DNA from: Ilumatobacteraceae bacterium
Lineage (GTDB): Bacteria; Actinomycetota; Acidimicrobiia; Acidimicrobiales; Ilumatobacteraceae
Direction of reading: 5' to 3'
Assembly (NCBI GenBank): GCA_024644465.1
Contig: JAHEKY010000024.1
Coordinates: forward strand, 1 to 34,785
DNA length: 34,785 bases
Part shown: one piece after another, positions 1-34,785 of the stretch
Position numbering within the stretch: position 1 is the first letter of the stretch
How the letters are laid out: each line of letters begins with the position of its first letter
Notes under the pieces: model-generated
What the model was told of the DNA's origin: nothing
Databases searched by the model: none
Seen by the model: the letters and a program-made list of their open reading frames with translations, nothing else
Made by a program: the position numbers and the translations under genes

Positions 1-114
1 GCGGAGGAATGTCGGCGTGCCGGCGTCACCGACGGCTTGCTGCGGGTGTCGGTCGGCCTCGAGGAGACGATGGACCTGATCGCCGACCTCGAGCAGGCGC
101 TGCCCGAGTCGTAG
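1..114 (+). CDS. C-terminal fragment of a Cys/Met-metabolism PLP-dependent enzyme
   Basis: Only the last 37 codons are inside the window; the gene begins upstream. Frame 1 reads to a TAG at 112-114. The peptide contains [19 protein letters not shown] near its end, which matches the typical tail (G-L-V/L-R-L/V-S-V-G-L-E-D/E) of trans-sulfuration enzymes such as cystathionine gamma-synthase, cystathionine gamma-lyase, methionine gamma-lyase and O-acetylhomoserine sulfhydrylase. These are cytosolic fold-type I PLP enzymes of sulfur amino-acid metabolism. The PLP lysine and substrate-specificity residues lie outside the window, so the exact reaction cannot be chosen. Its stop codon is embedded in a palindrome shared with the convergent DUF1992 gene. 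Confidence 0.8.
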
Positions 115-136
115 TTGTGTCAGACACGACTACGAC
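108..136. terminator. 14-bp-arm palindrome carrying both stop codons of a convergent gene pair
   Basis: Left arm GTCGTAGTTGTGTC (108-121) and right arm GACACGACTACGAC (123-136) are complementary except for one G-T wobble and are separated by a single A. The TAG at 112-114 ends the plus-strand PLP enzyme, and the CTA at 130-132 is the TAG of the minus-strand DUF1992 gene. Position and symmetry suggest a bidirectional terminator. No U-tract follows on either side. A related sequence occurs at 24940-24965 and a weaker one at 16926-16947. Confidence 0.6.
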
Positions 137-501
137 GGGCGGCGGATCGACTGCCAGGTCGCGAGGATCTCGTGGCGGTCGAGCGGCGCGATCCGGTCGG
201 CAACGACCAGGTTGACGTTCGCCGCGACGATCGCCTCGTTCGCGGCCCGCACCAGGGCGACCACGTCGGCCTCCGACTCGGCCTGCCAGAACGCGACTCG
301 AGCCTTCGCCACCGCGGCGACCGCGACCTTGCGCCGGTCGTGGCTGAGTTCGCGGCGGACGAACTGCTCCGCCCACCACCCATCGGGCCGGTGTTCGTCG
401 ATGCCGGGGATCGGCTTGCCCTGCAGCGGGCCGGCGTCCAGCTCGCCGGACTGCGCCGCATCGGCCAGCCGCTGCTCGACCATGCGCGCGACCCAACTCA
501 T
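130..501 (-). CDS. DUF1992 (DnaJ-homologue subfamily C member 28-like) protein, 123 aa
   Basis: The protein begins MSWVARMVEQRLADAAQSGE and continues with a GPLQGKPIPGIDEHRPDGWW stretch. This is the conserved signature of DUF1992: a helical start with an E-R/I-I-x-x-A-x-x-x-G-E-x-D motif followed by G-x-G-K-P-[IL]. The domain fills the whole small cytosolic protein, and no J-domain is present. Its biochemical function is unknown. An upstream in-frame ATG at 636 would add 45 residues overlapping the ABC ATPase gene. I chose the ATG at 501 because a TACGAT box (508-513, minus strand) sits 6 nt before it, the leaderless arrangement common in this window, and because the family begins near here. 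It lies 31 bp downstream of the ABC ATPase gene. Confidence 0.8.
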   Translation of the reverse strand: MSWVARMVEQRLADAAQSGELDAGPLQGKPIPGIDEHRPDGWWAEQFVRRELSHDRRKVAVAAVAKARVAFWQAESEADVVALVRAANEAIVAANVNLVVADRIAPLDRHEILATWQSIRRPS

Positions 502-527
502 CACCGCATCGTACCGAGCGGTGTCGC

Positions 528-540
528 GCCGGTCACCGGC
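528..540. terminator. Short palindrome over the ABC ATPase stop codon
   Basis: GCCGGT (528-533), one C, then ACCGGC (535-540) is a perfect 6-bp inverted repeat. It overlaps the minus-strand stop codon of the ABC ATPase (533-535). It could be a weak hairpin, but there is no U-tract and a match this short could be chance. Confidence 0.25.
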
Positions 541-1678
541 CGATCGCGGCCCCGGTGTCGAGATCGAAGAAGTACAGCTGATCGGTGTCGACCCGCAGTC
601 GCAGCGGCTCCCACAGGCTGACCGGTTCGTGCGCATCGACGTAGGTGCGGATCGTCGACGTCCGCTCGGGAACCGCGGTGACGTCGCCGTCGACGTCGAC
701 GACCGAACGGGCGTGGATCGTGGCGTAGACGAGCCGGTGCGGTCCGAGCAGCTCGGTGAACTGGACGCTCGTCACCAACTCGCCGGCGTCGTCGCGGTGG
801 ACCGCTTCGGGCCGGATACCGACGACGACGTCGCGGCCGTCGAGTTCGATGAGCGCCGGCACCGTCGCGAGCACGCGCGAGCCGAGCGGGATTTCGTGCT
901 CGCCGATCAGGATGGCGACGCCCCCTCGCCGGCTGACGACCGAGGCACGCAGCGTGCACATCGGCGGCGACCCCATGAACTGGGCGACGAACAGGTCGAG
1001 TGGACGGGCGTAGAGCTCGCTGGGTGGGCCGCACTGCACGACGTGCCCGTCGCGCATCAGGGCGACCCGGTCGGCCATCGCCATCGCTTCGACCTGATCG
1101 TGGGTCACCAGCAGCGTCGTCGTGCCGAGCCGTTGGTGGAGCTTCATGATCTCGGCTCGGGATTCGACCCGCAGCCTCGAGTCGAGGTGCGACATCGGCT
1201 CGTCCATCAGGAGCAGCCGGGGTTCGCGGATGATCGACCGGCCGAGCGCGACTCGCTGCCGCTGGCCGCCCGACAGCCGGGCCGGATACCGGTCGACGAC
1301 CGCGTCGAGATCGAGCAACCGCGCGACGTGGCCGACGCGCCGCTCCAGCTCTGCCACGTCGACGCGCCCGAGGCGCAGCGGGAAGCTGATGTTCTCGGCG
1401 ACGGTCATGTGGGGGTACACCGTGTAGTCCTGCGACGTCATCGCGATGTCGCGCTCCTGCGGGGTCTGATCGTTGACGCGCTCCCCGTCGATCACCACGT
1501 CGCCGGCGTCGGGCGGTTCCAACCCGGCCACGATCCGCAGCACGGTGCTCTTGCCGCACCCGGACGGGCCGACGATGACGAAGAACTCGCCGTCCGCGAT
1601 GTCCAGATCCAGGTCGTCGACGGCCGTGAACCCGCCGGGATAGGTCTTGCTCAGACCGCTGAGTCGCACACTGGACAT
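533..1678 (-). CDS. UgpC/MalK/MsiK-type sugar ABC importer ATPase, orphan, 381 aa
   Basis: This is the ATP-binding subunit of a carbohydrate-uptake ABC importer. Visible motifs are Walker A GPSGCGKST (residues 37-45), Q-loop SQDYTVYPHMTV (82-93), signature LSGGQRQR (135-142), Walker B LLLMDE (155-160), D-loop with SHLD, and switch His193 in VTHDQ. The C-terminal ~130 residues match the TOBE/OB-fold regulatory region of the MalK/UgpC family, and full length (~370-390 aa) fits. No permease or solute-binding gene is nearby. In Streptomyces an orphan ATPase of this type (MsiK) energises several sugar importers, so this may be a shared ATPase (inference). The ATG at 1678 was chosen because the protein starts at the usual distance before the first strand (MSSVRLSGLSKTYPGG). 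It lies 83 bp downstream of putA behind a putative terminator. Confidence 0.88.
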   Translation of the reverse strand: MSSVRLSGLSKTYPGGFTAVDDLDLDIADGEFFVIVGPSGCGKSTVLRIVAGLEPPDAGDVVIDGERVNDQTPQERDIAMTSQDYTVYPHMTVAENISFPLRLGRVDVAELERRVGHVARLLDLDAVVDRYPARLSGGQRQRVALGRSIIREPRLLLMDEPMSHLDSRLRVESRAEIMKLHQRLGTTTLLVTHDQVEAMAMADRVALMRDGHVVQCGPPSELYARPLDLFVAQFMGSPPMCTLRASVVSRRGGVAILIGEHEIPLGSRVLATVPALIELDGRDVVVGIRPEAVHRDDAGELVTSVQFTELLGPHRLVYATIHARSVVDVDGDVTAVPERTSTIRTYVDAHEPVSLWEPLRLRVDTDQLYFFDLDTGAAIGR

Positions 1679-1736
1679 GTCGCACCTGCCCGCGACGCGC
1701 AGGCGCCGTCGGGCACGCTCATTGTCGTTCGCGCCA

Positions 1737-1765
1737 CTGACGCGCACAAGACGTCGGCGCGTCAG
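1737..1765 (-). terminator. putA 3' hairpin containing the stop codon
   Basis: CTGACGCGC (1737-1745) and GCGCGTCAG (1757-1765) form a perfect 9-bp GC-rich stem around an 11-nt loop. On the minus strand the 5' arm contains the putA TGA (1764-1762). There is no U-tract, so this is either a non-canonical terminator or a 3'-end-stabilising structure between putA and the ABC ATPase. Confidence 0.5.
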
Positions 1766-4700
1766 CGCGGTGTCAACCGGCCGTGGCGATGCATCGTCCG
1801 GGAGATCGCCTGCTCGCGCACCCACCGGTACAACTCGACGAACCCGTCGCTCACCGGCGCAGAGACGTCGATCGCGATGTTCGCCGCGTGCACGGCCCGG
1901 CGCGCCTCGCTGCGGAGGTCGGTGAGCAACCGCACCCGGTCGACGCCACCGAGCCGGTGCACGAACTCGTCGTCGGATTCCTCCCGGGTGTCGGACTCCA
2001 CGAAGCGCACCCCGGTCGTGCGGGCTGCGAGGCGCAGCAGTTCCAGCCCGGTCGGGTCGGACCCGTCGTGGCGGACGGCGACGCCGCCGATCGGGTGATA
2101 GCGGAGGACGTTCGCCTCTGCGGCCAGACCACTGGGGTCGTGGTCGACCGAGAAGTGGTCGCCCCACGCCGCGGCGTACGACACCGTCGCCCGGGCGATC
2201 GCGTCACCCCCGCCCTCGCTGATCCGCGCCAACTGCTGGACGTATCCGGGGCCGCCGGCCTTCGCGCTGCCGCCGACCGACGACTTCTTCCAGCCGCCGA
2301 ATGGCTGGCGGCGCACGATTGCACCGGTCGTGTGGCGGTTGACGTACGCGTTGCCGATCTCGACGCGCCGCAGCCACGTGTCGATCTCCGCGGGGTCGAG
2401 CGAGTGGAGGCCACCGGTCAGGCCGAACTCGGTCGCGTTCTGCAACTCGATCGCGTGGTCGAGATCGTCCGCACGGATGATCCCGAGGACGGGGCCGAAG
2501 CACTCGGTCATGTGGTACCAGGAGCCCGGTGTCACGCCGACACGGACGCCCGGCGACCAGACCCGACCGGCGAGTTCGCCGTCCTGTTCGAGCAGTTGGG
2601 GTTCGACGAGCCACCGCTCACCGGGTTCGAGGGTCGTCAGCGCGCGTTCGAGCGGTCCGGCCGGACGACCGATCGTCGGCCCGACCATGGTCGCGGTGTC
2701 CGCGGGGCTGCCGACCCGGAGGCTGAGCACCGAGTCGCGCAGCCGGCGGAGGAACGCGGGGTCGTCGTGGACCGACGCCTCGACGATGCCGAGGCTGGCC
2801 GCAGAGCACTTCTGGCCGGCGTGCCCGAAGGCCGATCGGACGAGGTCGGCGATCGCCAGGTCGAGGTCGGCTGCGCCGGTGATCACGAGCGCGTTCTTGC
2901 CGCTCGTCTCGGCGAGCACCCGCAGCTCCGGTCGCCAGTCGAGGAACATCGAGGCCGTCGCATACGACCCGGTCAGGATCACCGTGTCGAGGTGGGGATG
3001 CGTCACGAGGTGCGTTCCGACGGGGCCGTCGTCGCAGACGACGAGTTGCAGCACGTCGCGCGGCACGCCCGCCCGCCAGAACTGCTGTGCGATGTGGGTC
3101 CCCGTGCGAACCGCCTCGGGCGCCGGCTTGAGGATGACCGCATTGCCGGCCGCGAGGGCGGACGCGACCCCGCCGGTCGGGATCGCATAGGGGAAGTTCC
3201 ACGGTGCGACGACCGCGACGACGCCGCGGCCCTCGACGCCGTAGCCGCTCGCGGCGAGCGACTCGAGGTGCTGGGTGCCGACCCCGCCGTAGTAGTCGCA
3301 GAAGTCGATCGCCTCGGCGATCTCGGGGTCGCCCTCGTGCATCGTCTTGCCGGTCTCCGCGGCCATCAACGCCAGCGTGGTGAACCGCTCGGCGCGCATC
3401 ACGTCCGCGGTCGCCAGCAGCCACGCCCGTCGCTCTGCCGGGGAGGCGGCCCGGGTCGTCGCCCCGGCGGCCGTTGCGAGCATCGTGTCGATCTGCGCGG
3501 TGTCGTCGATCCGTTCGACGGCGACATCCTGCGGCGACGCGAGCGCCACACCGACGGCGGCGCGAACGTCCGGATCGGTGAAGTCACTCTCCGGCTCGTT
3601 GGAGAAGCCGCGTGCCGGCGCGACGGGCCACCGTTGACGGGAACGGTCGACGTCGTGCCGCGCGGCGACCGCCCGGCGGAACATTGCTTCCTGCCGCTCG
3701 AACTCGGCGGAGTCGACGGTCAGCGTGAACAGCGAGCGAAGGAAGTTGTCGGCCTGCGTGTTCTCGTCGAGGCGGCGCGACAGGTACGCGATGCTCGCGT
3801 CGAAGTCCTCGTCGGCGACGACCGGCGAGTACATCAGCAGATCACCCGCAGCCGCGAACACGGCACGCGCTTGCGCCGGCGCCATCCCTTCGAGCATCTC
3901 GAACACGACCCGGTCGCCGGCATCCAACGCCGCGGTGCGGACCATCGCCCACGCGACGTCGAACAGGTTGTGGCTGGCGACGCCGACGCTGATCGCGTCG
4001 GCCCACTCCGGGCGCAGCAGCGATTCGAGCAACGCCTTGAAGCTCGCGTCGACGTCCGCCTTGGTTCCGTACGGTGCCGCCACCCAGCCGTGCAGCTCGG
4101 CTTCGACTTCCTCCATCGCGAGGTTCGCACCCTTGACGAGACGCACCTTGATCCGTCCGCCGCCTGCGGCGCGTCGAGCAACCGCCCACGCCCCCAGACG
4201 CTCGGCGGCGTCGTGGCTGTCCGGCAGGTACGCCTGCAGCACGATGCCCGCATCGGTCGCGGCGAACTCGTCCTCGCCGAGCACGGTCATGTACGCCGCG
4301 AGCGTCAACTCCAGGTCGCGGTACTCCTCCATGTCGAGGTTGACGAACGTCCGGGGCGTCGCGTTGTTCGCCGCGCGGAACAGCGTCCGCAATCGCTCTG
4401 CAACGCGCCGGACCGTGTCGTCGAACGCGAGCACGTCGAGGTTCGCAACGATCGATGAGATCTTCACCGAGACGTAGTCGACGTCGGGGCGGACCGTTTT
4501 CTCGAGCACGATCCGCATCCGCTCGTCGGCCTCGGCGTCGGACAGGATCGCCTCGCCGAGCGGGTTGATGTTGAGCCGCACACCGTCGGCATTGCGCCGC
4601 GCGAGGTGCTTCGCGAATGCGGGGTCATCTGCGGGGAGCACGATGCCACGGGTCTCGGCCTTCACACGGCGGACGACGAGCGGCATCACGAGCCGAGGGA

Positions 4701-5046
4701 TCCTCGGCGCGATCGCCGCCCCTGCCCGGAGCATGACACCGTCGAGCGTGCCCAGTGCCGATGTCGGGTACTGCTCCACGAGCTCACCGAACCGTCGCGC
4801 CGCGACACGCGGGTCGTCGACACGGAGCACCTCGTCGGTCAGCGCGAGGATCAGCTCGCGGCCGTTCGGGTCGGCGAGCAGCCGGCCCAGCCGGGCTCGA
4901 CGGCGCCGTTCCGTCGGCGACTCGTCCGCGAGGCTCGCCGCCAGCAGCCGCTTCGTCAGCGCGACGGCCTCATCCGCGGACCGCGCGTCGTCACCATCGT
5001 GGCGCGCGCTGTCGTGTCGAACGTCGGGTGGGCTGTCGGAACTCAC
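1762..5046 (-). CDS. putA: Bifunctional proline dehydrogenase / L-glutamate gamma-semialdehyde dehydrogenase (PutA-type), 1094 aa
   Basis: This enzyme oxidises proline to P5C (FAD-dependent proline dehydrogenase) and then glutamate semialdehyde to glutamate (NAD-dependent aldehyde dehydrogenase). The PRODH barrel covers about residues 130-440, with NINPLGEAILSD, VNLDMEEYRDLELT, KVRLVKGAN and the substrate-binding YLSRRLDENT (421-430). The ALDH domain runs from about 500, with VVAPWNFPYAIPTGG (612-626), catalytic Glu713 in LAETSGKN and nucleophile Cys747 in GHAGQKC. There is no N-terminal ribbon-helix-helix DNA-binding domain, so it is not a PutA autoregulator. The GTG at 5046 was chosen: GAGG lies 9 nt upstream on the minus strand. 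An in-frame ATG near 5103 would add about 19 residues and cannot be excluded. Divergent from the PAS-AraC gene, which probably controls it. Confidence 0.93.
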   Translation of the reverse strand: MSSDSPPDVRHDSARHDGDDARSADEAVALTKRLLAASLADESPTERRRRARLGRLLADPNGRELILALTDEVLRVDDPRVAARRFGELVEQYPTSALGTLDGVMLRAGAAIAPRIPRLVMPLVVRRVKAETRGIVLPADDPAFAKHLARRNADGVRLNINPLGEAILSDAEADERMRIVLEKTVRPDVDYVSVKISSIVANLDVLAFDDTVRRVAERLRTLFRAANNATPRTFVNLDMEEYRDLELTLAAYMTVLGEDEFAATDAGIVLQAYLPDSHDAAERLGAWAVARRAAGGGRIKVRLVKGANLAMEEVEAELHGWVAAPYGTKADVDASFKALLESLLRPEWADAISVGVASHNLFDVAWAMVRTAALDAGDRVVFEMLEGMAPAQARAVFAAAGDLLMYSPVVADEDFDASIAYLSRRLDENTQADNFLRSLFTLTVDSAEFERQEAMFRRAVAARHDVDRSRQRWPVAPARGFSNEPESDFTDPDVRAAVGVALASPQDVAVERIDDTAQIDTMLATAAGATTRAASPAERRAWLLATADVMRAERFTTLALMAAETGKTMHEGDPEIAEAIDFCDYYGGVGTQHLESLAASGYGVEGRGVVAVVAPWNFPYAIPTGGVASALAAGNAVILKPAPEAVRTGTHIAQQFWRAGVPRDVLQLVVCDDGPVGTHLVTHPHLDTVILTGSYATASMFLDWRPELRVLAETSGKNALVITGAADLDLAIADLVRSAFGHAGQKCSAASLGIVEASVHDDPAFLRRLRDSVLSLRVGSPADTATMVGPTIGRPAGPLERALTTLEPGERWLVEPQLLEQDGELAGRVWSPGVRVGVTPGSWYHMTECFGPVLGIIRADDLDHAIELQNATEFGLTGGLHSLDPAEIDTWLRRVEIGNAYVNRHTTGAIVRRQPFGGWKKSSVGGSAKAGGPGYVQQLARISEGGGDAIARATVSYAAAWGDHFSVDHDPSGLAAEANVLRYHPIGGVAVRHDGSDPTGLELLRLAARTTGVRFVESDTREESDDEFVHRLGGVDRVRLLTDLRSEARRAVHAANIAIDVSAPVSDGFVELYRWVREQAISRTMHRHGRLTPR

Positions 5047-5141
5047 GGGTGATGCCTCGTCTCGGTGCTGGAACGGGTGAACGTCGGGATGGGCGTCGAG
5101 TGCCATCTTTCCATCCAACCGCAGGTGCGCCCGTGCGTCTT

Positions 5142-5176
5142 GGACGGAATCGGCGCCGCGGCCGCCGATTTCGTCC
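5142..5176. promoter_or_regulatory. Candidate operator in the putA / araC-type divergent intergenic region
   Basis: Left arm GGACGGAATCGGC (5142-5154) and right arm GCCGATTTCGTCC (5164-5176) match at 12 of 13 positions as an inverted repeat, with a 9-bp spacer. It is the only long symmetry in the 150-bp region (5047-5196) between the two divergent genes and is the best candidate binding site for the neighbouring regulator or another dimeric factor. An RNA hairpin in the regulator leader is an alternative. No confident -10 box could be assigned for either gene. Confidence 0.5.
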
Positions 5177-5196
5177 GTCGCTGCCGCCCGCCGGTC

Positions 5197-5919
5197 ATGA
5201 TGGGGCCCGTGCTCGATGCAACGCTCGCCGCGGTGACCGAGGTGCTCGCCACGACACCCCACGTGATGTTCTGCATCAAGGCGCCCGACGGCAGTTACCT
5301 CGCCGCCAATCAGGCGTTCGCCGATCGCGCCGCGGTCTCCGCGCCGGGCGACGTCGTCGGCCGGACGGCGCACCAGCTGTTCCCGCCCGAGCTCGCCGAC
5401 CGGTACGCCGCGCAGGACGACGACGTCCTGGCGACCGGACACATGCTGAGCAACGAGCTGGAGCTGATCACCCGCCCGGACGGCACGTACGGCTGGTTCC
5501 TGACGTCGAAGTCGCGGTGGACCGACCCGGACGGTACGCCGCTCGGGGTGGTCAGCGTCTCGGTCGACCTCCGCACACCTGCCGATGCCGCGGCGCCGCA
5601 CGCCCAGCTCGCGGCAGCGGTCGAGGTCGCGCGGACTCGCTTCGCGGAGCAGTTGCCGGTCGCCGAACTCGCGGCCGCCGCAACGATGAGCATCAACCAG
5701 CTCGAACGCGCCGCCCGGCGCGTGCTCGGGTTGTCCCCGAAGCAGCTGATCCTGCGGTTCCGGTTGGAGGAGGCACTTCGGCTGCTGACGACGACCGACC
5801 TCCCGATCGCCGAGATCGCCCAGCGCTGTGGCTACTACGACCAGAGCGCCTTCAGCCGCCACTTCAAGCGGACGGTCGGCGTCGGACCCGCGAGCCACCG
5901 CGCGACCCGCAGGGCATGA
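5197..5919 (+). CDS. PAS-domain AraC/XylS-family transcriptional regulator, 240 aa
   Basis: Residues ~10-125 resemble a PAS sensor fold (HVMFCIKAPDGSYLAANQAF, then a GWFLTSKSRWTDPDG stretch). Residues ~140-240 form the AraC double helix-turn-helix: PVAELAAAATMSINQLERAA followed by LPIAEIAQRCGYYDQSAFSR and HFKRTVGVGPASHR. It is a cytosolic DNA-binding protein with a probable small-molecule or redox input through PAS. The divergent position suggests it regulates putA. Pseudomonas aeruginosa PruR shows that AraC/XylS proteins can activate proline catabolism, but it lacks this architecture as far as I recall, so the link is inference. The start is uncertain: ATG 5197 or 5200 is preferred because the PAS fold begins just after it, but the frame stays open back to 5065 and no clear SD or -10 decides. 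Confidence 0.85.
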   Translation: MMGPVLDATLAAVTEVLATTPHVMFCIKAPDGSYLAANQAFADRAAVSAPGDVVGRTAHQLFPPELADRYAAQDDDVLATGHMLSNELELITRPDGTYGWFLTSKSRWTDPDGTPLGVVSVSVDLRTPADAAAPHAQLAAAVEVARTRFAEQLPVAELAAAATMSINQLERAARRVLGLSPKQLILRFRLEEALRLLTTTDLPIAEIAQRCGYYDQSAFSRHFKRTVGVGPASHRATRRA

Positions 5920-5926
5920 GGACATC

Positions 5927-5941
5927 GAGGTGTTACACCTC
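5927..5941. terminator. Short symmetric hairpin between convergent regulator and CDF genes
   Basis: GAGGTGT (5927-5933), T, ACACCTC (5935-5941) is a perfect 7-bp inverted repeat in the 20-bp gap between two convergent stop codons. It may be a small bidirectional terminator, although its one-base centre means only part of the stem could form in RNA and no U-tract is present. Confidence 0.35.
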
Positions 5942-6926
5942 AGTCGGTCGTGGCGTCGTCCGTGGCGTGATCATCGCCGACGTCGCACGGGTGACACTCG
6001 AGCTGCAGCGTCGTGTGATCGACCGCGTGTTCGGCGAGCAGCGCCGCGCTCAACCGCTCGACGGTCGCCTGTGCGTCGTGGACGCTTCGTTCGCCGTCGA
6101 CGACGACGTGCGCGGTCGCGCTCAGCCGGCCGCCGCCGAGCGCTCGCAGGTGGACGTGGTGGACGTCGCCGACACCGTCCTGGCGGCCGAGCAGCACCGC
6201 CACCTCGGCCGACGACAGCCGCTGCGGCGTCCGGTCGAGCAGCACCGCCGCGGCTGCCGTGAGCAGGCGCCACGTCGTCCAGAGCACGACGGCGGACAGG
6301 ACGAGCGACGCCGCTGGATCGATCCAGTCGGGCCCGCCGACTGCGAGCAACACACCGGAGACGACGACCACCACCGAGCCGGCGAGATCGGTCAGCAGGT
6401 GCAGCCGCGCCGCCCGGAGCGAGATTGCGTCCTCGCCGTGGGCGTGGCCGACGAGCAGGATGCCGGCGCCGTTGACGGCGATCGCGATCACCCCGATGAC
6501 GACCACGCTCGGGCCGGAGACCTCGGTCGGATCGAACAACCGGCGAAGCGACTCGACCACGATCCAGACGACCGAGCCGAGCAAGAGGAGCGCGGACACG
6601 AAGCCGCCCAGAGCGTCGGACTTGCCGAGGCCGTACGTGAACCGCTCGTCCGGTGCCCGCTGCGCCATCCGCACCGCGATCAGGGCGGTCACCAGGCCGA
6701 TCGCGTCGACCGTCTGGTGGGCGGCGTCGGCGAGGACGACGACCGATCCGATCGCGAGACCGACGACGACCTGGACGACGGCGAACCCGACGTTCGAGGC
6801 GGCCGCGGCGACGAGCCGGCGGACCGAGACATGACCGGTGGCGTGACCGTCGCCATGCCGATTGCCGTCCGGCGCGGCGGCCCCGTGGCCGTGCCGGCCG
6901 GAGTGGCCGACCCCATTCTCAGTCAT
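5940..6926 (-). CDS. Cation diffusion facilitator (Zn2+/H+ antiporter-like), 328 aa
   Basis: This is an inner-membrane metal exporter of the CDF family. A His-rich N-terminal tail (residues 8-32, including HGHG, HGDGH and HATGH) precedes six predicted membrane spans (~38-220). The transport site shows HxxxD in TM2 (H70-Q-T-V-D74) and HxxxD in TM5 (H176-L-L-T-D180), the His/Asp arrangement typical of zinc-specific CDFs. The C-terminal domain (~225-328) is the CDF cytoplasmic dimerisation fold, ending in a His/Cys/Asp-rich tail. Start ATG 6926: a TACGGT box (6934-6939, minus strand) is 7 nt upstream, indicating leaderless transcription. Divergent from the GNAT gene, convergent with the AraC-type regulator. 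No metalloregulator gene is adjacent. Confidence 0.9.
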   Translation of the reverse strand: MTENGVGHSGRHGHGAAAPDGNRHGDGHATGHVSVRRLVAAAASNVGFAVVQVVVGLAIGSVVVLADAAHQTVDAIGLVTALIAVRMAQRAPDERFTYGLGKSDALGGFVSALLLLGSVVWIVVESLRRLFDPTEVSGPSVVVIGVIAIAVNGAGILLVGHAHGEDAISLRAARLHLLTDLAGSVVVVVSGVLLAVGGPDWIDPAASLVLSAVVLWTTWRLLTAAAAVLLDRTPQRLSSAEVAVLLGRQDGVGDVHHVHLRALGGGRLSATAHVVVDGERSVHDAQATVERLSAALLAEHAVDHTTLQLECHPCDVGDDHATDDATTD

Positions 6927-6984
6927 TGAGAAGACCGTAGCGGGCGGCGTGTCGTCATGCCACCCCGCTGCCAGACTGGGCCCC

Positions 6985-7284
6985 ATGACCGCGCTGCAGG
7001 CCGACGAGTACGACCGCTTGTCCGTGACTGCCGACGCCGGCCGGTTCCTGCTGCAGCTGGACGGAGACACGGTCGGGTGGGCGGTGACGTCGGTCGCCGA
7101 CGGCGTCCTCACCATCGCCCACGTCGAAACGGCCCTGCGCCACCGCGGCAAGGACTTCGCGGCACGGCTGATGCACGGCGTCCTCGATGCCGCCCGGGCG
7201 CAGTCGTTGCGGGTGCGGCCCCGGTGCGGGTACGCGGCCGACTACATGCGCCACCGCCCGGCGACCCACGACCTGCTCACCTGA
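6985..7284 (+). CDS. Small GNAT-like N-acetyltransferase (YjdJ type), 99 aa
   Basis: A single short GNAT-like domain: a GWAVTSVADGVLTIAHVET strand pair, then ALRHRGKDFAARLMHGVLDA, equivalent to the acetyl-CoA pyrophosphate-binding segment (R/Q-x-x-G-x-G/A), and a conserved VRPRCGYAADYMRHRP tail typical of the YjdJ-type family. These are small cytosolic proteins presumed to acetylate a small molecule or amine; the substrate is unknown. The ATG at 6985 was chosen because CAGACT (6972-6977) precedes it by 7 nt and the homologous domain starts within 15 residues. An earlier in-frame ATG at 6862 would run into the CDF coding region. Followed after 16 bp by the DUF2277 gene, likely in one transcript. 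Confidence 0.8.
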   Translation: MTALQADEYDRLSVTADAGRFLLQLDGDTVGWAVTSVADGVLTIAHVETALRHRGKDFAARLMHGVLDAARAQSLRVRPRCGYAADYMRHRPATHDLLT

Positions 7285-7300
7285 ACGAACGGAGACGACG

Positions 7301-7549
7301 ATGTGCCGGAACATCACGACGCTGCGGGGCCTGGAGCCCGCCGCCACCGACGCCGAGATCGAAGCGGGTGCGCGCCAGTACGTCCGCAAGATCAGCGGCG
7401 TCCAGAAGACGTCGGCGGCCACCGAGGAGGCCTTCGAGCGGGCGGTCGCGGAGATCGCCGTGATCACCAAGCGGGTGCTCGGCGAACTGCCGCCGCGCCG
7501 GCAGCCACCGACGACCGAGCCGCCGCTGCGCCGCCTCGCCCGCCGCTGA
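7301..7549 (+). CDS. DUF2277 family protein, 82 aa
   Basis: The protein starts MCRNITTLRGLEPAATDAEI and continues QYVRKISGVQKTSAATEEAF, a near-exact fit to the DUF2277 signature (MCRNI-x-x-L-x-x-x-x-P-x-A-T ... Q-[YF]-V-R-K-I-S-G-x-Q-K). These are small cytosolic proteins of unknown function, frequent in actinobacteria. A GGAGA sits 5 nt before the ATG, so unlike most neighbours it has a Shine-Dalgarno-led start, consistent with translation as second gene behind the GNAT. The Pro/Arg-rich C-terminal tail (~65-82) is outside the conserved domain. Confidence 0.85.
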   Translation: MCRNITTLRGLEPAATDAEIEAGARQYVRKISGVQKTSAATEEAFERAVAEIAVITKRVLGELPPRRQPPTTEPPLRRLARR

Positions 7550-7593
7550 CCGCGCCGACGTCAGCGCGAGGGCGTCAGCGTGAGGGGGTCAGC
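7544..7593. repeat. Inverted and tandem GTCAGCG repeats between convergent genes
   Basis: CGCTGAC (7544-7550, containing the DUF2277 stop) can pair with GTCAGCG at 7560-7566. From 7560 a 14-bp unit GTCAGCG(C/T)GAGGG(C/G) occurs twice (7560-7573 and 7574-7587), followed by a third GTCAGC that contains the nfuA-type stop codon (7589-7591). This fills the 39-bp gap between convergent genes and may act as a loose bidirectional terminator. Confidence 0.45.
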
Positions 7594-8230
7594 TGTAGAA
7601 CGGGTTCTCGCCGGTCGTGTGATCGGTGAGGTCCTTGACCCGCTCGATCGGTTCGATCGCCTCGACCAGCATCGTCTGCACACCGTCGAGCATCGTCATC
7701 TTGCTCATCGAGCAGCCGTGGCAGCCTCCGCCCATCGTGAGGTAGGCGGTGCCCTCGCCGTCGTGGCCGACGTAGGTGACGAAGCCGCCGTGCGCGGCGA
7801 GCGCCGGGTTGACCTCGGTCGCGACCAGCGCCTCGACCTCCGCCGACAACTGGTCGTCGTTGGTCAGGCCCTCGATGTCGGGCGCCTGCGGCCGGTTCGG
7901 GTTGCGGATGACCAACCCCTGGGTCGTCGTGTAGTCGAGTGTCGCGCCGGTCAGCAGTTCCATGTCGGCGCCGGGGATGATCACCTTCAGCCCGTCATGG
8001 GTACGCACCTCGTCGTCGAACGCGGCGGTGAGGAACTCGTCGAAGGACAGGTCGTAGCGGAAGTCCTCCCCCGGTGCGGACGCGATCGCGAGGCGCAGAC
8101 CGAGCGCCGCGCCGTCGGCCTCCTCGTCGCGGAGCCCCACGAGGTGGTCGTGGGCTTCCGGCGTGATCGTGATGATCGGTTCGCTGGTGCCACCGCTCGA
8201 TTCGCTCGCCATTGCTTCGAGAGGACTCAT
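7589..8230 (-). CDS. NfuA-type iron-sulfur cluster carrier, 213 aa
   Basis: Two domains are visible. Residues ~15-115 form a degenerate A-type carrier (HesB/IscA-like) domain without the usual cysteines: IITITPEAHDHLVGL, then the FDEFLTAAFDDEVRTHDGLK and GATLDYTTTQGLVIRNPN stretches. Residues ~130-213 form a NifU C-terminal domain with LSAEVEALVATEVNPALAAH and the CxxC in GGGCHGCSMSK that binds the 4Fe-4S cluster. This is the NfuA architecture, which delivers Fe-S clusters to apo-proteins in the cytosol. The ATG at 8230 is supported by a TAGCCT box (minus strand, 8238-8243) 7 nt upstream; an internal ATG at 8212 is an alternative. The promoter overlaps that of the divergent gene. No suf genes are nearby. 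Confidence 0.85.
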   Translation of the reverse strand: MSPLEAMASESSGGTSEPIITITPEAHDHLVGLRDEEADGAALGLRLAIASAPGEDFRYDLSFDEFLTAAFDDEVRTHDGLKVIIPGADMELLTGATLDYTTTQGLVIRNPNRPQAPDIEGLTNDDQLSAEVEALVATEVNPALAAHGGFVTYVGHDGEGTAYLTMGGGCHGCSMSKMTMLDGVQTMLVEAIEPIERVKDLTDHTTGENPFYS

Positions 8231-8237
8231 GTCCGAA

Positions 8238-8247
8238 AGGCTACCGT
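8238..8247. promoter_or_regulatory. Overlapping back-to-back -10 boxes of a divergent leaderless pair
   Basis: The ten bases AGGCTACCGT hold TAGCCT on the minus strand (8238-8243), 7 nt before the nfuA-type ATG, and TACCGT on the plus strand (8242-8247), 8 nt before the GTG at 8256. The two hexamers share the central TA (8242-8243). Only 25 bp separate the two start codons. Confidence 0.55.
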
Positions 8248-8255
8248 CGGAGGCC

Positions 8256-9008
8256 GTGAACCCAGATTCCGTGCGCCGCAACGACCAGTCCCGGTACGTC
8301 GCCTCGATCCGGTCCGATGCCGACCGGGTCTCCGCGGTCGTCCGCACGCGCCCGCTCGAGGCGCCCGTCGCGGCGTGCCCCGGGTGGGACGTGAAGCGGC
8401 TGGTCACCCACCTCGGCGACGTGCACCGCTGGGCGACGTACGCGCTGACCCACGGACGTGCACCCGACCCCGATCCCGGTTTCGAGCCGCCTTCGGACGA
8501 CGAGTTGGCGGTGTGGATCGTCGATGGAGCCGCCGGGTTGACCGCCGCGATCGAGGCCGGCGACCCGGACGCCGAGACGTGGCACCCGTTCCCCCTCGAA
8601 CAGCGTCGCTGGGTGTGGGCCCGGCGACAGGCGATCGAGACCGCGATCCACCGCTGGGACGCAGAGCAGGCCGGCGGCGCGGCAGCACCGATCGACCCCC
8701 GCCTCGCCACCGACGGCGTCCACGAGTACGTCGAGATGGGGTTGCCCCGGGTACTGCGTCGGGAACAGGTCGGCGCACCGGACGCGAGCCTGCACCTGCA
8801 CTGCACCGACGTCGACGGCGAGTGGCTGCTGTGGGGCGACGGCGGCGACTACCGAATGCTGCCGATCCACGACAAGGGCGACGCCGCGCTGCGCGGCACC
8901 GCGGCTGACCTCCTGCTGGTGCTGATGGGACGCGTCGACCGGTCCGCGATCGAGGTCCTCGGCGATCCGGCCGCAGCCGCTGCGTGGCTCGACCTGCCCG
9001 GCTGGTAG
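8256..9008 (+). CDS. Maleylpyruvate isomerase / DinB-like family protein, 250 aa
   Basis: The N-terminal ~140 residues match the mycothiol-dependent maleylpyruvate isomerase N-terminal (DinB-like four-helix) domain: RYVASIRSDADRVSAVV, then ACPGWDVKRLVTHLGDVHRW containing metal-ligand histidines, then RRWVWARRQAIETAIHRWDAE, whose His completes the site. The C-terminal part (~150-250), with EWLLWGDGGDYRMLP and DLLLVLMGRVDRSAIEV, matches the SCP2-like MDMPI C domain. In actinobacteria most members have no assigned substrate but are thought to use mycothiol. I chose the GTG at 8256 over the ATG at 8229: the ATG would overlap the divergent nfuA-type start by 2 nt, while the GTG has a properly spaced TACCGT box. 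Ends 1 bp from the convergent Rieske gene. Confidence 0.78.
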   Translation: MNPDSVRRNDQSRYVASIRSDADRVSAVVRTRPLEAPVAACPGWDVKRLVTHLGDVHRWATYALTHGRAPDPDPGFEPPSDDELAVWIVDGAAGLTAAIEAGDPDAETWHPFPLEQRRWVWARRQAIETAIHRWDAEQAGGAAAPIDPRLATDGVHEYVEMGLPRVLRREQVGAPDASLHLHCTDVDGEWLLWGDGGDYRMLPIHDKGDAALRGTAADLLLVLMGRVDRSAIEVLGDPAAAAAWLDLPGW

Positions 9009-9009
9009 G

Positions 9010-10005
9010 TCACGTCCCCGGAGCGACGAGCCGGCCGAACGCCTGGCGCCACCTGACCGACAACCGATCGGACCGGACATCGACCGTGCCGGTCACGTCG
9101 AGCGGCAGCGCCCCGGGGATCTGCTCGAGCATCGTCCGGTCCTCCGCGCCGATCGCACGGTCGAACGCGAGCAGCTCCTCGGCCGGGAGGTCGTGGTCGT
9201 GGTTGCGCCAGACGACGAAGGTGAACAGCGACGACACATCGTCGACGGGTGTCGTGCACAACAGCAGCACTCGGTCCTGCCCCGCGCGCGGGCCGGATTC
9301 GTACGTCGTGTTCGACCGCACGCTGAACGGCAGCGCGAACCCCGTTGACATCGCCTGGCGGACGATGTCGCCCCGTTCGTCACGAACGTCGACGACGTAG
9401 CGATAGCCGGTGAAGTCGCCGTCGAGCTGCTCGACGTCGACCGCCCCGACGACGGGGTCGGTGTCGGCCCCGATCGTGCCGGCATGGACGAACGGGAAGT
9501 GCGCGACGTCACAGAAATTGTCGGTCATTCGCGTCGCAGACGTGTGCCACGTTTCGATGCCGGCGGTGACTCGTCGGTAGTCGGGGTCGGCGTCCTGCGC
9601 GATCGTGGGCGGTTCGCCGTTCGGCCGGCCGGGGCTGATCCACACGAGGCCGTATCGCTCGCGCGCCGGGCACAGCGCGAGGCGCGCGGTCGGTGGCACG
9701 GGCGCGCCGGCACCTGCCGACGGCACGAGTACGCACGCGCCGTCGGCGTCGAACGACCAGCCGTGGTACGGGCACACGAGGCAGCCGTCGGCGACCGTCC
9801 CCGCCGACAGTGGGCCGTGCCGATGCGGGCAGCGATCGGGCGCCGCGGCGATGGGACCATCGACGCGACCCCCTGCGGGGCGCCACACGACGTACCGCTC
9901 CCCCAGCAGCGTGACGGCGCGCGGCGCCTCGCCGACGTCGGACGCATCGGCGACGACATACCACTGATCGCGCAACCCGTCGCTGACCGCACCACCTTCG
10001 AACAC
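9010..10005 (-). CDS. Rieske-type mononuclear iron oxygenase, 331 aa
   Basis: This is the oxygenase component of a ring-hydroxylating or O-demethylating system. The Rieske 2Fe-2S motif is intact: C59-x-H61 (DRCPHRHG) and C78-x2-H81 (CLVCPYHGWSFD). The catalytic domain carries the non-haem iron motif around DNFCDVAHFPFVH, with D166 as bridging Asp and H169/H174 as ligands, closest to the vanillate demethylase/phenylpropionate class. Length fits single-polypeptide oxygenases. No ferredoxin or reductase gene is nearby, so its electron partner is encoded elsewhere and the substrate is unknown. The GTG at 10005 was chosen: the minus strand has TACGCT (10012-10017) 6 nt upstream, and longer frames would run into surE. 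Confidence 0.87.
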   Translation of the reverse strand: MFEGGAVSDGLRDQWYVVADASDVGEAPRAVTLLGERYVVWRPAGGRVDGPIAAAPDRCPHRHGPLSAGTVADGCLVCPYHGWSFDADGACVLVPSAGAGAPVPPTARLALCPARERYGLVWISPGRPNGEPPTIAQDADPDYRRVTAGIETWHTSATRMTDNFCDVAHFPFVHAGTIGADTDPVVGAVDVEQLDGDFTGYRYVVDVRDERGDIVRQAMSTGFALPFSVRSNTTYESGPRAGQDRVLLLCTTPVDDVSSLFTFVVWRNHDHDLPAEELLAFDRAIGAEDRTMLEQIPGALPLDVTGTVDVRSDRLSVRWRQAFGRLVAPGT

Positions 10006-10011
10006 GAGTGC

Positions 10012-10038
10012 AGCGTACGACGGAGCCCGTGCCAGGAT
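10012..10038. promoter_or_regulatory. Divergent leaderless promoters of the Rieske gene and surE
   Basis: In the 39-bp gap, TACGCT on the minus strand (10012-10017) lies 6 nt before the Rieske GTG, and CAGGAT on the plus strand (10033-10038) lies 6 nt before the surE ATG. Both fit leaderless transcription from divergent starts. The CAGGAT box departs from TANNNT at its first base. Confidence 0.5.
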
Positions 10039-10044
10039 GCGGCG

Positions 10045-10881
10045 ATGCGGATCATGGTGACCAACGACGACGGCGTGCACGCCCCAGGGCTGCGGGCGCT
10101 CGCAAACGCGATGTGCGAACTCGACGGTGACCACGAGATCGTCGTCGTCGCACCGGACTCCGAGTACTCCGGCGCCGGTGCATCGCTCGGGGCGCTGCAC
10201 GAGATCCGGCCGGTCGTCCGGCACGAACAGATCGAGGCATGCCCCGTCGACGATGTCTGGTCCGTCACGGGACCACCGGCGCTGTGCGTGATGTTCGCCC
10301 GCCTCGGCGCGTTCGGCGCGCCGTTCGACCTGATCGTGTCGGGGATCAACCCGGGGGCGAACGTCGGCCGCGCGGTGTACCACTCCGGCACCGTGGGCGC
10401 CGCGCTCACCGGCCGCAACGGGCGGATCTCCGGCGTTGCCGTCAGCCGCGCGGTGGCCGGGTACGGCGTCGAGGGCCAGGCGTGGGACGAGGCGATCGCC
10501 GGCATCTCCTGGGACGCGGCCGCCACGATCGGCAGGGTCGTCGTGCAGGCGCTGCTCGCCGAACTGCCCGCAGATCCCGTCGTCGTGAACGTCAACGTTC
10601 CCGACGCTCCGCTCGACGAGATCAAGGGGTGGCGCCACACCGTGGTCGGCCATGTCCCACCGCGGACCGTTGCCCAGGCCGAACTCGTTCCGCTGCACGG
10701 TGAGGACGGGGCGTTCCGGGTCCAGATGGGGTGGGGTGACCGCGTCGAACTCGACGAGTGGACCGACGGCGGCGCGGTCGAGGCCGGTTACGTGGCCGTC
10801 AGCAACCTGAGCCGCCTCGACCACGAGAACCGGCCCGACGTCTCGACCGCGGACGCGCTCGACCGCCTGTTCACGAGCTGA
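10045..10881 (+). CDS. surE: 5'/3'-nucleotidase SurE, 278 aa
   Basis: SurE is a divalent-metal-dependent nucleoside monophosphate phosphatase of the cytosol linked to stationary-phase survival. The start MRIMVTNDDGVHAPG is diagnostic. Metal ligands are visible as D8 and D9 (NDDG), S42 (SEYSGAG) and N102 (SGINPGAN, 99-106), matching the E. coli pattern. The GTVGAALTGRNGRISGVAVS segment, conserved after the SGI-x-P-G-x-N loop, follows. Length is typical, with a somewhat long C-terminus. ATG 10045 is 6 nt after a CAGGAT box. The last 11 bp overlap the end of the convergent propeller-protein gene. Confidence 0.93.
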   Translation: MRIMVTNDDGVHAPGLRALANAMCELDGDHEIVVVAPDSEYSGAGASLGALHEIRPVVRHEQIEACPVDDVWSVTGPPALCVMFARLGAFGAPFDLIVSGINPGANVGRAVYHSGTVGAALTGRNGRISGVAVSRAVAGYGVEGQAWDEAIAGISWDAAATIGRVVVQALLAELPADPVVVNVNVPDAPLDEIKGWRHTVVGHVPPRTVAQAELVPLHGEDGAFRVQMGWGDRVELDEWTDGGAVEAGYVAVSNLSRLDHENRPDVSTADALDRLFTS

Positions 10882-13402
10882 CCGGGCCGCCGAGTGCCCC
10901 TGTGCCGCCGCCGCTCGCGGCGGCCGGCTCCGCGACCGGTTCGTCGGCCGTCTGCTCGGCCTCCTCGATCGGAGTCGCGTCGCCGACCCCCGCACCGTCG
11001 TCGGCGGGTGGCGGTTCGTCACCCGACCCGTTGCCCAGCGTCCACGCCGCGCCGAACGCCTTCAGCTCGGGAAGGTTGTTGAGCGTCCGCAGGCTCCCCG
11101 ACGCACGGTCGTACAGCCGCAACACATCACCGGACAGGTACAGCGCCCACTGGCTGTCGGCACTCCACAGCACCGGACTTCCGACGGCGGCACCCGGCAC
11201 GGGCACCGTGGTCGACGCAGCGAGGTCGACGATCGTCCAGTCGGCCCCGAACCCGGACACCCGCACGAAGGCGACGTTGCCGTCCGGGGAGACGCTCTGA
11301 CCGAACGGCGAGCCGGCCGCCTCGTCGCCCCCCGCGATGTCGAGCGCCGGCACGTCGGTCAGGACGCGCTCTCCGAGCGTGCGGTCGAGGCGGTAGATGC
11401 CGCACACGAACTGGTCGTCGCACTCGCGGACGTACGCCACCGTTGCGCCGATCGCCAGCACCTCGCCGGCGGTGATCCGCGCCGCGGAGCCGTCCGGTGC
11501 GAACACGAAGACACCGCCGAGCGCGGCCTTGACGAGCACGCCGCCGGTTCCGTCGGATCCCAACAGCTCGGTGTCGGAGCCGACGTCGATCGTGACGCCG
11601 AGTTCGGTCCCCTGGGCGTCGATCAGATCGAGCAGCAGTGGATCGCCGGGACGCACCCGCCGGTTCTCGGACCACACGGTGCCCGGGAACGGCCCTGCGA
11701 CCATCGGCCCGCGCGGTGTCGTGCCCGCCAGCTGGGCGGTCCCGGATGCGGCGTCGAACCGGATCGAGGGCACGTCGTCGAACGACACGATCGTCGCGCC
11801 GTCGGGGTCGGCGAAGACATGGGCCGGTGCCCCGCTCGCGAGCGGTGGGGCGGTCGTCGTGATCACCGCACCGGTGTCGATGTCGATCTGATGGACGTCG
11901 CCTTCGCGTCCGAGGCCGACGATCGCCAGACCACTCGTGATCGCCTGCGTCGGCGTCGGTACCGGCCCGGCGCCGAGCGGACGCACCGCGACCGCATTCA
12001 GGTTGCCGACCGATTCGGCGAACGCCGTGACGTCGCCCGAGCGGGTCAGGAAGCTCACCCCGCCGTCGTCCGCGGCCCTGAACACGCCGGAGCTGTCGAC
12101 GGCCCAGACGTTCGAGAACGACGACGACCTGGTCGTGGGCACCGTCGCGGCCGCTCCGGTCTCGAGATCGATGATGACGTCCGAGCCGCCGGTCGCCGAC
12201 CACCGCACCGTGTGCGCCGTCGTGCCGTCCGGTGACACGTTGATCATGTTGCCGCCGAACTGATTGTCGAAGTCACCGTCGAGCTGCACGGTCCGCCGTT
12301 CACCGGTCAGCGCATCGATCAGCACGAACTCGCATGTGTAGGTCTCGCTGCACTCCCGAACGAGCAGGTGGTTCGCCGACGTGGCGAGCAAGAAGCCGTT
12401 GGACACGCGAGTCGCGCCTCCCGAGCCGTCGACCCGGTACACGCCGCCCGCATCGTTGACGAGCAGCTCACCGGTCGGCGCGTACAGCCGTTGCCAGGTC
12501 GGCACGTCGTCGTCGATCTCGAGCGTCTCGGTCGAGCCATCCGGATAGACCCGCAGTTCGCGATACGTCGAACCGTCGCCGAACCCGAACACCGTGGCGA
12601 CGTACTCGTCGGTCGTCGGAATCGCGACCATGTCGTTGCGCTCGGCACCGAGCCGGAGTTCGATCGGCGGCTGCCCGACCCGCAGGAGGTAGCTGATCGC
12701 GGCACTGCTGCCGGCAAACGAGGCGAGCAGCGTCGACGTCGCACCGACGACGACCTGGGTGCTCGCCGCATTGCGCGACAGCTGGATCGAGTTGACGCGA
12801 CCGCTCGGCACCTCGATCTCGGAGTACAGACCGTTCTCGCTCATCGTGACGATCGTCGTGACGCCGGTCAGCGCACGGAGCGCCGGCGGGAGCTCGATCG
12901 TCGACTCCGTCCACTGTGGGCCGGCGCTCGCAGTGCCGCTGTCTGCGGGCGTTGTCGTCGCGGTGGTCAACACGTCGTCCGGCGGGATGAGCGTGATGTC
13001 GGGGGCCGTCGTCGACGGCACGGAGTCGAGCGGCGCCTCGCTCGTCGCCGGATCGCTGGCGGACGGTGCCTCGATCGACGGGCTGTCGCGCACCAGCACG
13101 AGCACGCCGACGACGAGGGCGACCACGCCGAACGTGGCGATCACGGCGAGCCGGCGTCGCGACCCGGCGATCGTCGTCGCAGGCGACGGCGGGCGATCGT
13201 GTTCCGCCTCGGCCGGGGCCGGCCCCGGCGCAGGTGGGGCCTGAGGTGGGGGTTCGGGCGATCCGTGCGACGGTGTCGCGGCCCACGCGCTGGGCGCCTC
13301 TGGAGCCGGGGCCCACTCGAACTCGATCGGTTCGGACGGCACGGGCTGCTCGTTCGCCCACGGCGAATCGTCGCCGTCGCCGATCTCGAAACCTCCTGCC
13401 AC
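10871..13402 (-). CDS. Membrane-anchored, internally duplicated beta-propeller-like protein, 843 aa
   Basis: A single-pass membrane protein. Residues 1-80 are cytoplasmic and Pro/Ala-rich. RRRLAVIATFGVVALVVGVL begins the one membrane helix (~83-105), after which a Ser/Thr/Pro-rich linker (~106-165) leads to a large exported domain (~165-790). That domain shows repeated strand-turn patterns such as VSPDG and D-x-x-T/A-G, as in TolB/WD40-like propellers. It looks duplicated: LLVNDAGGVYRV...VREC...GER (~313-370) corresponds to VLVKAALGGVFVF...VREC...GER (~622-679), each with a C-x5-C pair (C351/C357, C661/C667). The end is Gly/Pro/Ala-rich. Function is unknown; surface sensing or scaffolding is possible. 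GTG 13402 is the only start that gives this N-terminus, with no clear -10. Confidence 0.75.
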   Translation of the reverse strand: MAGGFEIGDGDDSPWANEQPVPSEPIEFEWAPAPEAPSAWAATPSHGSPEPPPQAPPAPGPAPAEAEHDRPPSPATTIAGSRRRLAVIATFGVVALVVGVLVLVRDSPSIEAPSASDPATSEAPLDSVPSTTAPDITLIPPDDVLTTATTTPADSGTASAGPQWTESTIELPPALRALTGVTTIVTMSENGLYSEIEVPSGRVNSIQLSRNAASTQVVVGATSTLLASFAGSSAAISYLLRVGQPPIELRLGAERNDMVAIPTTDEYVATVFGFGDGSTYRELRVYPDGSTETLEIDDDVPTWQRLYAPTGELLVNDAGGVYRVDGSGGATRVSNGFLLATSANHLLVRECSETYTCEFVLIDALTGERRTVQLDGDFDNQFGGNMINVSPDGTTAHTVRWSATGGSDVIIDLETGAAATVPTTRSSSFSNVWAVDSSGVFRAADDGGVSFLTRSGDVTAFAESVGNLNAVAVRPLGAGPVPTPTQAITSGLAIVGLGREGDVHQIDIDTGAVITTTAPPLASGAPAHVFADPDGATIVSFDDVPSIRFDAASGTAQLAGTTPRGPMVAGPFPGTVWSENRRVRPGDPLLLDLIDAQGTELGVTIDVGSDTELLGSDGTGGVLVKAALGGVFVFAPDGSAARITAGEVLAIGATVAYVRECDDQFVCGIYRLDRTLGERVLTDVPALDIAGGDEAAGSPFGQSVSPDGNVAFVRVSGFGADWTIVDLAASTTVPVPGAAVGSPVLWSADSQWALYLSGDVLRLYDRASGSLRTLNNLPELKAFGAAWTLGNGSGDEPPPADDGAGVGDATPIEEAEQTADEPVAEPAAASGGGTGALGGPVSS

Positions 13403-13448
13403 CGCAACATTGGATCACACAATCACGTGCAGTACCGTCGCAGCACCC

Positions 13449-13841
13449 ATGAATTCGCCGATCGCCGTCGTGACCGCCTTTCTCGAGTCGTTCACGCGCA
13501 ACGACCCCGACGCGATCGTCGCGATGGTGTCAGAGGGATTCCGGAACGAGCACCTCAGCGCGCTCGGCTCGAACTGCGTCGGCAGCGAGGAGTACCGGCG
13601 ACGGCTGCCGCATTTCCTCGCCGCGTTCGCCGACCGCAGCTACACGGTCGAGGACATCGTCGAACAGTCGCGGGACGCGTGTACCGACGTCGTCGTCCAG
13701 TACCGGTTCCGCGGCCGGTTCGAGAACGCCGACGTCGACATCCCGGGCGTGATGTGGTTCAGCGTGCGTCACGGGTTGATCACGCGCCGCCTCGACACGT
13801 GGGACTCCCTCACGTTCCTGCGCCAGACTGGTCAGGCCTGA
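13449..13841 (+). CDS. SnoaL-like (NTF2-fold) protein, 130 aa
   Basis: The sequence MNSPIAVVTAFLESFTRNDP with DAIVAMVSEGFRNEH, a mid-protein RRRLPHFLAAFADRSYTVED helix and a final VMWFSVRHGLITRRLDTWDS strand pair follow the SnoaL/NTF2-like pattern: helix, short helix, then a curved sheet. Such proteins are small cytosolic cup-shaped enzymes (isomerases, cyclases, hydrolases) or binding proteins; no catalytic residue pattern picks one role here. ATG 13449 was preferred to an in-frame start at 13410, which would add 13 residues unlike the family; TACCGT (13431-13436 region) lies upstream but 10 nt from the ATG. Divergent from the propeller protein. Confidence 0.7.
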   Translation: MNSPIAVVTAFLESFTRNDPDAIVAMVSEGFRNEHLSALGSNCVGSEEYRRRLPHFLAAFADRSYTVEDIVEQSRDACTDVVVQYRFRGRFENADVDIPGVMWFSVRHGLITRRLDTWDSLTFLRQTGQA

Positions 13842-13876
13842 TCGTCGCGCCCCGGCCGACGCGGACGCCGCACGCG

Positions 13877-14839
13877 TCAGACGTAGTACCCCGCGATGTC
13901 GACGACGTAGTCCGTGCGGCTCCCCGGCGTGCCGCCGGCGAACGTCTTGACCTTGCGATCGGCGTCGATCGCCACGATGCCCGCGTTCGAGAGGGCCCCG
14001 CTCGTGCCGGCGCCCCAGTTGATGCTCGCCGTCGAGAGCGTCGCGGTGCCGCCGGGCGTCATCGTCAGGAACCCGTCGCCACGCATGTTGACGATCGCCA
14101 GGTTGTACGCCACAGCGTGCGCGCCGGCGGGCACGGCATTCGGCGTCGTGACGGCACCGGTGACCAGGTCGCGCGAGTTCGCGATCGACGTCGTGCGGTT
14201 CGAGCCCGACGTCAGCGGGCCGTTCGCGTCCGGCGACATGTCGAGACGCGAGTCGTACGCGCGCACCGGCACGATCGGCACGAACAACGGTGAGCCGACG
14301 TAGCCGATCATCGCGCCGACGATTCGCGCGGTCTCACCTGCGACGAGTTGGGCGCGGAGGATGTACGCCTCGCCCCGTGACACGACGCGGTTCAACGCGC
14401 GGGTCTGGGTCTGGATGGCGGGCGACGCCGAGAAGTTGAACGTGCTCTCGACGTTGAAGAGGCCGCCGTCGGGAACCGCGAGCACGAGCTGCGGATTGCC
14501 GAACACGGCTGCCGAGGCGGTCGTCAGCAGCATCCAGAACGTGACCTCCCGGATGATCGCCCCCACGGGGAGCTGGACCGACGCGCTGAAGAAGTTGATC
14601 GGAATGCTCGTCGAATGCACGCCGACGCCCGACGGGTGGATGGTGCGACCCATCGTCGAGTCGTCCGGGAAGAAGTCGTAGCGCGAGATCGTCAGGTAAC
14701 TCAGCCCGGGCGTGGCCGGCGGAATCAGTGCCGCATCGGCCCCGTCGAACGGTGCAGCCCGGCCCGCCCGCGACGTGACCGCAGACGCCGCAACGCCGGC
14801 CGCGCCCATCGTGATCGCCTGGCGGCGGCTGATCTCCAT
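13877..14839 (-). CDS. Tat-exported protein with an Acidimicrobiia-type C-terminal surface domain, 320 aa
   Basis: The N-terminus (ISRRQAITMGAAGVAASAV) is a twin-arginine signal: S-R-R-Q-A followed by a hydrophobic segment and a likely Ala-x-Ala cleavage site near residues 26-29, so the folded protein is exported by Tat. Residues ~30-165 form a beta-rich domain. Residues ~190-320 start VPIVPVRAYDSRLDMSPDAN and end in VVDIAGYYV. I recognise this [VT]P-x-R-[AV]-[YF]-D-[ST]-R ... DxxGY[YF] arrangement as a recurrent C-terminal module of exported actinobacterial proteins; its function is unknown. The ATG at 14839 has a strong GAGAGGAG Shine-Dalgarno 5 nt upstream, unusual in this window. It lies 93 bp downstream of the DUF3179 lipoprotein gene on the same strand. 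Confidence 0.72.
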   Translation of the reverse strand: MEISRRQAITMGAAGVAASAVTSRAGRAAPFDGADAALIPPATPGLSYLTISRYDFFPDDSTMGRTIHPSGVGVHSTSIPINFFSASVQLPVGAIIREVTFWMLLTTASAAVFGNPQLVLAVPDGGLFNVESTFNFSASPAIQTQTRALNRVVSRGEAYILRAQLVAGETARIVGAMIGYVGSPLFVPIVPVRAYDSRLDMSPDANGPLTSGSNRTTSIANSRDLVTGAVTTPNAVPAGAHAVAYNLAIVNMRGDGFLTMTPGGTATLSTASINWGAGTSGALSNAGIVAIDADRKVKTFAGGTPGSRTDYVVDIAGYYV

Positions 14840-14932
14840 CGCAGCTCCTCTCGACTCCCTCGACCGAGCTTCGCGCCGCGGGCGCTGCGAGTCACGGGAA
14901 ATCTTGCGCGATCCCGCGCCTCGGTGCGGAAG

Positions 14933-16414
14933 TCAGCCCGTGTACAGCAGCGTCTCCGGATGGAACTGCGACCAGGCGAACCAGAACGCCTCGTGGGCGG
15001 TCAGTTCCTCGCCCGAATCGGCGCCCACCGCACGCAGCCCGCCGCCGTCGGCGAGCAGCCGGACCCCGCCGAGTTCGACGTCACCGCCGGCCGCGAGCAC
15101 GCCGCGGGCGGTCGCAGCCGGGAACGCGATCGCGGTGCCGTCGGCGGTGACGACACCGACGACCGGCTCCTGCACGTCGAGCCGCCCGTCGGCATCGCCG
15201 ATCGGGAAGATCGGGCCGTCGTCATCGCGGCCACCGAGCGGGTCGAGGTCGTAGGACCGGCCGATGCCACCGTCCTCGGCGATGATCTGCGTGTCGGGAT
15301 GGGCCGCTTTCCACTCCGCCCATGTCGAGGTCACGACCGTCGCCTCGTCGAGCACGATGCCGGCCTCGCGTTGCGGGCCGGTCACCGCTTCACCGGTGAA
15401 CGTGTCGAACACCGACATCGTCGTCAGGTCGTACATCACCTTGTTCGAGCGGATCAACAGGCCCGATGTCCGCAACACCGGCTGTTCGGCGCCGCCGGTG
15501 TCGTCGGTGTAGTACGCCTGCGCCGACCCGCAGAGGGTGCAGTACGGCATGGCCAGGCGGCGGCCGCCGAGCGTCAGGTTGAACATCTCATGGATCTCGG
15601 CGATGTTCTTCGGGATCGCGAGTGCCTGATCGCCCTCGACGAGGCCGAACACGATGCGTTCGTCGGGATACCAGTCGCCAACCGCTGCATCAGTCGTGGC
15701 CGGGTCGTCGAGCGACGGGATGCAACCGCGCGGGCACGGCTCGGTGTCGCCGAGCGGTCGGGCGTCGATCAGGACGCCACCCCAACTGACGAACCGCCAG
15801 TCGAGGGTCGCCTCGGCATCGGCGAAGAACGGCTCCCATGCCGGCTCGACGAGCAGGAAGATGCCCGCCTTGTCGTCCGCGTACCCCGGGTAGTCGGGCG
15901 TGTCCCACGCGATCAGATGGTTGGCGACGCTGAGCCACGGGCTGACGAGCCGGTCCGGGTCGGCATTGAGTTGGACACCGGCGAGCTGTTCGAACGTCTC
16001 CGCGATGATGTCGCCCTGCTCACCGCGGAAGAAGCGCAGGAGGTCCGCCAGGTACCAGGCGTGCCGCAGGTCGCCGAACTCGCCGATCCGCGACACCGAC
16101 GCGAGGTCGAGTTCTCCTGCGCCGAGCAGCTGGTTGATCGTGTCGATCGCCTCGAGCGCCTCGGGTGCGCTCTGCACGTCGGCCGCCGGCGCCGCCGGGG
16201 CGGGTGGATAGCGGAAGCGTGGCCTCGGCGCAGCGGTCTCGAAGTCGCCGGAGACGTCAACGGCGTCGGGCCCGGCGTCGGTGACCGCCGACGCGTCGGT
16301 GCCGGACGTCGAACCTCCGCCACCGGTCGCACCGTCGGACGTGCACGCAGCCGCGCCGAGCGCGATCGCCGCGACCCCGGCGGCCACCCGGACCGAACGC
16401 GAGTGCGGCGACAT
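14933..16414 (-). CDS. DUF3179 domain lipoprotein, 493 aa
   Basis: Residues 1-24 form a lipoprotein signal (VAAGVAAIALGAAACTS, lipid-modified Cys24), followed by a Gly/Ser/Asp/Ala-rich linker to ~80. The rest matches DUF3179: IVFGLVEGDQALAIPKNIAE, RRLAMPYCTLCGSAQAYY with a CxxC pair (C292, C295), and FDTFTGEAVTGP. C227 and C231 form a second Cys pair. DUF3179 proteins are exported and uncharacterised; the Y-C-x-L-C-x-x-A motif hints at metal or redox chemistry, but this is conjecture. ATG 16414 has TAACCT (minus strand, 16421-16426) 6 nt upstream. An exact 6-bp inverted repeat GATCGG/CCGATC (16433-16448) lies just upstream of that box. Divergent from msrB. Confidence 0.83.
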   Translation of the reverse strand: MSPHSRSVRVAAGVAAIALGAAACTSDGATGGGGSTSGTDASAVTDAGPDAVDVSGDFETAAPRPRFRYPPAPAAPAADVQSAPEALEAIDTINQLLGAGELDLASVSRIGEFGDLRHAWYLADLLRFFRGEQGDIIAETFEQLAGVQLNADPDRLVSPWLSVANHLIAWDTPDYPGYADDKAGIFLLVEPAWEPFFADAEATLDWRFVSWGGVLIDARPLGDTEPCPRGCIPSLDDPATTDAAVGDWYPDERIVFGLVEGDQALAIPKNIAEIHEMFNLTLGGRRLAMPYCTLCGSAQAYYTDDTGGAEQPVLRTSGLLIRSNKVMYDLTTMSVFDTFTGEAVTGPQREAGIVLDEATVVTSTWAEWKAAHPDTQIIAEDGGIGRSYDLDPLGGRDDDGPIFPIGDADGRLDVQEPVVGVVTADGTAIAFPAATARGVLAAGGDVELGGVRLLADGGGLRAVGADSGEELTAHEAFWFAWSQFHPETLLYTG

Positions 16415-16523
16415 GACCCGAGGTTACGAAGCGATCGGGGCGCCGATCCGGGCGTCGCGGAGAACAACTCCGAAACTCCCGAACGCGGGTTGCACGGATT
16501 CGTGGTTCTGGCATTCTGGTCCC

Positions 16524-16928
16524 ATGACCTCAGCCCACGTTCCGACCGACGCCGAACTCCGCGAACGCCTCACGCGCGAGCAGTACCAAGTCACGCAGCA
16601 CGCCGGGACCGAGCGCGCGTTCAGCGGCGCGTACTGGGACGCGAAGGACGACGGCACGTACCACTGCATCGTGTGCGACGAGGCGTTGTTCTCGTCGGAA
16701 ACGAAGTACGACTCCGGGTCCGGTTGGCCGAGCTTCACCGAAGCGATCGATCCTGCCAAGGTGACGATGAAGACCGACACGTCGCACGGGATGGTGCGGA
16801 CCGAGGCGGTGTGTGCGAACTGCGGCGCCCACCTCGGCCACGTCTTCCCCGACGGCCCCGCCCCGACCGGCGACCGCTTCTGCATGAATTCGGCCTCGCT
16901 CAACCTGAAACCCGCTGACGAGTCCTAG
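16524..16928 (+). CDS. msrB: Peptide-methionine (R)-S-oxide reductase MsrB, 134 aa
   Basis: MsrB reduces methionine-R-sulfoxide in proteins, here in the cytosol, as no signal peptide is present. The zinc site is C48/C51 (YHCIVC) and C97/C100 (VCANC). Catalytic Cys120 and Asn122 are in RFCMNSASL. Substrate-site residues are in the YDSGSGWPSF segment and in HLGHVF. The position that in E. coli-type enzymes carries the recycling cysteine (SGCGWPSF) is Ser66 here, so regeneration must use another Cys or direct thioredoxin/thiol reduction. ATG 16524 is 6 nt after CATTCT (16512-16517). The gene's TAG lies 2 nt before the GTG of the next gene. Confidence 0.95.
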   Translation: MTSAHVPTDAELRERLTREQYQVTQHAGTERAFSGAYWDAKDDGTYHCIVCDEALFSSETKYDSGSGWPSFTEAIDPAKVTMKTDTSHGMVRTEAVCANCGAHLGHVFPDGPAPTGDRFCMNSASLNLKPADES

Positions 16929-16947
16929 TCGTGGCGGACACGACGAC
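16926..16947 (+). repeat. Weak third copy of the TAGTYGTG-N5-CACGAC palindrome at the msrB stop
   Basis: TAGTCGTG (16926-16933), GCGGA, then CACGACGAC (16939-16947). The arms GTCGTG (16928-16933) and CACGAC (16939-16944) pair perfectly around five bases. The TAG is the msrB stop codon, and the GTG is the start codon of the next gene. Spacing and core match the copies at 108-136 and 24940-24965, but the outer arm is degraded. Confidence 0.4.
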
Positions 16948-17770
16948 GCCGGGGGGCGAGCGAGCTTCCGGACTCCGCGCCCGGTTCCTCTCGTTGCACC
17001 TGACACCGCCTGACGAGCCGACGCCCGGCATCCTCGTGATGCCGAACGCGTTCGACATCGGTTCCGCGCGGGTGATCGTCGCGACGGGGGCCCGTGCGAT
17101 CGCGACGACGAGTTCCGGTCACGCGGCCACGCTCGGCCGTCCGGACCAGCACGTCACCCTCGATGAACTCGTCGAGCACGCGGCCACCCTGAGCGCCGCC
17201 GTCGACGTGCCACTCAGCATCGACTCCGAGGACTGCCTCGCCGACGACCTCGCCGGGGTCGAGCAGACCGCGCGCCTGCTCGCGGAGACCGACGCCGCCG
17301 GGTTCTCGATCGAGGACTACGACCCACGGTCCGCCTCGATCCGCTCGGTCGGTGACGCCGCGGAGCGGGTCGCTGCCGCGAAGCGGGGCGGGGCCGCCCT
17401 CGTGCTGACGGCCCGTGCGGAGAACCACCTCTACGGCATCGTCGACCTCGACGACACGATCGCCCGGTTGGTGGCGTACCGCGACGCCGGTGCCGACGTC
17501 GTCTACGCGCCAGGGCTGGCCGACCTCGACGACATCTCCCGTCTCGTCGACGCCGTCGGCTGCCCGGTCAACGTGCTCGCCCGGCCCGGAACGCCGCCGG
17601 TCGGCGATCTCGCGACGGCCGGCGTCGCCCGGATCTCGGTCGGCGGGCTGTTCGCGTGGGCGGCCTACGGCGCCGTTGCACGCGCCGCCGACGAGTTGCT
17701 GACGGCCGGCACGTCGACCTACGTCGACGGCATGCTGCCGGGCACGATCCGGTCGGCCGCCTTCTCGTAG
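16931..17770 (+). CDS. Isocitrate lyase / PEP mutase superfamily protein, 279 aa
   Basis: A cytosolic TIM-barrel enzyme of the PEP mutase/isocitrate lyase superfamily, which makes or breaks C-C or C-P bonds next to carboxylates. Visible signatures are GILVMPNAFDIGSARVIVAT, ATTSSGHAATLGRPD in place of the usual SSxGxA-x-x-G-x-PD, the metal-binding acidic residues in SIDSEDC and FSIEDYD, and VLTARAENHLYG. The isocitrate lyase KKCGH motif is absent, so it is closer to the oxaloacetate decarboxylase, carboxyphosphonoenolpyruvate mutase or 2-methylisocitrate lyase-like group; the substrate is not assignable. The GTG at 16931 begins 2 nt after the msrB stop, so translation is probably coupled. The first ~15 residues are poorly conserved, and a slightly later start is possible. 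Confidence 0.82.
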   Translation: MADTTTPGGERASGLRARFLSLHLTPPDEPTPGILVMPNAFDIGSARVIVATGARAIATTSSGHAATLGRPDQHVTLDELVEHAATLSAAVDVPLSIDSEDCLADDLAGVEQTARLLAETDAAGFSIEDYDPRSASIRSVGDAAERVAAAKRGGAALVLTARAENHLYGIVDLDDTIARLVAYRDAGADVVYAPGLADLDDISRLVDAVGCPVNVLARPGTPPVGDLATAGVARISVGGLFAWAAYGAVARAADELLTAGTSTYVDGMLPGTIRSAAFS

Positions 17771-17773
17771 GGT
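17768..17773 (+). promoter_or_regulatory. -10 box built from the preceding gene's stop codon
   Basis: TAGGGT (17768-17773) lies 6 nt upstream of the GTG at 17780, as for a leaderless promoter. Its first three bases are the TAG stop of the PEP mutase-family gene. The hydrolase gene could therefore be transcribed separately even though it sits 9 bp behind its neighbour. Confidence 0.45.
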
Positions 17774-17779
17774 CGCACC

Positions 17780-18682
17780 GTGCACGTCGACTGGGGTGAC
17801 GCAGAACGGAAGCTGTCCGCGAACGTCAGCGTGCTCGTCGGTGAGTCGAACGGTGCCTATCCGTCGGGGAACTCGCTGGTCGTCAGGGGCAGCAGCGAGG
17901 CGGTCGTGATCGATCCGTCGGTGACCGTCGTCGAGATGGGGGGCGTCCCGGCGTCGATCGACGCCGTGATCAACTCCCACAGCCACGAGGACCACGTCGC
18001 CGGCAACGGCCTGTTCGCCGACGCGCGGGTCCACGTCCACGACGCCGACCTGCCCGGCGTTCGCAGCATGGACGGGCTGATGGCGGTGTACGGCCTCGAG
18101 GGCGACGCTCGCGCGTCGTTCGAGCGGACGGTGCTCGACGAGTTCCACTACACGCCCCGCCCGGACGCGACCGGGTTCGGCGACGGCCACGTGTTCGACC
18201 TCGGCGGCGTGCGGGTCGAGGCAGTCCACCTGCCCGGGCACACTCGGGGCCACAGCGGGTTCCGGATCGGTGAGGTGTTCTTCCTCTCCGACATCGACCT
18301 CACCGGCTTCGGGCCGTACTACGGCGATGTCTGGAGCGACCTCGAGGACTTCGAGGCGAGCCTCGCCAGAGTCCGCGAGGAGGAGGCCGACTTCTACGTG
18401 ACGTTCCACCACAAGGGCATCATCGAGGGGCGGGCGACGTTCGTCGAGATGGTCGATGCGTTCGCCGCCGTGATCGGCCGGCGTCACTCGGCGATGCTCG
18501 ATTTCCTCGCTGAACCGCACACGCTCGACGAGATGCGCGCCCATCGGTTCATCTACCGTCCGCACGTGGAGATGGCGTTCGTCGAGTCGGTCGAGTTGCG
18601 CAGCGCGACGCTCCACGTCGAACGGATGCTGCGGCGTGGCGAGGCCGTCGAAGTCGCGCCCGGCCGGTTCCGCCGCGCCTGA
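17780..18682 (+). CDS. Metallo-beta-lactamase-fold hydrolase, 300 aa
   Basis: A binuclear-metal hydrolase of the MBL superfamily, cytosolic (no signal peptide). The HxHxDH motif is H67-S-H69-E-D71-H72, with further ligands H154 (LPGHTRGHSGF), D171 (FLSDIDLTG) and H210 (YVTFHHKG). The ~80-residue helical C-terminal extension (RRHSAMLDFLAEPHTLDEMR, then FIYRPHVEMAFVESVE) is seen in glyoxalase II-like and other MBL subfamilies. The substrate cannot be assigned; thioester or lactone hydrolysis is plausible given the neighbouring crotonase. The GTG at 17780 is supported by the TAGGGT box 6 nt upstream and by the family N-terminus starting here. Confidence 0.87.
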   Translation: MHVDWGDAERKLSANVSVLVGESNGAYPSGNSLVVRGSSEAVVIDPSVTVVEMGGVPASIDAVINSHSHEDHVAGNGLFADARVHVHDADLPGVRSMDGLMAVYGLEGDARASFERTVLDEFHYTPRPDATGFGDGHVFDLGGVRVEAVHLPGHTRGHSGFRIGEVFFLSDIDLTGFGPYYGDVWSDLEDFEASLARVREEEADFYVTFHHKGIIEGRATFVEMVDAFAAVIGRRHSAMLDFLAEPHTLDEMRAHRFIYRPHVEMAFVESVELRSATLHVERMLRRGEAVEVAPGRFRRA

Positions 18683-18709
18683 CCCCGCACCACCGTCGCA
18701 GGCCCGTCC

Positions 18710-18800
18710 GGTGAGAGGTGAGAGGCACAGGTGCCCCCAACTCTCACCGGAACGTCGTTCCGGTGAGAGTTGGGAGGCAGGGGTCCTCTCACCTCTCACC
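18710..18800. repeat. 91-bp nested inverted repeat in the hydrolase / crotonase gap
   Basis: The outer arms GGTGAGAGGTGAGAGG (18710-18725) and CCTCTCACCTCTCACC (18785-18800) are exact 16-bp complements. Inside them CCCAACTCTCACCGGAACG (18736-18754) and its exact 19-bp complement (18756-18774) flank a single T. The two halves are also related: CCGGTGAGAG occurs at both 18708-18717 and 18760-18769, so the left outer arm can alternatively pair with 18741-18750. It occupies most of the 174-bp gap (18683-18856); nothing else is recognisable there. It could be a terminator, a mutually exclusive RNA structure or a dispersed palindromic element. Confidence 0.8.
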
Positions 18801-18856
18801 GCAAGGGGTGGTGGCCGGTTGTCGGGAGGAGGCGGGGATGTGGAAATGTGCGGGCC

Positions 18857-19639
18857 ATGGCGCAGTTCACGACACTCCGTGCCGAGGTGACCGGCAGGAT
18901 CGGCCGGTTGACGCTCGACCAACCGGCGAAGCTGAACCCGCTCGGCACGGTGCCGCTCCGTGAGATCGCCGCCGCGGCGCGGTGGTTCGACACCACGGAC
19001 GCGGTCGTCGTCGTCGTGACCGGCGAGGGACGCGCGTTCTCCTCGGGCTTCGATCTCCGCGAGTTCGCGTCGGGCAGCGACGCCGCCGATGATGCGACAT
19101 CCGGGCGCGACCAGGCCGACCTCGGCCGGCGGATGGCGGACGCGATGGAGCGGATGAACGCGCTGACGATCGCGGCGATCAAGGGGCCGTGCGTCGGTGG
19201 CGGCGTGGTGCTCGCCGGCGTCTGCGATCTGCGCATCGCCGCGGATGACACCGTCTTCTCGATCCCCGAGGTCGATCTCGGCATCCCGCTCGCGTGGGGC
19301 GGCATTCCCCGCCTGGTTCGTGAGATCGGCCCGGCCCGGACGCGTGAGCTCGTGCTGACGTGCCGTCCGTTCGACGCGGTGGAGGCGCAGACGATCGGGT
19401 TCGTCAATCGCGTCGTCGCCCGAGCAGACCTGGAAGAAGTCGTCGACGGCATGGCCGAGGACATCGCCGCCAAGGCCCCGTCGGTCGTGCACGCGACGAA
19501 GCGGCAGGTCAACGCCGCCCTCGAGAACATGGCGTCGACCGGTGGCTCGTGGGCGGACGCCGACGTGCTCAGTGCCGCGCTCAGCGACCCCGAGGCGCGT
19601 GGCGCGGCGCGCCGGTACCTCGCCGACCGCGCCAGGTGA
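18857..19639 (+). CDS. Enoyl-CoA hydratase/isomerase (crotonase) family protein, 260 aa
   Basis: A cytosolic acyl-CoA enzyme of the crotonase fold. The first oxyanion-hole region is GRAFSSGFDLREF (~residues 58-70), the second is IKGPCVGGGVVLAGVCDLRI (~111-130), and FSIPEVDLGIPLAWGGIPRL supplies the active-site acidic position of hydratases. The C-terminal helices (HATKRQVNAALE) are typical. The specific reaction (hydratase, isomerase or other) is not decidable. ATG 18857 was chosen over an in-frame start at 18770 because the upstream part lies inside the palindrome region and is not conserved; AAATGT (18844-18849) is a possible -10 box 7 nt before it. Probably independent of the hydrolase gene because of the intervening hairpin element. 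Confidence 0.88.
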   Translation: MAQFTTLRAEVTGRIGRLTLDQPAKLNPLGTVPLREIAAAARWFDTTDAVVVVVTGEGRAFSSGFDLREFASGSDAADDATSGRDQADLGRRMADAMERMNALTIAAIKGPCVGGGVVLAGVCDLRIAADDTVFSIPEVDLGIPLAWGGIPRLVREIGPARTRELVLTCRPFDAVEAQTIGFVNRVVARADLEEVVDGMAEDIAAKAPSVVHATKRQVNAALENMASTGGSWADADVLSAALSDPEARGAARRYLADRAR

Positions 19640-19663
19640 CCCGCAGCCGTACGAGGAGAACAG

Positions 19664-21028
19664 TCAGCCGAGCAGATCGGTCGCGACGCGATGCCACAGG
19701 CGCGTCGTCAGCGCCAGCGATTCGACGTCGATGCGCTCGTTGTTCCCGTGGAAGCGTGATCCGAACTCGCCGGCGTCGAGTGACGGCGTGAACAGGCCCG
19801 CCCCGTACGCGACCGCACCCATCTCCCGGTAGATCCGGGCGTCGGTGAAGCCGACGACGAGCTGCGGCGTCAACCGGGCGGTCGGGAACGGCTCACCGAC
19901 CGCCCGCTGCAGCGAGTCCCACAGCGGCGTGTCGACCCGGCTGATCGACGCCTGATCGTTCATCAGCGGCTCGACCTCGACATGCCCGGCGAGGTCGCCG
20001 AGCGCGGCGCGCAGGTGGGCCTCGACGTCGTCGTGGTCCTCGCCCGGCAGCGTCCGGACGTCGACCTCGATGACGACGTGGTCGGGTACCACGTTCGTCT
20101 TCATCGTGCCCCCGTCGAGGAGGTTCGGCGAGAACGTCGTGTGCGTACACGCATGGAGGTAGGAGGCGATCGCCGGGTCGGGCATGTCGTCGAGGAGGTC
20201 GTCGATGCGGTCCGGGTCGAGCAGGATCGACGTGATCTCGTCCGGCAGCCCGAGCGTGTCGACGCGTGTCGTCCAGAGCTCGGTGAATCGCGGCGCGGGC
20301 CGGTAGTCGGCGAGGCGTTGCACGACGCCGGCCGCCTTGACGAGCGCGTTGTCACCCCGGAACGGGCGCGACCCGTGGCCGGGCGTGCCGCGGACGGTCA
20401 GCCGGCGCCACGCGACACCCTTCTCCGCCACGGTGACGCCGACGAACGGCGCCTCCGCCGGGCCGGAGTGGAGCCCACCGTTCTCGGTCAGCACGTAGTC
20501 GGCGCGAACTGCGTCAGGGTGATGCTCGGCCAGCCACCGGGCGCCGTGCGCGCTGCCGGCCTCCTCGTCGGCGACCCCGAAGAAGATCAGGTCGCCGGTC
20601 GGCCGGAACGTGCCGGCGGCACGTCGGTCGGCGAGATCGCGGAACGCGATCGCCATCGACGCCGTCAGGTTGAGCATGTCGACCGCACCGCGCCCCCACA
20701 CCTCGCCGTCGATCAGCTCACCTCCGAACGGGTCGTTGTCCCACCCGGCCTCGTTGACGGGTACGACATCGGTGTGGCCCATCAGGCAGAGGCTGGCCGC
20801 GTCGGGGTCGGACCCCTGGATCCGCCCGACGATCGACACTCGCCCGGGCGTCGGTTCGTAGCGCTCGACGTCGACGCCGCCGCCTTCGATCAACTGCTGG
20901 AGAACGTCGGCGTTGCGCACTTCCTCGCCTGATTCCGGGTGCCCGTCGTTGACGCAGCGGTTGCGGATCATCGTCTGCAGCAACTCGACCGTCTGCCCGG
21001 TGAGCCCCTCGAGGTGGCGTTCGTCCAT
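19664..21028 (-). CDS. M20 family metallopeptidase (ArgE/DapE/CPG2-like), 454 aa
   Basis: A cytosolic di-zinc amidohydrolase. Visible active-site elements are GHTDVVP (H85, D87), WGRGAVDMLN (bridging D117), the catalytic and ligand pair ADEEAGSAHG (E155, E156) and a C-terminal GSRFHGNNERID with the last ligand His. The central lid domain has LTVRGTPGHGSRPFRGDNAL, typical of the family. Members remove N-acyl or C-terminal residues from peptides and amino-acid precursors; specificity (deacylase, dipeptidase or carboxypeptidase) is not determined. ATG 21028 has GGGAGG 8 nt upstream, a real Shine-Dalgarno. It lies 50 bp downstream of hrpA with a hairpin between, so it is likely co-transcribed. 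Confidence 0.9.
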   Translation of the reverse strand: MDERHLEGLTGQTVELLQTMIRNRCVNDGHPESGEEVRNADVLQQLIEGGGVDVERYEPTPGRVSIVGRIQGSDPDAASLCLMGHTDVVPVNEAGWDNDPFGGELIDGEVWGRGAVDMLNLTASMAIAFRDLADRRAAGTFRPTGDLIFFGVADEEAGSAHGARWLAEHHPDAVRADYVLTENGGLHSGPAEAPFVGVTVAEKGVAWRRLTVRGTPGHGSRPFRGDNALVKAAGVVQRLADYRPAPRFTELWTTRVDTLGLPDEITSILLDPDRIDDLLDDMPDPAIASYLHACTHTTFSPNLLDGGTMKTNVVPDHVVIEVDVRTLPGEDHDDVEAHLRAALGDLAGHVEVEPLMNDQASISRVDTPLWDSLQRAVGEPFPTARLTPQLVVGFTDARIYREMGAVAYGAGLFTPSLDAGEFGSRFHGNNERIDVESLALTTRLWHRVATDLLG

Positions 21029-21054
21029 CGTGTCAGCCTCCCACGCCCGGTCGG

Positions 21055-21072
21055 CCCGGTTCGGCAACCGGG
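21055..21072 (-). other. Intercistronic tetraloop hairpin between hrpA and the M20 gene
   Basis: CCCGGTT (21055-21061), CGGC, AACCGGG (21066-21072) is a perfect 7-bp stem with a 4-nt loop, placed between the hrpA stop (21079-21081) and the M20 Shine-Dalgarno. It has no U-tract, so it may be a partial terminator or processing/stability site tuning the downstream gene. Confidence 0.4.
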
Positions 21073-21078
21073 TGTTCG

Positions 21079-24000
21079 TCAGGCGCCGAGGGAGTCGAGT
21101 GTGCGCGCGAGACGGGTCGAGCTCGGCTTGCCGAGCGCGCCGACCGGTTGGGCGAACGTGCTGACCCGCAGCTCTTCGAGTTGCCACGAGACGGCGCGGA
21201 TCTCCATCGTGACCGCGCCCGGCGCGAGCCGATCGATCCACGCCGCGTACCGTCGTTCGAGCGGGAGCACCTCCGCCATCCGCCGGCGGTCGCGCTCGAC
21301 CGCCCCGGCGAGATGGTCGAGGCGGTAGCCGATGGCACGGACGTACCGCTCGACGTGCTCGAGCTGGTCGAGGCCGGTGGCGAGCACGAAGCCCGGCCGG
21401 ATCAGGCGCCCGAGATGGGCATTGGCGTCGCTCACGCTGTCGTGCAACGCAGCCGCGCGCATCCCTGCGAGCTGCCGCTGCACGCCAGCCGCAGCCGCGA
21501 CCGCCGCGGCGGCCGCGGTCAAGGCGTGACGGGCGAGCGCGGGCGTGCGTTCGCGTACTTCCGCACGCAGGTCCTCGAACTCGGATGCGGTCCACGGCAG
21601 GGCGGGCCGCTGCTGCAGCACGTGATCGACCGCGGCAGCGATGCAGTCGTCGGCGATCACGTCGACACCGAGGTCGGCGTTCGCGAGCGCGAGTTGACCG
21701 GCGCTCGTCAGCAGTCGCTCGACGGAGCGCCGCGTCGGCGCCGCCGTCAGCAGCAGCAGCCGGCGCACGCCGCCGCGCATCGCCCGGGCCTGGACGTCGG
21801 CACTGGTGACGACCCGTAGCGCGACGCTGTCGCCGAGGTCGAGCAACGTCGGGTAGGCGACGACATCCAGCGCACGATCGCTCGACTCGATCACCTGTGG
21901 CAGGTCGCCGAGATCCCAGTCGACGATGCCTCGTCGCTCCTCGATCGGCGCGGCGGCCGCGACCGACGCGCGGGCGGCCCCGACCTGCCGGGCCTTGATC
22001 GCGGCGAGATCGGTCCCGACGTCGCGGACCTCCCCCTGCTCGTCCGTGACGACGACGTTCATCCGGAGGTGGTCGTGCAGGACGCCGGGGTCGAAGTCGG
22101 CGGGCGACACGGCGACTCCGGTCACGGCGGATGTGGCGCGCGCCACGACATCGAGCAACGCTCCGGCGGTCGGGCCGAGATCGGCCACTCGTCGCTGCGT
22201 CGCCTCGACCGTCTCCCCGAGCGGCGACAGCTCGCGCCGCAGCGACTTCGGCACCGACCGCACGAGCATGCCGACGATCTCGTCGCGGTGGCCGGGGATC
22301 TGCCACTCGAACGCATCCGACTCGATCTGGTTGAGCGCGTGCAGCGGAATGTGCACCGTCACGCCGTCGAGCGGCTCTCCGGGTGCGTAGCGGTACGTCA
22401 GCGGCAACTCGATGTCGCCGTGCCGCCACGTGTCGGGGAAATCCTCGAGCCGCACGCCGCGGCCGTGCGATCGGCCGGACAGGAGGTCGTCGGTGAGGTC
22501 GAGCAGGTCCGGCCGGCGACGACGCGTCTGCTTCCACCACGCGTCGAAGTGCCGCGACGACGTCACGTCATCGCCCACGCGCTCGTCGAACCAGTCGAAC
22601 AGCAGCTCGTCGTCGACGAGCTCGACCCGCCGCACCCGCGCGGCCATCTGGGCCACGCGCTCCAGGAACTCTCGATTGCGTTCGACGAAGGCGTGTCGAC
22701 CGGTCCAGTCCCCTTCGACGAGCGCCTTCGTGATGAACCACGCCCGCGCACCGTCGATGTCGACGCGGTCGAGACCGACGACGCGGTCGCTGACCACCGG
22801 CAGCCCGAACAGGGTCACCTGCTCGGTGACGACGGCCCGCCCGGCCTTCGGGTCCCAGCGTGGATCGGAGTGCGATCGCTTGACGAGGTGCGCGCCGGCG
22901 CGCTCGATCCACTCGGGCTCGATCGCGGCGACGCGCCGTGCGTACAACCGGTTGGTCTCGACGAGTTCGGCGGCCATCACCCAATCCGGCTGCTTGCGCC
23001 CGATCACCGATCCGCGGGCGATCACGAAGCGGGCGTCCCGTGCACCGCGGTACTCGCGGGTGAGGCGATCGCGCATCCCGACGTGGGAGAGCAATCCGGC
23101 GAGCAACGACTGGTGGATGTTGTCCGGGTGGCTCTCGTCGGTTCCCGGCCGCACGCCGAGTTCGCCGGCGACACGGCGGAGCTGGCTGTAGAGATCGGTC
23201 CACTCCCGAACCCGCAGGTAGTTGAGGTGTTCCGCACGACACAGCTTGCGGAACTGGTTGCCGGACAGCTCACGTTGTTTCGCCCGCAGGTGGTCCCAGA
23301 GCGCGACGAGCGTCAGCAGGTCCGACCCGTCGACCGTGAACCGGTTGTGCAGTTCGTTCGCCTTCTCCCGCGCCCGCTCCGGCCGCTCCCGCGGGTCCTG
23401 GATCGACAGCGCCGCCGCGATCACGAGCACCTCGCGGACGCAGCCATGGCGTTCCGCGGCGAGCACCATCCGGCCGAGCCGCGGGTCGATCGGCAGCTTC
23501 GCGAGCCGCCGGCCGATCTCGGTGAGACGCCGCTCCGGGTCGCCCCGCTCCGCCGGTTCGATCGCCGCGAGCTCGTCGAGCAGCGCGAACCCGTCGCGGA
23601 TCATCGATGATTCCGGCGGTTCGACGAACGGGAAGTTGGCGACGTCACCGAGCCCGATCGCGGTCATCTGGAGGATGACGGACGCGAGGTTCGTCCGCAG
23701 GATCTCCGGTTCCGTGAACTCGGGCCGAGCCTCGAAACCCTCCTCGGCGTACAGCCGGATCGCGATGCCGGGGGCGACTCGACCGCACCGGCCGGCGCGC
23801 TGGTCGGCGGACGCTCTGGAGATCGGCTCGATCGGCAACCGCTGGACCTTCAGGCGCTTCGAGTAACGCGAGATGCGGGCCGTTCCCGCGTCGATCACGA
23901 AGCGCACACCCGGCACGGTGAGCGAGGTCTCCGCGACGTTCGTCGCCAACACGATCCGGCGGGTCGAGTGCGGCTCGAAGATGCGGCGCTGCTCGACCGA

Positions 24001-24930
24001 CGACAGCCGCGCGTACAGCGGCAGGACCTCGGTGTTGCGAAGGCCCCGCCGCCGGATCGCGTCCGCCGTGTCGTGGATCTCGCGCTCGCCGGACAGGAAC
24101 ACGAGCACGTCACCGTCGCCCTCGGCCGCGAGCTCGTCGACGGCGTCCAGCACCGCTTGGACCTGGTCACGCGTGTCGGGCGCACCGGGCGCGACGTCCT
24201 CGTTGTCCTCCCCGTACGGCCGGTACCGCACCTCGACGGGGAACGTGCGGCCGGTGACCTCGATCACCGGCGCCGCGATCGGCGGTCCGTCGGGGTCATT
24301 CGGCGGCGGCGCCGCGAAGTGGGCGGCGAATCGTTCGGTGTCGATCGTCGCCGACGTCACGATCACCTTGAGGTCGGGCCGGCGCGGCAGCAACTGCTTG
24401 ACGTAGCCGAGGATGAAGTCGATGTTCAGGCTGCGCTCGTGCGCCTCGTCGATGATCAGCGTGTCGTACCGCCGCAACATGCGGTCGCGCTGGAGCTCGG
24501 CGAGCAGGATGCCGTCGGTCATCACCTTGACGAGGGTCCCGTCGCCGACCTGGTCGGTGAAGCGGACGGTGTAGCCGACATCGGCGCCGAGCGTCGAACC
24601 GAGTTCCTCCGCGACGCGCTCGGCGATGCTGCGGGCGGCGACGCGACGAGGCTGGGTGTGGCCGATCAGCCCGGCGACGCCACGGCCGGCCTCGAGGCAG
24701 AGCTTCGGCAACTGCGTGCTCTTGCCCGATCCGGTCTCGCCGGCGACGATCACGACCTGATGGTCGCGGATCACGTCGACCAGCTCGTCGTGCCGGTCCG
24801 TGATCGGCAGCGACGACGGGTACTTCAGTCGCTGTTCAGCGATGATCGATGCGGCTGCAGCGGCCCGCTGTTCGACACCTCGGCGCGACCGTTCCGATCG
24901 TGAGCGGGAGCGTTTCGGTCGTGTGGCCAT
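21079..24930 (-). CDS. hrpA: ATP-dependent DEAH-box RNA helicase HrpA, 1283 aa
   Basis: A DEAH/RHA helicase of bacterial HrpA length (~1300 aa), acting on structured RNA in the cytosol. Motif I is GETGSGKST (64-72), motif Ia TQPRRVAARS (92-101), motif II DEAH (161-164), motif III SAT (193-195), motif V region TNVAETSLTVPGVRFVIDAG (330-349) and motif VI QRAGRCGR (377-384). Winged-helix, ratchet and HA2/OB-fold regions follow, then the long HrpA-specific C-terminal domain. The first 25 residues are Arg/Ser-rich and basic. The ATG at 24930 was chosen over a longer frame because the upstream part is the intergenic palindrome; TACCAC (minus strand) 6 nt before is only a weak -10 match. Divergent from the DHA2 transporter. 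Confidence 0.95.
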   Translation of the reverse strand: MATRPKRSRSRSERSRRGVEQRAAAAASIIAEQRLKYPSSLPITDRHDELVDVIRDHQVVIVAGETGSGKSTQLPKLCLEAGRGVAGLIGHTQPRRVAARSIAERVAEELGSTLGADVGYTVRFTDQVGDGTLVKVMTDGILLAELQRDRMLRRYDTLIIDEAHERSLNIDFILGYVKQLLPRRPDLKVIVTSATIDTERFAAHFAAPPPNDPDGPPIAAPVIEVTGRTFPVEVRYRPYGEDNEDVAPGAPDTRDQVQAVLDAVDELAAEGDGDVLVFLSGEREIHDTADAIRRRGLRNTEVLPLYARLSSVEQRRIFEPHSTRRIVLATNVAETSLTVPGVRFVIDAGTARISRYSKRLKVQRLPIEPISRASADQRAGRCGRVAPGIAIRLYAEEGFEARPEFTEPEILRTNLASVILQMTAIGLGDVANFPFVEPPESSMIRDGFALLDELAAIEPAERGDPERRLTEIGRRLAKLPIDPRLGRMVLAAERHGCVREVLVIAAALSIQDPRERPERAREKANELHNRFTVDGSDLLTLVALWDHLRAKQRELSGNQFRKLCRAEHLNYLRVREWTDLYSQLRRVAGELGVRPGTDESHPDNIHQSLLAGLLSHVGMRDRLTREYRGARDARFVIARGSVIGRKQPDWVMAAELVETNRLYARRVAAIEPEWIERAGAHLVKRSHSDPRWDPKAGRAVVTEQVTLFGLPVVSDRVVGLDRVDIDGARAWFITKALVEGDWTGRHAFVERNREFLERVAQMAARVRRVELVDDELLFDWFDERVGDDVTSSRHFDAWWKQTRRRRPDLLDLTDDLLSGRSHGRGVRLEDFPDTWRHGDIELPLTYRYAPGEPLDGVTVHIPLHALNQIESDAFEWQIPGHRDEIVGMLVRSVPKSLRRELSPLGETVEATQRRVADLGPTAGALLDVVARATSAVTGVAVSPADFDPGVLHDHLRMNVVVTDEQGEVRDVGTDLAAIKARQVGAARASVAAAAPIEERRGIVDWDLGDLPQVIESSDRALDVVAYPTLLDLGDSVALRVVTSADVQARAMRGGVRRLLLLTAAPTRRSVERLLTSAGQLALANADLGVDVIADDCIAAAVDHVLQQRPALPWTASEFEDLRAEVRERTPALARHALTAAAAAVAAAAGVQRQLAGMRAAALHDSVSDANAHLGRLIRPGFVLATGLDQLEHVERYVRAIGYRLDHLAGAVERDRRRMAEVLPLERRYAAWIDRLAPGAVTMEIRAVSWQLEELRVSTFAQPVGALGKPSSTRLARTLDSLGA

Positions 24931-24939
24931 GATCGGGTG

Positions 24940-24965
24940 GTAGTTGTGCCTGGCACGACTACGAC
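24940..24965 (+). repeat. Second copy of the TAGTYGTG palindrome, in a divergent promoter region
   Basis: GTAGTTGTGCC (24940-24950), T, GGCACGACTAC (24952-24962) followed by GAC. The arms pair over 11 bp with the same G-T wobble as the copy at 108-136. Relative to that copy the inner T-A pair has become C-G, a compensatory change. Here it lies between the starts of hrpA and the DHA2 gene, so it cannot be a terminator of either. Confidence 0.6.
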
Positions 24966-24968
24966 TCG

Positions 24969-24974
24969 TAACGT
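24969..24974 (+). promoter_or_regulatory. -10 box of the DHA2 transporter gene
   Basis: TAACGT lies 8 nt upstream of the ATG at 24983. The repeated palindrome (24940-24965) ends 3 bp before it, covering the spacer and -35 region, so the palindrome could also serve as an operator here. Confidence 0.45.
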
Positions 24975-24982
24975 ACCCAGCG

Positions 24983-26389
24983 ATGTCGTACCGGACCCGG
25001 TTGATGGTGGTGTACATCCTCGCCGTGTTCATGACGATCATGGACGGCACGATGGTCAACGTCGCCTTGCCGAAGTTGGCCGAGGAGTTCGGTGTCCCGT
25101 CGACCGACATCGAGTGGGTCGCGGTCGGCTACCTGCTCAGCCTCGCCGCGATGATCCCGGTCGCGGGATGGCTCGGCGACCGCTTCGGGACGCGACGGGT
25201 GTTCATCAGCGCGCTGACGGGCTTCGTCGTCGCCTCGGTACTGTGCGGGCTCGCCCAGACGCTCGATCAACTCGTCTGGTTGCGTGTCGCGCAGGGTGTC
25301 GGCGGTGGGCTGATCACGCCGGTCGGCAGTGCGATGCTGTTCCGCGCGTACCCGATGGCCGAGCGGGCGAAGGCGGCAATCGGCGTGCTCAGCGTCGCGG
25401 TGATCGCCCCTGCGATCGGGCCGGTCCTCGGGGGTGTGCTCGTCGACCAGGCGTCGTGGCGGTGGATCTTCTTCATCAACATCCCGATGGGCGCCGCGGC
25501 GTTCGTGCTCGCGGTGCTGTGGCTGCGCGAGGAGGACCACGGCGACACCGGCCGCTTCGACCTCGCCGGGTTCGTGCTCTCCGCGACGGCGGTCAGCGTG
25601 CTCGTCTACACGCTCTCGATCGGGCCCGAACAGGGTTGGACGTCGCCGCGAGTCCTCGCGTTCGCTGCGGTCGGTGTCGCCGCGGCCATCGCACTCGTCG
25701 TCGTCGAGCTCCGGATCGACGCGCCGATGCTGAAGATCCGGCTGCTCCAGGACCGTCACTTCCGCACGCTGAACATGGCGGCGCCGTTCCTGTACGCCGG
25801 ATTCTTCGGATGGATCATCGTCATCCCGCTGTACATGCAGACGCTGCGAGGATTCTCGGCGACGGCGTCGGGGCTCGCGCAGGCGCCGCAGGCGATCGGC
25901 ATCTTCCTCGTGTCGAACCTCCTCGGGCGGCGGATGTACCGCGTCGTCGGCCCGCGCCGGCTGATGATCGTCGGCTCACTCGCGACCGGGGCGTTCACCA
26001 GTTCGTTCGCGTTCGCCACGCTCGCCACGCCGATCCCGGTGATCGGGGCGATGTCGTTCGCTCGCGGGGCATCGGTCGGGATGGTGTTCGTGTCGATCCA
26101 GACCGCCGTGTACGCGACGACGTCGATCGCCGACACGGGCCGCGCGACGTCGGTGTTCAACACCGGTCGCCAGGTCGCCTACACCACGGGCGTCGCGCTC
26201 GCCGTCACGGTCATCTCGGCGCGTCTCGCGGCCGTCGGCGGAGACTCGGCGCCGGCCGCGGACCGGCTCGGCGCGTACCAGTGGGGGTTCCTCGCGTGTG
26301 GGCTGCTGATCTTCCCCGCCGCACTGCTGAGCTGGCGGATCCGCGACGCCGACGTCGCGACGACCCGCGGGTTGCCTGCGCACAGCTGA
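24983..26389 (+). CDS. DHA2-family (EmrB/QacA type) MFS drug:H+ antiporter, 468 aa
   Basis: An inner-membrane multidrug exporter with about 14 predicted helices, the DHA2 hallmark. TM1 carries FMTIMDGTMVNVALPKLAEE (motif D1-like), loop 2-3 has GWLGDRFGTRRVF (motif A), TM4 has RVAQGVGGGLITPVGSAM (motif B), and TM5 has APAIGPVLGGVLVD (motif C, the antiporter signature) followed by WRWIFFINIPMG. The protein ends in a short hydrophilic tail. The substrate is unknown. ATG 24983 is supported by the TAACGT box; an in-frame start at 24944 lies inside the palindrome. No regulator is adjacent; the palindrome between this gene and hrpA is the only visible control element. Confidence 0.9.
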   Translation: MSYRTRLMVVYILAVFMTIMDGTMVNVALPKLAEEFGVPSTDIEWVAVGYLLSLAAMIPVAGWLGDRFGTRRVFISALTGFVVASVLCGLAQTLDQLVWLRVAQGVGGGLITPVGSAMLFRAYPMAERAKAAIGVLSVAVIAPAIGPVLGGVLVDQASWRWIFFINIPMGAAAFVLAVLWLREEDHGDTGRFDLAGFVLSATAVSVLVYTLSIGPEQGWTSPRVLAFAAVGVAAAIALVVVELRIDAPMLKIRLLQDRHFRTLNMAAPFLYAGFFGWIIVIPLYMQTLRGFSATASGLAQAPQAIGIFLVSNLLGRRMYRVVGPRRLMIVGSLATGAFTSSFAFATLATPIPVIGAMSFARGASVGMVFVSIQTAVYATTSIADTGRATSVFNTGRQVAYTTGVALAVTVISARLAAVGGDSAPAADRLGAYQWGFLACGLLIFPAALLSWRIRDADVATTRGLPAHS

Positions 26390-26478
26390 ACCGCGCCGCA
26401 CGCACACTGAGGACCGATTGTTGCGGAAACCGCATCACAACGTCCGCAGAATGTCGCCCGGCGCGGCGGCGACCCCGA

Positions 26479-28386
26479 TCAGATCGCCTGACCCTCGAAC
26501 TGGGCGTCGTAGAGGCGGCTGTAGGCGCCGCCGCGTCGGAGCAGATCGTCATGGCTGCCCTGTTCGACGATGCGGCCGTCGTCCATCACGAGGATCACGT
26601 CGGCGCCGCGGATCGTCGACAGGCGGTGGGCGATCACGAAGCTGGTCCGCCGGGCTCGGAGGGCGTTCATCGCCTCCTGGATGAGGACCTCGGTGCGCGT
26701 GTCGACCGAGCTGGTCGCCTCGTCGAGGATCAGGATCGACGGGTCGGCCAGGAACGCCCGCGCGATCGTCATCAGCTGCTTCTCCCCCGCGCTGATGTTC
26801 GCGCCCTCGTCGTCGAGCACGGTGTCGTACCCGTCGGGTAGCGAGTGGACGAACCGGTCGACGAAGGTCACCCGAGCTGCCTCGAGGATCTGCTCGTCGG
26901 TCGCCAGTGGATTGCCGTACCGCAGGTTCTCGCGGATCGTCCCGCCGAAGAGCCACGTGTCCTGGAGCACCATGCCGACCTTCGACCGCAGTTCGCGCCG
27001 GGGGAAGCTCGCGATGTCGCGGCCGTCGAGCGTGATCCGGCCGGCGTCGAGGTCGTAGAACCGCATCAGCAGGTTGACGAGCGTCGTTTTGCCGGCACCG
27101 GTCGGGCCGACGATCGCGATCGTCTGGCCGGGCTCGGCGACGACATCGAGGCCCTCGATCAGCGGCGAACCGGGCACGTACGCGAAGTGGACGTCCTCGA
27201 ACACGATCCGCCCGCGTGTCGGTTGCGGGTCGACCGTGTCGGCCTGCTCGGCGCTCTCCTCCGGCGCATCGAGGAGTTCGAGGACGCGTTCGAGCGAGGC
27301 GATGCCGGACTGGAACGTCGTCGCCATGCTGGCGATGCGCGACAGCGGCTCGGAGAAGTTGCGCGCGTACTGGATCATCGCCTGCATGTCGCCGATGCTG
27401 ATCGCGCCGGCGGAGATGCGGATGCCGCCGACGACCGCGATCACGACGTACTGCACGTTGCCCATGAACAGCATCGCCGGCTGGATCAGGCTCGACACGA
27501 ACTGCGCGCCGAAGCTCGCCTCGTAGAGTTCGTCGTTGTCCTCCCGAAAGCGGGCCTCCGCCTCGCGCTGGCGGCCGAAGCTCTTGACGATGGCGTGGCC
27601 CGTGAACACCTCCTCGGCCTGGGCGTTGACGGCGCCGGTGTAGCGCCACTGCCGGAGGAAGCGCGGTCGCGCCTTGCCACCGATGAACTTGATCAACAGC
27701 ACCGAGATCGGCACGGTCGTCAGCGCGATCGACGCGAGCAGCGGCGAGATCGTGAACATCATCACGGCGACGCCGAGCAGCGTCAGCAGCGACGTCACGA
27801 TCGAGCTGACCGTCTGCTGGAGGCCCTGGGCGAGATTGTCGATGTCGTTCGTGACTCTGCTGAGCAGGTCTCCGCGCGGTTGCGCGTCGATGTAGCTCAG
27901 CGGGAGGCGGTTGATCTTGCGTTCGACGGCGGCGCGCAGGTTGTACATCGACCGCTGGATCACGCCGGCGAGGATGTACGCCTGGCTGTACGCGAGGAAC
28001 CACGAGGTCAGGTACAGCCCGGCGATGAATGCGAGCTTGCCGTGCAGGCGACCGACGTCGATCCCCGGCCCGCCGCGGCGCTGGTCGATGACGCCCTCCA
28101 CGATGATGTCGGTCGCCTGCCCGAGCAACCTGGGGCCGACGACGACGAGCGCGACGCTGGCGACCGTCAGCCCGAGGACCCCGACGAGCCGCCAGCGTTC
28201 CGCGCCGAGGATCTCGCCGAGTCGGCGGACCGTCGTGCCGAACGCGTCGCTCTTCTCGACCGGCATCCCGACACCGCCGCTCGGACCCCAGCTCTGGCGG
28301 CGCGCCTGGTTGCCGGTCGTCGCGATGACGTCGTCGTCGGAGCCCGCGCCTGCGTCGGTGCCGCCCGGTGCCGTCGGATCGGCCAT
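26479..28386 (-). CDS. ABC exporter half-transporter with canonical Walker B (TM288-like subunit), 635 aa
   Basis: A full TMD-NBD exporter polypeptide with a ~60-residue hydrophilic N-terminal extension and six membrane spans (~65-370). In the NBD, Walker A is GPTGAGKTT (427-435), Walker B and catalytic Glu are ILILDEATSSVD (E556), and switch His587 is in FVIAHRLST. The ABC signature is degenerate (ISAGEKQ, 531-537, instead of LSGGQRQ). Such a subunit normally pairs with one having a normal signature but defective Walker B, as in TM287/288, and the adjacent upstream gene has exactly that. It probably exports a drug-like or lipidic substrate across the cytoplasmic membrane. The start ATG overlaps the upstream stop by one base (TGATG), so translation is coupled. 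Confidence 0.93.
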   Translation of the reverse strand: MADPTAPGGTDAGAGSDDDVIATTGNQARRQSWGPSGGVGMPVEKSDAFGTTVRRLGEILGAERWRLVGVLGLTVASVALVVVGPRLLGQATDIIVEGVIDQRRGGPGIDVGRLHGKLAFIAGLYLTSWFLAYSQAYILAGVIQRSMYNLRAAVERKINRLPLSYIDAQPRGDLLSRVTNDIDNLAQGLQQTVSSIVTSLLTLLGVAVMMFTISPLLASIALTTVPISVLLIKFIGGKARPRFLRQWRYTGAVNAQAEEVFTGHAIVKSFGRQREAEARFREDNDELYEASFGAQFVSSLIQPAMLFMGNVQYVVIAVVGGIRISAGAISIGDMQAMIQYARNFSEPLSRIASMATTFQSGIASLERVLELLDAPEESAEQADTVDPQPTRGRIVFEDVHFAYVPGSPLIEGLDVVAEPGQTIAIVGPTGAGKTTLVNLLMRFYDLDAGRITLDGRDIASFPRRELRSKVGMVLQDTWLFGGTIRENLRYGNPLATDEQILEAARVTFVDRFVHSLPDGYDTVLDDEGANISAGEKQLMTIARAFLADPSILILDEATSSVDTRTEVLIQEAMNALRARRTSFVIAHRLSTIRGADVILVMDDGRIVEQGSHDDLLRRGGAYSRLYDAQFEGQAI

Positions 28387-30116
28387 CAGACCCGCTCCCC
28401 GAGCTGCGAGGCGACGATCTCGGCGTATGTCGGGCAGGTGTCGATCAGCCAGTCGTGGCGACCTCTGCCGACGATCCTGCCGTCTTCGATCACGAGGATC
28501 TGGTCGGCATCGGCGATCGTCGAGACGCGCTGCGCAACGATCAGCACACCGGCGTCGCGGGTGTGCGGGCGCAGTGCGACGCGCAGACGTGCATCGGTCG
28601 CGAGGTCGAGGGCCGAGAAGGAATCGTCGAACACGTACAGCTCCGGTCGCACGACGATCGCGCGGGCGATCGAGAGGCGCTGCCGCTGTCCGCCGGACAC
28701 GTTCCCGCCGCCCTGGGTGATCTCGCTGTGCAACCCGTCGGGCATGGACTGGACGAACGACGACGCCTGGGCGATCTCCAGCGCGTCCCAGAGCTCGGCG
28801 TCGGTCGCATCGGGCCGCCCGTACCGCAGGTTCGACGCGACGGTCCCGGAGAACAGGTAGGGCTTCTGCGGGACGTAGCCGACCTTGCTCCACAGCAGGT
28901 CGGGATCGAGTCGGCGGACGTCGACGCCGTCGACGAGCACGGTGCCGGCCGTCGCGTCGAACAGCCGGGGCACGAGGTTGACGAGGGTCGACTTGCCCGC
29001 ACCGGTGCTGCCGATGATCGCCGTCGTCTGGCCCGCGACGAGGCGGAAGGAGACGTCGGTGAGGACGCCGACCTCGGCACCGGGATACGTGAACGACACG
29101 TCGCGGAACTCGAGGGTGCCGCGTTCGGAGACGGTCGTGACCGGGTCGGCCGGGACGACGACCGACGACTCGGTGTCGAGCACTTCGACGATCCGCCCGG
29201 CGGCGACCGCCGCACGCGGCAGCATCGACACCATGAACGTCAGCATGACGACGGCGATCAGGATCTGTACGAGGTAGCTGAGGTACGCGACGAGCGATCC
29301 GAGTTGCATCTCACCCGACGCGATCCGGTCTGCGCCGAGCCAGAGCACCGCGATGCTCGACACGTTGATGATCAGCATCACGGTGGGGAACATCGACGCC
29401 ATGATCCGGCCGGCGCGCAGGGACGTCGCGGTCAGCTCGCCGTTCGCGGCGGCGAACCGTTCGACCTCCTCGGGCTCGCGCACGAACGCGCGCACGACCC
29501 GGATGCCGGTGATCTGCTCGCGGAGCACGCCGTTGACGCGATCGATCCGCCCCTGCATCAGCTGGAACGCAGGCACCATCCGCACGACGACCTGGCCGAG
29601 CAGCACGATCGCGGCCGGAATGGCGACGAGCAGGATCACGGACAGGCCGACGTCTTCGCGCAGCGCGAAGAAGATCCCGATGACCATCGCCATCGGGGCG
29701 GCGATCATCATCGTGCAGGCGAGCACGACGAGCATCATCACCTGCTGGACGTCGTTGGTGATCCGGGTGATGAGCGACGGTGCACCGAAGCGCCCCACCT
29801 CCTGCGCCGAGAAGCTCGTCACCGTGTGGAAGATGTCGCGCCGGATGTCGCGCCCGAAGCTCATCGCGGCTCGGGCGCCGAACCAGACCGCCCCGGCGGC
29901 GAACACGATCTGCACGATCGTGAATGCGATCATCACGCCACCGGTCCGCCAGATGTAGGGGTTGTCGCCCTGCAGGACGCCGTTGTCGATGAGGTCGGCG
30001 TTGAGCGCGGGGAGTGTCAGCGATGCGGCGCTCTGCACGGCCTGGAGCACGACGACGATCAGCAGCAACGGGCGGTACGGGCCGAGGTGGGACACGAGGA
30101 GGCGGCGCAGGTTCAC
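28386..30116 (-). CDS. ABC exporter half-transporter with degenerate catalytic site (TM287-like subunit), 576 aa
   Basis: The partner of the next gene in a heterodimeric exporter. Six membrane spans occupy ~15-300. The NBD has Walker A GSTGAGKST (369-377) and a canonical signature VSGGQRQ (473-479). The Walker B segment is LYVFDDSFSALD, so Asp498 replaces the catalytic Glu, and the switch His is Gln529 (VLIVAQRVST). These are the known hallmarks of the non-hydrolytic site subunit of heterodimeric exporters. The GTG start at 30116 overlaps the tetR stop by 4 nt (GTGA), and its own stop overlaps the next ATG, so tetR and both subunits form a tightly coupled operon. Confidence 0.93.
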   Translation of the reverse strand: MNLRRLLVSHLGPYRPLLLIVVVLQAVQSAASLTLPALNADLIDNGVLQGDNPYIWRTGGVMIAFTIVQIVFAAGAVWFGARAAMSFGRDIRRDIFHTVTSFSAQEVGRFGAPSLITRITNDVQQVMMLVVLACTMMIAAPMAMVIGIFFALREDVGLSVILLVAIPAAIVLLGQVVVRMVPAFQLMQGRIDRVNGVLREQITGIRVVRAFVREPEEVERFAAANGELTATSLRAGRIMASMFPTVMLIINVSSIAVLWLGADRIASGEMQLGSLVAYLSYLVQILIAVVMLTFMVSMLPRAAVAAGRIVEVLDTESSVVVPADPVTTVSERGTLEFRDVSFTYPGAEVGVLTDVSFRLVAGQTTAIIGSTGAGKSTLVNLVPRLFDATAGTVLVDGVDVRRLDPDLLWSKVGYVPQKPYLFSGTVASNLRYGRPDATDAELWDALEIAQASSFVQSMPDGLHSEITQGGGNVSGGQRQRLSIARAIVVRPELYVFDDSFSALDLATDARLRVALRPHTRDAGVLIVAQRVSTIADADQILVIEDGRIVGRGRHDWLIDTCPTYAEIVASQLGERV

Positions 30117-30745
30117 GACGACCTCTGCTCGGGTCCGGGGGCCGTCTCGAGGTCCGCGCGGCCCACGCCGCGCAGCACGATGTCGACGATCTCGGGTGCG
30201 GACATCGGGTCGGGCGCGACCATCGGGTGCGTCAACGACAGCGTCAACGCGCGCAGCATCCGCGCCGCGACGTCCGGCTCGACACGCAGGCGGTCACGGT
30301 CCGCTGCGAACAGTTCGACGAGCGCGGGACTGACGGTGAGGGGCCGTGACAACCGCTCGCGAACGCCGGCACTCAGACCGGACACGAGTTGCCAGATGTG
30401 CGTGACGCGCTGCTGGAGCAGCTCGGTCGCCTCGACCAGTCGAGCCTCGAGCGGATTCCGATCGTCGATCGCGCGGACGCGGCGCTCGAACGGTTCGGGG
30501 TCGACGGCGGCGTCGACCGCTGCGGCGACGAGTTCGTCCTTGTCGGCGAACACGCGAAAGACGGTGCCTTCGGCAATTCCCGCCGCTTCGGCGATCTGGC
30601 GGGTGGTGACGCGATCGCCGAACTCGATCAGCAGCGGCCGAACCGCCTCGATGATCGCGGCGCGGCGCGCCGCGGGCGCCATTGCCGACGCGCGCTTCGC
30701 CACGCGCGGCGTCCGATCGTCGGTGGGAACGGGTCCGGTCGGCAT
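30113..30745 (-). CDS. TetR/AcrR-family regulator of the ABC exporter operon, 210 aa
   Basis: The N-terminal TetR DNA-binding domain is visible at residues ~25-75: RRAAIIEAVRPLLIEFGDRV, then TTRQIAEAAGIAEGTVFRVF and ADKDELVAAAVDAA. The remaining ~130 residues are the variable helical ligand-binding domain, ending in a polar tail. It probably represses its own operon and releases it when an exported compound binds. An upstream ATG at 30775 would add 10 residues encoded within the palindromic operator. I chose the ATG at 30745 because TAGGGT (minus strand, 30753-30758) sits 7 nt before it. First gene of the tetR-ABC-ABC operon. Confidence 0.9.
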   Translation of the reverse strand: MPTGPVPTDDRTPRVAKRASAMAPAARRAAIIEAVRPLLIEFGDRVTTRQIAEAAGIAEGTVFRVFADKDELVAAAVDAAVDPEPFERRVRAIDDRNPLEARLVEATELLQQRVTHIWQLVSGLSAGVRERLSRPLTVSPALVELFAADRDRLRVEPDVAARMLRALTLSLTHPMVAPDPMSAPEIVDIVLRGVGRADLETAPGPEQRSS

Positions 30746-30752
30746 GCCGCCG

Positions 30753-30778
30753 ACCCTAACTGAGTGAGCACTCACTCA
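30753..30778 (-). promoter_or_regulatory. Promoter and TetR operator of the exporter operon
   Basis: TGAGTGAG (30761-30768), CA, CTCACTCA (30771-30778) is a perfect 8-bp inverted repeat of the kind bound by TetR/AcrR dimers (TGAGTGAG half-sites are common in the family). It lies 2 bp upstream of the -10 box TAGGGT (minus strand, 30753-30758). A repressor bound there would block the -10/-35 spacer, giving autoregulation of the operon. Confidence 0.7.
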
Positions 30779-30861
30779 TGCGCCGCCGCCCGTCGGTCAC
30801 CGGTCACAACCGACCGCACCCCGCGTCGCCTCCCGGGCAGTCGCCGTGACAGGCTGCATCG

Positions 30862-31668
30862 ATGAACCCGATCATCGGCCCCGACTGGCTGGGCGACCGG
30901 CTCGCCGACATCGTCGTGTGCCACGTCGGCACGACGATGACCGGGGCCGACCCGTACCGCACGTACCTCGGCGGCCACCTGCCGGGCGCGCGCTACGTGT
31001 CACTCGACGACGCGTTGGCGGGGCCACCAGCGCCGGTCGTCGGCCGCCACCCGCTGCCGTCGCCGGAGGAGTTCGCCGCGACGCTTTCCGCGATCGGCGT
31101 CGACGAACACGCGACGGTCGTCGCCTACGACGACCGAGGCGGGGCGTTCGCTGCCCGCCTCGTCTGGATGCTGCGGATCATCGGCCAACCGGCGGCAGTC
31201 CTCGACGGCGGCATCGCCGCGTGGCCACACGCACTCGAAGCCGGCCCAGTGGCGACCACGCCCGTCGATCGGACGCCGGTGCCGTGGCCGGCCGGGGCGC
31301 TTGCCGACTCCGACGCCGTGCAGACGCACCTCGACGCCGGCGGCATCGTGGTCGACAGCAGGGACGCGGCGCGCTATCGAGGCGAGGTCGAACCGATCGA
31401 CGCGGTCGCCGGCCACGTCCCGGGAGCCGTCAATCTGCCGTTCGCCGACAACCTGGTCGACGGCCGGTTCCGCCCGGCGAGCGAACTCGCGGACCGGTTC
31501 GCGATGATCGCGGCCGACGACGATCCGATCGTGTACTGCGGATCGGGCGTCACCGCCTGCCACAACGCACTCGCGATCGAGGCCGCCGGCCGTTCGCTCC
31601 CACGGGTGTACGTCGGCTCGTGGTCCGGATGGTCGACGGAGCCCGGTCGGCCGGTCGCGCGCGGCTGA
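30862..31668 (+). CDS. Thiosulfate/3-mercaptopyruvate sulfurtransferase, 268 aa
   Basis: A two-domain rhodanese. The N-terminal domain (~1-125) is inactive, with AAYD-like strands and GHLPGARYVSLDD (38-50). The C-terminal domain (~145-268) has VVDSRDAARYRGEVEPID, GHVPGAVNLPF and the active loop C226-G-S-G-V-T (VYCGSGVTACHN). A CGSGVT loop is characteristic of 3-mercaptopyruvate sulfurtransferases, while thiosulfate sulfurtransferases usually have CRKGVT, so mercaptopyruvate is the better guess. It transfers sulfane sulfur to thiols or cyanide in the cytosol. ATG 30862 is 6 nt after CAGGCT (30850-30855). It ends 5 bp from the convergent EamA gene. Confidence 0.92.
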   Translation: MNPIIGPDWLGDRLADIVVCHVGTTMTGADPYRTYLGGHLPGARYVSLDDALAGPPAPVVGRHPLPSPEEFAATLSAIGVDEHATVVAYDDRGGAFAARLVWMLRIIGQPAAVLDGGIAAWPHALEAGPVATTPVDRTPVPWPAGALADSDAVQTHLDAGGIVVDSRDAARYRGEVEPIDAVAGHVPGAVNLPFADNLVDGRFRPASELADRFAMIAADDDPIVYCGSGVTACHNALAIEAAGRSLPRVYVGSWSGWSTEPGRPVARG

Positions 31669-31677
31669 CGCGGTCAG
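31665..31677. terminator. Small palindrome spanning two convergent stop codons
   Basis: CTGAC (31665-31669), GCG, GTCAG (31673-31677) contains the TGA of the sulfurtransferase and the TGA of the EamA gene on the other strand. With a one-base bulge the stem extends to GGC/GCC. It may be a weak bidirectional terminator; there is no U-tract. Confidence 0.3.
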
Positions 31678-32600
31678 GCCGCCGCGACGACCGGCTCCGG
31701 AACGGCGGCGGGCTCCGATCGCAGCATCAGCCAGACGACGGCGCCGATGATCACCGCGCCGCCGCCGAGCGTCGCGAGGCTCGGCTGCTCCCCCGGCCAG
31801 ATCCACACCCAGAGTGGGGCCAGCACGACTTCGGTCATCAGCAGCAGGGGGACTCTCGCCGCGGCGACCGAACGATGGCCGAGGTTGAACAGCGGCAGCC
31901 CGATGCCGAGCGCGATCCCGCCGGACACGATCGCCATGGCGAGGTCCCGCCAGCTGACCGTGAGCCCGGTCTGGACGGCGGCGAACACGCCCGTGCCGAT
32001 CGCGAGGAACGAACCCGCGAGCAGCGTCGGGATGACGGGGTCGACGCCCGACGCCGAACGTTGCAGGACGCTGTACAACCCGATCAGCACGGGGATCAGC
32101 GCGGCGAACAGCAGCCCGAGCGCCGAACCGGTTTCGAGGCCGGCGCCGACCATGATCGCCACGCCGACCGCGGTGACGCTGATCGCGGTGAGCGTCGACC
32201 GCTCGACGCGCTCGCGCAGCAGTACCCAGCCGATGATCGCCGCGAAGACGGGCGCGGCCGCGAGCAGGAACAGCGTCGTCGCGGCCGATGTCCGTGCCAG
32301 CGCCAGGATGTAGAACATCGATGTGGCAGCGAGCACGAGCGAGGCCGCCCACGTCGTGCGGGTGACACCGGCGAACACGACTGGGCGGCGGCCGCGGCGG
32401 GCGACGATCAGCAGCACCATCGCGGCGGCGGTCGACAGGCCGCGATAGGTGAGGAACTGCAGTTCGCTCGCCTCCTCGACGGCGCGGTAGGCGACGGCGG
32501 TGCAACTGAACGCGACGCCCGAACCGGCCACGAGGATCGCCCCCTGACGTTCGGTCAGTTCACCCTCGCCGAGAAACGCGCGTGCCACCGCCCGGATCAT
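31674..32600 (-). CDS. EamA/DMT-family transporter (10 TM), 308 aa
   Basis: A drug/metabolite-superfamily permease with two EamA repeats. Repeat one covers ~15-140 (GVAFSCTAVAYRAVEEASEL, YRGLSTAAAMVLLIVARRG, SMFYILALARTSAATTLFLL, PVFAAIIGWVLLRERVERST). Repeat two covers ~165-300 (ending VPLLLMTEVVLAPLWVWIWP, GEQPSLATLGGGAVIIGAVV). The R-E-R-V and G-E-Q-P motifs at the end of each repeat are typical. It sits in the cytoplasmic membrane; the substrate is unknown (amino-acid-like metabolite exporters are common). ATG 32600 has TAGGAT (minus strand, 32607-32612) 6 nt upstream. It lies 23 bp downstream of the RelA/SpoT-LOTUS gene on the same strand but appears to carry its own promoter. Confidence 0.9.
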   Translation of the reverse strand: MIRAVARAFLGEGELTERQGAILVAGSGVAFSCTAVAYRAVEEASELQFLTYRGLSTAAAMVLLIVARRGRRPVVFAGVTRTTWAASLVLAATSMFYILALARTSAATTLFLLAAAPVFAAIIGWVLLRERVERSTLTAISVTAVGVAIMVGAGLETGSALGLLFAALIPVLIGLYSVLQRSASGVDPVIPTLLAGSFLAIGTGVFAAVQTGLTVSWRDLAMAIVSGGIALGIGLPLFNLGHRSVAAARVPLLLMTEVVLAPLWVWIWPGEQPSLATLGGGAVIIGAVVWLMLRSEPAAVPEPVVAAA

Positions 32601-32623
32601 CGGCAGATCCTACGGCGGCAAGA

Positions 32624-34006
32624 TCACGTGAGCAGCCATCGGGCGACGGCGGCCCGGCGGCTGGCGTTCGCCGGTTCGATGATCCTCAGATCGGCCATCC
32701 GCTGCAGCGTCGACTCGACGAATTCCTCGGCGAGCCGGGACGCCGGCAACGGCGTACCGTCGTCGTCGCCGGCGAGCACCGCTTTCGCCACATAGTCGAG
32801 ATGGCGCCGGGAGATCGGCTCGCCGGTCGCCGCAGCACCGTCGCGGGCGGCGCGCGTCAGCTCGTTGAGCATGCGCGTACTCGGCGGTCGCGGCCCCATT
32901 TCGGCCCATGCATCGGCCAGCGAACCGTAGATCCGCGCCCACTGCGACGCGTCGACGAGCGGGAACCCGCGGTCGATGCGCCGCAGCCGTTGTGCCTCGT
33001 CCGGCGGTGCCGCGCTCGCCGCGTCGTCGGCGGCCTCCGGTGTCGCGACGTCCGCGTCAGGTGACGGCCGGCCGGCGGTCGGCGGCAGCAGGTACGCCTG
33101 GCGCCCCGTGCTGATCTCGCCGTCCGGCAGGACATGGCGGAGAAACCGTTTGAAGTTGTTGTGCCCGAACCAGTCGTCGCTGACTTCGGCACCGAACTCT
33201 TTCTGCAACGCCCACGCCAGCGACGACAGCTCGACGGGGCGGTCGAGCTGGTGCCAGCGGTCGAGCAGCATGCTCGCGGCGTCGGCGGCGACGCCGGAGA
33301 TCGCGGCTCGCTGATCCGGTTCGTCACTGGCGGTCTCGGCGACGACCGCTTCGTCGAGGCGGTCGAGTTCGGTGCGCAGGTCCTCCGCGATGTCGTCGAG
33401 CGTCGCGAGCAGGTCGGCCATCCGCTTGCTGAGGATCTCGACGAGCGGCGGCAGTTCGCCGGCCTTGCTGTACGTGTCTTCGTGCGTCAGCTCGCCCCAG
33501 CTGTCCTGGAGCAGCGTGCGGATCTGCAGCTCGCACGTCACGCGTGTGCGGCCGAGGAGCAGCCTCAGGTTGACGTGCCACCCTCGATAGCCGGAATCCT
33601 TCGGGGCGTCGACGTAATCGCGCTCGGTCGTCGGGTCGAGCGCGAGCGGTCGCTTCTGCCGCGGCGCGCGCGGCAGGTTGTCGAGGGCAGCCTGGACCAT
33701 CTCGAGGTCGCGGAGGTTGGTGCACGTGATCCGCAACCCGATGAGGTCGTCGACCACGTCGGGAATCTCGTCGACACTGGCGACGTGGTAGCGCTGCAGC
33801 TTGCGCCATGTCCGCCGCTTCGACTTGACACGGCCCGCGACGTTGCGGATGCGCGCGAGGTCACGATCGGACAGGAGGTCGTCGAGTTCGGTCGCGAGCA
33901 GCGTCGACGCGAGTTCGAGGGCAGGTTCGAGTGTCTCGGCACGGAACTGGTCGTACCAGGTGCCGAACTGGTCGTAGCCGAACGACGGCCCGCTCGCGGA
34001 GTCCAC
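32624..34006 (-). CDS. RelA/SpoT synthetase-domain protein fused to a LOTUS (OST-HTH)-like domain, 460 aa
   Basis: Residues ~25-215 match the RelA_SpoT nucleotidyltransferase (alarmone synthetase) domain with catalytic features intact: the basic ATP-site segment GRVKSKRRTWRKL (58-70), metal Asp87 in VVDDLIGLR, G-loop Tyr140 and His144 in SGYRGWHVNL, and Glu159 in CELQIRTLLQDSWGELTHED. There is no HD hydrolase domain. Residues ~245-308 (SMLLDRWHQLDRPVELSSLA...WFGHNNFKRFLRHVLP...AYLLP) resemble an OST-HTH/LOTUS RNA-binding winged helix. An acidic Ala/Pro linker (309-340) leads to a further ~120-residue helical domain I do not recognise. It may make (p)ppGpp or another pyrophosphorylated nucleotide, or modify RNA. 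GTG 34006 is preceded by TATCGT (34015-34020, minus strand) at 8 nt. Confidence 0.82.
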   Translation of the reverse strand: MDSASGPSFGYDQFGTWYDQFRAETLEPALELASTLLATELDDLLSDRDLARIRNVAGRVKSKRRTWRKLQRYHVASVDEIPDVVDDLIGLRITCTNLRDLEMVQAALDNLPRAPRQKRPLALDPTTERDYVDAPKDSGYRGWHVNLRLLLGRTRVTCELQIRTLLQDSWGELTHEDTYSKAGELPPLVEILSKRMADLLATLDDIAEDLRTELDRLDEAVVAETASDEPDQRAAISGVAADAASMLLDRWHQLDRPVELSSLAWALQKEFGAEVSDDWFGHNNFKRFLRHVLPDGEISTGRQAYLLPPTAGRPSPDADVATPEAADDAASAAPPDEAQRLRRIDRGFPLVDASQWARIYGSLADAWAEMGPRPPSTRMLNELTRAARDGAAATGEPISRRHLDYVAKAVLAGDDDGTPLPASRLAEEFVESTLQRMADLRIIEPANASRRAAVARWLLT

Positions 34007-34014
34007 GCCGCCGA

Positions 34015-34067
34015 ACGATACGGGACACGCGGCCACAACGGCCGTCTTCGGTTCGGCCCGGTAGGTT
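34015..34067. promoter_or_regulatory. Divergent leaderless promoters of the RelA-LOTUS gene and the membrane-protein gene
   Basis: On the minus strand TATCGT (34015-34020) is 8 nt before the GTG at 34006; on the plus strand TAGGTT (34062-34067) is 7 nt before the GTG at 34075. Between them CGGCC/GGCCG (34030-34044) forms a 5-bp inverted repeat around ACAAC, a possible but weak operator. Confidence 0.5.
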
Positions 34068-34074
34068 CGTCCGT

Positions 34075-34785
34075 GTGGGGACACCGTCGCAGCCGAGCGC
34101 CGCGAGCCAACCGACGGTGCGATCGGCCGCCCGCGCGGACTTCGCTTCGTCGTCCGGTGTGCAACGCGCCGCGCTGGTCGGCGTCGTGTTCTGGTTGGCG
34201 TACGAATGGGGCGCGGGCAACGAAGCGTTCACCCCGTGGCTGATCGCCCGCACGATCGCGTCGACGTCCGGTTACGGCTCGATCCCGATCGTCGCCGCGG
34301 TCGGCTTCGGCTTCACCCTCGTCCAGCAGCTCGTGTCGGGGTTCACGGCACTGATCGGCTTCTCGATGTTCGACCGGACGTCCGGCGCGGCGTGGCGGCG
34401 GTTGACGGCTCGGCTCGGCTCCGAGCCGACGACGTGGTCCGATCTCGGCGTCCTCAGCCAGAGCGCCGTCGTGTTCGGGCTCGGAACGACTGCGGTCGTG
34501 CTGATCGAGACGGTGACGAGCGGTGACGCGCGATGGCGCACCCACCGCCGCACCGTGGTGCGCAGCGCGACGCTGTGTGCGCTCGGCGTCGGCCTGATCG
34601 CCGGGCTCGCCGCCGGGCTCGCGCTGATCGGGCGGCGCAACGACGCGCTGCGCGGCACGACCGATCTGGTGCTCCGGGTCTTGGGCAACCCGTTGCTGTG
34701 GATCGGCCTCGTCTGCGTCGTGTTGCTCGTGCAGTACGTCAGGACGCCGAAGACGGACGCCGGCGCCACGCTCGGCGACGTCGAA
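34075..34785 (+). CDS. Multi-pass membrane protein, truncated by the window end (237 codons seen)
   Basis: An open frame starts at GTG 34075 and runs to the last base without a stop. The first ~28 residues are polar (Ser/Ala/Pro-rich). Hydrophobic stretches follow at ~31-45 (RAALVGVVFWLAYEW), ~68-98 (SIPIVAAVGFGFTLV, then LVSGFTALIGFSMF), ~126-147 (LSQSAVVFGLGTTAVVLIE), ~164-186 (SATLCALGVGLIAGLAAGLA) and ~203-222 (LGNPLLWIGLVCVVLLVQY), giving at least five spans. I do not recognise the family. The frame is supported by lack of stops, hydrophobic periodicity and a TAGGTT box 7 nt before the GTG. It is divergent from the RelA-LOTUS gene. Confidence 0.7.
   Translation, partial: MGTPSQPSAASQPTVRSAARADFASSSGVQRAALVGVVFWLAYEWGAGNEAFTPWLIARTIASTSGYGSIPIVAAVGFGFTLVQQLVSGFTALIGFSMFDRTSGAAWRRLTARLGSEPTTWSDLGVLSQSAVVFGLGTTAVVLIETVTSGDARWRTHRRTVVRSATLCALGVGLIAGLAAGLALIGRRNDALRGTTDLVLRVLGNPLLWIGLVCVVLLVQYVRTPKTDAGATLGDVE

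Follow-up and report, generated by a model that had tools for sequence, protein, structure and literature searches.

The long palindrome between two genes of the window (the whole stretch of 34,785 bp analysed here) raises the question of whether its capacity to fold in alternative ways is what matters about it, or whether some other property has been conserved. At its widest, the inverted repeat has arms of 52 nt that are 81% complementary and enclose a single base, and its predicted folds are very stable, giving -50.3 kcal/mol for the + strand as DNA (z -10.9) and -115.3 for the intergenic stretch as RNA (z -7.8), with no shuffle equalling either. An earlier note, made from the letters alone, had described an exact 19-bp inner repeat around a one-base centre, which was borne out, and an exact outer repeat of 16 bp, which is real and measures 17 bp. 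It had also pointed out that CCGGTGAGAG is present twice, as indeed it is, because the structure consists of two 41-bp units, the second with its arms inverted (Table 1). Each unit by itself is an imperfect palindrome, and this copy looks nearly perfect because its inner half-sites (R) are of matching type and its short spacer happens to be palindromic.

Table 1. Parts of the window palindrome and its neighbouring genes, in window positions.
Feature	Position	Strand	Details
Whole inverted repeat	18703-18807		52-nt arms
Outer exact arms	18709-18725 / 18785-18801		17 bp
Inner exact arms	18736-18754 / 18756-18774		19 bp; centre 18755
41-bp unit 1	18709-18749	+	half-site L 18709-18724; core 18725-18733 (ACAGGT); half-site R 18734-18749
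41-bp unit 2, arms inverted	18761-18801	-	R 18761-18776; core 18777-18785 (AGGGGT variant); L 18786-18801
Spacer GAACGTCGTTC	18750-18760		11 bp, between units 1 and 2
Left flank	18683-18708		C-rich, TC edge; C-richness is a family feature
Right flank	18802-18856		G-rich, CA edge; G-richness is a family feature
Upstream gene, metallo-beta-lactamase-fold (PF00753)	17780-18682	+	stop 26 bp before unit 1
Downstream gene, enoyl-CoA hydratase/isomerase (PF00378)	18857-19639	+	start 55 bp after unit 2

A search for the arms in the genome and its relatives, as the note had proposed, revealed the palindrome to be one of 34 loci and so not single-copy. Together these loci hold 68 units in a 3.37-Mb Ilumatobacter genome (G000). 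BLAST against the same genome gave 82 matches (40 of the 44 first-look candidates being scored), the half-site CGGTGAGAGGTGAGAG occurs 78 times with at most two mismatches (reversed control 0), and the outer heptamers recur 41 bp apart 69 times with at most one mismatch (control 0). Seventeen loci are inverted pairs, 13 are tandem arrays (6 ++, 4 --, 1 +++, 1 ++= and 1 ----) and four are single units. All 34 are intergenic, with at most slight overlap with gene ends predicted by a purpose-built codon-usage caller rather than a standard tool; 18 lie between co-directional, 11 between convergent and five between divergent genes. Several tandem pairs (C67:26902, C168:15660, C39:97363, C195:3231 and C51:4348) look like local duplications of a 62-bp unit plus spacer, since what follows the last unit is similar to the spacer. 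The same 41/62 architecture was found in two further genomes of the genus, G004 and G007 (I. nonamiensis YM16-303), but in none of the remaining seven compared.

The geometry of the family is rigid. A unit length of 41 bp fits all 68 units of G000, which were gathered at that preset length; a separate pass allowing 30-55 bp returned 64 matches at 41 bp and six at 34 bp, the latter an artefact of a tandem heptad. Among the 34 steps between neighbouring units in G000, 28 are of 62 bp, three of 72 bp (all in one array), two of 82 bp (in one array) and one of 52 bp, which is the window copy; its spacer is 10 bp shorter than the 21 bp found in all 16 other inverted pairs. The three independent exceptions thus differ from 62 by -10, +10 and +20 bp, and the spacers of the 72- and 82-bp steps hold repeats of about 10 bp. 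At C195 a 61-bp step arises from one more half-site, which is degenerate. The steps in G007 are ten of 62 bp and three of 61 bp, leaving out a chance match (C227:25259) and a 1068-bp gap between two doublets, and those in G004 are six of 62 bp and one of 61 bp. The decayed arrays of G004 break the 10-bp rule, with a 108-bp step at C580, read as 62 + 46, and a truncated second unit at C504. Steps of 10 bp would fit binding on one face of duplex DNA, the three events being few and all from one genome, and the option of a protein site raised in the earlier note gains support from this spacing.

Conservation is distributed unevenly along the element. For the 16 inverted pairs at a 62-bp step, oriented by the core, mean pairwise identity was 98% and 96% in the outer half-sites (L), 82-84% in the inner half-sites and 74-80% in the core, with the middle of the spacer at 36% versus 31% when shuffled. 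The central ACCTGT (or ACAGGT) runs in the same genomic direction in both units, despite the inverted arms, in all 17 inverted pairs of G000 (binomial p 1.5e-5), the variant core of the window copy included. The same concordance was seen in nine of the ten callable pairs of G007 (three more were not callable) and in just two of the four callable pairs of G004, and core direction alternates in one G000 array (C149:11374). Core direction is unrelated to transcription, agreeing with it at eight of the 17 co-directional loci that have a single core direction; one further array is mixed.

Pairing was examined in the same loci. Between the units of the 17 inverted pairs no compensatory excess was detected when partners were permuted among loci, either in L (298 vs 296.7) or in R (249 vs 245.9, sd 4.4), and pairing of the cores fell far below the permuted value (43 of 153 vs 79.0, sd 9.2). 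L is nearly invariant within G000 and therefore only R and the core are informative here. Within 63 distinct units, L-R pairing was slightly under the shuffled value (877 vs 883.5, sd 3.6). A palindromic excess of the spacer (65 vs 47.5) was rejected, as it vanished once two conserved bases at each edge were excluded, leaving self-complementarity of the inner spacer at chance (43 vs 39.8). By these comparisons, folding is not the property conserved in the family. With near-invariant arms, near-random spacers, no compensatory changes and direct cores, the mutually exclusive foldings pointed out in the note are a by-product of the window copy. Its argument that exactness implies selection holds for the outer half-sites; the exact inner repeat is coincidental, inner arm types matching in six of the 17 inverted pairs.

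The family is restricted to a narrow lineage. Among ten Ilumatobacter genomes the unit pattern was found 69 times in G000, 31 times in G007 and 17 times in G004, and 0-2 times in each of the other seven. A stricter pattern, applied to 397 genomes from the order (a sample without G004 and G007), recovered G000 and a single chance-like match in each of two others. A four-heptamer 41/62 pattern, which assumes no half-site sequence, matched four contigs among 84,980 species genomes (a set that may leave out G000 itself), all of them from Ilumatobacter nonamiensis YM16-303. A phage or plasmid origin was discarded, as the family had no match in phages or plasmids and the unit pattern none among viral contigs. 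The titles and opening parts of abstracts listed for Ilumatobacter and Ilumatobacter nonamiensis mention no such repeats.

Each carrier has its own form of L, CGGTGAGAGGTGAGAG in G000, CGGTGAGAGGTGAGAC in G004 and CGGTGAGATGTGAGAC in G007, genome-wide apart from a few deviants. At both intergenic sites common to G000 and G004 (C133 = G004:C580 and C149 = G004:C532), each copy has the L of its own genome. Two G004 loci (L107 and L110) have three GTGAGAG-type copies of the half-site heptad, an expansion that suggests slippage within L. No common intergenic site was found between G000 and G007 among the few orthologous neighbourhoods compared. This turnover of positions shows that copies spread, for which a pure host regulatory site would have no need.

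Comparison with G001, the nearest relative compared as judged by the window genes (83% DNA identity vs 75-79% for others), revealed empty sites. At the window locus G001 keeps the neighbouring genes, with an extra gene between them, and the element is absent. Within the 742 kb of G001 searched, 11 of the 34 loci had a BLAST hit and five were aligned, of which C27, C170, C145 and C149 are without the element and C126 has an unreadable left side; with the window, the element is thus absent at all five syntenic sites read. At two loci outside the aligned five (C31 and C70:31946) the intervening DNA is longer in G001, and at C170 hardly any DNA separates the two convergent genes of G001. These empty sites could reflect gain in G000 or loss in G001. 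No target-site duplication was seen at the aligned sites C170 and C27, few sites being readable. The palindromic mobile element that the note had listed among its options is strengthened by a family that is multi-copy, lineage-restricted and absent from the syntenic sites of the nearest relative.

The flanks of the units have a composition of their own. Next to the unit in G000, C makes up 53% and G 19% of the left flank, against 20% and 49% on the right, a skew that fades by about 60 bp; 38 control intergenic regions show no such bias (C:G 496:498 in their left halves, 484:503 in their right halves). The same skew occurs in G007 (14 loci) and more weakly in G004 (8 loci). Insertion into a pre-existing hairpin was rejected because pairing between the two flanks of a locus did not exceed that between flanks taken from different loci (as good in 400 of 2000 permutations), which indicates that the C-rich and G-rich flanks are generic rather than locus-matched. 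The empty sites of G001 are also without part of the rich flank (left at C170, right at C27), and the flank may therefore belong to the element rather than reflect a target preference.

The obvious comparison for such a family is with REPINs, described as pairs of REP units in inverted orientation, a set distance apart, around a spacer that is less conserved (PMC3116915, in excerpt). Inverted doublets at a set distance make up 17 of the 34 loci here, 16 of the 17 at the 62-bp step, and many intergenic palindromic copies, single or clustered, are what the broader BIME/REP concept describes. Neither linkage to a RAYT gene nor the GT[AG]G tetranucleotide at the foot of the hairpin was found. Of 18 PF01797 (Y1_Tnp) genes from G000-G007 and G016 (L065-L082), in draft genomes and with the flanks read by eye, 17 have palindromes, inverted or tandem repeats on at least one flank, none of them of the CGGTGAGA type, and the eighteenth (G004b) is cut by a contig end. 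The repeats differ in sequence from one group of genes to another, left-hand ones commonly having CAG at the apex and right-hand ones CTG. GT[AG]G does not appear in the position table of the 68 units, where a stretch rich in C and T leads up to the stem, followed by T and then by C or G.

G000 encodes a single PF01797 gene of RAYT type (C125:8371), with a 25-bp palindrome on either side, CAAAGTTGTGTC[A/T]GACACAACTTTG, different from that of the window (L065; 8274-8298 with centre A on the left and 9142-9166 with centre T on the right). This palindrome has 82 copies in G000 with at most three mismatches (control 0). G000 thus has a transposase-linked palindrome family distinct from the window family, and the latter lacks the defining RAYT linkage since the only RAYT-type gene found has other palindromes beside it. 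The syntenic Y1 gene of G001 is flanked by CAAAGTTGTGCC[A/T]GGCACAACTTTG; a combined pattern matched 88 times in G001 and not at all in G007 (at most two mismatches), nearly all G001 copies listed being a two-base variant that matches that genome's own Y1 flanks. Other palindromes likewise stand beside the Y1 genes with readable flanks in the carriers, at one of one gene in G000, one of one in G007 and two of three in G004 (the third cut by a contig end). The assemblies are 83%, 99% and 69% complete, respectively, so that a Y1 gene could be missing from G000 or G004. By motif and length the G000 Y1 gene resembles TnpAY1 subclass 2.1; in the excerpt of the study that divided TnpAY1 into classes, this subclass was not found beside REPs (PMC6006769).

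With the REPINs and BIMEs of Pseudomonas, E. coli and others, the window family shares short non-coding intergenic palindromic units, mainly inverted doublets, a fixed distance with a variable spacer and some tandem clusters. It differs in having no linked RAYT and no GTAG/GTGG foot, and in its C-rich/G-rich flanks, 41-bp units, two non-equivalent half-sites, direct asymmetric core and 10-bp spacing steps. GTAG and CGTC REP families, their dimers and TIRYTs have been described, the CGTC repeats without a transposase (PMC3733652, in excerpt). The CGTC-tagged REPs (Di Nocera 2013, PMC3733652) are also dispersed palindromes, often dimers, for which the excerpt reports no dedicated transposase, but they differ in unit sequence and length, the conserved unit here has no CGTC end motif, and the phyla given for them in that excerpt do not include Actinobacteria. 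The TIRYT-like Y1-linked palindromes of the genus are similarly dispersed in the same genome and species-specific in sequence; they are 25-bp singles flanking a Y1_Tnp gene, whereas units of the window family stand beside none of the Y1 genes read. MITEs resemble it as short, non-coding elements with inverted terminal arms and presence/absence between relatives, but the window family has no target-site duplication at the aligned empty sites and no known cognate transposase.

Several explanations can be weighed against this background. Very stable folds and the nearby upstream stop codon might suggest an RNA attenuator or terminator that exchanges one long hairpin for two short ones, as the note had contemplated. 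This is very improbable given that neither fold shows compensatory pairing in the 17 inverted pairs, that the cores are anti-complementary in the long fold and that element direction is independent of transcription. Furthermore, the T-run of an intrinsic terminator is absent, no terminator or promoter consensus was found, and at 13 of the 34 loci the units stand in tandem, an arrangement that does not let the long two-unit hairpin form in the same manner. Rfam gave no match at gathering score, with only sub-threshold matches to microRNA models of the kind that any long hairpin may give. The first observation of a nested palindrome is confirmed and its reading as a switch is not supported. A bidirectional transcription barrier at gene ends, where C-rich, G-poor RNA would load Rho and transcription would then meet a roadblock at the bound palindromes, appears improbable. 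In its favour, the 5' side flanks are C-rich on both strands to about 50-60 bp, also in G007, and convergent pairs account for 11 of the 34 loci but for just two of the 38 intergenic regions, each 60 bp or longer, that served as controls (Fisher p 0.0045). Against it, this enrichment may be inflated as the control set is without short convergent gaps, and five loci are divergent and have the same flanks.

A site for a site-specific recombinase would account for inverted arms around an asymmetric core (GACCTGTC / GACAGGTC, with a central CT/AG) and for the direct orientation of paired cores. It is hardly credible, however, as the serine recombinase domain PF00239 is absent from G000 and G007, and tyrosine recombinases (PF00589), which occur in all ten genomes (three in G000, six in G007, nine in G004 and one to four in the others), fail to set the three carriers apart. 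A separation of 62 bp is also probably too short for two sites to recombine with each other. It is conceivable, although on the whole unlikely, that these are true REPINs, non-autonomous and copied as single-stranded hairpin DNA by a RAYT (an HUH/Y1 transposase) whose gene is absent from the assembly or lost, or which acts in trans. Doublets dominate, with arms inverted at half of the loci (17/34), the fixed distance and poorly conserved spacer recall REPINs (PMC3116915, in excerpt), Y1_Tnp genes are present in genomes of the genus, and the homogenised species-specific sequence resembles the Y1-linked palindromes of G000 and G001. Against this, the readable Y1 genes are flanked by other palindromes even in the nearly complete G007, the foot is absent, near-random spacers beside a near-identical L are not expected from recent whole-element copying, and the two hairpin loops would point the same way on one strand.

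The family is best read as REPIN/BIME-like interspersed palindromes, ordinary in kind; what is unusual in it is the rigid phased geometry, the direct cores, the free spacers and the absence of a linked transposase. On balance we lean towards a lineage-restricted non-coding family of this type whose 41-bp units would serve as duplex binding sites for a putative protein that bridges paired sites. Each element would present two sites with centres about 62 bp, or six helical turns, apart; the protein would read each as double-stranded DNA through the outer L, the inner R and the asymmetric core, two sites on the same helix face could be bridged into one complex, and selection may keep the sites after insertion. 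Copy number, fixed geometry, 10-bp steps and half-sites conserved beside free spacers are all observed, as are direct cores, intergenic placement, absence from the sites of the nearest relative and a species-specific L. No cognate protein was found for the family. The decayed arrays of G004, its core concordance of two in four, the alternating array at C149:11374 and the turnover of positions between G000 and G007 count against this reading.

The usual view takes interspersed palindromes for hairpins on which RAYTs act. More tentatively, and with less likelihood than the duplex-binding reading itself, the units might constitute a class of paired chromosomal landmarks, helically phased and directional 41-bp duplex sites that are scattered between the genes of a genome and change together with a putative co-evolving DNA-binding protein. 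If so, they would represent a lineage-specific nucleoprotein system insulating genes or organising the chromosome. Uncompensated pairing changes, helical spacing steps, a free spacer and the lack of any linked RAYT found contrast with the hairpin view, and make a duplex-binding function testable in I. nonamiensis YM16-303; the RAYT-type gene of G000, with palindromes of its own, provides an internal contrast. The family also offers an Actinomycetota case for how such palindromes are kept and homogenised. A single predicted gene of I. nonamiensis lies between two doublets that are about 1.1 kb apart (L104, G007:C392, 82.1-83.4 kb). Contigs C235, C237, C331 and C348 of that genome start within about 20 bp of a half-site, and the repeats therefore probably broke the assembly there.

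What the first reader, a model, noticed from the sequence alone, without database searches (positions are those of the whole stretch)
32624..34006. Alarmone-synthetase domain fused to a LOTUS-like RNA-binding domain plus an unknown C-terminal domain
The nucleotidyltransferase residues appear intact (Asp87, Tyr140, His144, Glu159), yet there is no hydrolase, TGS or ACT region as in Rel. Instead residues ~245-308 look like an OST-HTH/LOTUS winged helix, followed by an unrecognised ~120-residue domain. LOTUS domains bind RNA and in bacteria are mostly known attached to NYN nucleases. A synthetase guided by an RNA-binding module could make an alarmone in response to an RNA ligand, or pyrophosphorylate RNA itself, as some toxic small alarmone synthetases do with tRNA. 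The fusion is read from the sequence; the role is speculation.
Basis: partly seen in the sequence, partly recalled or inferred. Interest (0 to 1): 0.7.

Follow-up and report, generated by a model that had tools for sequence, protein, structure and literature searches.

The report
Alarmone synthetase with RNA-binding-type tail
This bacterial gene encodes an enzyme that looks able to make the stress signal (p)ppGpp, joined to two modules of a kind that bind RNA in animals and that other bacteria carry on an RNA-cutting enzyme instead, which suggests an RNA-controlled alarm switch; no activity has been tested.

Summary
The fusion is real. The 460-aa minus-strand ORF (34006-32624) has three parts. 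(1) A small-alarmone-synthetase (SAS) domain, nearest to RelQ/RelP in sequence and predicted fold, with the named catalytic residues invariant in 21 homologues. (2) A divergent LOTUS/OST-HTH winged helix at residues 236-310. The window protein itself gives no Pfam hit, but one distant homologue matches OST-HTH just under the cut-off, and the model's closest structures are the LOTUS domains of TDRD7, Oskar and Tejas. Its only listed PDB fold match is the RNA stem-loop-binding ROQ domain of Roquin (Z 8.7, tentative). The LOTUS and C-terminal domains also occur together behind an NYN nuclease in other actinobacteria, so nuclease and synthetase look like interchangeable heads on one tail. All three domains are under purifying selection. 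The gene is rare. In Acidimicrobiia it matches its surroundings in GC. Eight scattered members elsewhere are compositionally foreign, and four lie beside known or candidate defence genes. Best explanation: an RNA-responsive (p)ppGpp synthetase. RNA binding, product and role remain inference. Novelty: a new variant of the SAS kind; I found no published description.

The parts
32624..34006 (-). Complete gene, 460 aa: SAS synthetase + LOTUS-like + C-terminal ROQ-like domain
   Evidence: ORF; 26 homologous loci including the window; purifying selection
33341..33985 (-). RelA/SpoT-type synthetase domain, residues 8-222 (PF04607 core 58-182 = 33461-33835)
   Evidence: PF04607 E 4.5e-17; PDB YjbM/RelQ 2e-14 single sequence, 6.7e-22 by profile; model Z 15.6 to 6fgk
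33530..33748 (-). Catalytic residues Asp87 (33748-33746), Tyr140 (33589-33587), His144 (33577-33575), Glu159 (33532-33530)
   Evidence: Invariant in 21 homologues; aligned to the equivalent residues of YjbM
33077..33301 (-). Divergent LOTUS/OST-HTH winged-helix domain, residues 236-310
   Evidence: PF12872 9.1e-5 in homologue L028 at this position; model matches TDRD7 3rco Z 7.0, Oskar 5cd8 Z 6.8, Tejas 8wxs Z 6.4; hhalign 96.5%, E 8.8e-10 to the same domain of NYN proteins
33005..33076 (-). Disordered linker, residues 311-334
   Evidence: pLDDT under 50 over 313-331; dN/dS about 1.1
32627..33004 (-). C-terminal six-helix domain, residues 335-460, ROQ-like; shared with NYN nucleases
   Evidence: pLDDT about 95; ROQ domains are ranks 1-10, Z 8.0-8.7; hhalign 96.2%, E 2.4e-9 to the C-terminal domain of NYN proteins
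31674..32600 (-). EamA-type transporter gene, same strand, 23 bases downstream; not considered part of the system
   Evidence: PF00892 1.2e-17; also found near the homologue in L009 and L010, not near the others

Best explanation
A stand-alone small alarmone synthetase whose activity is set by RNA. Shown here (by sequence and prediction): an intact RelQ/RelP-type synthetase domain; behind it a LOTUS-like winged helix and a ROQ-like helical domain; the same tail carried by NYN nucleases; selection on all three domains; a classical long Rel elsewhere in the genome. Inferred: the LOTUS and ROQ-like domains bind a structured RNA, either host mRNA under stress or phage transcripts, and binding switches the synthetase on or off, so that (p)ppGpp is made and growth slows. 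The long Rel with its HD domain could remove the product. The family has a resident form in Acidimicrobiia and a mobile form in islands with defence genes; the mobile form would act as an antiphage growth brake.
For: Synthetase: PF04607, PDB profile hits RelQ 6.7e-22, RelP/SAS2 about 1e-20, CapRel 7e-8, Z 15.6 to SAS2, invariant active site. RNA-type tail: LOTUS and ROQ structural neighbours, OST-HTH hit in a homologue, and the same two domains behind an NYN RNase-type domain (PF01936 6.7e-16; L132; hhalign). Precedents: RelQ binds single-stranded RNA with sub-micromolar affinity (PMC11782079), and RelZ is an RNase HII-SAS fusion inhibited by ssRNA (PMC7591505). Second synthetase: long Rel at G000:C102 with both PF04607 and HD_4. 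Mobility and defence: gene GC is 5-19 points under locus GC in all 8 scattered members and within about 3 points in Acidimicrobiia; Lamassu A/B/C beside L029, PDC-S65 SIR2 and AbiEii near L027, HEC-07/NsnC beside L031, PD-Lambda-5_A near L025.
Against: No RNA, product or phenotype was measured. Net charge of the LOTUS domain is mostly slightly negative (-7 to +3), and that of the C-terminal domain ranges from -8 to +9, so charge does not argue for RNA binding. The ROQ match is structural only, with Foldseek E above 1. Some LOTUS domains bind a protein (Vasa, PMC5458760, abstract). The defence link rests on 4 of 8 loci, is absent around the Acidimicrobiia members (0 of 83 neighbours apart from generic mads models), and control loci also show some defence hits.
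Confidence: 0.42

Rival explanations
1. The tail steers the enzyme to an RNA substrate: it pyrophosphorylates an RNA 3' end (tRNA CCA or another), like CapRel or FaRel2, stopping translation.
For: SAS enzymes can modify tRNA CCA ends (PMC11782079). A stem-loop-binding tail would suit a structured substrate. NYN enzymes with the same tail presumably act on RNA.
Against: The synthetase domain is much nearer to the (p)ppGpp-making RelQ/RelP than to CapRel (6.7e-22 against 7.3e-8), and no antitoxin or neutralising partner is conserved beside it.
Confidence: 0.18
2. The LOTUS and C-terminal domains are protein-protein or oligomerisation modules, and the enzyme answers to a protein partner rather than RNA.
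For: LOTUS domains of Oskar, TDRD5 and TDRD7 bind Vasa (PMC5458760, abstract). Net charge of the tail is near neutral or negative in many members. The ROQ similarity is a fold similarity only.
Against: The same tail sits behind an NYN nuclease. No conserved neighbour encodes a partner.
Confidence: 0.27
3. An ordinary constitutive SAS in which the tail has no regulatory link to the catalytic domain (for example only localisation).
For: SAS without this tail are common in the phylum (19 of 376 sampled genomes besides this one gave a match, essentially over the synthetase part only).
Against: LOTUS and C-terminal domains are held under dN/dS about 0.13, like the synthetase, and of the 26 loci only L027 lacks the C-terminal domain without being cut by a contig end or an N run.
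Confidence: 0.13

Closest known systems
RelQ / RelP small alarmone synthetases (YjbM, YwaC; PDB 5dec, 6fgk, 6ewz)
   Same: Same synthetase fold and active-site residues; similarity runs into the helix after the catalytic core (to residue 219). RelQ also binds ssRNA.
   Different: RelQ and RelP have no LOTUS or ROQ-like tail.
RelZ (MS_RHII-RSD, Mycobacterium smegmatis)
   Same: An SAS domain fused to an RNA-related domain; ssRNA affects activity (PMC7591505).
   Different: RelZ carries a catalytic RNase HII at the N-terminus, not an RNA-binding-type tail at the C-terminus.
CapRel and toxSAS (FaRel2, PhRel)
   Same: SAS fold; sensor domain or partner controls activity; antiphage role.
   Different: The synthetase domain here is nearer to RelQ; no antitoxin gene is conserved and no pseudo-zinc-finger antitoxin domain was recognised.
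Bacterial NYN (DUF88/LK-nuclease)-LOTUS proteins
   Same: A subset found here shares the divergent LOTUS-position domain and the same C-terminal domain.
   Different: The catalytic head is an NYN nuclease. In most bacterial LOTUS proteins seen here the C-terminal ROQ-like domain is absent.
ROQ domain of Roquin-1/2
   Same: Predicted fold of residues 335-457 aligns over 114-116 of about 150 residues, Z 8.0-8.7, rmsd about 3.2.
   Different: 8-11% identity, no flanking HEPN, RING or zinc finger; RNA-contact residues not compared; homology not shown.
Actinobacterial SAS-S1 proteins (L032-L078, L080-L084)
   Same: An SAS domain plus a different RNA-binding-type domain (S1, PF00575 8.7e-5 in L032).
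   Different: A separate group in the SAS tree; no LOTUS or ROQ-like domain.

Membership tests
Small alarmone synthetase (RelA/SpoT homologue) | PF04607 domain above cut-off | tested here: met
   62.8 bits against cut-off 27; all 21 homologues match
Small alarmone synthetase (RelA/SpoT homologue) | Intact synthetase active site (Asp, Glu, G-loop Tyr, His, basic ATP site) | tested here: met
   Invariant in 21 sequences; aligned to YjbM
Small alarmone synthetase (RelA/SpoT homologue) | No HD, TGS or ACT domains (short RSH) | tested here: met
   No such Pfam hits in the window protein; the one HD_4 match of the genome lies in the separate long Rel
Small alarmone synthetase (RelA/SpoT homologue) | Makes (pp)pGpp or a related alarmone | not testable with these tools
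   Needs an enzyme assay
toxSAS / CapRel | Sequence grouping with toxic SAS | tested here: inconclusive
   CapRel is a far weaker PDB match than RelQ (7.3e-8 against 6.7e-22); no tree with named toxSAS was built
toxSAS / CapRel | Cognate antitoxin gene or fused antitoxin domain | tested here: inconclusive
   No conserved neighbour across loci, which argues against a partner gene; the tail is not a known antitoxin domain but could have that role
LOTUS / OST-HTH (PF12872) | Profile match over the curated cut-off | tested here: not met
   No hit in the window protein; best homologue 22.7 bits against 23.8. Called LOTUS-like, not filed as a PF12872 member
LOTUS / OST-HTH (PF12872) | LOTUS winged-helix fold | tested here: met
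   Model pLDDT about 94; nearest structures for that half are TDRD7 (Z 7.0), Oskar (6.8), Tejas (6.4), though other winged helices follow closely at Z 6.7 and below
ROQ domain (Roquin) | ROQ fold | tested here: inconclusive
   Ranks 1-10 by VIA-align, Z 8.0-8.7, no other fold listed for that region; Foldseek E 1.5 and above, prob 0.1-0.5; helical domains can reach such Z by chance
ROQ domain (Roquin) | RNA-contact residues and stem-loop binding | not tested
   No residue-level structural alignment to ROQ-RNA complexes was made
Antiphage defence system | Location in defence islands | tested here: inconclusive
   4 of 8 scattered loci beside known or candidate defence genes; none of 8 Acidimicrobiia loci; some hits in control loci too
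Antiphage defence system | Protects cells from phage | not testable with these tools
   Needs plaque assays

The most novel reading that the evidence does not exclude
A bacterial RNA-sensing immune or stress protein in which one RNA-recognition tail (LOTUS plus what would be a prokaryotic ROQ-type domain) is fitted with interchangeable catalytic heads, an NYN nuclease that destroys RNA or an alarmone synthetase that raises (p)ppGpp, so that recognition of a structured (for example phage) RNA triggers either RNA decay or a growth stop.
Probability: 0.25. Interest if true: 0.82.

Novelty: new variant of a known kind. Interest (0 to 1): 0.58.

Why it matters
Alarmone synthetases are known to answer to ribosomes, proteins, a phage capsid protein and, for RelQ and RelZ, free ssRNA. 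A synthetase with a built-in tail of LOTUS and ROQ-like domains would be a direct RNA-to-second-messenger switch. The exchange of synthetase for NYN nuclease on the same tail predicts that both act on the same class of RNA, which is testable. If the ROQ similarity is homology, it gives a bacterial relative of a domain known from animal mRNA control, in the company of LOTUS and NYN, which also meet in animal MARF1 (PMC6294520, abstract).

Tried and rejected
Direct PF12872 hit in the window protein: none. Direct profile-profile match of this LOTUS domain to canonical bacterial NYN-LOTUS domains: weak, 8% probability, E 0.004, though in the expected register; the link runs through the NYN proteins L090 and L132. 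Conserved operon partner or antitoxin: none beyond close synteny with L009/L010. Plasmid, phage and viral copies of the full architecture: none; hits cover only the synthetase domain of other SAS. PADLOC PDC-S33 hit (2.9e-15) covers only the synthetase part (54-170), so it is not evidence that this protein is that candidate system. Foldseek against BFVD gave nothing significant. Net charge of the tail as an argument for RNA binding: inconclusive. L133, a weak C-terminal-domain hit in a 770-aa ATPase-type protein, was set aside as chance. Rfam: no RNA family in the window. Literature: no paper found that joins SAS with LOTUS/OST-HTH; Anantharaman 2010 reports bacterial OST-HTH almost only with DUF88/LK-nuclease; Atkinson 2011 lists 30 RSH subgroups and the passages read name only DUF429 as an extra SAS domain. 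Searches covered open-licence papers only. Genus- and order-level prevalence around L024 and L028 could not be run.

Full report
What is there. The minus-strand ORF 34006-32624 (GTG start, 460 aa) is as described. Homologues align from about residue 8, which fits this start better than the upstream GTG at 34084. Pfam gives RelA_SpoT at residues 58-182 with E 4.5e-17, and no HD, TGS or ACT domain. Best solved relatives are YjbM/RelQ (2e-14) and YwaC/RelP. With a 21-member profile these become 6.7e-22 and about 1e-20, while CapRel is at 7e-8. The AlphaFold model of the whole protein (pLDDT 80.8) aligns to SAS2 with Z 15.6. Asp87, Tyr140, His144, Glu159, and also Arg59, Lys61, Lys136, Gln161 and Arg163, are invariant in 21 homologues. 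The genome also encodes a classical long Rel with HD and synthetase domains on contig C102, so this is an additional synthetase.

The LOTUS part. PF12872 does not hit the window protein even at E 1. Among 21 homologues two match it, the better one (L028, Parvularculaceae) at 9.1e-5 over its residues 262-327, the segment aligned to window 236-310, with 22.7 bits against a cut-off of 23.8. An AlphaFold model of the C-terminal half reaches pLDDT 90. In a structural comparison, the nearest solved structures for residues 236-310 include LOTUS domains at the top: TDRD7 3rco Z 7.0, Oskar 5cd8 Z 6.8, Tejas 8wxs Z 6.4. Other winged helices (Rok Z 6.7, Smc5/6 6.4) follow closely. The domain is therefore LOTUS-like and divergent; strictly it fails the Pfam cut-off.

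The C-terminal part. They form six confident helices. All ten top structural matches are ROQ domains of Roquin-1/2 (Z 8.0-8.7, mostly 114-116 of about 150 residues, rmsd mostly 3.2-3.5), and no other fold was listed for that region. The full-length model gave the same match (Z 8.2). Foldseek itself gave E above 1, and helical domains can reach such Z by chance, so 'ROQ-like' is tentative. ROQ binds stem-loop RNA through a winged-helix part (PMC4614863).

The tail is shared with nucleases. A profile of the C-terminal half, searched in 396 genomes of the phylum, found one other protein, L090, which begins with an NYN nuclease domain (PF01936 6.7e-16) followed by the same two domains. A search with the C-terminal domain in one family of the phylum found L132, NYN-LOTUS-C (7.2e-12), and L131, NYN-C without LOTUS (4.3e-13); L091 is also NYN-C. 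Profile-profile comparison links the LOTUS domains (96.5%, E 8.8e-10) and the C-terminal domains (96.2%, E 2.4e-9) of the SAS and NYN proteins. A negative comparison behaved as expected (0.7%). Bacterial LOTUS is otherwise known almost only with DUF88/LK-nuclease (NYN-type) (PMC2848206), and the LOTUS proteins read here in sampled genomes also carried NYN-type heads without the C-terminal domain. The simplest reading is one tail with two kinds of catalytic head.

Selection and distribution. Between the window and L009 dN/dS is 0.13 (synthetase), 0.14 (LOTUS), 1.14 (linker), 0.13 (C-terminal domain); other pairs agree, with some saturated dS values. The full architecture is rare: 4 of 267 good genomes in the class, and only the window's own genome among 376 sampled from the phylum. 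It occurs across Acidimicrobiia and in single strains of Streptomyces, Patulibacter, Frigoribacterium, Microbacterium, Nocardia, a solirubrobacterium and an alphaproteobacterium; the Cellulomonas member lacks the C-terminal domain. In a tree of synthetase domains the 26 members fall on one side of a branch (support only 74); the Acidimicrobiia clade has support 100.

Two life styles. In Acidimicrobiia the gene's GC equals that of its surroundings within about 3 points. In all eight scattered members it is 5-19 points lower, which points to recent arrival. Beside these lie a complete Lamassu LmuA/B/C (L029; 5e-81, 1.4e-183, 1.4e-35), a HEC-07/NsnC-type gene (L031; 2.8e-17 and 6.1e-18), an integrase and a PD-Lambda-5_A homologue (L025; 3.1e-27), and a SIR2 PDC-S65 protein with an AbiEii fragment (L027; 3.7e-124, 1.2e-23). 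In batches scanned at E 1e-15, at least seven of 92 neighbours of the scattered members hit defence models (mads models left out), against about three or four of 100 neighbours of SAS-S1 control loci and none of 83 neighbours of Acidimicrobiia members. The samples are small, so the defence link is suggestive for the mobile branch only. No neighbour is conserved, and no copy was found on plasmids or phages.

How it probably works. The synthetase domain should be active, and by similarity should make (p)ppGpp or pGpp. The tail probably binds structured RNA and sets the enzyme's activity; RelQ and RelZ are precedents for control by ssRNA (PMC11782079; PMC7591505). The main doubt is RNA binding itself: LOTUS domains can bind proteins, the tail is not consistently basic, and the ROQ match is structural only. 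Direction of control (activation or inhibition) is unknown. tRNA or other RNA as substrate, as for CapRel and FaRel2, is a live rival.

Novelty. I found no published SAS with a LOTUS or ROQ-like tail in the open-licence library. The enzyme is a known kind; the architecture and the head-swap with NYN nucleases look new.

Noticed in passing
L032-L078, L080-L084 (e.g. L032:7001-7870, L040:6944-7828): Rhodococcus, Brevibacterium and relatives carry another SAS type with a C-terminal S1-like RNA-binding domain (PF00575 8.7e-5, over cut-off in L032; the L040 protein gave no S1 hit but has a similar C-terminus by eye). A second SAS fusion to an RNA-binding-type domain.
   Followed up: partly
L030:8754-9707: The gene after the Nocardia member encodes a protein with a LOTUS-like segment at its N-terminus (own LOTUS profile, 13.7 bits, E 2.3e-6 for one sequence).
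   Followed up: partly
L156:5801-8341 (G670): The NYN-LOTUS-C gene lies next to a second gene with a LOTUS domain (E 1e-24) and an NYN-like N-terminus by eye, same strand.
   Followed up: partly
L159:463-6766 (G061): An NYN-C gene without LOTUS stands in a same-strand cluster with a ThiF/E1-like gene (read by eye), a setting reminiscent of ubiquitin-like defence operons.
   Followed up: no
L027:6965-8026: The Cellulomonas member ends after the LOTUS domain; no remnant of the C-terminal domain was found in the locus, so a SAS-LOTUS form without it exists.
   Followed up: yes
H27 (FR725450.1, Nitrososphaera phage Pro-Nvie1): An archaeal provirus record carries a protein annotated with an N-terminal Rel_Spo-like domain.
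   Followed up: no
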